Positions 1-64,000 of a stretch of DNA of 64,000 bases are shown in pieces. Numbering within the stretch: the stretch's first letter is position 1; each line of letters opens with the position of its first letter. Source of the DNA: Siphonodentalium dalli (Eukaryota > Mollusca > Scaphopoda > Gadilida > Siphonodentaliidae); contig CP136062.1 in the NCBI GenBank assembly GCA_032622095.1, positions 158,340,875 through 158,404,874 on the forward strand, in the 5' to 3' direction. A program made the translations under genes and the position numbers. Under the pieces are notes generated by a model. It was given only the letters and a program-made list of their open reading frames with translations. It did no database searches and was not told the origin of the DNA.

Positions 1-717
1 ATTAGTTGAGAAAGCAGGGCCACAACTCTATTCCTTCATAGTAATTCTTATAACGACTTTTTTCCAGAACTATTAGGCCGAATTGGTTCATATTTGGTAT
101 GGATGTTCCCTAGGTGACTCACATTCAGATTTGTTCAAATGAGTCACCAGGTTGATTAGTTGAGAAACCAGGGCCATAACTCTTTCCCTCCATAGTAATT
201 ATTTTAAACATCTTCTTCTCAAATACCATCAGGCCAAATGGGTTCATATTTGGTATGAAGGATCCTTGGTTGACTGGGGTTCAAATTTGTTCAAATGAGG
301 TCACTGGGTCAAATGTGGGTGGGGCCAGGGACATAACTCAAAAATCAAAATTTCAGATTAAACTCTTTAACCAAAAAAGAAAAGAATAGAAAAGAAATGA
401 TATATTAAAAAATAAAAGAATATTTAAAAACTGTGGAATTGTTTTTTTTATTAAAATATTTAAAAAAAAATAAAATAAATTGTATGCTTCTGCCACCATG
501 GCCTGGTCCCAAAAATAAAATTTACTCAAATTCTTGACAGAATCATTAATAAGAAGCATTTACTTTGGCTGTAACTGTAAGTGCTGGTTATGCCTACACA
601 ATCAAGTCAAATGAAATCTTGACATTTTTATAAACATTCCTTGCAGATCTGCTAGAAGTCATTAATTCCCAATCTATCATGTATTGTTGAAATCAGGACA
701 AATAGCATGTCTGTCAT
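1..717. repeat. Interspersed repeat of molluscan type, left part cut by window start
   Basis: This stretch consists of diverged modules of roughly 155 bp. Each contains the phrase TTCATATTTGGTATG (near 89 and 244), then TTCAAATGAG and a 'CATAACTC' run. The same sequence at 37,560 onward continues leftward into a head at about 37,345 (TTTAGCTCACCTGAG followed by GTCCGTCC repeats), which is missing here because the window begins inside the element. I see no protein-coding potential. The 68-codon minus-strand reading frame at 353-559 is AT-rich low complexity. The molluscan assignment is from general familiarity with this repeat type, not from a search. Confidence 0.6.
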
Positions 718-719
718 TT

Positions 720-812
720 GCAGAATGAGGTCTCCAGAGGGTGAATTTAGTGATGCTTTCCCGCACAGCGGCCTAGCATCACCAAATTCACCTTCTGGAG
801 ACCTCATTCTGC
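720..812. repeat. Hairpin type I (38-bp arms)
   Basis: Left arm 720-757 and right arm 775-812 are reverse complements apart from two positions (one G-T, one A-C). The loop is 17 nt (758-774). The arm core reads TCTCCA on the left and TGGAGA on the right. Confidence 0.9.
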
Positions 813-1012
813 TTAGGCCTCATCTTCTGGGAAGTATCTATAGTATCAAAATAACATTGTTGTTAGTTACATTTCCCTTCTTGGAAGTTTGTATATCCCC
901 TAATTTGCAGAAGATAAATTCATAATTGAGGTGCCCAATGGGTGAACATCACCAACTTCAACTGGGGAACTTCAATCTTATCCTAGGTCTGCCATTGCAG
1001 TTGAGGCCCTTA

Positions 1013-1105
1013 GCAGAATGAGGTCCTCAGAGGGTGAATTTAGTGATGCTAGCCCGCTGTGCGGGATAGCGTCACTAAATTCACCCTCTGAGGACCTCAT
1101 TCTGC
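1013..1105. repeat. Hairpin type II, copy a (45-bp arms)
   Basis: Arms 1013-1057 and 1061-1105 surround a 3-nt loop, with only a T-G and a G-A mismatch near the tip. The arm core is TCCTCA paired with TGAGGA. It thus differs from the type I hairpin at positions that remain paired. Confidence 0.9.
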
Positions 1106-1470
1106 AAATGACAGACACACTATCACGCTATTTCAAGGCTTGATTGTATAATACATTGTGTTGCTTGAGGCCAGGCATGCACAATGTAGGAACAGACACG
1201 CTTTTAGTGATGCTATCCCGCACAGCGGGCTAGCATCACCAAATTCACCCTATGGAGACCTCATTCTGCTTAGGCCTCATCTTCTGGGAAGTATCTATAG
1301 TATAAAATTTACATTGTTGTTAGATAAATTTCCCTTCTAGGAAGTTTCTATATCCCCTAATTTGCAGAAGATAAAATTCATAATTGAGGTGCCCAATGTG
1401 TCAACATCACCAACTTCAACTGGGGAACTTCAATCTTATTCTAGGTCTTCCATAGCAGTTGAGGTCCTTA

Positions 1471-1563
1471 GCAGAATGAGGTCCCCAGAGGGTGAATTTA
1501 GTGATGCTAGCCTGCTGTGCGGGATAGCGTCACTAAATTCACCCTCTGGGGACCTCATTTTGC
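1471..1563. repeat. Hairpin type II, copy b
   Basis: The layout matches the 1013 hairpin (93 bp in total). The arm core is TCCCCA paired with TGGGGA, a third matched variant. The terminal CATTTTGC pairs with GCAGAATG through one G-T. Confidence 0.9.
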
Positions 1564-1900
1564 AAATGACAGACACACTATCACACTATTTCAAAGCTTG
1601 ATTGTATAATACATTGTGTTGCTTGAGGCCAGCATGCACAATGTAGGAACAGACAAGCCTTTTGTGATGCTATCCCGCACAGCGGGCTAGCATCACCAAA
1701 TTCACCCTCTGGAGACCTCATTCTGCTTAGGCCTCATCTTCTGTGAAGTATCTATAGTATCAAATTTACATTGTTGTTAGTTAAATTTCCCTTCTAGGAA
1801 GTTTCTATATCCCCTAATTTGCAGAAGATAAATTCATAATTGTGGTGCCCAATGGGTGAATATCACCAACTTCAACTGGGGAACTTAAATATTATCCTTA

Positions 1901-2400
1901 TCAGATTGAAAATGGGATCAATAAGTCAAATAAGGGCAGAGCCAGAGACTTAACTATTTCTCTACATAGTAATTCTTAAAATATGTTTGCAAGAACTAGT
2001 TGGCTTATATAGCATGGAATGATCTTCCTTGACTGCAATTCAGATTTTTTCAAATGGGGTCACCTAGTCAAATAGGGGCCAAGCGAAGGACAGTTTCCCT
2101 CTTAGTATGCTTCCTTCACAAGGACCATCAGGTCTATTTTACTGATATTTATGATATGTATGAAGGGTTCTTTGGTGTCTGGGATTCAAATTTATTCAGA
2201 TGGGGTCACCAGGTTAAATAGGGTGGGGCTAGGTACATAACTATATGTCTCTATAGTAATTCTTAAAATGTCTTCTCAAGAGAGGTTGGACTATTTAGCT
2301 TACATACAGTATGGAGGAATCAGGAGGATCCTTTAGTGACTGAGATTCAGATTTGTTAAAATGAGGTCAACCTGTCAAGAAATGGCGGGCTATGGGGAGT
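1901..2400. repeat. Diverged modules of the same interspersed repeat as 1-717
   Basis: The stretch carries repeated, degraded versions of 'ATTCAGATTTGTT…AAATG(A/G)GGTCA', 'AATAGGG…GGGGC' and 'TAGTAATTCTTAAAAT' modules. It looks like the continuation of the 1-717 element after the hairpin satellite. No gene is seen. Confidence 0.5.
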
Positions 2401-2867
2401 TAACACTTTTGTGTCTAATAAAATCATTGAAATACCAAATGCATTAAAACATCTACCTTGGAACCACCTGACTGATTAGTCTGACATACATGTATTGTGT
2501 TTTTGGGTCCATGGATAATTGGGCTTCAAACATGTCTAAATGGTTTTAGAAAAATGCGCTTCTGATATTGGAAATTTCCAATAATTGAGAAAGTTTGAGG
2601 TGTACTTGGGAGTCTGGAGCCCGGTCGGGAGGGGACTTGTTGAGCTGGAGGAGGGGGTGACCAGTAGAGTACAGTTGGTAATTTCAAGGTGATATTTTCA
2701 CCCATATACATACTTGAAGTCTCTCTAGCCACATATCCTGTTTAAATCTACTTCTTTTAAAGTGATTATAAAAAGTGATGACTGTTGTGGTCCCCAGAGT
2801 CCCAGTCTTATCAGTCGTTGCAGTCTGGTGAGCGACCCCATAGTCATTGGCTGTCTTGTTATAATTA
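2401..2867. other. No recognisable gene
   Basis: This is unique-looking AT-rich sequence. Short minus-strand frames (2526-2732, 2684-2890) show no recognisable domain. I see nothing else to annotate. Confidence 0.4.
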
Positions 2868-3122
2868 TTATAAGTTGTTTTAGAAAACACCTCTATAGGT
2901 AATAAGAGTGGACATTCTGATGTTCATATTGCTAGAAGGTTTGTAAACAACCAGGTTGACGTGTCTTACTACACGCAGAATGACATTTGAGTGATGGAAT
3001 CCGATCCAAAAGAAGATAAATTTACTACCTCCTTTAATGCGAAAGAGTCTGAACATATTGTCATCTTCATCAAAGGCGGTCATATGGTCTTCAGGGTTTG
3101 CGATGTCTTGTTTAAGGTTTGA
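2868..3122. pseudogene. Unidentified coding-like fragment, diverged paralogue of 36,371-36,905
   Basis: About 250 bp matches the region near 36.4-36.85 kb after a ~205-bp gap. On the + strand the shared frame 2907-3122 ends at the same stop position in both copies, but this copy has an internal TGA (ATT TGA GTG where the other has ATT TGT GTG). On the minus strand both copies are open for about 80 codons and the differences are often conservative (V/M, T/S, A/V, I/M). Differences show no third-position excess, so I cannot say that either strand is under coding constraint. I do not recognise a family. The near-identical duplicate is at 40,426-40,680. Confidence 0.4.
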
Positions 3123-3146
3123 TTTGGAGAGGTGAGTAGTTAAGGG

Positions 3147-5097
3147 TCATGTCAAGTTCAACCAGCGTTTGTTCCAAAATTACCAACAACTGTTGTGCCA
3201 GACATGAACATTCCAACTGGTGGGTGCCAAAGCTGCGTGGGTTAGACACTTAGACACACCCAAAACACATCATATTCCCTGCCCCTAGTCCAGCGTACTA
3301 GAGATGCAGCTTAGTGCCATCAAGTCTTTTGAATTCCAGTTGTGTATAACTGAGATCTGTTTGCTATTGTCACTTCATCATCATTTTAGAGATGCTAAGT
3401 CCGATTATAACACCTCCAAACTACTATTTTTCGGCTTCTGTGGTAAAAAAAAGTTATATTTGATTCGAGGAACCCAACATTCAAAGATCAGAGCTACTAG
3501 ATATCGATTATTGAGGTCTATTTATTTTCTACACCCCATATTCCATATATGGCGATAACCTTAACTGGAATTCCCCAGCACATGTTATCATAAATGTTAA
3601 TAAACATCTTTCACGTGTGATCGCCATGATATTGTACTTGGTTTATGTTGTGCCTAAAAATAACACTGGATCAGGAATAATTGAACAAATGTACCCGATC
3701 GCCAGCTGTCAAAAGGTGGTGTCGCTTTTGTTTCTGGTAGACACTTTTGTCGGTTTTTTTCCGAAAATCTTTTCCGATCACAACAAAAAGAAACATCACA
3801 TGTCCATATATATCCGTTGGAATTTTTACCAAGTTAATACAAATTCGAGGTGTATAAAATAAATATATTTCGTTAATCGATACGTAATAGCTCTTAGCTT
3901 TGAAGGCGAATGCTTCGACTATAACAAGAAATATGTGTTCACCCCTAATGAGAAGAAATAGTAATGTATGGGCATTAAAAATGCCTAAAAATGATCACTG
4001 GATCAGGAATAATTAAACAAATGTACCCGATTGCCAGCCGTCAAAATGTAGTGTCGCTTTTGTTTCTGGTGAACATTTTCGTCGGCTTTTTTCTGAGAAT
4101 CATTTCCGATCACCACTAAAAGAAACATCACATATCCGTATATATTTCCGTTGGAATTTTTACCAAGCTAATAAACATTTGAGGTGTATATAATAAATAC
4201 ATTTCATTAAACGGACACCTAATAGCTCTTAGCTTTGAAGGGTGAGTCCTTCGACAATAACAAGAAATATTTGTTCACCCCTAATGAGAAGGAATACTAA
4301 TATAAGGGTACTAAATCTTGCAACGCACCTTTAACCATGACCCATGAGCACGTTTCACATTATTAACCATATTAACATATCTAACATAGTTACCTTCCCA
4401 CAAATTATTCTAGACATTGATTCATGTCAATGTTTCCCCTATTCCAGAATCAACGAAATATGTTAGTTAAATCTCCCGATGACCATGTTAATTGCTTCGA
4501 TTTTCTTCTGGAATTCCCCAGCACGTGTCATAATAAATGTAAATAAACATCTTTCACGTGTGATCGGCATGATATTGATCTTGGCTTATGTTGTGCCTCA
4601 AATTATCACTGGATCAGGAATAAGCAACAAAATGTACCTGATTGCCAGCTATCAAAAGATAGTTTCGCTTTTGTTTCTGGTAGACATTTTCGTCGGCTTT
4701 TTTCCGAGAATCATTTCCTATCACCACTAAATGAAAATCACATATCCGTATATATTTCCGTTGGAATTTTTACCAAGCTAATAAAACTTTGAGGTTTATA
4801 TAATAAATACATTTCATTAATCGGATACGTAATAGCTCTTAGCTTTGAAGGGCGAGTCTTTCGACAATAACAAGAAATATTTGTTCACCCCTAATGAGAA
4901 GGAAAAGTAATATAAGTGTACTAAATCAGACAAAGCATCTTTAACCATGAGCAAGTTTCACATTTTTAACCATATTAACAAATCTAGCATAGTTACCTTC
5001 CCACAAATTATTCTAGACATTGATTCATGTCAATGTCTCCAGATTACAGAATCAAAGAAAGTAGTTAGTTAAATCTCGCGATGATAATGTTGATTCC
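3147..5097. repeat. Degenerate outer copies of the ~1-kb intron repeat
   Basis: From GTCAAGTTCAACCAGC at about 3,150 onward, the sequence aligns with the intron repeat of the TSR array but with deletions. The GATCAGGAATAA landmark occurs near 3,669, 3,999 and 4,610 instead of at regular spacing. No TSR exon is present. The copy at 4,496 has lost its exon by deletion (see separate entry). This looks like the decaying edge of the tandem array. Confidence 0.8.
4485..4730. pseudogene. Exon-loss scar: array copy with TSR exon deleted
   Basis: The sequence leading to the TSR splice acceptor (GACCATGTTAATTGCTTCGA) runs to about 4,504 and then joins TTCTGGAATTCCCCAGCACG, which in intact copies lies roughly 800 bp downstream (for example 9,389). 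The landmark at 4,496 sits 1,659 bp before its next equivalent at 6,155, which is 791 bp less than the 2,450 expected for a B-to-A step. The deleted piece would have contained the whole exon. The 83-codon open frame at 4,479-4,730 is a by-product of this junction. The same scar is at about 42,060. Confidence 0.75.
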
Positions 5098-6166
5098 TTC
5101 GATTTTTTCTTACTTCTGTTCAAAATTGAGACATAATCGTGGCATGAAAGTTCAATACGGAAAATCATGAAATATTGAGTTAAGGTTGGCGTCAAGTTCA
5201 ACCAGCATTCCCAGATTACTAACAAAATTAATGTTGTGCCAAAGTTGGGTGGGTTAGACTCTTTCCAAACACATCATATCCCCATGTCCCTCGACCAGCG
5301 TACTCTGCATGTAGTTTAATGCCAGTATGTGTTTTGAATTCCAGCTGTGATAACTGAGATCTGTATGTTGTGAAATATTTGTCGCGTCATCGTCATTTTA
5401 GAGATACTTAGTCCGATATTATCACCTCCAATTTAATATGTTTCGGGTTCTGTTGTGAAAACACTGAAAAGTCTCATATGAGTGGAGGAACCCAACATTC
5501 AAAGCTCAGAGTTATTATAAATCGATTATTGACATCTATGTAGTTTATTCACCTCAAATTCCACTGGAATTCCCCAGCAATTATCAAAATATATGTAAAT
5601 AATACATATTCACTTGGGATCTTGTACTTGTTTTATTATGTGCCTAAAACTTATCACTGGATCAGGAATAATTGAACAAATGTACCCGATTGCCAGCCAT
5701 CAAAAGGTAGTGTCGCTTTTGTCTCTAGTAGACATTTTCGTCGGCTTTTTTCCAACAATCATTTCCGATCACCACTAAATGAAACATCACATATCCGTAT
5801 ATATTTCCGTTGGAATTTTTACCAAGCTAATAAATATTTGAGGTGTATATAATAAATACATTTCATTAAACGGATACCTAATAGCTCTTAGCTTTGAAGG
5901 GTGAGTCCTTCGACAATAACAAGAAATATTTGTTCACCCCTAATGAGAAGGAATAGTAATATAAGGGTACTAAATCTTGCAACGCACCTTTAACCATGAC
6001 CCATGAGCAAGTTTCACATTATTAACCATATTAACATATCTAACATAGTTACCTTCCCACAAATTATTCTAGACATTGATTCATGTCAATGTTTCCCCTA
6101 TTCCAGAATCAACGAAATATGTTAGTTAAATCTCCCGATGACCATGTTAATTGCTTCGATTTTCAG

Positions 6167-6337
6167 TGAATGGTAAGTGGACCCCCTGGGCACGGTGGAG
6201 TCGATGTAACAAAAAATGTGGACGTGGAAGAAGGATCAGGAAAAGACGGTGTACGAACCCCGCCCCACGCTACGGTGGCAGAAGATGTCCAGGCAAAGCG
6301 TTGGTGTCAGGGGTGTGTAACTCCAAACCATGTCCAG
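6167..6337 (+). CDS. TSR (thrombospondin type-1) exon 1, type A
   Basis: This 171-bp internal exon encodes 57 residues making one complete TSR, an extracellular module that typically binds glycosaminoglycans, growth factors or receptors. Visible features: the tryptophan ladder WTPWARW (residues 5-11), six cysteines at 14, 18, 29, 41, 51 and 56, the basic strand GRGRRIRKRRC (19-29) and the NPAPRYGG loop (31-38). The acceptor is GATTTTCAG and the donor CCAG|GTAATA. Both boundaries are phase 1, the usual phase for shuffled extracellular modules. A TAA lies in frame just upstream and no in-frame ATG exists, so it must be spliced. The domain has 11 Arg, 6 Lys and no Asp or Glu. CNKKCG lacks the Ser/Thr of the O-fucosylation motif CxxS/TCG, while the WxxW C-mannosylation pattern is present. 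The parent protein cannot be named. Confidence 0.9.
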
Positions 6338-8598
6338 GTAATATATTACAATACGAATTAATCTTTAAACATATTATGAGAAAGAATCGGGCAACAACGA
6401 TAATTACACATATGTGTTCATTACGGTTCCGTTGTCGTTTGATACCTAAAGTTATTATCCGTTTTCTTATACTCGGTCTGGTTGCGTCGGTTACGAGAGC
6501 TTCCAAATGTTATTGGTATTACTTCTGTTCACAATTGAGACATAATCGTGGCATGAAAGTTCAATGCGGCAAATCATGAATTATTGAGTTAAGTTTAACG
6601 TCAAGTTCAACCAGCATTCCCAAATTACTAACAAATGTTTTGACAAAGTTGGGTGGATTAGACACCTTCCAAACACATCATATTCCCATGTCCCTCGACC
6701 AGCGTACTGTGAATGTAGTTTAGTGCCAGTAAGTCTTTTGAATTCCAGCTGTGATAATTGAGATATGTGTGCTGTGAAATATTTGTCGCATCATAGAGAT
6801 ACCTAGTCGATTTCATCACCTCCAAATTAACATTTTTCGGGTTCTGTTGAGAAAAGTTTCATTTGAGTCGAGGAACCCAGCATTCAAAGCTCAGTGCTAT
6901 TAGATATCGATCATTGACATCTATGTAGTTTATTCATCTCAAATTCCACTGGAATTCCCCAGCAAGTTTCAAAATAAATGTAAATAAAACATATGCATGT
7001 GGGATATTGTACTTGTTTTATGATATGCCTAAAAATGGTCACTGGATCAGGAATAATTAAACAAATGTACCCGATTACCAGCCATCAAAATGTAGTGTCG
7101 CTTTTGTTTCTGGTAGACATTTTCGTCGGCTTTTTTCCGAGAATCATTTCCTATCACCACTAAATGAAAATCACATATCCGTATATATTTCCGTTGGAAT
7201 TTTTTACCAAGCTAATACAACTTTGAGGTTTATATAATAAATACATTTCATTAATCGGATACGTAATAGCTCTTAGCTTTGAAGGGCGAGTCCTTCGACA
7301 ATAACAAGAAATATTTGTTCACCCCTAATGAGAAGGAAAAGTAATATAAGTGTACTAAATCAGACAAAGCACCTTTAACCATGACCCATGAGCAAGTTTC
7401 ACATTTTTAACCATATTAACAAATCTAGCATAGTTACCTTCCCACAAATTATTCTAGACATTGATTCATGTCAATGTCTCCAGATTACAGAATCAAAGAA
7501 AGTAGTTAGTTAAATCTCGCGATGACAATGTTGATTCCTTCGATTTGTTCTTACTTCTGTTCAAAATTGAGACATAATCGTGGCATGAAAGTTCAATACG
7601 GAAAATCATGAATTATTGAGTTAAGGTTGGTGTCAAGTTCAACCAGCATTCCCAGATTACTAACAAAATTAATGTTGTGCCAAAGTTGGGTGGGTTAGAC
7701 TCTTACCAAACACATCTATCCCCATGTCCCTCGACCAGCGTACTGTGCATGTAGTTTAGTGTGTTTTGAATTCCAGCTGTGATAACTGAGATCTGTATGC
7801 TGTGAAATATTTGTCGCTTCATCGTCATTTTAGAGATACTTAGTCCGATATTATCACCTCCAATTTAATATGTTTCGGGTTCTGTTGTGAAAACACTGAA
7901 AAGTATGATATGTGTGGAGGAACCCAACATTCAAAGCTCAGAGTTATTATATATCGATTATTGACATCTATGTAGTTTATTCACCTCAAACTCCACTGGA
8001 ATTCCCCAGCAATTATCAAAATATATGTAAATGATACATATTCACGTGGGATCTTGTACTTGTTTTATAATGTGCCTAAAAATTATCACTGGATCAGGAA
8101 TAATTGAAAAAATGTACCCGATTGCCAGCCATCAAAAGGTAGTGTCGCTTTTGTTTCTGGTAGACATTTTCGTCGGCTTTTTTCCGACAATCATTTCCGA
8201 TCACCACTAAATGAAACATCACATATCCGTATATATTTCCGTTGGAATTTTTACCAAGCTAATAACAAGTTGAGGTGTATATAATAAATACATTTCATTA
8301 AACGGACACCTAATAGCTCTTAGCTTTGAAGGGTGAGTCCTTCGACAATAACAAGAAATATTTGTTCACCCCTAATGAGAAGGAATACTAATATAAGGGT
8401 ACTAAATCTTGCAACGCACCTTTAACCATGACCCATGAGCAAGTTTCACATTATTAACCATATTAACATATCTAACATAGTTACCTTCCCACAAATTATT
8501 CTAGACATTGATTCATGTCAATGTTTCCCCTATTCCAGAATCAACGAAATATGTTAGTTAAATCTCCCGATGACCATGTTAATTGCTTCGATTTTCAG

Positions 8599-8769
8599 TG
8601 AATGGTAAGTGGACCCCCTGGGCACGGTGGAGTCGATGTAACAAAAAATGTGGACGTGGAAGAAGGATCAGGAAAAGACGGTGTACGAACCCCGCCCCAC
8701 GCTACGGTGGCAGAAGATGTCCAGGCAAAGCGCTGGTGTCAGGGGTGTGTAACTCCAAACCATGTCCAG
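8599..8769 (+). CDS. TSR exon 2, type B
   Basis: Same 57-residue product as the 6,167 exon, in the same phase, with intact acceptor and donor. It differs by a synonymous C (GCGCTGGTG) that marks the B type. If joined to its neighbours, the linker between domains would be CysPro-ValAsn with no added residues. The following intron is the long B form. Confidence 0.9.
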
Positions 8770-11048
8770 GTAATATATTACAATACGAATTAATCTTTAA
8801 ACATATTATGAGAAAGAATCGGGCAACAACGATAATTACACATATGTGTTCATTACGGTTCCGTTGTCGTTTGATACCTAAAGTTATTATCCGTTTTCTT
8901 ATACTCGGTCTGGTTGCGTTGGTTACGAGAGCTTCCAAATGTTATTGGTATTACTTCTGTTCACAATTGAGACATAATCGTGGCATGAAAGTTCAATGCG
9001 GCAAATCATGAATTATTGAGTTAAGTTTAACGTCAAGTTCAACCAGCATTCCCAAATTACTAACAAATGTTTTGACAAAGTTGGGTGGATTAGACACCTT
9101 CCAAACACATCATATTCCCATGTCCCTCGACCAGCGTACTGTGAATGTAGTTTAGTGCCAGTAAGTCTTTTGAATTCCAGCTGTGATAATTGAGATCTGT
9201 GTGCTGTGAAATATTTGTCGCATCATCGTCATTTTAGAGATATGTAGTCGATTTCATCACCTCCAAATTAATATGTTTCGGGTTCTGTTGAGAAACGTTT
9301 CATTTGAGTCGAGGAACCCAACATTCAAAGCTCAGTGCTAATAGATATCGATTATTGACATATATGTAGTTTATTCACCTCCAATTCCACTGGAATTCCC
9401 CAGCACGTGTCATAATAAATGTAAATAAACATCTTTCACGTGTGATCGGCATGATATTGTTCTTGGCTTATGTTGTGCCTCAAATTATCACTGGATCAGG
9501 AATAAGCAACAAAATGTACCTGATTGCCAGCTATCAAAAGATAGTTTCGCTTTTGTTTCTGGTAGACATTTTCGTCGGCTTTTTTCCGAGAATCATTTCC
9601 TATCACCACTAAATGAAAATCACATATCCGTATATATTTCCGTTGGAATTTTTACCAAGCTAATAAAACTTTGAGGTTTATATAATAAATACATTTCATT
9701 AATCGGATACGTAATAGCTCTTAGCTTTGAAGGGCGAGTCTTTCGACAATAACAAGAAATATTTGTTCACCCCTAATGAGAAGGAAAAGTAATATAAGTG
9801 TACTAAATCAGACAAAGCACCTTTAACCATGAGCAAGTTTCACATTTTTAACCATATTAACAAATCTAGCATAGTTACCTTCCCACAAATTATTCTAGAC
9901 ATTGATTCATGTCAATGTCTCCAGATTACAGAATCAAAGAAAGTAGTTAGTTAAATCTCGCGATGATAAAGCTGATTCCTTCGATTTTTTCTTACTTCTG
10001 TTCAAAATTGAGACATAATCGTGGCATGAAAGTTCAATACGGAAAATCATGAACTATTGAGTTAAGGTTGGCGTCAAGTTCAACCAGCATTCCCAGATTA
10101 CTAACACAATTAATGTTGTGCCAAAGTTGGGTGGGTTAGACTATGTCCAAACACATCATATCCCCATGTCCCTCGACCAGCGTACTCTGCATGTAGTTTA
10201 ATGCCAGTATGTGTTTTGAATTCCAGCTGTGATAACTGAGATCTGTATGCTGTGAAATATTTGTCGCTTCATCGTCATTTTAGAGATACTTAGTCCGATA
10301 TTATCACCTCCAATTTAATATGTTTCGGGTTCTGTTGTGAAAACACTGAAAAGTCTCATATGAGTGGAGGAACCCAACATTCAAAGCTCAGAGTTATTAT
10401 AAATCGATTATTGACATCTATGTAGTTTATTCACCTCAAATTCCACTGGAATTCCCCAGCAATTATCAAAATATATGTAAATAATACATATTCACTTGGG
10501 ATCTTGTACTTGTTTTATAATGTGCCTAAAAATTATCACTGGATCAGGAATAATTGAACAAATGTACCCGATTGCCAGCCATCAAAAGGTAGTGTCGCTT
10601 TTGTTTCTGATAGACATTTTCGTCGGCTTTTTTCCAACAATCATTTCCGATCACCACTAAATGAAACATCACATATCCGTATATATTTCCGTTGGAATTT
10701 TTACCAATCTAATAAATATTTGAGGTGTATATAATAAATACATTTCATTAAACGGATACCTAATAGCTCTTAGCTTTGAAGGGTGAGTCCTTCGACAATA
10801 ACAAGAAATATTTGTTCACCCCTAATGAGAAGGAATAGTAATATAAGGGTACTAAATCTTGCAACGCACCTTTAACCATGACCCATGAGCAAGTTTCACA
10901 TTATTAACCATATTAACAAATCTAACATAGTTACCTTCCCACAAATTATTCTAGACATTGATTCATGTCAATGTTTCCCCTATTCCAGAATCAACGAAAT
11001 ATGTTAGTTAAATCTCCCGATGACCATGTTAATTGCTTCGATTTTCAG

Positions 11049-11219
11049 TGAATGGTAAGTGGACCCCCTGGGCACGGTGGAGTCGATGTAACAAAAAATG
11101 TGGACGTGGAAGAAGGATCAGGAAAAGACGGTGTACGAACCCCGCCCCACGCTACGGTGGCAGAAGATGTCCAGGCAAAGCGTTGGTGTCAGGGGTGTGT
11201 AACTCCAAACCATGTCCAG
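11049..11219 (+). CDS. TSR exon 3, type A
   Basis: The protein is identical to exon 1, with the A-type synonymous T at GCGTTGGTG. Both splice sites are intact. It lies 4,882 bp from exon 1, one full higher-order step, and its flanking intron matches exon 1's more closely than exon 2's. Confidence 0.9.
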
Positions 11220-13480
11220 GTAATATATTACAATACGAATTAATCTTTAAACATATTATGAGAAAGAATCGGGCAACAACGATAATTACACATATGTGTT
11301 CATTACGGTTCCGTTGTCGTTTGATACCTAAAGTTATTATCCGTTTTCTTATACTCGGTCTGGTTGCGTCGGTTACGAGAGCTTCCAAATGTTATTGGTA
11401 TTACTTCTGTTCACAATTGAGACATAATCGTGGCATGAAAGTTCAATGCGGCAAATCATGAATTATTGAGTTAAGTTTAACGTCAAGTTCAACCAGCATT
11501 CCCAAATTACTAACAAATGTTTTGACAAAGTTGGGTGGATTAGACACCTTCCAAACACATCATATTCCCATGTCCCTCGACCAGCGTACTGTGAATGTAG
11601 TTTAGTGCCAGTAAGTCTTTTGAATTCCAGCTGTGGTAATTGAGATATGTGTGCTGTGAAATATTTGTCGCATCATAGAGACACCTAGTCGATTTCATCA
11701 CCTCCAAATTAACATTTTTCGGGTTCTGTTGAGAAAAGTTTCATTTGAGTCGAGGAACCCAGCATTCAAAGCTCAGTGCTATTAGATATCGATCGTTGAC
11801 ATCTATGTAGTTTATTCATCTCAAATTCCACTGGAATTCCCCAGCAAGTGTCAAAATAAATGTAAATAAAACATATGCATGTGGGATATTGTACTTGTTT
11901 TATGATATGCCTAAAAATGATCACTGGATCAGGAATAATTAAACAAATGTACCCGATTACCAGCCATCAAAATGTAGTGTCGCTTTTGTTTCTGGTAGAC
12001 ATTTTCGTCGGCTTTTTTCCGAGAATCATTTCCTATCACCACTAAATGAAAATCACATATCCGTATATATTTCCGTTGGAATTTTTTACCAAGCTAATAC
12101 AACTTTGAGGTTTATATAATAAATACATTTCATTAATCGGATACGTAATAGCTCTTAGCTTTGAAGGGCGAGTCCTTCGACAATAACAAGAAATATTTGT
12201 TCACCCCTAATGAGAAGGAAAAGTAATATAAGTGTACTAAATCAGACAAAGCACCTTTAACCATGACCCATGAGCAAGTTTCACATTTTTAACCATATTA
12301 ACAAATCTAGCATAGTTACCTTCCCACAAATTATTCAAGACATTGATTCATGTCAATGTCTCCAGATTACAGAATCAAAGAAATAAGTTAGTTAAATCTC
12401 GCGATGACAATGTTGATTCCTTCGATTTTTTCTTACTTCTGTTCAAAATTGAGACATAATCGTGGCATGAAAGTTCAATACGGAAAATCATGAATTATTG
12501 AGTTAAGGTTGGTGTCAAGTTCAACCAGCATTCCCAGATTACTAACAAAATTAATGTTGTGCCAAAGTTGGGTGGGTTAGACTCTTTCCAAACACATCTA
12601 TCCCCATGTCCCTCGACCAGCGTACTGTGCATGTAGTTTAGTGTGTTTTGAATTCCAGCTGTGATAACTGAGATCTGTATGCTGTGAAATATTTGTCGCT
12701 TCATCGTCATTTTAGAGATACTTAGTCCGATATTATCACCTCCAATTTAATATGTTTCGGGTTCTGTTGTGAAAACACTGAAAAGTATGATATGTGTGGA
12801 GGAACCCAACATTCAAAGCTCAGAGTTATTATATATCGATTATTGACATCTATGTAGTTTATTCACCTCAAACTCCACTGGAATTCCCCAGCAATTATCA
12901 AAATATATGTAAATGATACATATTCACGTGGGATCTTGTACTTGTTTTATAATGTGCCTAAAAATTATCACTGGATCAGGAATAATTGAACAAATGTACC
13001 CGATTGCCAGCCATCAAAAGGTAGTGTCGCTTTTGTTTCTGGTAGACATTTTCGTCGGCTTTTTTCCGACAATCATTTCCGATCACCACTAAATGAAACA
13101 TCACATATCCGTATATATTTCCGTTGGAATTTTTACCAAGCTAATAACAAGTTGAGGTGTATATAATAAATACATTTCATTAAACGGACACCTAATAGCT
13201 CTTAGCTTTGAAGGGTGAGTCCTTCGACAATAACAAGAAATATTTGTTCACCCCTAATGAGAAGGAATACTAATATAAGGGTACTAAATCTTGCAACGCA
13301 CCTTTAACCATGACCCATGAGCAAGTTTCACATTATTAACCATATTAACATATCTAACATAGTTACCTTCCCACAAATTATTCTAGACATTGATTCATGT
13401 CAATGTTTCCCCTATTCCAGAATCAACGAAATATGTTAGTTAAATCTCCCGATGACCATGTTAATTGCTTCGATTTTCAG

Positions 13481-13651
13481 TGAATGGTAAGTGGACCCCC
13501 TGGGCACGGTGGAGTCGATGTAACAAAAAATGTGGACGTGGAAGAAGGATCAGGAAAAGACGGTGTACGAACCCCGCCCCACGCTACGGTGGCAGAAGAT
13601 GTCCAGGCAAAGCGCTGGTGTCAGGGGTGTGTAACTCCAAACCATGTCCAG
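13481..13651 (+). CDS. TSR exon 4, type B
   Basis: The protein is identical to exon 2 with the B-type synonymous site; splice sites are intact. It lies 4,882 bp from exon 2. The downstream intron carries GTTGCGTTGG as in exon 2, against GTTGCGTCGG in A-type units. Confidence 0.9.
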
Positions 13652-15930
13652 GTAATATATTACAATACGAATTAATCTTTAAACATATTATGAGAAAGAA
13701 TCGGGCAACAACGATAATTACACATATGTGTTCATTACGGTTCCGTTGTCGTTTGATACCTAAAGTTATTATCCGTTTTCTTATACTCGGTCTGGTTGCG
13801 TTGGTTACGAGAGCTTCCAAATGTTATTGGTATTACTTCTGTTCACAATTGAGACATAATCGTGGCATGAAAGTTCAATGCGGCAAATCATGAATTATTG
13901 AGTTAAGTTTAACGTCAAGTTCAACCAGCATTCCCAAATTACTAACAAATGTTTTGACAAAGTTGGGTGGATTAGACACCTTCCAAACACATCATATACC
14001 CATGTCCCTCGACCAGCGTACTGTGAATGTAGTTTAGTGCCAGTAAGTCTTTTGAATTCCAGCTGTGATAATTGAGATATGTGTGCTGTGAAATATTTGT
14101 CGCATCATCGTCATTTTAGAGATATGTAGTCGATTTCATCACCTCCAAATTAATATGTTTCGGGTTCTGTTGAGAAACGTTTCATTTGAGTCGAGGAACC
14201 CAACATTCAAAGCTCAGTGCTAATAGATATCGATTATTGACATATATGTAGTTTATTCACCTCCAATTCCACTGGAATTCCCCAGCACGTGTCATAATAA
14301 ATGTAAATAAACATCTTTCACGTGTGATCGGCATGATATTGTTCTTGGCTTATGTTGTGCCTCAAATTATCACTGGATCAGGAATAAGCAGCAAAATGTA
14401 CCTGATTGCCAGCTATCAAAAGATAGTTTCGCTTTTGTTTCTGGTAGACATTTTCGTCGGCTTTTTTCCGAGAATCATTTCCTATCACCACTAAATGAAA
14501 ATCACATATCCGTATATATTTCCGTTGGAATTTTTACCAAGCTAATAAAACTTTGAGGTTTATATAATAAATACATTTCATTAATCGGATACGTAATAGC
14601 TCTTAGCTTTGAAGGGCGAGTCTTTCGACAATAACAAGAAATATTTGTTCACCCCTAATGAGAAGGAAAAGTAATATAAGTGTACTAAATCAGACAAAGC
14701 ACCTTTAACCATGAGCAAGTTTCACATTTTTAACCATATTAACAAATCTAGCATAGTTACCTTCCCACAAATTATTCTAGACATTGATTCATGTCAATGT
14801 CTCCAGATTACAGAATCAAAGAAAGTAGTTAGTTAAATCTCGCGATGATAATGCTGATTCCTTCGATTTTTTCTTACTTCTGTTCAAAATTGAGACATAA
14901 TCGTGGCATGAAAGTTCAATACGGAAAATCATGAAATATTGAGTTAAGGTTGGCGTCAAGTTCAACCAGCATTCCCAGATTACTAACAAAATTAATGTTG
15001 TGCCAAAGTTGGGTGGGTTAGACTATGTCCAAACACATCATATCCCCATGTCCCTCGACCAGCGTACTCTGCATGTAGTTTAATGCCAGTATGTGTTTTG
15101 AATTCCAGCTGTGATAACTGAGATCTGTATGCTGTGAAATATTTGTCGCTTCATCGTCATTTTAGAGATACTTAGTCCGATATTATCACCTCCAATTTAA
15201 TATGTTTCGGGTTCTGTTGTGAAAACACTGAAAAGTCTCATATGAGTGGAGGAACCCAACATTCAAAGCTCAGAGTTATTATAAATCGATTATTGACATC
15301 TATGTAGTTTATTCACCTCAAATTCCACTGGAATTCCCCAGCAATTATCAAAATATATGTAAATAATACATATTCACTTGGGATCTTGTACTTGTTTTAT
15401 AATGTGCCTAAAAATTATCACTGGATCAGGAATAATTGAACAAATGTACCCGATTGCCAGCCATCAAAAGGTAGTGTCGCTTTCGTTTCTGGTAGACATT
15501 TTCGTCGGCTTTTTTCCAACAATCATTTCCGATCACCACTATATGAAACATCACATATCCGTATATATTTCCGTTGGAATTTTTACCAAGCTAATAAATA
15601 TTTGAGGTGTATATAATAAATACATTTCATTAAACGGATACCTAATAGCTCTTAGCTTTGAAGGGTGAGTCCTTCGACAATAACAAGAAATATTTGTTCA
15701 CCCCTAATGAGAAGGAATAGTAATATAAGGGTACTAAATCTTGCAACGCACCTTTAACCATGACCCATGAGCAAGTTTCACATTATTAACCATATTAACA
15801 AATCTAACATAGTTACCTTCCCACAAATTATTCTAGACATTGATTCATGTCAATGTTTCCCCTATTCCAGAATCAACGAAATATGTTAGTTAAATCTCCC
15901 GATGACCATGTTAATTGCTTCGATTTTCAG

Positions 15931-16101
15931 TGAATGGTAAGTGGACCCCCTGGGCACGGTGGAGTCGATGTAACAAAAAATGTGGACGTGGAAGAAGGAT
16001 CAGGAAAAGACGGTGTACGAACCCCGCCCCACGCTACGGTGGCAGAAGATGTCCAGGCAAAGCGTTGGTGTCAGGGGTGTGTAACTCCAAACCATGTCCA
16101 G
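15931..16101 (+). CDS. TSR exon 5, type A
   Basis: The protein is identical to exons 1 and 3, with the A-type synonymous site and intact splice sites. It is 2,450 bp after exon 4. A single-base change upstream (CACTATATGAAACATC, where sister copies have CACTAAATG) removes a stop from an intronic frame at 15,378-15,605; I regard that frame as noncoding. Confidence 0.9.
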
Positions 16102-18363
16102 GTAATATATTACAATACGAATTAATCTTTAAACATATTATGAGAAAGAATCGGGCAACAACGATAATTACACATATGTGTTCATTACGGTTCCGTTGTC
16201 GTTTGATACCTAAAGTTATTATCCGTTTTCTTATACTCGGTCTGGTTGCGTCGGTTACGAGAGCTTCCAAATGTTATTGGTATTACTTCTGTTCACAATT
16301 GAGACATAATCGTGGCATGAAAGTTCAATGCGGCAAATCATGAATTATTGAGTTAAGTTTAACGTCAAGTTCAACCAGCATTCCCAAATTACTAACAAAT
16401 GTTTTGACAAAGTTGGGTGGATTAGACACCTTCCAAACACATCATATTCCCATGTCCCTCGACCAGCGTACTGTGAATGTAGTTTAGTGCCAGTAAGTCT
16501 TTTGAATTCCAGCTGTGGTAATTGAGATATGTGTGCTGTGAAATATTTGTCGCATCATAGAGATACCTAGTCGATTTCATCACCTCCAAATTAACATGTT
16601 TCGGGTTCTGTTGAGAAAAGTTTCATTTGAGTCGAGGAACCCAGCATTCAAAGCTCAGTGCTATTAGATATCGATCATTGACATCTATGTAGTTTATTCA
16701 TCTCAAATTCCACTGGAATTCCCCAGCAAGTGTCAAAATAAATGTAAATAAAACATATGCATGTGGGATATTGTACTTGTTTTATGATATGCCTAAAAAT
16801 GATCACTGGATCAGGAATAATTAAACAAATGTACCCGATTACCAGCCATCAAAATGTAGTGTCGCTTTTGTTTCTGGTAGACATTTTCGTCGGCTTTTTT
16901 CCGAGAATCATTTCCTATCACCACTAAATGAAAATCACATATCCGTATATATTTCCGTTGGAATTTTTTACCAAGCTAATACAACTTTGAGGTTTATATA
17001 ATAAATACATTTCATTAATCGGATACGTAATAGCTCTTAGCTTTGAAGGGCGAGTCCTTCGACAATAACAAGAAATATTTGTTCACCCCTAATGAGAAGG
17101 AAAAGTAATATAAGTGTACTAAATCAGACAAAGCACCTTTAACCATGACCCATGAGCAAGTTTCACATTTTTAACCATATTAACAAATCTAGCATAGTTA
17201 CCTTCCCACAAATTATTCTAGACATTGATTCATGTCAATGTCTCCAGATTACAGAATCAAAGAAATAAGTTAGTTAAATCTCGCGATGACAATGTTGATT
17301 CCTTCGATTTTTTCTTACTTCTGTTCAAAATTGAGACATAATCGTGGCATGAAAGTTCAATACGGAAAATCATGAATTATTGAGTTAAGGTTGGTGTCAA
17401 GTTCAACCAGCATTCCCAGATTACTAACAAAATTAATGTTGTGCCAAAGTTGGGTGGGTTAGACTCTTTCCAAACACATCATATCCCCATGTCCCTCGAC
17501 CAGCGTACTGTGCATGTAGTTTAGTGTGTTTTGAATTCCAGCTGTGATAACTGAGATCTGTATGCTGTGAAATATTTGTCGCTTCATCGTCATTTTAGAG
17601 ATACTTAGTCCGATATTATCACCTCCAATTTAATATGTTTCGGGTTCTGTTGTGAAAACACTGAAAAGTCTCATATGAGTGGAGGAACCCAACATTCAAA
17701 GCTCAGAGTTATTATAAATCGATTATTGACATCTATGTAGTTTATTCACCTCAAATTCCACAGGAATTCCCTAGCAATTATCAAAATATATGTAAATAAT
17801 ACATATTCACTTGGGATCTTGTACTTGTTTTATAATGTGCCTAAAAATTATCACTGGATCAGGAATAATTGAACAAATGTACCCGATTGCCAGCCATCAA
17901 AAGGTAGTGTCGCTTTTGTTTCTGGTAGACATTTTCGTCGGCTTTTTTCCAACAATCATTTCCGATCACCACTAAATGAAACATCACATATCCGTATATA
18001 TTTCCGTTGGAATTTTTACCAAGCTAATAACAATTTGAGGTGTATATAATAAATACATTTCATTAAACGGACACCTAATAGCTCTTAGCTTTGAAGGGTG
18101 AGTCCTTCGACAATAACAAGAAATATTTGTTCACCCCTAATGAGAAGGAATACTAATATAAGGGTACTAAATCTTGCAACGCACCTTTAACCATGACCCA
18201 TGAGCAAGTTTCACATTATTAACCATATTAACATATCTAACATAGTTACCTTCCCACAAATTATTCTAGACATTGATTCAGGTCAATGTTTCCCCTATTC
18301 CAGAATCAACGAAATATGTTAGTTAAATCTCCCGATGACCATGTTAATTGCTTCGATTTTCAG

Positions 18364-18534
18364 TGAATGGTAAGTGGACCCCCTGGGCACGGTGGAGTCG
18401 ATGTAACAAAAAATGTGGACGTGGAAGAAGGATCAGGAAAAGACGGTGTATGAACCCCGCCCCACGCTACGGTGGCAGAAGATGTCCAGGCAAAGCGCTG
18501 GTGTCAGGGGTGTGTAACTCCAAACCATGTCCAG
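18364..18534 (+). CDS. TSR exon 6, type B, Thr to Met variant
   Basis: This is the standard 57-residue TSR except that residue 30, directly after the third cysteine, is Met (ATG at 18,450) instead of Thr (ACG). The change is C to T in a CpG, a common mutation type, and is absent from the corresponding exon at 55,927. Synonymous marking is B-type, but the downstream intron carries the A-like GTTGCGTCGG, so the unit looks partly mosaic. Splice sites are intact. Confidence 0.9.
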
Positions 18535-20813
18535 GTAATATATTACAATACGAATTAATCTTTAAACATATTATAAGAAAGAATCGGGCAACAACGATAA
18601 TTACACATATGTGTTCATTACGGTTCCGTTGTCGTTTGATACCTAAAGTTATTATCCGTTTTCTTATACTCGGTCTGGTTGCGTCGGTTACGAGAGCTTC
18701 CAAATGTTATTGGTATTACTTCTGTTCACAATTGAGACATAATCGTGGCATGAAAGTTCAATGCGGCAAATCATGAATTATTGAGTTAAGTTTAACGTCA
18801 AGTTCAACCAGCATTCCCAAATTACTAACAAATGTTTTGACAAAGTTGGGTGGATTAGACACCTTCCAAACACATCATATTCCCATGTCCCTCGACCAGC
18901 GTACTGTGAATGTAGTTTAGTGCCAGTAAGTCTTTTGAATTCCAGCTGTGATAATTGAGATCTGTGTGCTGTGAAATATTTGTCGCATCATCGTCATTTT
19001 AGAGATATGTAGTCGATTTCATCACCTCCAAATTAATGTGTTTCGGGTTCTGTTGAGAAACGTTTCATTTGAGTCGAGGAACCCAACATTCAAAGCTCAG
19101 TGCTAATATATATCGATTATTGACATATATGTAGTTTATTCACCTCCATTTCCACTGGAATTCCCCAGCACGTTTCATAATAAATGTAAATAAACATCTT
19201 TCACGTGTGATCGGCATGATATTGTTCTTGGCTTATGTTGTGCCTCAAATTATCACTGGATCAGGAATAAGCAACAAAATGTACCTGATTGCCAGCTATC
19301 AACAGATAGTTTCGCTTTTGTTTCTGGTAGACATTTTCGTCGGCTTTTTTCCGAGAATCATTTCCTATCACCACTAAATGAAAATCACATATCCGTTTAT
19401 ATTTCCGTTGGAATTTTTACCAAGCTAATAAAACTTTGAGGTTTATATAATAAATACTTTTCATTAATCGGATACGTAATAGCTCTTAGCTTTGAAGGGC
19501 GAGTCTTTCGACAATAACAAGAAATATTTGTTCACCCCTAATGAGAAGGAAAAGTAATATAAGTGTACTAAATCAGACAAAGCACCTTTAACCATGAGCA
19601 AGTTTCACATTTTTAACCATATTAACAAATCTAGCATAGTTACCTTCCCACAAATTATTCTAGACATTGATTCATGTCAATGTCTCCAGATTACAGAATC
19701 AAAGAAAGTAGTTAGTTAAATCTCGCGATGATAATGCTGATTCCTTCGATTTTTTCTTACTTCTGTTCAAAATTGAGACATAATCGTGGCATGAAATTTC
19801 AATACGGAAAATCATGAAATATTGAGTTAAGGTTGGCGTCAAGTTCAACCAGCATTCCCAGATTACTAACAAAATTAATGTTGTGCCAAAGTTGGGTGGG
19901 TTAGTCTCTGTCCAAACACATCATATCCCCATGTCCCTCGACCAGCGTACTCTGCATGTAGTTTATTGCCAGTATGTGTTTTGAATTCCAGCTGTGATAA
20001 CTGAGATCTGTATGCTGTGAAATATTTGTCGCTTCATCGTCATTTTAGAGATACTTAGTCCGATATTATCACCTCCAATTTAATATGTTTCGGGTTCTGT
20101 TGTGAAAACACTGAAAAGTCTCATATGAGTGGAGGAACCCAACATTCAAAGCTCAGAGTTATTATAAATCGATTATTGACATCTATGTAGTTTATTCACC
20201 TCAAATTCCACTGGAATTCCCCAGCATTTATCAAAATATATGTAAATAATACATATTCACTTGGGATCTTGTACTTGTTTTATAATGTGCCTAAAAATTA
20301 TCACTGGATCAGGAATAATTGAACAAATGTACCCGATTGCCAGCCATCAAAAGGTAGTGTCGCTTTTGTTTCTGGTAGACATTTTCGTCGGCTTTTTTCC
20401 AACAATCATATCCGATCACCACTAAATGAAACATCACATATCCGTATATATTTCCGTTGGAATTTTTACCAAGCTAATAAATATTTGAGGTGTATATAAT
20501 AAATACATTTCATTAAACGGATACCTAATAGCTCTTAGCTTTGAAGGGTGAGTCCTTCGACAATAACAAGAAATATTTGTTCACCCCTAATGAGAAGGAA
20601 TACTAATATAAGGGTACTAAATCTTGCAACGCACCTTTAACCATGACCCATGAGCAAGTTTCACATTATTAACCATATTAACATATCTAACATAGTTACC
20701 TTCCCACAAATTATTCTAGACATTGATTCAGGTCAATGTTTCCCCTATTCCAGAATCAACGAAATATGTTAGTTAAATCTCCCGATGACCATGTTAATTG
20801 CTTCGATTTTCAG

Positions 20814-20984
20814 TGAATGGTAAGTGGACCCCCTGGGCACGGTGGAGTCGATGTAACAAAAAATGTGGACGTGGAAGAAGGATCAGGAAAAGACGGTGTA
20901 CGAACCCCGCCCCACGCTACGGTGGCAGAAGATGTCCAGGCAAAGCGTTGGTGTCAGGGGTGTGTAACTCCAAACCATGTGCAG
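20814..20984 (+). CDS. TSR exon 7, last of array, ends KPCAG
   Basis: It matches A-type exons except that the penultimate codon is GCA (Ala) instead of CCA (Pro), as in the diverged exon at 26,360. The donor is GCAG|GTAATA. About a dozen bases past the donor the intron departs completely from the array intron, so this exon marks the downstream edge of the tandem block. The reading frame stops shortly after in the intron, as expected for an internal exon. Confidence 0.9.
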
Positions 20985-21270
20985 GTAATATATCACATTG
21001 GCAAACATTATTATTATATGCAATTTGATGAAGAAGCCTAAAATTGGGCTCGGTTTTATTACACCGTGGTCCAGATCTGTAGATTAAAAGAGGTCATTTG
21101 TGGCATTGTCCCATTTCATGTCCATGTCATAAAACATGGTAATCGTTATCGGCTTTTTTTCGATCATTGCAAGTCATGGACATTTTTTTCCTATGGCTTT
21201 GCCAGAAACATGACTATATGAGCGTATATGAGCGTATATGACCAAGGACACGGTCGCATGCGAAATTGGA
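20985..21270. other. Intron, no feature recognised
   Basis: This unique sequence follows the array edge. It has a short direct repeat, ATGAGCGTAT twice near 21,218. No gene is seen. Confidence 0.5.
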
Positions 21271-21648
21271 CCCGATTTGACCTTGAATTGACCATTTTTA
21301 AGGTCACGGTCAGGTCGGGGTCATAATTTGGCCCGTCCAAAACACTCCCCGGACAAAAGTTAACTTGGGTATCAAATTTCGTAGAAATCCGCCAGTTTTA
21401 CCCGATTTGACCTTGAATTGACCATTTTGAAGGTCAATGTCAGGTCTTGGTCACGATCTGACCCGTCCGGACAAAAGTACGCCTAGGTATCAAATTTCAA
21501 TGAAATCCGCCAGTTGTATCCGATTTAACCTTGAATTGACCATTTTGAAGGTCAAGGTCAGGTAGGGTCACGATTTGACTCGTCCAAAACACTCACCGGT
21601 TAAAAGTATCCCTAGGTATAAAATTTTGTCGAAATCCTCCAGTTTTAT
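21271..21648. repeat. Three tandem copies (~118-130 bp) of a GACCTTGAATTGACC repeat
   Basis: Copies begin at about 21,271, 21,401 and 21,519. Each contains CCGATTTGACCTTGAATTGA, AAGGTCA…CAGGT, CCGTCC, ACAAAAGT and 'TAGGTATCAAATTT'. The pattern resembles common intronic repeats of marine invertebrates. There is no coding potential. The duplicate is at 58,834-59,211. Confidence 0.85.
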
Positions 21649-22470
21649 ATTGTAGATTTTAAATACTAAGCTACATCTTGAACTAACAAGGACGTGTAAA
21701 GGTAGCGCTTGAAAAACAGCATGTATTATGTGATTGGTCTGCCCATCCTCTGTCTGGCGACCATCTGTCCGTTCGTTAGCAATTTTGGTTTCCGGATGAT
21801 GACTTTAGTTTCGTTTATTTTATCGGAACTAAATTTGGTGTGTGAGTTTTCTAAACCAAATTTCAGACCAGGTTCGAATTTAGGTTCGTTTGGTTGTTCT
21901 TTGCTGACTTATGGCTCTTTTCGACTTAGAATTTTCAATATATAAGTTACCGAATGATACTTTTAGCTTGGTTTATGTTACACGAACCAAATTTTAAGTT
22001 TTCCAGACCAAAATACACTGTCAAGTTCAAACATTGGTTTGATCCGAATATGTATACTATGGCTGTTCGTAAATGTACAACAAATCCTATTACCATACCT
22101 TGTTTTTATATGTCCATTTGACTTAGAAAATTCAGCGTCCGCCTATAGTAACATTTTCAATACTACACTTTAGTGTCACTGCCATTTTATGTTTTTGTAC
22201 AGTTCATAAAAGACACCGGGCGTATTTTTCCACGCTCTTGTTTTAGTTTCATAGGGATTCGGGATTCCACAACATTGCCACTAAAATTCCCGAACAGAAT
22301 TCCGAACACTAAATTTTCTTTAAAACTCTTTAAAACTTACCACACAATGACGGCCACTTTTTCGTTCAAATGCCGGCCAATTTGCGATCAAACCCCGTCC
22401 AATTGAATCCTTCCCGATTCCGGCATATTTAATATAGTTACATTCTCATAGTAAAAGCTCCCGATGAAAA

Positions 22471-22496
22471 AATGTGTAAATCGTAACCATGTCCAG
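22471..22496 (+). pseudogene. Relic 3' end of a TSR exon, donor lost
   Basis: AATGTGTAAATCGTAACC followed by ATGTCCAG matches the end of the intact exons (GTGTAAATCGAAACC then ATGTCCAG). The next bases are ATATTA where the others have GTATTA, so the GT donor has mutated. Upstream exon sequence is too eroded to translate, though CCCCGTCCAATT near 22,391 may be another remnant. The duplicate is at 60,034-60,059. Confidence 0.5.
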
Positions 22497-24807
22497 ATAT
22501 TATTTTACACAAATAATATGTAGTCTGAATCAGGCTTTAGCCAGTGCTACTTGCTAAAGCAGCTTTTTGAAAATCTGAATATTCCAGAGAGATCTATATC
22601 TTCAAACCAATGGAATCAATTTGAGCAAATAGAACACATAACTGTTGAAAGCGTTGGTCTATTAGACACCTTTTTTCATGATGAAAGACGACATAAAATT
22701 ATTACGAATAGCTATTTTAATCGAATTTTTTTCTCATGGTCCGAAAACATTTTTGGAAAAGTGACGACCACGTGACTGTTGCTTGTCGCTCGCAGTGATT
22801 AAGTTGTACTTAATTATGCTGTGTCGTCATAGCTTAGCGCTTTGTTTTATTGTTTATGTGTTTTTTTTTTTGCAAGATTATCCTGTTTCACGACGACAAA
22901 TGATATGATTACCACTATTGTATAGAACTAACCCCACATGGTGATACAAATTTCAGGACATAACCTCAGAGTCATCTCCCCCAATCAGGAGCTGAAAAAC
23001 TATTTGTGAGTTTTGTTGAAAATTCTAAACAGTAATCCTAACAATGGATAGGGAAGAACGACAATGAATAGAAAGAACACAAATTCTGGTCCCCTAGTAC
23101 CCTCTTCGTAATAATTATATGTTGTCGTTCATTACCCAAAAGGTTTATATTGTGTCGTACAGAATAGTGTTGGCGCAATTTGACAGACTGCTATGAAAAT
23201 AATCCTTCCTGGTGTCAAAATAAAATCAATTTTCCTCACCAAAATAAATATACACCAGTTAGTGCAGTGCATGCCAATATCAGCTTCCACTTGTCTGTGT
23301 TCAACCAACTCAAGTAATGACTTGTCTCGTAATTTAGCCTCACAAATTATAACCCTTGACTTGCAACATTAACACTAGTTCCGGATATTGTTATTGGCGT
23401 CTCCCAAGGGCATACTTCGGAGTACGGCTTTGGCCATACCAATATGGCAAAGGTGAATGATATCCTTCTAAATGCATTGATCAGGACCAGGCACCATCAC
23501 TGCCCAATGCATTTCCGATAAGTTCAGCTCCAATGTTAGCAATCCTGCCATTCCTGATATGCCCAATTAACTTATTAAGAGTATTGGAACAACTAATTGA
23601 TCATAATTTTTGAGCAGTACACGTAGTTATGATAAGTTGCTTCATATTGCATGCATACATGTATGCACTTTCCAATATATAGCTGCATAGGCCTATTCCT
23701 CATTTATGTGCCATGGCTATGAACTGCCGGGAAAGTGCATGGGCTAAATGTGTACGTGGTATTGATGTGCGGATGTTTGTAATTTTAGTTGTTAAGATGC
23801 ATGTATCGCCAACCGTAGAAATGTCACTCACAAGTGCCAAATTCAGTCATTCCGGTATAGGCTATAGCATTTTTGCAACCAGCCTGCATGCCGCATTAAT
23901 TGCAATGTACATGCAATTTGGTGGAGGATTTAGTTGAGCAAACTTCTCATTACTTCGGAAGTGATACCCGATTTCATGTTCTCCACATTCCATGTGCTGT
24001 CAGCCAATGCTAAGATGGTGGATGCACATGTACTTTTCAGATATTATCGTACACTGCTGAAGTTAGACAATATATTTCCGGGAAAAAGCCTGGTTAATAA
24101 TCATGACATTTTAACTTTGAAGTAAATATTCCGAGTTCGAAACTTGCACATTGTCACAGTTTCACGACCGATATCAGAATACAGAGTGCGTGTTACATTG
24201 AACCTACACAATAAACCAACAGAGACCAGCAACTATGTCGACTGTTCTCTAAGTATTTGCACATGGATACATTTAGATAAAAGTTTGTTATTCACAGCTT
24301 ATCTTTCTTCTGTGATGTGTGGCTCGATGGCAATGGTCAGTCGAGAGACTGGTGCTCAATTAAATTTAACTAGCATGCAGTTGGGCTGCGTTGTTGGAAC
24401 ATCGACATGTTATATAAATCAAATTTGGTAACTACATGTATACATAACATCACTGGAGCTTGATATACCCCACTCGTCTGATATATACACTAGTACTCCA
24501 CATTCCCCTCACCAACTTCTGCAGTGACATACATCGGCGAATGTAATTATGTAATTGTCACTCACTCATGTATATAATCTACTTGAAATACCACCGATGT
24601 CAGGATCGAGCTTATTTACTCAATATTGCAGTAAATATTACTGATTTACTTTTTTCTAACTACTTCTATATGCATGTATATATCAGTAAACCAAGTAAAA
24701 CGCGTCATTTTGAATGCAATGTGAAACAATTTCCCCACGGCAGCCCACCCCCGAACCCCCTCCTACAAGAGGAGACTATTGTGTTCTCACCACTCACTGG
24801 TTTTCAG

Positions 24808-24916
24808 CTCGGATAATGTTTCACAGCATATGTATATTGTGCCCCATATTATTCGGCCGTACGAATAATTGTATGCCCGCTATGCCCCTGTCTCCGACGT
24901 GTAAAGCAATGTCCAG
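24808..24916 (+). pseudogene. Truncated and decayed TSR exon
   Basis: A possible acceptor, GGTTTTCAG, ends at 24,807. At the far end TCTCCGACGTGTAAAGCAAT with GTCCAG|GTATAA matches the last quarter of a TSR exon. The interval is 109 bp rather than 171, has lost most cysteines and cannot encode a TSR. The duplicate is at about 62,370-62,478. Confidence 0.45.
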
Positions 24917-25749
24917 GTATAAATTACAAAGATAATAGTGATTCTTCATGCGCATTCTGAAAAAGGTGTTAGCAAGAATTAGCTGTTTCTTTTTTCGAGA
25001 AATGAAAAATGTTGCGTAGAAGCTATGTATATCTAAAAACTAGTGCATAAATTGGAATTTACCATTTGAAAAGCTATAACACGTAACGAGTTCAAGCATG
25101 TGTTTATTTTCTCAGACTTCTTCCGAAATAATTCTCCTTGGTTTTTTTTTTAGACAAAATCAATATTGCCTACCAAAATGAATATACACATGTAAGTGTA
25201 GTACATGATAATATCGGCTTCCACTTTTTTATGTTTGGCAAACACAAGACAAATTTAATTTTGTATTTATAAATATTTTTATCAAACCCATGTCACCAAA
25301 TTATAACTCACACGTGATCTCTCTTTAAATTTAAAACGTACAAATAGTTCAAAAATCGAAAAATATGGCCAGATTACAACGAATGTAGTTCAGTGGCATC
25401 GTGTTGTTTGTATTGGTTTATAATTGTGAGGAACTTAGATTTGCACATGGATACATTCAGATAAAAGTTTGTTATTCAAACTTAATCTTTCTTCTGAAAT
25501 GTGTGGCTCGATGGTAATAGTCAGTCGAGAGACTGGTGCTCAATTAAATTTAACTAGCTTTCAGTTGAGCAGCTTGAGCTGTTCAATTCGCAGTAATTTT
25601 GTGATGGTTATAAATTGGTCACTTCAGCCTGAACTCACGTTATTTGTCATTTACAAACGTTGGTGTGGGTATTAGTGATGCCGAATGTATGGCATGTGTT
25701 AGTTAAGTTTCCTGGAGGCAATATTTATTCCATTCCGAATGATGTTCAG

Positions 25750-25920
25750 TGAATGGTAAGTGGGCAAACTGGGCATCGTGAACTCCGTGCAACGCAAAAT
25801 GTGGACGTGGAAGAAGGACCAGGAAAAGGCTATGTACTAATCCCGTCCCACGCTATGGCGACAGAACATGTCCAGGCAAACCGCTAACGTCTCAGGCGTG
25901 TAAATCGAAACCATGTCCAG
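25750..25920 (+). pseudogene. TSR exon with in-frame TGA replacing the third tryptophan
   Basis: This is a full-length 171-bp phase 1-1 exon with a good acceptor (GATGTTCAG) and donor (CCAG|GTATTA). All six cysteines, the first two tryptophans (KWANW) and NPVPRYGD are present. Codon 11, where other copies have TGG (Trp), is TGA at 25,779-25,781. Everything after it remains in frame and TSR-like, so decay is recent or the exon is skipped, which would preserve frame. The identical TGA in the second copy (63,331) shows that it predates the large duplication. Confidence 0.8.
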
Positions 25921-26359
25921 GTATTATATTACAATGTTATTTTTTCCGGATAATTTGGTACATTTGTTGAAACAATATCCTTCCTGATTTTAAAGAGAAA
26001 ATATCAGCTTTCACACCTTTCTCTTTTCATAATGATTCAACTCAAGTTAAATGCAATTTAGCCTTTAAAAATATTTTTCTCGTCAAAGAAAAGTCACCTA
26101 GTAGAATCTAACAAATAATTTCCCTTCGAGTTTCCGCATTTAACACTAGATGTCTAGTTTAGTATGAATCTAGGTCAGTGGTATAAGGTCACGAATGTCA
26201 AGCTGGGAAGAACTGAAAATGACAGCGACAACGTGCTCAACTCAACGCCAGCTGAACATGATTTCGGTCCTGACATAGTATAGTATAAGCAGGCTGTAGG
26301 CCTGTTCTACTAACATTCCACGAAAAAAATATCTGATTCAAATCACAAACTATTTTCAG
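25921..26359. other. Short intron between the TGA exon and the next TSR exon
   Basis: This 439-bp intron contains a weak version of the intron block seen near 23.2 kb ('ATATCAGCTTTCAC', 'GATTCAACTCAAGTTAA', 'AATTTAGCCT'). This supports an ancient exon-plus-intron duplication. No other feature. Confidence 0.55.
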
Positions 26360-26530
26360 TGAATGGTAGGTGGGGCAACTGGGCAGCGTGGACTTCGTGC
26401 AACGCACTATGTGGAAGTGGAAAAAGGTCGAGGAGAAGGCTGTGTAACAACCCAGCCCCACGCTATGGTGGCAGAACATGTCCAGGCAGTGCGTCAGGTT
26501 TCCAGGCGTGTAAATCGAAACCATGTGCAG
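26360..26530 (+). CDS. TSR exon, diverged, intact (ends KPCAG)
   Basis: This 171-bp phase 1-1 exon has acceptor TATTTTCAG and donor GCAG|GTAACC. It encodes a complete TSR with WGNWAAW, cysteine spacing identical to the array exons, basic strand GSGKRSRRRLC and NPAPRYGGRTCPG. It has 7 Arg, 3 Lys and no acidic residue, so it is cationic but less so than the array exons. CNALCG again lacks the O-fucose Ser/Thr. It is much diverged from the array but shares the Ala-Gly ending with exon 7. The downstream frame stays open to 26,754 by chance. Confidence 0.88.
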
Positions 26531-26762
26531 GTAACCTCATTACATACGTTATACCACCCTATCCATATGAGTTCAACCTACCAGTATTCCCACAAGAGTT
26601 GTTGGTTACTTGTTCTACTAATTTCAATCATCGATTGAGGTATTTAACATTGCATATTCACGTTTTCGACTTGCGTATGATAGGAAATATACCCGCAATA
26701 AGTGAAAAATATATATCAAGAATTAGATCACACCATGAATCTGTACTTGGCTAATACCAGTA

Positions 26763-27116
26763 TAGATCATATTCCACCAGTACAAAACCTTGGAACTTTT
26801 TGACGTTTTGACAGGGAACCTTATAAAGTCTAAAACATAACATGGGGAAATTATTTCTTAGTTATTATCTGTTACTTAATAATCTACTCCACTGAAGGTG
26901 AAGATCCCAACTCGAGATTGCATGCTTTTCTGTGACTTTTCTGAGCGACGCAAATAAAAATCGCTCACAAAGTGACTTAAATCGTAAAATCATGAAGTTG
27001 GCCCTTCATCTACAGTGAAGTACATTATTAAGGAACAAGTAATAACCAAGAAATATATTTCTCGCGTTATTTTTTTTGACTTTGTAAGGTTTTTTGCTGG
27101 TGGAATATGATCTCTA
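26763..27116. mobile_element. Fold-back element, ~170-bp inverted arms
   Basis: The ends read TAGATCATATTCCACCAG and, at the other side, CTGGTGGAATATGATCTCTA. Arms remain alignable inward ('AACCTT', 'TTATT…TGTTACTTAATAAT', 'CCACTG') to a central GAGCGACGCAAATAAAAA with TCGCTC near 26,943-26,967. There is no open reading frame, and the outermost bases flank with TA, as in MITEs. It lies in the intron just after the 26,360 exon. Confidence 0.75.
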
Positions 27117-27940
27117 CAGACTGTGTGCGTTAGCCATAGTAGAGTTTCGTGACATGATCAAGAATAGGTTCTGGTTTAATAGGCACCCATTACTCACGGT
27201 AGACCGCAGAACTGTATATAGTTCAAAATTGCACTTGAGAGTGGAATGGCGGTGGCAATTGCTAGTTTGACGAAAAAGTGATACCCAACATTTATGTTTG
27301 CTTTCCCATCGATTTCCCCGCCCCTCTCCACGGAGATTTTAATGTCTGGAGAGCGTCGGTTTCTTATTAAGATAATTATAGTGGCCTGCTTCTACGAAAA
27401 AGATATACATTTGCCCATATGATGTTTGTGGCAAATGTGTCACGCCTTGTATACAGTTATGTCAAGAATTTCCCCGCCCCTCTCCACGGAGGTTTTAATG
27501 CCTGGAGAGAGTCTTTCTTATTAAGAGAGGTTTCTTATTAAGAAAATTATATATATACCTTTATTTCCTCCGCAACGGAGAGTTTAACATTATACATCAT
27601 ACACGAGTTTAGAGTTTCAACATATTGGTGACAAAAATAAACATCAATTTATCACATGGTTTTATACACAAAATATGCGCAATACAATTTCAATGAGATA
27701 TGTGCATTGCAACTGTTGGCCTCGTGTATTTATGATTTCGCGGAACACTTCAACTGGATAATTAAACGAGTATCTGTCTGATGGAGAAAGATGGAGTTGT
27801 CTGCGATATAGCTTTATTTGCGTTATAGAGTTATTGAGTTATTATCACGTTTAGTTAGATGCCAATCCGACTAATTACAAATTATTCATGTATATCTTGT
27901 TTTCTGTCTTCGATCAGAGCGGTTCGTGAGCTGTTTATAT
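27117..27940. other. Intron; short direct repeat pair
   Basis: The phrase TTTCCCCGCCCCTCTCCACG with TTTTAATG and CTGGAGAG occurs at about 27,313-27,371 and again at 27,469-27,527. Both are followed by TTTCTTATTAAGA. Each copy has CTCTCCA/TGGAGAG inverted ends. The rest shows nothing recognisable and may include the 3' untranslated part of the LINE fragment next door. Confidence 0.5.
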
Positions 27941-27949
27941 GTGATCCAT

Positions 27950-28480
27950 TTAGTCCACAGATTCTAGGCTCATCATATCCGTATATATGTTCCACAGCTT
28001 GAATGCATTGCGAGCAAGAAACAAGGCGAATTGCTTAATATCATTTACGAGGTCGCGAATGGATGGCGGGATACATGCAAGAAATATCATCAACTGATCT
28101 ATGGGGTTCAAGTTGTCAATATATAAGAAGAAACATGGTATACCGAAATCCTCTATGACGTTGAACCATATTTCGATTCTTGTTTCGGCTAAGGCGGGAC
28201 ATAAGAGAATTGCATGCTCGATTTCGTTTTCAAAAAGTTTATGACATATCTGACACTTCCCGTGTACTGGGGACAAGGCCCGGGCCAGGATTTTGGCTAT
28301 TTCTAGAAATTCAAGCTTATGTTGAGGATAGCTTCTACATGCTAGCCAAAGAGGTGAAATTGACAGTGAACTGTGATTATTTGCGAATGGTACTAGGTAA
28401 TGTTCATTTCGTAATCTTGTCGAAAAGTGTTGTTTTGTTTTTTGATAAATTTGCACGGGTGGCCGCCGGCCGCGCATATT
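27950..28480 (-). mobile_element. 5'-truncated non-LTR retrotransposon (LINE), C-terminal RT-ORF fragment
   Basis: A 175-codon minus-strand frame (28,477 to 27,950) ends in a stop. It contains a Cys-x2-Cys-x9-His-x4-Cys motif (residues 75, 78, 88, 93; CQICHK … EHAILLC) followed by PALAETRIEIW. This arrangement is typical of the region after the reverse transcriptase domain in LINE ORF2 proteins ('C..C…EH…CP.L…R'). No RT or endonuclease domain precedes it, so it is a dead-on-arrival 5' truncation. It is inserted opposite to the TSR gene inside its intron. The clade cannot be assigned by eye. Confidence 0.7.
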
Positions 28481-28497
28481 TAGCGATTTTTCTGCCT

Positions 28498-28527
28498 ACT
28501 GGTGTGGGATACTGGTGTGTCCCACAC
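28498..28527. repeat. Short perfect inverted repeat
   Basis: TGGTGTGGGA and TCCCACACCA form 10-bp arms around TACTGGTGTG, next to the 5' breakpoint of the LINE fragment. It may be a hairpin or a remnant of insertion. Confidence 0.6.
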
Positions 28528-28694
28528 CATTTTCAGTGCTATTCTCTGTATTTATAATTTTAAAACACCTGGGTGGTTGGGGTGAGAGGCTACGGGGTAG
28601 GCCGAGAAGAGAGCGAACGAGTGGGGCTATGCTTACATAACATTGTACACATGACCCGATTTAAACACTCATCGTTCGTTTTGACGTCGTAAAC

Positions 28695-28896
28695 TAATGC
28701 CCTAAATAATCGACTCCTTAACCAGAAATATGGGTAACTTTTCAGGATTTAGTCGGAAATGTGGCTTGTTGCCATTCATCGGAAAGATCTCACTGAGAGC
28801 TTTCCGATGAATGGCAAAAAGCCATATTTCCAACCAAATCCTGAAAAAATTACCATAATTCTGTTATGGTTATGCAGTGGATTATTTAGGGCATTA
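28695..28896. mobile_element. Palindromic fold-back MITE candidate (202 bp)
   Basis: Arms 28,695-28,786 and 28,800-28,896 are inverted copies with a 13-nt centre. The ends are TAATGCCCTAAATAAT and ATTATTTAGGGCATTA. The inner part is perfect over GCCATTCATCGGAAAG/CTTTCCGATGAATGGC. No coding sequence. Flanks do not show an obvious longer target-site duplication, although the terminal TA could be one. Confidence 0.8.
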
Positions 28897-30060
28897 CTGT
28901 AGTTGTATGACCAGTTAACATTCATCAATGGTGTTCTTTATATAATTATATGGTTAATTAACCTTCAGCGAACACACTAAACACAATGCAAGGAATGACA
29001 TAGGACACGACATAGTATTGTGGGAACAAAAGTTAAAAAATTATTCCATGTATACGTGTAAGTTGAAGCAAGGCATGTATATTTTCAACATAAGGATGGG
29101 TTGTGCAAAATACATGGACTTTATTCTACTTTTTGATGGCTGCCTTCATAAGCAAACATCCAGGATATTTACGAGAATTTTTGCGCGTTTTGTCCGAATT
29201 TACCACAAACAGCCGTGGTATGTCCCTAGATCACTTGATCGACATTCCTTTACAGTTTACTGGTTCATGAGACGCAGCACGTGTGCTCATGACGGTCAGA
29301 GTCAATATTATTTGTTGTTTTGCGATTCTCGTTTTAAGGCCTCTCATCCGATGTGTTGTGTTGTTATTATAAAGCCATTTTACGTAGGACCTAGGCTACC
29401 ACTGTTCTCGTATATAATTCACAGATGAAGACTTTGGTGTATTAATAAGTATATTCTATCACGATGTATTAATAATTTATCGTATATTATTTCTGTTTTG
29501 CGCGCAGTTATTTATATATAAACACTTGCTTGTGTTTCTCTTTTTTTATCGTTACCGGAATAGTCCAAGTTATATTATATATTTTATATTTATATAAAGT
29601 TTGCATATATATGCGAAGACTTGCACAGTTATTAGATAGTTATCATCTCGTAAACATTCCAATTTCCAGATGCCCTTAGTCGTGTGACAATAAAAAGCGT
29701 TTCGTTTTAATTTATCGTAACTCGGTGAAACACAAATAATTCGGTTTATTGCTGTCGGATTTAATAAATTATAATTAAGCCATTCATTAGCAATATCGTA
29801 TAATAAGATCATTTTCATATCCATGTATATATTACACATTACACCATGTACAAGCCTTAATTTCAATTGTTGACATGCTACCATAAAGTTTTTCTATGAA
29901 CACGCACGCTCTCTCGATTCTGTGCTTTTAACATCGCCACTCACCACCACCATTAAATAATAGTGATGACGTCATATAGGTGGACACAATTAACTCCGAC
30001 TCCGATTCCGTGTTTTAAATTAGTCTACTCATTTGGCGTCATATTGGCTTAATTATTACG
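28897..30060. other. Intron, no gene recognised
   Basis: A + strand 136-codon frame (29,018-29,428) and a minus-strand 104-codon frame (29,570-29,884) exist. They have no recognisable domain, splice context or paralogue here, and I treat them as chance. AT-rich runs occur near 29,515-29,600. An isolated TGACGTCA palindrome (CRE-like) occurs at about 29,966, with no promoter evidence around it. Confidence 0.45.
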
Positions 30061-30192
30061 CGATTGTTTTGTGACTTGGATCGTTGTGATCATAATAAGG
30101 GTGGCTTTCCTGGATCATTGTGATCATAATAGGGGTGGCTTTCCGATTGTTATGGGACTTGGGTCGTTGTGATCATAATAGGGGTGGCTTTC
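30061..30192. repeat. Short minisatellite, three copies
   Basis: The core 'GTCGTTGTGATCATAATAGG' with GGTGGCTTTC occurs three times: 30,077-30,110, 30,111-30,144 and 30,160-30,192. The first and third are preceded by CGATTGTTTTGTGACTT-like sequence. Confidence 0.85.
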
Positions 30193-31225
30193 ATTTTTTC
30201 AGCTTCTTTGTAAATACTAAAATTTAGAAATACTATGTCCTGACAATATTGTTGACAGGGCATATTACTTTTGTAAGCTCTTCTGTAACGGAGGTCAATA
30301 CATAAATAATAATAAATACCATGTGTATGTCATTGCAGTATCTCATATAAGCTAGTCTCACATGTGGAACCTCGCATAGATAAGAGAATACACTTGCTCA
30401 CAATGTTGTTTGGTCAAAGTATGTGTAAATGCGAGAGTCGCGGTTGAGTTAGATGTTTATCCGGGGTCATGCCGTCATGGATGATTTCCATTTCAACAAT
30501 TAACTCCGACAATATTATTGTGTAATCACTGATAGACCAGCCCGCTTTTCACCTGTGTACATATGGGTTATTGTTCCAGTTTGATTGTTTCTAATCAGCT
30601 GTCCGTATTACCAATTCGACGTTACAATAAACAACTCGAAATATTGCAAATAAGCCAATCCATAGTCGGACTAGAAACCCCATTCGTACGCAGCGACAAT
30701 GTTCGGAAATTCATACTCAATGACAATATATCACAAACACAAACAATGCTTTGATGTACTATAAGCTTACATATTCTATTACGTGTTCAAATATATAAAA
30801 ATAAAAGTGACCTCCTGTCTCGACTGGTTAGGCTAGAATGAACTCTCACCAAACTATAATCCTCTGACAACAACTATCTAATAACAACTTCTCATTGGTC
30901 GACATGACAATGATCTCTCCACCCCCAATTTACGTTAACTCACGTACTGTGAATACAATTTGTTCGTGCTAATCCAAGTAAATGCTCGAAAAATATCATT
31001 ATAAGCTATTATTATAAATACTAACTGATGATGGTACGTGTACTCTCTTGTGCATGGTATAATTGTTGCGCATTCGAGGGAATTAAATGTGCGTGTTCAT
31101 GTACATGTATGTTCATATATGTATGGATGAAATAGGATGGCACGTTTCAACGGATTCAAACTTAATGGACAATCAGTTCAATAATCTAAATCTGAGTGCG
31201 TCGTGGAGACGTGGACATACATGTA
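30193..31225. other. Intron, no feature recognised
   Basis: I see no exon-like TSR signature, repeats or RNA genes in this AT-rich stretch. Confidence 0.4.
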
Positions 31226-31231
31226 TATACA

Positions 31232-31938
31232 CAGGGACGGGTCTAGGGCCTGATTTGGAGGTGTGGGACAGTTCATCTTGGGAATTTCCAACTGCACCAA
31301 ACCTTGAATTTCACCAAACTCACAAGTTCGCGTAAATCCATGTACGCACCACGTTGGGCTTTAATCTATCTTTCCACTCACTGTAATCCTCTAGGCGGCA
31401 CCGTATTGAGCGATTTCCTTTAGATCTGAACCTGTGTTTAAACCTGGAAATTGCCCAATCCTAACATGTTTAGTGGTCTGACGTCAAGCAACTTGAACCC
31501 CGGTTTGATTCAGTTAAATTAGATAGCTGTTTAACTGACAAAGGGGATGGGACAGAGACATAATATTATCGACCGACCCTTGTTATGGCCATGTGTGAGA
31601 ATGTGTTTTAATCTGAACCCTAAAACTTGCAAAACCGTAGCATCCAGACTTGCCTTAAGATTTCCAATTGTTGGACATTTTCCAATCTTGACACACCTCT
31701 CATGTTGGATAATTTCCAACTGATGGCCGTTTCAGTCTAACAATTTGGCCAAAACCATAAGCAAATGTAGCCTAACAAAATCACCACTAATAAATTGTTG
31801 GAAAATCAAACTACGAGAACAATATCAACATATTGTTGATGTCAAATTTCCAACTAATGTCGTGTCAGGTATGAAATTTCCAGATTTTGAATAGTTTGAT
31901 TAAATTTGGGATGAGACACCCCCATCGCCACGGCCCTC
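31232..31938. mobile_element. Nonautonomous DNA transposon, possibly hAT-like
   Basis: The left end CAGGGACGGGTCTAGGG and the reverse complement of the right end (GAGGGCCGTGGCGAT) are alignable imperfect inverted ends of the CAGGG type seen in hAT elements. Both ends are directly flanked by TATACA (31,226-31,231 and 31,939-31,944), a candidate target-site duplication, though hAT elements usually make 8 bp. The interior is rich in TTTCCAA/TTGGAAA phrases and has no transposase. Superfamily assignment is tentative. Confidence 0.5.
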
Positions 31939-31944
31939 TATACA

Positions 31945-33330
31945 TGGACACGGTCAACGCCTAAGTAAAATGAAACGTGCAAACGGAAAATATGATTCGC
32001 TATGTTGAAACCTATATATATAATATATAATATATAATCCAATCCGAATGATTAGACACCAATTTGTAGAGATGTGTGCGACGAAAAGATCTCAAAACTG
32101 ACAATGACCATGATTTGGTGCGACACTCACTTCACAGATTGTCTATGAACTCAAACAAACCTTTAACAATGTTGTTTTAATATCTTTAAAATTACCAATA
32201 GCAATACCTGATAGTTTGAGTAGGTTATTAATAAGTTCGGCATTTCCATTTCTAAAATTGTTCACTTCACTATACTGCCCAACCATACCTCTAGCAGGAA
32301 AAGGCTAGATGTTGACAGGTGTACAGCAATATCATATTTCAGTTCAGTGAGAACTAAAAGGAAAAACAATTAACAAGTAAAGGAGACACATGAATATATG
32401 CGTACCTTCGCCGGCGATGTGTAAACACTCTGCATTAAACTTCGCCGGTTAACGGGATCGTCGCTTAGATCACTCACCGGCTATGTGTAAATGGCACATA
32501 CATTTCAGGAAGCTCCAGTCATGGAAGGGTTAATGGAACATTCGTCTTATTAAAATATATGTGGACACTAGGTGATCGGCAAACCTGCCTATGTCACAAG
32601 TGTATTACCCCCACTATCATATCCTTCATCCCATATTACAGACATAGTATGGAAATTCAAATAAGTCGTAGAAGTATCTACTGAAGTGTAAATTGGCAAC
32701 TTTCGTCGTCTCGGCATTTCGTCATCTTGTCAGCATATCAAAGTACATGGGTATCAAATGCATCTTTACTAGACCGCACGACACGAGAGGTAACAATTAA
32801 GCAGTGTGCAGTGCTACTAACATTTGCCTTCAAGTACATGTATGATTGATTCTTGTGAGATAATTCCATGCTATTTACATGCACATTTTGGTGGCATCGC
32901 AAAAGGTGGAAATACCAGTTTATTCTCTAGTTTCTAGTTTCTTTTCTAGTTATATTTGGTGCAGATTCATTTTATAAACATTTTCGCATTTGTCTTCTGT
33001 CACATTGTAGCTTTCTGTATCGAAACACCTGCGAGAGAATGCCAGACATATTTGCGAGTATGCTCACACGGCCTTAACCCTTTCAGTGCCAAGTCCGATT
33101 TTTGTATCAACCCATATTTCCTTGATCATTTTTCAAATTTATTGATTATAATTATGTGGTACATTGATGGAAAGAGCTCTCGAAGAGAAATAAACAAGCA
33201 TCTTATGTCGCATTGTTTATATATTCAAGTATCTTAGGTTTTACATTAATTTATTTTAAACCTGCCATGTGTGGGGTGCTCCTAACCAAAGGAGGGGTTT
33301 CCATTTATAATCTGATAGCCGCTATGAATG
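31945..33330. other. Intron; simple repeats only
   Basis: There is an AT tract (TATATATAATATATAATATA) near 32,013-32,036. An imperfect ~70-bp repeat with CGCCGGCGATGTGTAAA and CACCGGCTATGTGTAAA lies at about 32,410-32,490. No exon-like signal is recognised. Confidence 0.45.
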
Positions 33331-34560
33331 CCGTTCAGTGATACGAAGTCTTCTAATTCCCCAGCATTTAAGATTTCAGTGATGGTGCCGCGAAGGAGTC
33401 CAATCATATTATGTATCACAAACAATTCGAAAAAGGTGAATAATTTCAATTAACAGCTTCGCGCTGCAGCTGCAAAGGTCCACATATTGTTAATATTTGC
33501 CAGGTTTGAAAACAGTTGAACTGGGTATGAAGGAGTGCAAGCTCGTACAGAACTACATATGCTGCGAACAATATATGTCTCAAAAAGCGAAATAACTACA
33601 CAATGAACTCCGACCGAGCCCATGGTCACAGGTTCAAAGGTTCATGTGTTAAAGGTGCTCAATCCGATCAGACGCTCCTAAATTACTATTTATTTGGCTT
33701 CGGTGGTAAAACATATTTGATTCGAGTCGTGGAACCCACCCACCAAAGCTCAGGGTGATCAGATATCGATTTTTGAAGTTTGGTAATTTCTCGAGATGTA
33801 GCCCAGAAACACGTGGTCAAACGGACAAATTGCGGATGAAGATGGATAACGAATCAATTTTTTTTACCCCCGAAGCCAAAGAAATTGTAATTTAGGAGCG
33901 TCTGATCGGATTGAGTACCGTTAATAGAAACAAACTGTGATAAGAATAAAAATAAAATGGCCAAAAAATATAGAGAAAAAAAGCTCGGTCACGATTCCGT
34001 ACACTCCAATGGCTAAGAGTCGTTGTGTTATTATAATTAACATACACTTCACAATCATACCGGTAAATATAGTCCGCGGAGCATGTTACTAACTGTATTC
34101 TGTTGCCTGAAAACTTAAAGATGCATAATCCTAATAATTTGATTCGAGTCGAGGAACCCACGCATCAAATCTCCGAGTGATCAGATATCTATTTTGGAAA
34201 TCTATTATTTTTCACCGCCGATAATTTTTATAGTGGCCCAGTAAACAGTCGACGAGAAGACTGTCTCTGACCAAATTGCGGATGGAGATGGATAACTCTA
34301 AAATCAAGTGGCTTTTTTGTCAAATATTTGACAAAGCTTCAATATTTCGTTGAAAAATTGTTGATAAATAATAGTTTTTGAGAATTTTATACTATAGCTG
34401 ACTGTGGTAGCCGTGTTTTTGGGCAATTACTCGATTCTGATAATTGAAGCGGCATTTAAAAAAATGCTGTTGTTGGAATCTGATTATATGGGGACCATTG
34501 AATCGGATTGAGTACCTTTAAAGTGCCTTTTCATTTAAAAATGAAATAAGATGAAAGATT
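33331..34560. repeat. Old diverged copies of the array intron repeat, partly inverted
   Basis: Segments near 33,655-33,780 and 34,138-34,200 carry 'TTTGATTCGAGTCG(T/A)GGAACCCA' with 'CAGATATC(G/T)ATTTT'. These resemble 'TTTGATTCGAGGAACCCA … AGATATCGATTATTGA' of the array. A block of about 50 bp (GCTCAATCCGATCAGACGCT) at 33,655 is present inverted at about 33,870-33,920. 'AAATTGCGGATG(A/G)AGATGGATAAC' occurs at about 33,828 and 34,273. This suggests the repeat family was already associated with TSR introns before the recent array expansion. Confidence 0.6.
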
Positions 34561-34599
34561 AGTCGGGCACATTTTAACTTATATCGTGAACAATTATAG

Positions 34600-34770
34600 G
34601 CAATGGTAACTGGAGTAATTGGTCACGATGGAGTGTATGCGGCGCAAAATGTGGACCTGGCAGAATGACACGGGCAAGGACTTGTACTAACCCCGCCCCA
34701 GTCCACGGTGGCAAAAAGTGTGAGGGCAGGGCCAAATCATCTGATCCTTGTACATCAAAACCATGTCCAG
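34600..34770 (+). CDS. TSR exon, diverged, intact, only one copy in window
   Basis: This 171-bp phase 1-1 exon has acceptor CAATTATAG and donor CCAG|GTAATA. It encodes a full TSR: WSNWSRW ladder, six cysteines at the same spacing, basic strand GPGRMTRARTC, NPAPVHGGKKC, ending SKPCP. It has two acidic residues and more typical TSR composition (5 Lys, 5 Arg). CGAKCG lacks the O-fucose Ser/Thr. It lies about 8 kb after the previous exon and 9 kb before the second array. It would be duplicated too if the second copy extends past the window end. Confidence 0.88.
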
Positions 34771-34944
34771 GTAATATATGAATGGTTATTCTATAATTAA
34801 TCATTTTAAGATGTATTTATGTTGTCTGCTAATTTTCATGAACCCAATTTTACACTTATCTAGTTTTGCTACATGTTAGACTCCATATTGTGTTTTATAT
34901 TTCCAGCCACTTCCTTTATTACAGCTGAGTTTGTCATTGACTGA
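34771..34944. other. Intron start, unique
   Basis: No feature recognised between the donor and the minisatellite. Confidence 0.4.
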
Positions 34945-35221
34945 AGCAGTGCGTGCATAAAGATACCCATGATCTCCCACATGTGCATTCAGTTACCCAT
35001 GAATCCCAAGTGTATATCAAGTCCCACAAGATATCCCTGATGTGCATAAAGACACACGGGATCTCCCAGATGTGCGTAAAGTCACACGGGATCTCCCAAA
35101 TGTGCACAAAGTCAAACAGGATTTCCCAAATGTCAATAAAGTCACCGGCGTCTCCCAAATGTGCATGAAGTCACACATGATCTCCCGTATGTGCACAACG
35201 TCAAACATGATCTAAATGTGC
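34945..35221. repeat. Minisatellite, ~30-bp period, about nine copies
   Basis: Units follow 'ATGTGC(A/G)TAAAGTCACACGG' with GATCTCCCAA. Most are exactly 30 bp, with edge units of 27-31. Because the period is a multiple of three, several frames stay open on both strands as ten-residue repeats (for example ISQMCVKSHG on +). There is no splice or start evidence for translation. Confidence 0.9.
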
Positions 35222-36322
35222 ACTTAATGAATTTATATCCCATGTTAGTAACATTCCCAACAAGCAGCAGTACAAAGCAGCAGCACATTTGTTTATGAAA
35301 CTTATTCGAAGAAACATGGCATTATTAAAAAAACACACCATTTTCGTTTAGTCACAATTATCTTGGAAAATATTTTAAAACGATAGCTTTTCGAACAAAA
35401 ATGTAACCTTGACCAGGGTTCACGTTGTCTTTTCGAAAATGGCTAAAAACAATTGCATTTGGCCAAATAATTTTTAGCCTGTGTTTTTAAACCCAAATTC
35501 GGAAATTGATTTAAAAAACCCAAATTGATTTTGTAACGGGGGCGACATGAGAATCAAATTTATAGTATGATCATCTTCTAATTGATTAGGTGATACAGCT
35601 TAATGTGTAACACGCGGCACTCGTGGCAGTGCACTATCAAACAATGGGCCACCAATTGCAATCAAACATGTAATGTTTTATGGTTTATGCCAGCATGGCA
35701 AAGGGGATGTCAAGACAAAATAACTTCAGAATGGGTGGATATCACCACACCGCCCCCCCCCCCGGACTAGCAGGAAAGTACTAGTATGAAGGGTCGACTG
35801 GTAACCGAGAGTGACCCATCGGCTGTCTATAAGTCAACAAAGGATATAGAATAGTAAAATGACTGATAGTTCTCTCGCTATATATATAATTTGTCACGTG
35901 ATATGTGCATAAAACAAGAGTGTGGATATCAAAGCATGTTAAAGATATAGGGGTGGTTTATGTTTCTGTTGCCCAATTTGTACAGATACAGGTTTCCTCG
36001 TCCACCATGATGCAAGATTTGAGAGGCATGATCCAGGGGCGGTTTACAGACATTTGGAAAAGATTTGGAACGTACATACCAAAGTAAAGTTAAATAGCCA
36101 AACTAAATAATTTTGAACGTTAACAAGAGTTCCCATATTTTGAAACTGTTGAAATGACACCAGAAGCGTCATCAGTTGCTAGCGCGTGATTCGTGACTTC
36201 CTAAACGGTTGCCATGTTGATCCTTTTCGGCACTTAACTAGCAAGAAGGTATATGTACTAATCAAGCTATGCCCCGGTCGTTGCCGTCGCATCCGGCTAA
36301 AATTACCGACAAGATCATGCTT
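35222..36322. other. Intron/intergenic, no gene recognised
   Basis: The only landmark is a run of 12 C at about 35,752. I see no exon-like sequence. Confidence 0.45.
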
Positions 36323-37345
36323 ACGGGGAAGTTAACATTTTTGGGCCCAACCCATTCCCGTGTAGTTTCAGCAATTATTATAAGTTATTTTAGAAAACAC
36401 CTTTATAGGTAATAAATCAGTAAGATATCATAGAAACATCATATCTATAATCAGTATAACATTTGTGACTCAATCACAGAAACATATCTATATTTAGTAT
36501 AACATTTGTGACTCAAAGTCAATGTCCTTCATGAAGTAATATTTATAGATGTTGTACATAACATTTATTTGCAAGTCTTTACATTTTTCTGATGAATCTA
36601 CGACACATCCGGCTTTCCAGAGTGGAAATTCCAATGATCATATTGCTAGGACGTTTGTAAACAAACATGTTGACGTGTCTTACAGCACGCAGATTGACAT
36701 TTGTGTGATGAAATCCTATCCAAAAGAAGATAAAGTTGCTACCTCCTTTAATGCGAACGAGTCTAAACACATTGCCATCCTCACCAAAGGCGGTTATATG
36801 GTCTTTCATTTTTGTGATGCCTTGTTTAAGGTTTAATTTGGAGAGGTCTTCCAGCGAGTAGTGATATGCGTCCACATTTACGTATATCAGTAAAGTATCC
36901 AACAACTTCCCGTGTCCAGGCGTTCATCTGCCAAATGAAAAAGGAAATTGTGTTGGCATCTCATAAGTAAGAGGATAATTAGCAACAGGTGACCGATACA
37001 ATTATGTTGGTCATCAGTAAATAAAAAGATATATCTAAAGATACCCGCTGGGTCGATTAGACGAGTAGTTGCAAGGTTCCATACCGCAAAATTTATAAGG
37101 ATATCTAACTTGCCTGTAAAACAAGATATATATTTAAATGTGTACTTTGTGTTAAGTTGGGCGAGTAGTTACAAGGTTTAAATCATAGGATTTTTAATTT
37201 AAAAATAGATTATATAGTTAAAGTTTCGTTATTTCCATGTGGACGAGTAGTTACAAGGTTTTATCCCATAGATTATTTAATAAACATGTTCTGTGTTCTC
37301 ACGGGAAGTTATCATTTTTGGGCCCAATTCATTCCCGTGTAGTTT
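36323..37345. repeat. Region bounded by a 45-bp direct repeat, with internal short repeats
   Basis: ACGGG-GAAGTTA-CATTTTTGGGCCC-ATTCCCGTGTAGTTT occurs at 36,323-36,368 and 37,301-37,345. The second copy directly abuts the head of the interspersed repeat. Between them, 'ACGAGTAGTTACAAGGTT' occurs at about 37,061, 37,163 and 37,244. A pair of 'AGTATAACATTTGTGACTCA' phrases occurs near 36,457 and 36,497. The coding-like fragment at 36,371-36,905 sits inside. Confidence 0.6.
36371..36905. pseudogene. Unidentified coding-like fragment, paralogue of 2,868-3,122
   Basis: It is longer than its 2.9-kb relative: about 205 bp (36,416-36,620) ending in CTTTCCAG interrupts the shared sequence. That could be an intron here or a deletion there. 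The + frame 36,549-36,836 and the minus frame 36,905-36,579 are both open (95 and 108 codons). Minus-strand alignment also continues upstream (LSK-NLKQ), while the + frame of the relative is broken. I do not recognise the family, and the coding strand is undecided. Confidence 0.4.
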
Positions 37346-38276
37346 TTAGCTCACCTGAGACGAAGTCTCCGGTGGAGCTATAGTCATCACTCCTCGTCCG
37401 TCTGTCCGTCCGTCTGTCCGTCTGTCTGTACGTCCGTCTGCCCGTCCGTCAAGAATCATCTTCTCCGCCAAAACTTTAAGACGGAACGGGTTCATATTTG
37501 GTGTGGATGTTCCATAGGTGAATCACATTCAGATTTGTTCAAATGAGGTCATCAAGTCAATTAGTTGAGAAAGCAGGGCCACAACTCTATTCCTTCATAG
37601 TAATTCTTATAACGACTTTTTTCCAGAACTATTAGGCCGAATTGGTTCATATTTGGTATGGATGTTCCCTAGGTGACTCACATTCAGATTTGTTCAAATG
37701 AGTCACCAGGTTGATTAGTTGAGAAACCAGGGCCATAACTCTTTCCCTCCATAGTAATTATTTTAAACATCTTCTTCTCAAATACCATCAGGCCAAATGG
37801 GTTCATATTTGGTATGAAGGATCCTTGGTTGACTGGGGTTCAAATTTGTTCAAATGAGGTCACTGGGTCAAATGTGGGTGGGGCCAGGGACATAACTCAA
37901 AAATCAAAATTTCAGATTAAACTCTTTAACCAAAAAAGAAAAGAATAGAAAAGAAATGATATATTAAAAAATAAAAGAATATTTAAAAACTGTGGAATTG
38001 TTTTTTTTATTAAAATATTTTTAAAAAAATAAAATAAATTGTATGCTTCTGCCACCATGGCCTGGTCCCAAAAATAAAATTTACTCAAATTCTTGACAGA
38101 ATCATTAATAAGAAGCATTTACTTTGGCTGTAACTGTAAGTGCTGGTTATGCCTACACAATCAAGTCAAATGAAATCTTGACATTTTTATAAACATTCCT
38201 TGCAGATCTGCTAGAAGTCATTAATTCCCAATCTATCATGTATTGTTGAAATCAGGACAAATAGCATGTCTGTCAT
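37345..38276. repeat. Interspersed repeat of molluscan type, with its head
   Basis: The head TTTAGCTCACCTGAGACG-AAGTCTCCGGTGGAGCTA is followed by a GTCCGTCCGTCTGTCC microsatellite-like run (37,395-37,450). Modules with TTCATATTTGGT near 37,490, 37,647 and 37,803 follow. From 37,560 it is nearly identical to position 1 onward. Confidence 0.65.
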
Positions 38277-39459
38277 TTGCAGAATGAGGTCTCCAGAGGG
38301 TGAATTTAGTGATGCTTTCCCGCACAGCGGCCTAGCATCACCAAATTCACCTTCTGGAGACCTCATTCTGCTTAGGCCTCATCTTCTGGGAAGTATCTAT
38401 AGTATCAAAATAACATTGTTGTTAGTTACATTTCCCTTCTTGGAAGTTTGTATATCCCCTAATTTGCAGAAGATAAATTCATAATTGAGGTGCCCAATGG
38501 GTGAACATCACCAACTTCAACTGGGGAACTTCAATCTTATCCTAGGTCTGCCATTGCAGTTGAGGCCCTTAGCAGAATGAGGTCCTCAGAGGGTGAATTT
38601 AGTGATGCTAGCCCGCTGTGCGGGATAGCGTCACTAAATTCACCCTCTGAGGACCTCATTCTGCAAATGACAGACACACTATCACGCTATTTCAAGGCTT
38701 GATTGTATAATACATTGTGTTGCTTGAGGCCAGGCATGCACAATGTAGGAACAGACACGCTTTTAGTGATGCTATCCCGCACAGCGGGCTAGCATCACCA
38801 AATTCACCCTATGGAGACCTCATTCTGCTTAGGCCTCATCTTCTGGGAAGTATCTATAGTATAAAATTTACATTGTTGTTAGATAAATTTCCCTTCTAGG
38901 AAGTTTCTATATCCCCTAATTTGCAGAAGATAAAATTCATAATTGAGGTGCCCAATGTGTCAACATCACCAACTTCAACTGGGGAACTTCAATCTTATTC
39001 TAGGTCTTCCATAGCAGTTGAGGTCCTTAGCAGAATGAGGTCCCCAGAGGGTGAATTTAGTGATGCTAGCCTGCTGTGCGGGATAGCGTCACTAAATTCA
39101 CCCTCTGGGGACCTCATTTTGCAAATGACAGACACACTATCACACTATTTCAAAGCTTGATTGTATAATACATTGTGTTGCTTGAGGCCAGCATGCACAA
39201 TGTAGGAACAGACAAGCCTTTTGTGATGCTATCCCGCACAGCGGGCTAGCATCACCAAATTCACCCTCTGGAGACCTCATTCTGCTTAGGCCTCATCTTC
39301 TGTGAAGTATCTATAGTATCAAATTTACATTGTTGTTAGTTAAATTTCCCTTCTAGGAAGTTTCTATATCCCCTAATTTGCAGAAGATAAATTCATAATT
39401 GTGGTGCCCAATGGGTGAATATCACCAACTTCAACTGGGGAACTTAAATATTATCCTTA
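38277..39459. repeat. Hairpin satellite, second copy
   Basis: Hairpins are at 38,279-38,371, 38,572-38,664 and 39,030-39,122, with the same three matched arm cores as the first copy. Confidence 0.88.
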
Positions 39460-40425
39460 TCAGATTGAAAATGGGATCAATAAGTCAAATAAGGGCAGAG
39501 CCAGAGACTTAACTATTTCTCTACATAGTAATTCTTAAAATATGTTTGCAAGAACTAGTTGGCTTATATAGCATGGAATGATCTTCCTTGACTGCAATTC
39601 AGATTTTTTCAAATGGGGTCACCTAGTCAAATAGGGGCCAAGCGAAGGACAGTTTCCCTCTTAGTATGCTTCCTTCACAAGGACCATCAGGTCTATTTTA
39701 CTGATATTTATGATATGTATGAAGGGTTCTTTGGTGTCTGGGATTCAAATTTATTCAGATGGGGTCACCAGGTTAAATAGGGTGGGGCTAGGTACATAAC
39801 TATATGTCTCTATAGTAATTCTTAAAATGTCTTCTCAAGAGAGGTTGGACTATTTAGCTTACATACAGTATGGAGGAATCAGGAGGATCCTTTAGTGACT
39901 GAGATTCAGATTTGTTAAAATGAGGTCAACCTGTCAAGAAATGGCGGGCTATGGGGAGTTAACACTTTTGTGTCTAATAAAATCATTGAAATACCAAATG
40001 CATTAAAACATCTACCTTGGAACCACCTGACTGATTAGTCTGACATACATGTATTGTGTTTTGGGTCCATGGATAATTGGGCTTCAAACATGTCTAAATG
40101 GTTTTAGAAAAATGCGCTTCTGATATTGGAAATTTCCAATAATTGAGAAAGTTTGAGGTGTACTTGGGAGTCTGGAGCCCGGTCGGGAGGGGACTTGTTG
40201 AGCTGGAGGAGGGGGTGACCAGTAGAGTACAGTTGGTAATTTCAAGGTGATATTTTCACCCATATACATACTTGAAGTCTCTCTAGCCACATATCCTGTT
40301 TAAATCTACTTCTTTTAAAGTGATTATAAAAAGTGATGACTGTTGTGGTCCCCAGAGTCCCAGTCTTATCAGTCGTTGCAGTCTGGTGAGCGACCCCATA
40401 GTCATTGGCTGTCTTGTTATAATTA
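39460..40425. repeat. Diverged repeat modules then unique sequence, second copy of 1,901-2,867
   Basis: The content is as in the first copy, with one T lost in GTGTTTTTGGG (near 40,060). No gene is seen. Confidence 0.45.
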
Positions 40426-40680
40426 TTATAAGTTGTTTTAGAAAACACCTCTATAGGTAATAAGAGTGGACATTCTGATGTTCATATTGCTAGAAGGTTT
40501 GTAAACAACCAGGTTGACGTGTCTTACTACACGCAGAATGACATTTGAGTGATGGAATCCGATCCAAAAGAAGATAAATTTACTACCTCCTTTAATGCGA
40601 AAGAGTCTGAACATATTGTCATCTTCATCAAAGGCGGTCATATGGTCTTCAGGGTTTGCGATGTCTTGTTTAAGGTTTGA
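40426..40680. pseudogene. Unidentified coding-like fragment, second copy
   Basis: It is near-identical to 2,868-3,122, including the same + strand TGA after GACATT. The break therefore predates the large duplication. Confidence 0.4.
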
Positions 40681-40704
40681 TTTGGAGAGGTGAGTAGTTA
40701 AGGG

Positions 40705-42660
40705 TCATGTCAAGTTCAACCAGCGTTTGTTCCAAAATTACCAACAACTGTTGTGCCAGACATGAACATTCCAACTGGTGGGTGCCAAAGCTGCGTGGGC
40801 TAGACACTTAGACACACCCAAAACACATCATATTCCCTGCCCCTAGTCCAGCGTACTAGAGATGCAGCTTAGTGCCATCAAGTCTTTTGAATTCCAGTTG
40901 TGTATAACTGAGATCTGTTTGCTGTGAACTATTGTCACTTCATCATCATTTTAGAGATGCTAAGTCCGATTATAACACCTCCAAACTACTATTTTTCGGC
41001 TTCTGTGGTAAAAAAAAGTTATATTTGATTCGAGGAACCCAACATTCAAAGATCAGAGCTACTAGATATCGATTATTGAAGTCTATTTATTTTCTACACC
41101 CCATATTCCATATATGGCGATAACCTTAACTGGAATTCCCCAGCACATGTTATCATAAATGTTAATAAACATCTTTCACGTGTGATCGCCATGATATTGT
41201 ACTTGGTTTATGTTGTGCCTAAAAATAACACTGGATCAGGAATAATTGAACAAATGTACCCGATCGCCAGCTGTCAAAAGGTGGTGTCGCTTTTGTTTCT
41301 GGTAGACACTTTTGTCGGCTTTTTTCCGAAAATCTTTTCCGATCACAACAAAAAGAAACATCACATGTCCATATATATCCGTTGGAATTTTTACCAAGTT
41401 AATACAAATTCGAGGTGTATAAAATAAATATATTTCGTTAATCGATACGTAATAGCTCTTAGCTTTGAAGGCGAATGCTTCGACTATAACAAGAAATATG
41501 TGTTCACCCCTAATGAGAAGAAATAGTAATGTATGGGTATTAAAAATGCCTAAAAATGATCACTGGATCAGGAATAATTAAACAAATGTACCCGATTGCC
41601 AGCCGTCAAAATGTAGTGTCGCTTTTGTTTCTGGTGAACATTTTCGTCGGCTTTTTTCTGAGAATCATTTCCGATCACCACTAAAAGAAACATCACATAT
41701 CCGTATATGTTTCCGTTGGAATTTTTACCAAGCTAATAAACATTTGAGGTGTATATAATAAATACATTTCATTAAACGGACACCTAATAGCTCTTAGCTT
41801 TGAAGGGTGAGTCCTTCGACAATAACAAGAAATATTTGTTCACCCCTAATGAGAAGGAATACTAATATAAGGGTACTAAATCTTGCAACGCACCTTTAAC
41901 CATGACCCATGAGCAAGTTTCACATTATTAACCATATTAACATATCTAACATAGTTACCTTCCCAAATTATTCTAGACATTGATTCATGTCAATGTTTCC
42001 CCTATTCCAGAATCAACGAAATATGTTAGTTAAATCTCCCGATGACCATGTTAATTGCTTCGATTTTCTTCTGGAATTCCCCAGCACGTGTCATAATAAA
42101 TGTAAATAAACATCTTTCACGTGTGATCGGCATGATATTGTTCTTGGCTTATGTTGTGCCTCAAATTATCACTGGATCAGGAATAAGCAACAAAATGTAC
42201 CTGATTGCCAGCTATCAAAAGATAGTTTCGCTTTTGTTTCTGGTAGACATTTTCGTCGGCTTTTTTCCGAGAATCATTTCCTATCACCACTAAATGAAAA
42301 TCACATATCCGTATATATTTCCGTTGGAATTTTTACCAAGCTAATAAAACTTTGAGGTTTATATAATAAATACATTTCATTAATCGGATACGTAATAGCT
42401 CTTAGCTTTAAAGGGCGAGTCTTTCGACAATAACAAGAAATATTTGTTCACCCCTAATGAGAAGGAAAAGTAATATAAGTGTACTAAATCAGACAAAGCA
42501 TCTTTAACCATGAGCAAGTTTCACATTTTTAACCATATTAACAAATCTAGCATAGTTACCTTCCCACAAATTATTCTAGACATTGATTCATGTCAATGTC
42601 TCCAGATTACAGAATCAAAGAAAGTAGTTAGTTAAATCTCGCGATGATAATGTTGATTCC
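40705..42660. repeat. Degenerate array edge, second copy, with exon-loss scar at ~42,060
   Basis: It corresponds to 3,147-5,097. The GCTTCGATTTT-CTTCTGGAATTCC junction is present unchanged at about 42,057-42,078. No TSR exon. Confidence 0.8.
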
Positions 42661-43729
42661 TTCGATTTTTTCTTACTTCTGTTCAACATTGAGACATAAT
42701 CGTGGCATGAACGTTCAATACGGAAAATCATGAAATATTGAGTTAAGGTTGGCGTCAAGTTCAACCAGCATTCCCAGATTACTAACAAAATTAATGTTGT
42801 GCCAAAGTTGGGTGGGTTAGACTCTTTCCAAACACATCATATCCCCATGTCCCTCGACCAGCGTACTCTGCATGTAGTTTAATGCCAGTATGTGTTTTGA
42901 ATTCCAGCTGTGATAACTGAGATCTGTATGTTGTGAAATATTTGTCGCTTCATCGTCATTTTAGAGATACTTAGTCCGATATTATCACCTCCAATTTAAT
43001 ATGTTTCGGGTTATGTTGTGAAAACACTGAAAAGTCTCATATGAGTGGAGGAACCCAACATTCAAAGCTCAGAGTTATTATAAATCGATTATTGACATCT
43101 ATGTAGTTTATTCACCTCAAATTCCACTGGAATTCCCCAGCAATTATCAAAATATATGTAAATAATACATATTCACTTGGGATCTTGTACTTGTTTTATA
43201 ATGTGCCTAAAAATGATCACTGGATCAGGAATAATTGAACAAATGTACCCGATTGCCAGCCATCAAAAGGTAGTGTCGCTTTTGTCTCTAGTAGACATTT
43301 TCGTCGGCTTTTTTCCAACAATCATTTCCGATCACCACTAAATGAAACATCACATATCCGTATATATTTCCGTTGGAATTTTTACCAAGCTAATAAATAT
43401 TTGAGGTGTATATAATAAATACATTTCATTAAACGGATACCTAATAGCTCTTAGCTTTGAAGGGTGAGTCCTTCGGCAATAACAAGAAATATTTGTTCAC
43501 CCCTAATGAGAAGGAATAGTAATATAAGGGTACTAAATCTTGCAACGCACCTTTAACCATGACCCATGAGCAAGTTTCACATTATTAACCATATTAACAT
43601 ATCTAACATAGTTACCTTCCCACAAATTATTCTAGACATTGATTCATGTCAATGTTTCCCCTATTCCAGAATCAACGAAATATGTTAGTTAAATCTCCCG
43701 ATGACCATGTTAATTGCTTCGATTTTCAG

Positions 43730-43900
43730 TGAATGGTAAGTGGACCCCCTGGGCACGGTGGAGTCGATGTAACAAAAAATGTGGACGTGGAAGAAGGATC
43801 AGGAAAAGACGGTGTACGAACCCCGCCCCACGCTACGGTGGCAGAAGATGTCCAGGCAAAGCGTTGGTGTCAGGGGTGTGTAACTCCAAACCATGTCCAG
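43730..43900 (+). CDS. TSR exon 1', type A
   Basis: The protein is identical to the 6,167 exon; splice sites are intact. The nearby intron differs from copy 1 by single bases (for example ACTTTTGTTC at about 44,083). Confidence 0.9.
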
Positions 43901-46161
43901 GTAATATATTACAATACGAATTAATCTTTAAACATATTATGAGAAAGAATCGGGCAACAACGATAATTACACATATGTGTTCATTACGGTTCCGTTGTCG
44001 TTTGATACCTAAAGTTATTATCCGTTTTCTTATACTCGGTCTGGTTGCGTCGGTTACGAGAGCTTCCAAATGTTATTGGTATTACTTTTGTTCACAATTG
44101 AGACATAATCGTGGCATGAAAGTTCAATGCGGCAAATCATGAATTATTGAGTTAAGTTTAACGTCAAGTTCAACCAGCATTCCCAAATTACTAACAAATG
44201 TTTTGACAAAGTTGGGTGGATTAGACACCTTCCAAACACATCATATTCCCATGTCCCTCGACCAGCGTACTGTGAATGTAGTTTAGTGCCAGTAAGTCTT
44301 TTGAATTCCAGCTGTGATAATTGAGATATGTGTGCTGTGAAATATTTGTCGCATCATAGAGATACCTAGTCGATTTCATCACCTCCAAATTAACATTTTT
44401 CGGGTTCTGTTGAGAAAAGTTTCATTTGAGTCGAGGAACCCAGCATTCAAAGCTCAGTGCTATTAGATATCGATCATTGACATCTATGTAGTTTATTCAT
44501 CTCAAATTCCACTGGAATTCCCCAGCAAGTGTCAAAATAAATGTAAATAAAACATATGCATGTGGGATATTGTACTTGTTTTATGATATGCCTAAAAATG
44601 ATCACTGGATCAGGAATAATTAAACAAATGTACCCGATTACCAGCCATCAAAATGTAGTGTCGCTTTTGTTTCTGGTAGACATTTTCGTCGGCTTTTTTC
44701 CGAGAATCATTTCCTATCACCACTAAATGAAAATCACATATCCGTATATATTTCCGTTGGAATTTTTTACCAAGCTAATACAACTTTGAGGTTTATATAA
44801 TAAATACATTTCATTAATCGGATACGTAATAGCTCTTAGCTTTGAAGGGCGAGTCCTTCGACAATAACAAGAAATATTTGTTCACCCCTAATGAGAAGGA
44901 AAAGTAATATAAGTGTACTAAATCAGACAAAGCACCTTTAACCATGACCCATGAGCAAGTTTCACATTTTTAACCATATTAACAAATCTAGCATAGTTAC
45001 CTTCCCACAAATTATTCTAGACATTGATTCATGTCAATGTCTCCAGATTACAGAATCAAAGAAATAAGTTAGTTAAATCTCGCGATGACAATGTTGATTC
45101 CTTCGATTTGTTCTTACTTCTGTTCAAAATTGATACATAATCGTGGCATGAAAGTTCAATACGGAAAATCATGAATTATTGAGTTAAGGTTGGTGTCAAG
45201 TTCAACCAGCATTCCCAGATTACTAACAAAATTAATGTTGTGCCAAAGTTGGGTGGGTTAGACTCTTACCAAACACATCTATCCCCATGTCCCTCGACCA
45301 GCGTACTGTGCATGTAGTTTAGTGTGTTTTGAATTCCAGCTGTGATAACTGAGATCTGAATGCTGTGAAATATTTGTCGCTTCATCGTCATTTTAGAGAT
45401 ACTTAGTCCGATATTATCACCTCCAATTTAATATGTTTCGGGTTCTGTTGTGAAAACACTGAAAAGTATGATATGTGTGGAGGAACCCAACATTCAAAGC
45501 TCAGAGTTATTATATATCGATTATTGACATCTATGTAGTTTATTCACCTCAAACTCCACTGGAATTCCCCAGCAATTATCAAAATATATGTAAATGATAC
45601 ATATTCACGTGGGATCTTGTACTTGTTTTATAATGTGCCTAAAAATTATCACTGGATCAGGAATAATTGAACAAATGTACCCGATTGCCAGCCATCAAAA
45701 GGTAGTGTCGCTTTTGTTTCTGGTAGACATTTTCGTCGGCTTTTTTCCGACAATCATTTCCGATCACCACTAAATGAAACATCACATATCCGTATATATT
45801 TCCGTTGGAATTTTTACCAAGCTAATAACAAGTTGAGGTGTATATAATAAATACATTTCATTAAACGGACACCTAATAGCTCTTAGCTTTGAAGGGTGAG
45901 TCCTTCGACAATAACAAGAAATATTTGTTCACCCCTAATGAGAAGGAATACTAATATAAGGGTACTAAATCTTGCAACGCACCTTTAACCATGACCCATG
46001 AGCAAGTTTCACATTATTAACCATATTAACATATCTAACATAGTTACCTTCCCACAAATTATTCTAGACATTGATTCATGTCAATGTTTCCCCTATTCCA
46101 GAATCAACGAAATATGTTAGTTAAATCTCCCGATGACCATGTTAATTGCTTCGATTTTCAG

Positions 46162-46332
46162 TGAATGGTAAGTGGACCCCCTGGGCACGGTGGAGTCGAT
46201 GTAACAAAAAATGTGGACGTGGAAGAAGGATCAGGAAAAGACGGTGTACGAACCCCGCCCCACGCTACGGTGGCAGAAGATGTCCAGGCAAAGCGCTGGT
46301 GTCAGGGGTGTGTAACTCCAAACCATGTCCAG
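46162..46332 (+). CDS. TSR exon 2', type B
   Basis: The protein is identical to the 8,599 exon, with the B-type synonymous C and intact splice sites. A T-to-C change lies in the downstream intron (ACGACAATT near 46,391). Confidence 0.9.
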
Positions 46333-48611
46333 GTAATATATTACAATACGAATTAATCTTTAAACATATTATGAGAAAGAATCGGGCAACAACGACAATT
46401 ACACATATGTGTTCATTACGGTTCCGTTGTCGTTTGATACCTAAAGTTATTATCCGTTTTCTTATACTCGGTCTGGTTGCGTTGGTTACGAGAGCTTCCA
46501 AATGTTATTGGTATTACTTCTGTTCACAATTGAGACATAATCGTGGCATGAAAGTTCAATGCGGCAAATCATGAATTATTGAGTTAAGTTTAACGTCAAG
46601 TTCAACCAGCATTCCCAAATTACTAACAAATGTTTTGACAAAGTTGGGTGGATTAGACACCTTCCAAACACATCATATTCCCATGTCCCTCGACCAGCGT
46701 ACTGTGAATGTAGTTTAGTGCCAGTAAGTCTTTTGAATTCCAGCTGTGATAATTGAGATCTGTGTGCTGTGAAATATTTGTCGCATCATCGTCATTTTAG
46801 AGATATGTAGTCGATTTCATCACCTCCAAATTAATATGTTTCGGGTTCTGTTGAGAAACGTTTCATTTGAGTCGAGGAACCCAACATTCAAAGCTCAGTG
46901 CTAATAGATATCGATTATTGACATATATGTAGTTTATTCACCTCCAATTCCACTGGAATTCCCCAGCACGTGTCATAATAAATGTAAATAAACATCTTTC
47001 ACGTGTGATCGGCATGATATTGTTCTTGGCTTATGTTGTGCCTCAAATTATCACTGGATCAGGAATAAGCAACAAAATGTACCTGATTGCCAGCTATCAA
47101 AAGATAGTTTCGCTTTTGTTTCTGGTAGACATTTTCGTCGGCTTTTTTCCGAGAATCATTTCCTATCACCACTAAATGAAAATCACATATCCGTATATAT
47201 TTCCGTTGGAATTTTTACCAAGCTAATAAAACTTTGAGGTTTATATAATAAATACATTTCATTAATCGGATACGTAATAGCTCTTAGCTTTGAAGGGCGA
47301 GTCTTTCGACAATAACAAGAAATATTTGTTCACCCCTAATGAGAAGGAAAAGTAATATAAGTGTACTAAATCAGACAAAGCACCTTTAACCATGAGCAAG
47401 TTTCACATTTTTAACCATATTAACAAATCTAGCATAGTTACCTTCCCACAAATTATTCTAGACATTGATTCATGTCAATGTCTCCAGATTACAGAATCAA
47501 AGAAAGTAGTTAGTTAAATCTCGCGATGATAAAGCTGATTCCTTCGATTTTTTCTTACTTCTGTTCAAAATTGAGACATAATCGTGGCATGAAAGTTCAA
47601 TACGGAAAATCATGAACTATTGAGTTAAGGTTGGCGTCAAGTTCAACCAGCATTCCCAGATTACTAACACAATTAATGTTGTGCCAAAGTTGGGTGGGTT
47701 AGACTATGTCCAAACACATCATATCCCCATGTCCCTCGACCAGCGTACTCTGCATGTAGTTTAATGCCAGTATGTGTTTTGAATTCCAGCTGTGATAACT
47801 GAGATCTGTATGCTGTGAAATATTTGTCGCTTCATCGTCATTTTAGAGATACTTAGTCCGATATTATCACCTCCAATTTAATATGTTTCGGGTTCTGTTG
47901 TGAAAACACTGAAAAGTCTCATATGAGTGGAGGAACCCAACATTCAAAGCTCAGAGTTATTATAAATCGATTATTGACATCTATGTAGTTTATTCACCTC
48001 AAATTCCACTGGAATTCCCCAGCAATTATCAAAATATATGTAAATAATACATATTCACTTGGGATCTTGTACTTGTTTTATAATGTGCCTAAAAATTATC
48101 ACTGGATCAGGAATAATTGAACAAATGTACCCGATTGCCAGCCATCAAAAGGTAGTGTCGCTTTTGTTTCTGGTAGACATTTTCGTCGGCTTTTTTCCAA
48201 CAATCATTTCCGATCACCACTAAATGAAACATCACATATCCGTATATATTTCCGTTGGAATTTTTACCAATCTAATAAATATTTGAGGTGTATATAATAA
48301 ATACATTTCATTAAACGGATACCTAATAGCTCTTAGCTTTGAAGGGTGAGTCCTTCGACAATAACAAGAAATATTTGTTCACCCCTAATGAGAAGGAATA
48401 GTAATATAAGGGTACTAAATCTTGCAACGCACCTTTAACCATGACCCATGAGCAAGTTTCACATTATTAACCATATTAACAAATCTAACATAGTTACCTT
48501 CCCACAAATTATTCTAGACATTGATTCATGTCAATGTTTCCCCTATTCCAGAATCAACGAAATATGTTAGTTAAATCTCCCGATGACCATGTTAATTGCT
48601 TCGATTTTCAG

Positions 48612-48782
48612 TGAATGGTAAGTGGACCCCCTGGGCACGGTGGAGTCGATGTAACAAAAAATGTGGACGTGGAAGAAGGATCAGGAAAAGACGGTGTACG
48701 AACCCCGCCCCACGCTACGGTGGCAGAAGATGTCCAGGCAAAGCGTTGGTGTCAGGGGTGTGTAACTCCAAACCATGTCCAG
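48612..48782 (+). CDS. TSR exon 3', type A
   Basis: Identical to the 11,049 exon, with intact splice sites. Intron differences from copy 1 include CAACCATCATTCCC near 49,055. Confidence 0.9.
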
Positions 48783-51043
48783 GTAATATATTACAATACG
48801 AATTAATCTTTAAACATATTATGAGAAAGAATCGGGCAACAACGATAATTACACATATGTGTTCATTACGGTTCCGTTGTCGTTTGATACCTAAAGTTAT
48901 TATCCGTTTTCTTATACTCGGTCTGGTTGCGTCGGTTACGAGAGCTTCCAAATGTTATTGGTATTACTTCTGTTCACAATTGAGACATAATCGTGGCATG
49001 AAAGTTCAATGCGGCAAATCATGAATTATTGAGTTAAGTTTAACGTCAAGTTCAACCATCATTCCCAAATTACTAACAAATGTTTTGACAAAGTTGGGTG
49101 GATTAGACACCTTCCAAACACATCATATTCCCATGTCCCTCGACCAGCGTACTGTGAATGTAGTTTAGTGCCAGTAAGTCTTTTGAATTCCAGCTGTGGT
49201 AATTGAGATATGTGTGCTGTGAAATATTTGTCGCATCATAGAGATACCTAGTCGATTTCATCACCTCCAAATTAACATTTTTCGGGTTCTGTTGAGAAAA
49301 GTTTCATTTGAGTCGAGGAACCCAGCATTCAAAGCTCAGTGCTATTAGATATCGATCGTTGACATCTATGTAGTTTATTCATCTCAAATTCCACTGGAAT
49401 TCCCCAGCAAGTGTCAAAATAAATGTAAATAAAACATATGCATGTGGGATATTGTACTTGTTTTATGATATGCCTAAAAATGATCACTGGATCAGGAATA
49501 ATTAAACAAATGTACCCGATTACCAGCCATCAAAATGTAGTGTCGCTTTTGTTTCTGGTAGACATTTTCGTCGGCTTTTTTCCGAGAATCATTTCCTATC
49601 ACCACTAAATGAAAATCACATATCCGTTTATATTTCCGTTGGAATTTTTTACCAAGCTAATACAACTTTGAGGTTTATATAATAAATACATTTCATTAAT
49701 CGGATACGTAATAGCTCTTAGCTTTGAAGGGCGAGTCCTTCGACAATAACAAGAAATATTTGTTCACCCCTAATGAGAAGGAAAAGTAATATAAGTGTAC
49801 TAAATCAGACAAAGCACCTTTAACCATGACCCATGAGCAAGTTTCACATTTTTAACCATATTAACAAATCTAGCATAGTTACCTTCCCACAAATTATTCT
49901 AGACATTGATTCATGTCAATGTCTCCAGATTACAGAATCAAAGAAATATGTTAGTTAAATCTCGCGATGACAATGTTGATTCCTTCGATTTTTTCTTACT
50001 TCTGCTCAAAATTGAGACATAATCGTGGCATGAAATTTCAATACGGAAAATCATGAATTATTGAGTTAAGGTTGGTGTCAAGTTCAACCAGCATTCCCAG
50101 ATTACTAACAAAATTAATGTTGTGCCAAAGTTGGGTGGGTTAGACTCTTTCCAAACACATCTATCCCCATGTCCCTCGACCAGCGTACTGTGCATGTAGT
50201 TTAGTGTGTTTTGAATTCCAGCTGTGATAACTGAGATCTGTATGCTGTGAAATATTTGTCGCTTCATCGTCATTTTAGAGATACTTAGTCCGATATTATC
50301 ACCTCCAATTTAATATGTTTCGGGTTCTGTTGTGAAAACACTGAAAAGTATGATATGTGTGGAGGAACCCAACATTCAAAGCTCAGAGTTATTATATATC
50401 GATTATTGACATCTATGTAGTTTATTCACCTCAAACTCCACTGGAATTCCCCAGCAATTATCAAAATATATGTAAATGATACATATTCACGTGGGATCTT
50501 GTACTTGTTTTATAATGTGCCTAAAAATTATCACTGGATCAGGAATAATTGAACAAATGTACCCGATTGCCAGCCATCAAAAGGTAGTGTCGCTTTTGTT
50601 TCTGGTAGACATTTTCGTCGGCTTTTTTCCGACAATCATTTCCGATCACCACTAAATGAAACATCACATATCCGTATATATTTCCGTTGGAATTTTTACC
50701 AAGCTAATAACAAGTTGAGGTGTATATAATAAATACATTTCATTAAACGGACACCTAATAGCTCTTAGCTTTGAAGGGTTAGTCCTTCGACAATAACAAG
50801 AAATATTTGTTCACCCCTAATGAGAAGGAATACTAATATAAGGGTACTAAATCTTGCAACGCACCTTTAACCATGACCCATGAGCAAGTTTCACATTATT
50901 AACCATATTAACATATCTAACATAGTTACCTTCCCACAAATTATTCTAGACATTGATTCATGTCAATGTTTCCCCTATTCCAGAATCAACGAAATATGTT
51001 AGTTAAATCTCCCGATGACCATGTTAATTGCTTCGATTTTCAG

Positions 51044-51214
51044 TGAATGGTAAGTGGACCCCCTGGGCACGGTGGAGTCGATGTAACAAAAAATGTGGAC
51101 GTGGAAGAAGGATCAGGAAAAGACGGTGTACGAACCCCGCCCCACGCTACGGTGGCAGAAGATGTCCAGGCAAAGCGCTGGTGTCAGGGGTGTGTAACTC
51201 CAAACCATGTCCAG
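51044..51214 (+). CDS. TSR exon 4', type B
   Basis: Identical to the 13,481 exon. The distinctive CATATACCCATG variant downstream of copy 1's exon 4 is kept here as CCTATACCCATG, which confirms one-to-one correspondence of units between arrays. Confidence 0.9.
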
Positions 51215-53493
51215 GTAATATATTACAATACGAATTAATCTTTAAACATATTATGAGAAAGAATCGGGCAACAACGATAATTACACATATGTGTTCATTA
51301 CGGTTCCGTTGTCGTTTGATACCTAAAGTTATTATCCGTTTTCTTATACTCGGTCTGGTTGCGTTGGTTACGAGAGCTTCCAAATGTTATTGGTATTACT
51401 TCTGTTCACAATTGAGACATAATCGTGGCATGAAAGTTCAATGCGGCAAATCATGAATTATTGAGTTAAGTTTAACGTCAAGTTCAACCAGCATTCCCAA
51501 ATTACTAACAAATGTTTTGACAAAGTTGGGTGGATTAGACACCTTCCAAACACATCCTATACCCATGTCCCTCGACCAGCGTACTGTCAATGTAGTTTAG
51601 TGCCAGTAAGTCTTTTGAATTCCAGCTGTGATAATTGAGATCTGTGTGCTGTGAAATATTTGTCGCATCATCGTCATTTTAGAGATATGTAGTCGATTTC
51701 ATCACCTCCAAATTAATATGTTTCGGGTTCTGTTGAGAAACGTTTCATTTGAGTCGAGGAACTCAACATTCAAAGCTCAGTGCTAATAGATATCGATTAT
51801 TGACATATATGTAGTTTATTCACCTCCAATTCCACTGGAATTCCCCAGCACGTGTCATAATAAATGTAAATAAACATCTTTCACGTGTGATCGGCATGAT
51901 ATTGTTCTTGGCTTATGTTGTGCCTCAAATTATCACTGGATCAGGAATAAGCAACAAAATGTACCTGATTGCCAGCTATCAAAAGATAGTTTCGCTTTTG
52001 TTTCTGGTAGACATTTTCGTCGGCTTTTTTCCGAGAATCATTTCCTATCACCACTAAATGAAAATCACATATCCGTATATATTTCCGTTGGAATTTTTAC
52101 CAAGCTAATAAAACTTTGAGGTTTATATAATAAATACATTTCATTAATCGGATACGTAATAGCTCTTAGCTTTGAAGGGCGAGTCTTTCGACAATAACAA
52201 GAAATATTTGTTCACCCCTAATGAGAAGGAAAAGTAATATAAGTGTACTAAATCAGACAAAGCACCTTTAACCATGAGCAAGTTTCACATTTTTAACCAT
52301 ATTAACAAATCTAGAATAGTTACCTTCCCACAAATTATTCTAGACATTGATTCATGTCAATGTCTCCAGATTACAGAATCAAAGAAAGTAGTTAGTTAAA
52401 TCTCGCGACGATAATGCTGATTCCTTCGATTTTTTCTTACTTCTGTTCAAAATTGAGACATAATCGTGGCATGAAAGTTCAATACGGAAAATCATGAAAT
52501 ATTGAGTTAAGGTTGGCGTCAAGTTCAACCAGCATTCCCAGATTACTAACAAAATTAATGTTGTGCCAAAGTTGGGTGGGTTAGACTATGTCCAAACACA
52601 TCATATCCCCATGTCCCTCGACCAGCGTACTCTGCATGTAGTTTAATGCCAGTATGTGTTTTGAATTCCAGCTGTGATAACTGAGATCTGTATGCTGTGA
52701 AATATTTGTCGCTTCATCGTCATTTTAGAGATACTTAGTCCGATATTATCACCTCCAATTTAATATGTTTCGGGTTCTGTTGTGAAAACACTGAAAAGTC
52801 TCATATGAGTGGAGGAACCCAACATTCAAAGCTCAGAGTTATTATAAATCGATTATTGACATCTATGTAGTTTATTCACCTCAAATTCCACTGGAATTCC
52901 CCAGCAATTATCAAAATATATGTAAATAATACATATTCACTTGGGATCTTGTACTTGTTTTATAATGTGCCTAAAAATTATCACTGGATCAGGAATAATT
53001 GAACAAATGTACCCGATTGCCAGCCATCAAAAGGTAGTGTCGCTTTCGTTTCTGGTAGACATTTTCGTCGGCTTTTTTCCAACAATCATTTCCGATCACC
53101 ACTAAATGAAACATCACATATCCGTATATATTTCCGTTGGAATTTTTACCAAGCTAATAAATATTTGAGGTGTATATAATAAATACATTTCATTAAACGG
53201 ATACCTAATAGCTCTTAGCTTTGAAGGGTGAGTCCTTCGACAATAACAAGAAATATTTGTTCACCCCTAATGAGAAGGAATAGTAATATAAGGGTACTAA
53301 ATCTTGCAACGCACCTTTAACCATGACCCATGAGCAAGTTTCACATTATTAACCATATTAACAAATCTAACATAGTTACCTTCCCACAAATTATTCTAGA
53401 CATTGATTCATGTCAATGTTTCCCCTATTCCAGAATCAACGAAATATGTTAGTTAAATCTCCCGATGACCATGTTAATTGCTTCGATTTTCAG

Positions 53494-53664
53494 TGAATGG
53501 TAAGTGGACCCCCTGGGCACGGTGGAGTCGATGTAACAAAAAATGTGGACGTGGAAGAAGGATCAGGAAAAGACGGTGTACGAACCCCGCCCCACGCTAC
53601 GGTGGCAGAAGATGTCCAGGCAAAGCGTTGGTGTCATGGGTGTGTAACTCCAAACCATGTCCAG
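53494..53664 (+). CDS. TSR exon 5', type A, Gly to Trp variant
   Basis: A G-to-T change at 53,637 turns GGG into TGG, giving VSWVC instead of VSGVC just before the fifth cysteine. A bulky residue at a position glycine in all thirteen other array exons may affect folding. Splice sites and frame are intact. Confidence 0.9.
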
Positions 53665-55926
53665 GTAATATATTACAATACGAATTAATCTTTAAACATA
53701 TTATGAGAAAGAATCGGGCAACAACGATAATTACACATATGTGTTCATTACGGTTCCGTTGTCGTTTGATACCTAAAGTTATTATCCGTTTTCTTATACT
53801 CGGTCTGGTTGCGTCGGTTACGAGAGCTTCCAAATGTTATTGGTATTACTTCTGTTCACAATTGAGACATAATCGTGGCATGAAAGTTCAATGCGGCAAA
53901 TCATGAATTATTGAGTTAAGTTTAACGTCAAGTTCAACCAGCATTCCCAAATTACTAACAAATGTTTTGACAAAGTTGGGTGGATTAGACACCTTCCAAA
54001 CACATCATATTCCCATGTCCCTCGACCAGCGTACTGTGAATGTAGTTTAGGGCCAGTAAGTCTTTTGAATTCCAGCTGTGGTAATTGAGATATGTGTGCT
54101 GTGAAATATTTGTCGCATCATAGAGATACCTAGTCGATTTCATCACCTCCAAATTAACATGTTTCGGGTTCTGTTGAGAAAAGTTTCATTTGAGTCGAGG
54201 AACCCAGCATTCAAAGCTCAGTGCTATTAGATATCGATCATTGACATCTATGTAGTTTATTCATCTCAAATTCCACTGGAATTCCCCAGCAAGTGTCAAA
54301 ATAAATGTAAATAAAACATATGCATGTGGGATATTGTACTTGTTTTATGATATGCCTAAAAATGATCACTGGATCAGGAATAATTAAACAAATGTACCCG
54401 ATTACCAGCCATCAAAATGTAGTGTCGCTTTTGTTTCTGGTAGACATTTTCGTCGGCTTTTTTCCGAGAATCATTTCCTATCACCACTAAATGAAAATCA
54501 CATATCCGTATATATTTCCGTTGGAATTTTTTACCAAGCTAATACAACTTTGAGGTTTATATAATAAATACATTTCATTAATCGGATACGTAATAGCTCT
54601 TAGCTTTGAAGGGCGAGTCCTTCGACAATAACAAGAAATATTTGTTCACCCCTAATGAGAAGGAAAAGTAATATAAGTGTACTAAATCAGACAAAGCACC
54701 TTTAACCATGACCCATGAGCAAGTTTCACATTTTTAACCATATTAACAAATCTAGCATAGTTACCTTCCCACAAATTATTCTAGACATTGATTCATGTCA
54801 ATGTCTCCAGATTACAGAATCAAAGAAATAAGTTAGTTAAATCTCGCGATGACAATGTTGATTCCTTCGATTTTTTCTTACTTCTGTTCAAAATTGAGAC
54901 ATAATCGTGGCATGAAAGTTCAATACGGAAAATCATGAATTATTGAGTTAAGGTTGGTGTCAAGTTCAACCAGCATTCCCAGATTACTAACAAAATTAAT
55001 GTTGTGCCAAAGTTGGGTGGGTTAGACTCTTTCCAAACACATCATATCCCCATGTCCCTCGACCAGCGTACTGTGCATGTAGTTTAGTGTGTTTTGAATT
55101 CCAGCTGTGATAACTGAGATCTGTATGCTGTGAAATATTTGTCGCTTCATCGTCATTTTAGAGATACTTAGTCCGATATTATCACCTCCAATTTAATATG
55201 TTTCGGGTTCTGTTGTGAAAACACTGAAAAGTCTCATATGAGTGGAGGAACCCAACATTCAAAGCTCAGAGTTATTATAAATCGATTATTGACATCTATG
55301 TAGTTTATTCACCTCAAATTCCACTGGAATTCCCCAGCATTTATCAAAATATATGTAAATAATACATATTCACTTGGGATCTTGTACTTGTTTTATAATG
55401 TGCCTAAAAATTATCACTGGATCAGGAATAATTGAACAAATGTACCCGATTGCCAGCCATCAAAAGGTAGTGTCGCTTTTGTTTCTGGTAGACATTTTCG
55501 TCGGCTTTTTTCCAACAATCATTTCCGATCACCACTAAATGAAACATCACATATCCGTATATATTTCCGTTGGAATTTTTACCAAGCTAATAACAATTTG
55601 AGGTGTATATAATAAATACATTTCATTAAACGGACACCTAATAGCTCTTAGCTTTGAAGGGTGAGTCCTTCGACAATAACAAGAAATATTTGTTCACCCC
55701 TAATGAGAAGGAATACTAATATAAGGGTACTAAATCTTGCAACGCACCTTTAACCATGACCCATGAGCAAGTTTCACATTATTAACCATATTAACATATC
55801 TAACATAGTTACCTTCCCACAAATTATTCTAGACATTGATTCAGGTCAATGTTTCCCCTATTCCAGAATCAACGAAATATGTTAGTTAAATCTCCCGATG
55901 ACCATGTTAATTGCTTCGATTTTCAG

Positions 55927-56097
55927 TGAATGGTAAGTGGACCCCCTGGGCACGGTGGAGTCGATGTAACAAAAAATGTGGACGTGGAAGAAGGATCAGG
56001 AAAAGACGGTGTACGAACCCCGCCCCACGCTACGGTGGCAGAAGATGTCCAGGCAAAGCGCTGGTGTCAGGGGTGTGTAACTCCAAACCATGTCCAG
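55927..56097 (+). CDS. TSR exon 6', type B
   Basis: It carries Thr30 (ACG) where its counterpart at 18,364 has Met, so this is probably the ancestral state. It shares the counterpart's mosaic downstream GTTGCGTCGG and the upstream CATTGATTCAGGTCAATG variant. Confidence 0.9.
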
Positions 56098-58376
56098 GTA
56101 ATATATTACAATACGAATTAATCTTTAAACATATTATGAGAAAGAATCGGGCAACAACGATAATTACACATATGTGTTCATTACGGTTCCGTTGTCGTTT
56201 GATACCTAAAGTTATTATCCGTTTTCTTATACTCGGTCTGGTTGCGTCGGTTACGAGAGCTTCCAAATGTTATTGGTATTACTTCTGTTCACAATTGAGA
56301 CATAATCGTGGCATGAAAGTTCAATGCGGCAAATCATGAATTATTGAGTTAAGTTTAACGTCAAGTTCAACCAGCATTCCCAAATTACTAACAAATGTTT
56401 TGACAAAGTTGGGTGGATTAGACACCTTCCAAACACATCATATTCCCATGTCCCTCGACCAGCGTACTGTGAATGTAGTTTAGTGCCAGTAAGTCTTTTG
56501 AATTCCAGCTGTGATAATTGAGATCTGTGTGCTGTGAAATATTTGTCGCATCATCGTCATTTTAGAGATATGTAGTCGATTTCATCACCTCCAAATTAAT
56601 GTGTTTCGGGTTCTGTTGAGAAACGTTTCATTTGAGTCGAGGAACCCAACATTCAAAGCTCAGTGCTAATATATATCGATTATTGACATATATGTAGTTT
56701 ATTCACCTCCATTTCCACTGGAATTCCCCAGCACGTTTCATAATAAATGTAAATAAACATCTTTCACGTGTGATCGGCATGATATTGTTCTTGGCTTATG
56801 TTGTGCCTCAAATTATCACTGGATCAGGAATAAGCAACAAAATGTACCTGATTGCCAGCTATCAAAAGATAGTTTCGCTTTTGTTTCTGGTAGACATTTT
56901 CGTCGGCTTTTTTCCGAGAATCATTTCCTATCACCACTAAATGAAAATCAAATATCCGTTTATATTTCCGTTGGAATTTTTACCAAGCTAATAAAACTTT
57001 GAGGTTTATATAATAAATACATTTCATTAATCGGATACGTAATAGCTCTTAGCTTTGAAGGGCGAGTCTTTCGACAATAACAAGAAATATTTGTTCACCC
57101 CTAATGAGAAGGAAAAGTAATATAAGTGTACTAAATCAGACAAAGCACCTTTAACCATGAGCAAGTTTCACATTTTTAACCATATTAACAAATCTAGCAT
57201 AGTTACCTTCCCACAAATTATTCTAGACATTGATTCATGTCAATGTCTCCAGATTACAGAATCAAAGAAAGTAGTTAGTTAAATCTCGCGATGATAATGC
57301 TGATTCCTTCGATTTTTTCTTACTTCTGTTCAAAATTGAGACATAATCGTGGCATGAAAGTTCAATACGGAAAATCATGAAATATTGAGTTAAGGTTGGC
57401 GTCAAGTTCAACCAGCATTCCCAGATTACTAACAAAATTAATGTTGTGCCAAAGTTGGGTGGGTTAGTCTCTGTCCAAACACATCATATCCCCATGTCCC
57501 TCGACCAGCGTACTCTGCATGTAGTTTAATGCCAGTATGTGTTTTGAATTCCAGCTGTGATAACTGAGATCTGTATGCTGTGAAATATTTGTCGCTTCAT
57601 CGTCATTTTAGAGATACTTAGTCCGATATTATCACCTCCAATTTAATATGTTTCGGGTTCTGTTGTGAAAACACTGAAAAGTCTCATATGAGTGGAGGAA
57701 CCCAACATTCAAAGCTCAGAGTTATTATAAATCGATTATTGACATCTATGTAGTTTATTCACCTCAAATTCCACTGGAATTCCCCAGCATTTATCAAAAT
57801 ATATGTAAATAATACATATTCACTTGGGATCTTGTACTTGTTTTATAATGTGCCTAAAAATTATCACTGGATCAGGAATAATTGAACAAATGTACCCGAT
57901 TGCCAGCCATCAAAAGGTAGTGTCGCTTTTGTTTCTGGTAGACATTTTCGTCGGCTTTTTTCCAACAATCATATCCGATCACCACTAAATGAAACATCAC
58001 ATATCCGTATATATTTCCGTTGGAATTTTTACCAAGCTAATAAATATTTGAGGTGTATATAATAAATACATTTCATTAAACGGATACCTAATAGCTCTTA
58101 GCTTTGAAGGGTGAGTCCTTCGACAATAACAAGAAATATTTGTTCACCCCTAATGAGAAGGAATACTAATATAAGGGTACTAAATCTTGCAACGCACCTT
58201 TAACCATGACCCATGAGCAAGTTTCACATTATTAACCATATTAACATATCTAACATAGTTACCTTCCCACAAATTATTCTAGACATTGATTCAGGTCAAT
58301 GTTTCCCCTATTCCAGAATCAACGAAATATGTTAGTTAAATCTCCCGATGACCATGTTAATTGCTTCGATTTTCAG

Positions 58377-58547
58377 TGAATGGTAAGTGGACCCCCTGGG
58401 CACGGTGGAGTCGATGTAACAAAAAATGTGGACGTGGAAGAAGGATCAGGAAAAGACGGTGTACGAACCCCGCCCCACGCTACGGTGGCAGAAGATGTCC
58501 AGGCAAAGCGTTGGTGTCAGGGGTGTGTAACTCCAAACCATGTGCAG
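58377..58547 (+). CDS. TSR exon 7', ends KPCAG
   Basis: Identical to the 20,814 exon, including the Ala codon and the GCAG|GTAATATATCAC donor region. It marks the end of the second array. Confidence 0.9.
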
Positions 58548-58833
58548 GTAATATATCACATTGGCAAACATTATTATTATATGCAATTTGATGAAGAAGC
58601 CTAAAATTGGGCTCGGTTTTATTACACCGTGGTCCAGATCTGTAGATTAAAAGAGGTCATTTGTGGCATTGTCCCATTTCATGTCCATGTCATAAAACAT
58701 GGTAATCGTTATCGGCTTTTTTTCGATCATTGCAAGTCATGGACATTTTTTTCCTATGGCTTTGCCAGAAACATGACTATATGAGCGTATATGAGCGTAT
58801 ATGACCAAGGACACGGTCGCATGCGAAATTGGA

Positions 58834-59211
58834 CCCGATTTGACCTTGAATTGACCATTTTTAAGGTCACGGTCAGGTCGGGGTCATAATTTGGCCCGTC
58901 CAAAACACTCCCCGGACAAAAGTTAACTTGGGTATCAAATTTCGTAGAAATCCGCCAGTTTTACCCGATTTGACCTTGAATTGACCATTTTGAAGGTCAA
59001 TGTCAGGTCTTGGTCACGATCTGACCCGTCCGGACAAAAGTACGCCTAGGTATCAAATTTCAATGAAATCCGCCAGTTGTATCCGATTTAACCTTGAATT
59101 GACCATTTTGAAGGTCAAGGTCAGGTAGGGTCACGATTTGACTCGTCCAAAACACTCACCGGTTAAAAGTATCCCTAGGTATAAAATTTTGTCGAAATCC
59201 TCCAGTTTTAT
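58834..59211. repeat. GACCTTGAATTGACC tandem repeat, second copy
   Basis: Three units as at 21,271-21,648, with no visible rearrangement. Confidence 0.85.
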
Positions 59212-60033
59212 ATTGTAGATTTTAAATACTAAGCTACATCTTGAACTAACAAGGACGTGTAAAGGTAGCGCTTGAAAAACAGCATGTATTATGTGATTGG
59301 TCTGCCCATCCTCTGTCTGGCGACCATCTGTCCGTTCGTTAGCAATTTTGGTTTCCGGATGATGACTTTAGTTTCGTTTATTTTATCGGAACTAAATTTG
59401 GTGTGTGAGTTTTCTAAACCAAATTTCAGACCAGGTTCGAATTTAGGTTCGTTTGGTTGTTCTTTGCTGACTTATGGCTCTTTTCGACTTAGAATTTTCA
59501 ATATATAAGTTACCGAATGATACTTTTAGCTTGGTTTATGTTACACGAACCAAATTTTAAGTTTTCCAGACCAAAATACACTGTCAAGTTCAAACATTGG
59601 TTTGATCCGAATATGTATACTATGGCTGTTCGTAAATGTACAACAAATCCTATTACCATACCTTGTTTTTATATGTCCATTTGACTTAGAAAATTCAGCG
59701 TCCGCCTATAGTAACATTTTCAATACTACACTTTAGTGTCACTGCCATTTTTTGTTTTTGTACAGTTCATAAAAGACACCGGGCGTATTTTTCCACGCTC
59801 TTGTTTTAGTTTCATAGGGATTCGGGATTCCACAACATTGCCACTAAAATTCCCGAACAGAATTCCGAACACTAAATTTTCTTTAAAACTCTTTAAAACT
59901 TACCACACAATGACAGCCACTTTTTCGTTCAAATGCCGGCCAATTTGCGATCAAACCCCGTCCAATTGAATCCTTCCCGATTCCGGCATATTTAATATAG
60001 TTACATTCTCATAGTAAAAGCTCCCGATGAAAA

Positions 60034-60059
60034 AATGTGTAAATCGTAACCATGTCCAG
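60034..60059 (+). pseudogene. Relic TSR exon end, donor lost, second copy
   Basis: Same sequence as 22,471-22,496, with CCAG followed by ATATTA. Donor loss predates the duplication. Confidence 0.5.
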
Positions 60060-62369
60060 ATATTATTTTACACAAATAATATGTAGTCTGAATCAGGCTT
60101 TAGCCAGTGCTACTTGCTAAAGCAGCTTTTTGAAAATCTGAATATTCCAGAGAGATCTATATCTTCAAACCAATGGAATCAATTTGAGCAAATAGAACAC
60201 ATAACTGTTGAAAGCGTTGGTCTATTAGACACCTTTTTTCATGATGAAAGACGACATAAAATTATTACGAATAGCTATTTTAATCGAATTTTTTTCTCAT
60301 GGTCCGAAAACATTTTTGGAAAAGTGACGACCACGTGACTGTTGCTTGTCGCTCGCAGTGATTAAGTTGTACTTAATTATGCTGTGTCGTCATAGCTTAG
60401 CGCTTTGTTTTATTGTTTATGTGTTTTTTTTTTGCAAGATTATCCTGTTTCACGACGACAAATGATATGATTACCACTATTGTATAGAACTAACCCCACA
60501 TGGTGATACAAATTTCAGGACATAACCTCAGAGTCATCTCCCCCAATCAGGAGCTGAAAAACTATTTGTGAGTTTTGTTGAAAATTCTAAACAGTAATCC
60601 TAACAATGGATAGGGAAGAACGACAATGAATAGAAAGAACACAAATTCTGGTCCCCTAGTACCCTCTTCGTAATAATCATATGTTGTCGTTCATTACCCA
60701 AAAGGTTTATATTGTGTCGTACAGAATAGTGTTGGCGCAATTTGACAGACTGCTATGAAAATAATCCTTCCTGGTGTCAAAATAAAATCAATTTTCCTCA
60801 CCAAAATAAATATACACCAGTTAGTGCACTGCATGCCAATATCAGCTTCCACTTGTCTGTGTTCAACCAACTCAAGTAATGACTTGTCTCGTAATTTAGC
60901 CTCACAAATTATAACCCTTGACTTGCAACATTAACACTAGTTCCGGATATTGTTATTGGCGTCTCCCAAGGGCATACTTCGGAGTACGGCTTTGGCCATA
61001 CCAATATGGCAAAGGTGAATGATATCCTTCTAAATGCATTGATCAGGACCAGGCACCATCACTGCCCAATGCATTTCCGATAAGTTCAGCTCCAATGTTA
61101 GCAATCCTGCCATTCCTGATATGCCCAATTAACTTATTAAGAGTATTGGAACAACTAATTGATCATAATTTTTGAGCAGTACACGTAGTTATGATAAGTT
61201 GCTTCATATTGCGTGCATACATGTATGCACTTTCCAATATATAGCTGCATAGGCCTATTCCTCATTTATGTGCCATGGCTATGAACTGCCGGGAAAGTGC
61301 ATGGGCTAAATGTGTACGTGGTATTGATGTGCGGATGTTTGTAATTTTAGTTGTTAAGATGCATGTATCGCCAACCGTAGAAATGTCACTCACAAGTGCC
61401 AAATTCAGTCATTCCGGTATAGGCTATAGCATTTTTGCAACCAGCCTGCATGCCGCATTAATTGCAATGTACATGCAATTTGGTGGAGGATTTAGTTGAG
61501 CAAACTTCTTATTACTTCGGAAGTGATACCCGATTTCATGTTCTCCACATTCCATGTGCTGTCAGCCAATGCTAAGATGGTGGATGCACATGTACTTTTC
61601 AGATATTATCGTACACTGCTGAAGTTAGACAATATATTTCCGGGGAAAAGCCTGGTTAATAATCATGACATTTTAACTTTGAAGTAAATATTCCGAGTTC
61701 GAAACTTGCACATTGTCACAGTTTCACGACCGATATCAGAATACAGAGTGCGTGTTACATTGAACCTACACAATAAACCAACAGAGACCAGCAACTATGT
61801 CGACTGTTCTCTAAGTATTTGCACATGGATACATTTAGATAAAAGTTTGTTATTCACAGCTTATCTTTCTTCTGTGATGTGTGGCTCGATGGCAATGGTC
61901 AGTCGAGAGACTGGTGCTCAATTAAATTTAACTAGCATGCAGTTGGGCTGCGTTGTTGGAACATCGACATGTTATATAAATCAAATTTGGTAACTACATG
62001 TATACATAACATCACTGGAGCTTGATATACCCCACTCGTCTGATATATACACTAGTACTCCACATTCCCCTCACCAACTTCTGCAGTGACATACATCGGC
62101 GAATGTAATTATGTAATTGTCACTCACTCATGTATATAATCTACTTGAAATACCACCGATGTCAGGATCGAGCTTATTTACTCAATATTGCAGTAAATAT
62201 TACTGATTTACTTTTTTCTAACTACTTCTATATGCATGTATATATCAGTAAACCAAGTAAAACGCGTCATTTTGAATGCAATGTGAAACAATTTCCCCAC
62301 GGCAGCCCACCCCCGAACCCCCTCCTACAAGAGGAGACTATTGTGTTCTCACCACTCACTGGTTTTCAG

Positions 62370-62478
62370 CTCGGATAATGTTTCACAGCATATGTATATT
62401 GTGCCCCATATTATTCGGCCGTACGAATAATTGTATGCCCGCTATGCCCCTGTCTCCGACATGTAAAGCAATGTCCAG
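62370..62478 (+). pseudogene. Truncated decayed TSR exon, second copy
   Basis: As at 24,808-24,916, with one G-to-A change in the tail (CCGACATGTAAAG). Confidence 0.45.
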
Positions 62479-63301
62479 GTATAAATTACAAAGATAATAG
62501 TGATTCTTCATGCGCATTCTGAAAAAGGTGTTAGCTGTTTCTTTTTTCGAGAAATGAAAAATGTTGCGTAGAAGCTATGTATATCTAAAAACTAGTGCAT
62601 AAATTGGAATTTACCATTTGAAAAGCTATAACACGTAACGAGTTCAAGCATGTGTTTATTTTCTCAGACTTCTTCCGAAATAATTCTCCTTGGTTTTTTT
62701 TTTAGACAAAATCAATATTGCCTACCAAAATGAATATACACATGTAAGTGTAGTACATGATAATATCGGCTTCCACTTTTTTATGTTTGGCAAACACAAG
62801 ACAAATTTAATTTTGTATTTATAAATATTTTTATCAAACCCATGTCACCAAATTATAACTCACACGTGATCTCTCTTTAAATTTAAAACGTACAAATAGT
62901 TCAAAAATCGAAAAATATGGCCAGATTACAACGAATGTAGTTCAGTGGCATCGTGTTGTTTGTATTGGTTTATAATTGTGAGGAACTTAGATTTGCACAT
63001 GGATACATTCAGATAAAAGTTTGTTATTCAAACTTAATCTTTCTTCTGAAATGTGTGGCTCGATGGTAATGGTCAGTCGAGAGACTGGTGCTCAATTAAA
63101 TTTAACTAGCTTTCAGTTGAGCAGCTTGAGCTGTTCAATTCGCAGTAATTTTGTGATGGTTATAAATTGGTCACTTCAGCCTGAACTCACGTTATTTGTC
63201 ATTTACAAACGTTGGTGTGGGTATTAGTGATGCCGAATGTATGGCATGTGTTAGTTAAGTTTCCTGGAGGCAATATTTATTCCATTCCGAATGATGTTCA
63301 G

Positions 63302-63472
63302 TGAATGGTAAGTGGGCAAACTGGGCATCGTGAACTCCGTGCAACGCAAAATGTGGACGTGGAAGAAGGACCAGGAAAAGGCTATGTACTAATCCCGTCC
63401 CACGCTATGGCGACAGAACATGTCCAGGCAAACCGCTAACGTCTCAGGCGTGTAAATCGAAACCATGTCCAG
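63302..63472 (+). pseudogene. TSR exon with in-frame TGA, second copy
   Basis: The TGA is at 63,331-63,333, identical to the 25,750 exon across the domain. Both splice sites are kept. Confidence 0.8.
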
Positions 63473-63911
63473 GTATTATATTACAATGTTATTTTTTCCG
63501 GATAATTTGGTACATTTGTTGAAACAATATCCTTCCTGATTTTAAAGAGAAAATATCAGCTTTCACACCTTTCTCTTTTCATAATGATTCAACTCAAGTT
63601 AAATGCAATTTAGCCTTTAAAAATATTTTTCTCGTCAAAGAAAAGTCACCTAGTAGAATCTAACAAATAATTTCCCTTCGAGTTTCCGCATTTAACACTA
63701 GATGTCTAGTTTAGTATGAATCTAGGTCAGTGGTATAAGGTCACGAATGTCAAGCTGGGAAGAACTGAAAATGACAGCGACAACGTGCTCAACTCAACGC
63801 CAGCTGAACATGATTTCGGTCCTGACATAGTATAGTATAAGCAGGCTGTAGGCCTGTTCTACTAACATTCCACGAAAAAAATATCTGATTCAAATCACAA
63901 ACTATTTTCAG

Positions 63912-64000
63912 TGAATGGTAGGTGGGGCAACTGGGCAGCGTGGACTTCGTGCAACGCAATATGTGGAAGTGGAAAAAGGTCGAGGAGAAGGCTGTGTAAC
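63912..64000 (+). CDS. TSR exon, diverged, cut by window end
   Basis: This is the counterpart of the 26,360 exon; 89 of an expected 171 bp are present. One difference, GCAATATGT against GCACTATGT, changes Leu to Ile in CNALCG (CNAICG). The acceptor TATTTTCAG is intact. Confidence 0.85.

Follow-up and report, generated by a model that had tools for sequence, protein, structure and literature searches.

The window, i.e., the whole stretch of 64,000 nucleotides analyzed here (its positions are prefixed with w), comprises almost two tandem copies of a segment of 37.56 kb, each with one array of thrombospondin type 1 repeat (TSR) exons. Within an array, 2.44-kb exon-intron units alternate in two types, and every unit also holds a half copy that has lost its exon. 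We consider it probable, judging from sequence, that the window belongs to a single large gene whose product would be an extracellular protein composed of TSRs, and that its symmetric exons were amplified stepwise by unequal exchange. A single locus would display a ladder of amplification: the monomer, the exon-losing dimer, the A-B higher-order repeat, and a segment duplication with mixed ancestry on either side of the array.

The first array (segment S1) has seven TSR exons, each 171 bp long and of phase 1-1, with boundaries CAG/TG...CCAG/GT. Successive exon starts are 2432, 2450, 2432, 2450, 2433, and 2450 bp apart, which gives a period of 2,441 bp with alternating lead, the order ABABABA, and a dimer of 4,882–4,883 bp (~4.88 kb). 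Copies within the array are 99.2–99.3% identical at a distance of 4,882 bp vs 95.7–95.8% at 2,441 bp, i.e., block identity is well above unit identity, as in a higher-order repeat. Chance repeats are ruled out by these identities and by the 14,473 20-mer pairs in common at lag 4882 in the window self-comparison, a count far above chance. Exon spacings and lag identities confirm the units, their alternation, and the dimer as given in the preliminary description, and its phase argument holds as well: exchange of whole units leaves the frame intact. The array it reported is real, but the start at w5098 lay too far to the right, with full-unit matches from w4508 and a partial unit at w3981–4505. 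The array spans ~16.5 kb here and contains splice-bounded exons. Its features, all on the plus strand, are as follows.

w4508–20997, plus strand: S1 exon-intron array of 2,441-bp units (ABABABA), from self-alignment and exon calls; partial unit leftward to w3981
w6167–6337, plus strand: TSR exon 1, type A, 171 bp, phase 1-1 (exon and splice-site calls; Pfam PF00090, 43 bits, cut-off 21.6)
w8599–8769, plus strand: TSR exon 2, type B (this and the following exons from exon and splice-site calls)
w11049–11219, plus strand: TSR exon 3, type A
w13481–13651, plus strand: TSR exon 4, type B
w15931–16101, plus strand: TSR exon 5, type A
w18364–18534, plus strand: TSR exon 6, type B; single residue change Thr to Met
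w20814–20984, plus strand: TSR exon 7, type A, final unit; single residue change Pro to Ala
w7505–8594, plus strand: example of an exon-less half copy, from alignment; acceptor flank present, ~350 bp (AG, exon, 5' intron) gone
w5064, w9946, w12387, w14828, w17269, and w19711, plus strand: other acceptor-flank remnants of half copies

As for the half copies, also part of the preliminary description, w7505–7546 aligns to the acceptor flank at w6121–6162, and from w7545 onward the alignment resumes at w6513. The ~350 bp absent in between correspond to the acceptor AG, the exon, and ~173 bp of intron. At the level of the half copies, identity is 87–89%. Exon-bearing monomers of ~1.3 kb are located at 158016061–158025238 with a spacing of 1,300–1,333 bp, and two of them align to the exon-bearing half of the 2.44-kb unit at 88–90%. 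A one-exon monomer of ~1.3 kb would have doubled, with one half then losing its exon through a ~350-bp deletion, the end state of which is what the alignment records. The resulting 2.44-kb unit would have split into types A and B, and the A-B dimer would then have multiplied.

The second segment copy, w37560–64000, is 99.67% identical to w1–26448. This 37.56-kb duplication, each copy with its own array, is absent from the preliminary description. Segment copies in the genome are S0 (partial), S1, S2, S3, and S4, having 2, 7, 7, 7, and 5 array exons, respectively, with 28 array exons in the gap-free stretch of the contig. The segment features in the window are listed below.

w1–37559, plus strand: S1, first complete 37.56-kb segment, from the alignment above; S0, S2, S3, and S4 elsewhere in the genome
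w37560–64000, plus strand: S2, second segment, cut off by the window end (alignment)
w42071–58560, plus strand: S2 exon-intron array, 7 units (alignment, exon calls)
w43730–58547, plus strand: S2 TSR exons, 7 x 171 bp, starting at w43730, 46162, 48612, 51044, 53494, 55927, and 58377 (exon and splice-site calls)
w25750–25920, plus strand: TSR exon carrying an in-frame TGA (S1); TGA also in the counterparts of S0, S2, S3, and S4 and in the S4-like copy
w63302–63472, plus strand: second copy of the TGA-bearing TSR exon (S2; exon calls)
w26360–26530, plus strand: non-array TSR exon of the segment (exon and splice calls, Pfam)
w34600–34770, plus strand: non-array TSR exon of the segment (exon and splice calls, Pfam)

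For 6 of the 7 S1 units the nearest S2 unit is the positional counterpart, and for the remaining one the counterpart is tied nearest, which makes the duplication of the segment a later event than the formation of the array. When all 28 units are compared, some units of other segments are closer than, or as close as, the S1–S2 counterparts. The last step would be the tandem duplication of the whole 37.5-kb block with its 7 array exons, the exon with the in-frame stop, and the 2 TSR exons outside the array. The neighboring units S3.5 and S3.6, offset by 2,450 bp, are identical across 2,606 bp.

Segment S4 is of mixed ancestry, being S3-like before the array and an outlier after it. According to divergence profiles taken on the array flanks in per-kb bins, the upstream difference between S4 and S3 is 0–3 per mille per kb in 7 bins, compared with 0–9 for S4 vs S1 and S2. 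Downstream S4 is about equally far from S1, S2, and S3 (1–15 per mille over the initial 6 kb, at least 18 beyond), and S1–S3 differ from each other by 0–6 per mille over the first 13 kb. The switch is gradual, with the first 6 kb past the array diverging less than the sequence beyond, and since it is not sharp, exchange or conversion may have occurred more than once. The data on S0–S4 fit unequal exchange, within or close to the array, at both unit and segment scale. Such exchange would drive the latest steps from within or near the near-identical arrays, changing domain number and keeping the frame. Gain or loss of whole units is supported inside this one assembly by the array sizes of 2, 7, 7, 7, and 5, the identity of S3.5 and S3.6, and the mixed ancestry of S4.

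The identity of S3.5 and S3.6 would also be expected if the assembler, or the joining of two haplotypes, had multiplied units or segments. Gaps of 100 N near 158043029 and 158768687, both inside TSR arrays, point the same way, as do the same-strand partners that the contig stretches between these gaps have outside the contig, in the same order and at 97–99.96% identity. The 230 kb around the window, however, are free of gaps, differences between segments are graded, and unit identities persist across segments, unlike simple stuttering. Duplicate haplotypes account for the outer clusters but not for five tandem segments in one contig, and an origin mostly by assembly artefact is very improbable.

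Gaps and collinear partners together suggest that the locus was assembled twice, the contig with the window representing one of its haplotypes. The left TSR cluster ends at a gap in an array and has 5'-type sequence only, while the right one begins at a gap in an array and has 3'-type sequence only. These breaks, along with the single order of the partners, argue against the three TSR clusters being real tandem gene copies rather than two haplotypes, which we regard as unlikely and which would be compatible with stepwise amplification. In its favor, all three clusters have been assigned to a single scaffold, the sequence at 158.700 Mb has its partner at 160.839 Mb and not near 159.02 Mb, and no near-identical partner was found for the final 680 bases of the contig (mostly a dispersed repeat). 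The stretch at 158.650 Mb is satellite. If the haplotype reading holds, the number of TSRs probably differs between the haplotypes in each of the two flanking blocks: the 3' block would have at least 11 vs at least 7 TSR exons and the 5' block at least 4 vs at least 1 three-exon modules, with the main array broken in one, these exact copy numbers being insecure since part of the locus is apparently assembled twice, with 100-N gaps within arrays. Arrays of this kind break assemblies and inflate gene counts.

Regarding the encoded module, the array exon matches PF00090 with 43.0 bits (curated cut-off 21.6) and covers positions 1–49 of 49. The TSR motif comprises six cysteines and a W-x-x-W-x-x-C start; both are found in the translations of all 14 array exons in the window, with cysteines and tryptophans kept. 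In the exons of the 1.3-kb monomers one of these cysteines is missing and another is present near the start. The array module carries a charge of +17 in 57 residues and has no D or E. Given this charge and the TSR family, many joined modules might form a multivalent binder of acidic polymers, e.g., sulphated glycans.

The repeats may also be real with the exon array no longer working, as a decaying amplicon in or beside a TSR gene that spreads like a satellite by recombination alone. Variable sites are not depleted in the exons (7 of 171, vs 23 of 460 upstream and 23 of 499 downstream, and none among the last 41 upstream sites to the AG), as counted in 27 of 39 units with the six last and six left-cluster units set aside. 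The dN/dS of array exons to their closest relatives is ~0.5–1.6, i.e., near 1, and values above 1 also occur for some closely related pairs outside the array; pairs with one monomer row (mono2), at most 3 differences, or undefined dS are omitted from this listing. Purifying selection within the array was thus not detected by site variation (27 units) or dN/dS, and without short-range constraint open frames say little about coding when the copies are nearly identical. Decay would also fit the in-frame TGA of one TSR exon per segment (6 of the 6 copies seen), the broken frame in three gap-adjoining copies (158037620, 158040053, and 158042487), and the exon already lost from half of each unit. 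Against it stand the open frames and GT-AG splice sites of 14 of the 14 array exons in the window, their conserved cysteines and tryptophans, and the apparent constraint on the cluster's older TSR pairs (dN/dS 0.23–0.67 at dS >0.6). Almost all TSR frames, moreover, share one strand, with 70 on plus and 2 partial ones on minus in 158280001–158510000 and 9 more on plus in 158510001–158530000. On balance, a nonfunctional array seems unlikely. A centromere-like satellite as the main account was set aside, because exons recur with their splice sites and frames intact and nearly all TSR frames over ~232 kb point the same way.

Pfam scans of selected ORFs (n = 96, 79, 48, and 65) report TSR families and otherwise only weak matches with E of at least 0.002. 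The first covers 83 of the 85 window ORFs of at least 45 aa and 13 of 14 from one further stretch; the second, 79 of 132 ORFs of four further stretches, skipping mostly repeats of ORFs taken and known TSRs; the third, 48 of 77 ORFs of two further stretches, including the only 4 minus-strand ORFs scanned. The fourth drew on three further stretches, one at 10 of 35 ORFs. The mollusc haemocyanin family gave matches neither in this genome nor in the control genomes. No start exon, end exon, or non-TSR domain was found among the ORFs selected for the four scans, from which small exons or minus-strand genes can escape, since the scans took only longer ORFs and just 4 from the minus strand. A giant TSR protein is likely, with only TSR domains found and nearly all of them on one strand; we infer that they would be joined in one transcript and secreted. 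A bolder version, which is possible but rather doubtful, would have this protein hypervariable: a single transcript with some tens of near-identical +17 modules (cf. the 28 array exons of the gap-free stretch) and a net charge of several hundred, whose module count varies between alleles via unequal exchange acting simultaneously on unit, A-B dimer, and 37.5-kb segment and is itself a selected trait, e.g., in mucus, adhesion, or defence.

Among the matches listed by literature searches on TSR exon duplication, mollusc TSR expansion, tandem exon duplication, and properdin-like TSR chains, this locus is not reported, and a report may exist. By sequence, the best solved-structure relatives are TSR domains of thrombospondin-1 and properdin. 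Properdin is likewise a chain of TSRs, whereas domains 1–3 of TSP-1 and 2–4 of properdin have a net charge of 0 to +4, as judged by eye, vs +17 and no acidic residue in the array module.

The preliminary description had the higher-order structure right but considered it unusual for coding exons, where it is not unprecedented. Human chromosome 1 NBPF (Olduvai/DUF1220 triplets) has exon-intron monomers of ~1.6 kb that form higher-order repeats of several units (~4.8 kb), whose copies diverge little, according to the available portion of PMC9584774. It resembles the TSR array in this arrangement and, as far as that portion goes, differs in its domain, in having three types of monomer where the TSR array has two, and in its two exons per monomer; in the TSR array, the exon is gone from one half of each unit, and the array as a whole is nested in a further 37.5-kb tandem repeat. 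In human LPA, kringle IV type 2 consists of nearly identical exon-intron units of types A and B, in 1 to >40 copies between alleles (PMC4378929, in part). These units likewise add whole extracellular domains; the LPA unit, however, is 5.5 kb long with two exons, and A-B alternation is not described in the portion of PMC4378929 consulted. Population variation is proven for LPA in the same source, whereas for the TSR array it is what we infer. If the haplotype reading is true, the locus would be an animal case beyond human LPA and NBPF in which whole domains are countable between alleles. Arrays of coding exons with higher-order structure (NBPF) and polymorphism in domain number (LPA) are already known, and the TSR locus is a striking new example.

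The array of thrombospondin type 1 repeat (TSR) exons that the preliminary description placed at window positions 5098-20984 is present as stated, with seven exons at two alternating spacings. Each exon is 171 bp long and of phase 1-1, with acceptor CAG and donor GT.

Starts of the first-array TSR exons (w, window position)
w6167, 8599, 11049, 13481, 15931, 18364, 20814

Spacings of 2432 and 2450 bp take turns (2433 once), so that units of two kinds follow each other with a period of 2,441 bp, and copies are 99.2-99.3% identical at a distance of 4,882 bp vs 95.7-95.8% at 2,441 bp. The exons of the second array share these splice sites. In each array, 5 of the 7 exons translate to the same 58 residues (57 plus a shared glycine codon), and the other two differ by one residue each. 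The exon-less half copy claimed for each unit is likewise real. In the exon-bearing half, the exon stands between its acceptor flank and the intron. The flank of the exon-less half (w7505-7546) runs straight into intron sequence that starts at w6513 of the exon-bearing half, so about 350 bp are missing, namely the AG, the exon, and ~173 bp of intron. Exon loss in one half would explain this; exon gain is less likely, since exon-bearing monomers 1,300-1,333 bp apart exist at C2:158016061-158025238 (C2 being the scaffold that holds the window), and the two of these that were compared with the exon-bearing half match it at 88-90%.

The window (C2:158340875-158404874, in a genome of 2.227 Gb in 9 contigs) contains a larger duplication, w37560-64000 being a second copy of w1-26448 with 99.67% identity.

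Copies of the 37.5-kb segment, with array exons
S0, partial, from C2:158319985: 2
S1, in the window: 7
S2, in the window: 7
S3, outside the window: 7
S4, outside the window: 5

Every segment also carries two more TSR exons and an additional one with an in-frame TGA.

TGA-bearing TSR exon
Window 25750-25920
Window 63302-63472
Further copies in S0, S3, and S4
S4-like copy at C2:158801904

The TGA sits at a usually conserved tryptophan in 6 of 6 copies examined, and, the exon being of phase 1-1, skipping it could keep the frame. Once per segment, at window 746-1898 and 38305-39457, there is also a tandem repeat with a 457-bp unit, 2.5 copies long and with 94% matches.

In a 28-unit comparison, the positional counterpart of each S1 unit is its nearest unit within S2 in 6 of 7 cases and shares that place in the other, so the array order predates the segment duplication; S0 units resemble the last two of S1. 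Two adjacent S3 units, offset by 2,450 bp, are identical across 2,606 bp, reflecting either the gain of a whole unit or a slip in assembly. In S4, w11045-15093 (~4 kb, two exons) is missing, with ~142 bp in its place. Before the array, S4 is nearest to S3: over 7 bins the two differ by 0-3 per mille per kb, vs 0-9 for S1 and S2. After it, S4 is equidistant from S1, S2, and S3 (1-15 per mille up to 6 kb, at least 18 beyond), while S1-S3 differ mutually by 0-6 per mille over the first 13 kb. These values come from the flanks; the whole-segment profile agrees but is blurred within the arrays, where units are shifted. Unequal exchange in or near the array would leave the last copy with a young left and an old right part, as observed. 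Since the divergence climbs gradually after the array, with no single sharp step, there may have been several exchanges, or conversion.

A TSR profile built here reports 70 open frames on the plus strand and 2 partial ones on the minus strand in C2:158280001-158510000, 9 more on the plus strand in 158510001-158530000, and none in 158270001-158280000. Pfam searches of 96, 79, 48, and 65 selected ORFs return TSR families, all else being weak (E-values 0.002 or worse); neither the profiled region nor these ORFs revealed a gene start or end. Downstream, a two-exon TSR module forms a tandem array at C2:158506955-158525802 (period mostly ~2.65 kb), with identical translations in several copies.

As for selection, dN/dS is 0.23-0.67 in those cluster TSR pairs whose dS exceeds 0.6, which fits constraint. 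It is ~0.5-1.6 when array exons are compared with their nearest relatives, and passes 1 in some close pairs outside the array. Across 27 units the array exon shows no variant depletion (7 of 171 sites vary, against 23 of 460 on its upstream side and 23 of 499 on its downstream side); the last 41 upstream sites, ending at the acceptor AG, are invariant, which is unremarkable because variants are so few. Selection thus gives no proof of coding use, which is nevertheless probable because of frame, phase, splice sites, and context. A decayed amplicon, whose repeats are real but whose exons no longer work, is rather unlikely, and a single large TSR gene amplified stepwise is the explanation we favor with fair confidence, slightly tempered by the gradual switch in S4.

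The module's best matches among solved structures are the TSRs of thrombospondin-1 and properdin. Its 57 residues include 6 K and 11 R, with no D or E, and nine counted TSRs in the cluster have net charges of +5 to +18; a chain of array modules may therefore bind acidic polymers strongly and multivalently. The array module has no Ser/Thr where the O-fucose motif (C-x-x-S/T-C-x-x-G) calls for one.

On C2, the related TSR exons among the best 150 matches group into three clusters.

TSR clusters on C2
158006859-158042487, left
158293292-158496910, with weaker ones beyond
158770019-158818809, right

Gaps of 100 N start near C2:158043029, ending the array of the left cluster, and near 158768687, opening that of the right one, both inside TSR arrays. 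Six stretches of the contig between them (3 chosen for their TSR matches, 3 blind) have same-strand partners outside it, in kept order.

Partner pairs on C2, all same strand
158043135 and 157758086: 99%, tandem neighbors match too
158150287 and 157861998: 97%
158283433 and 157997001: 99.63% over 14.3 kb
158457684 and 158768787: 99.96% over 14.2 kb
158495102 and 158817001: 99.87% over 14.9 kb
158700001 and 160838776: 99%, partner ~1.8 Mb beyond its expected place

The genome search found no partner for the contig end, mostly dispersed repeat, or for a satellite stretch, whose query missed even its own locus. This satellite, AT-rich and of short period around GATATCATATTACGGTATAAT at C2:158650001-158653000, is skipped by the search. 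The contig is probably a second haplotype that sits between the broken ends of the first. The two would then differ in TSR content: 11 vs 7 TSR exons in the 3' block, four occurrences of the 5' three-exon module vs one, and a monomer array in one only. The main array is not comparable because it is broken in one of them. The four copies of the three-exon module (C2:158293292-158319761) lie 4.7-10.3 kb apart with ~99% identity, and partial minus-strand TSR frames fall in this region, near 158307757 and 158312482. A ~4.8-kb tandem repeat has four matches on the left (C2:157753260-157770079) and two in the window's contig (158043135-158050292).

Other TSR exon arrays occur on another scaffold, at C6:43191873-43196621 and C6:43236567-43238234 (spacings mostly ~1,263 bp and 498 bp), which suggests that such amplification is recurrent in this genome. 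Distant copies of the array exon lie ~56 Mb off, at C2:214011233 and 214055817 (90% and 95% protein identity). The higher-order structure claimed in the preliminary description is real; it is not without precedent among coding exons, since NBPF exon arrays have such structure (PMC9584774). LPA kringle IV-2 consists of exon-intron units with domain-number polymorphism (PMC4378929). The present array is of the same kind but differs from both in its domain, in the exon lost from half of each unit, and in one extra level of nesting.
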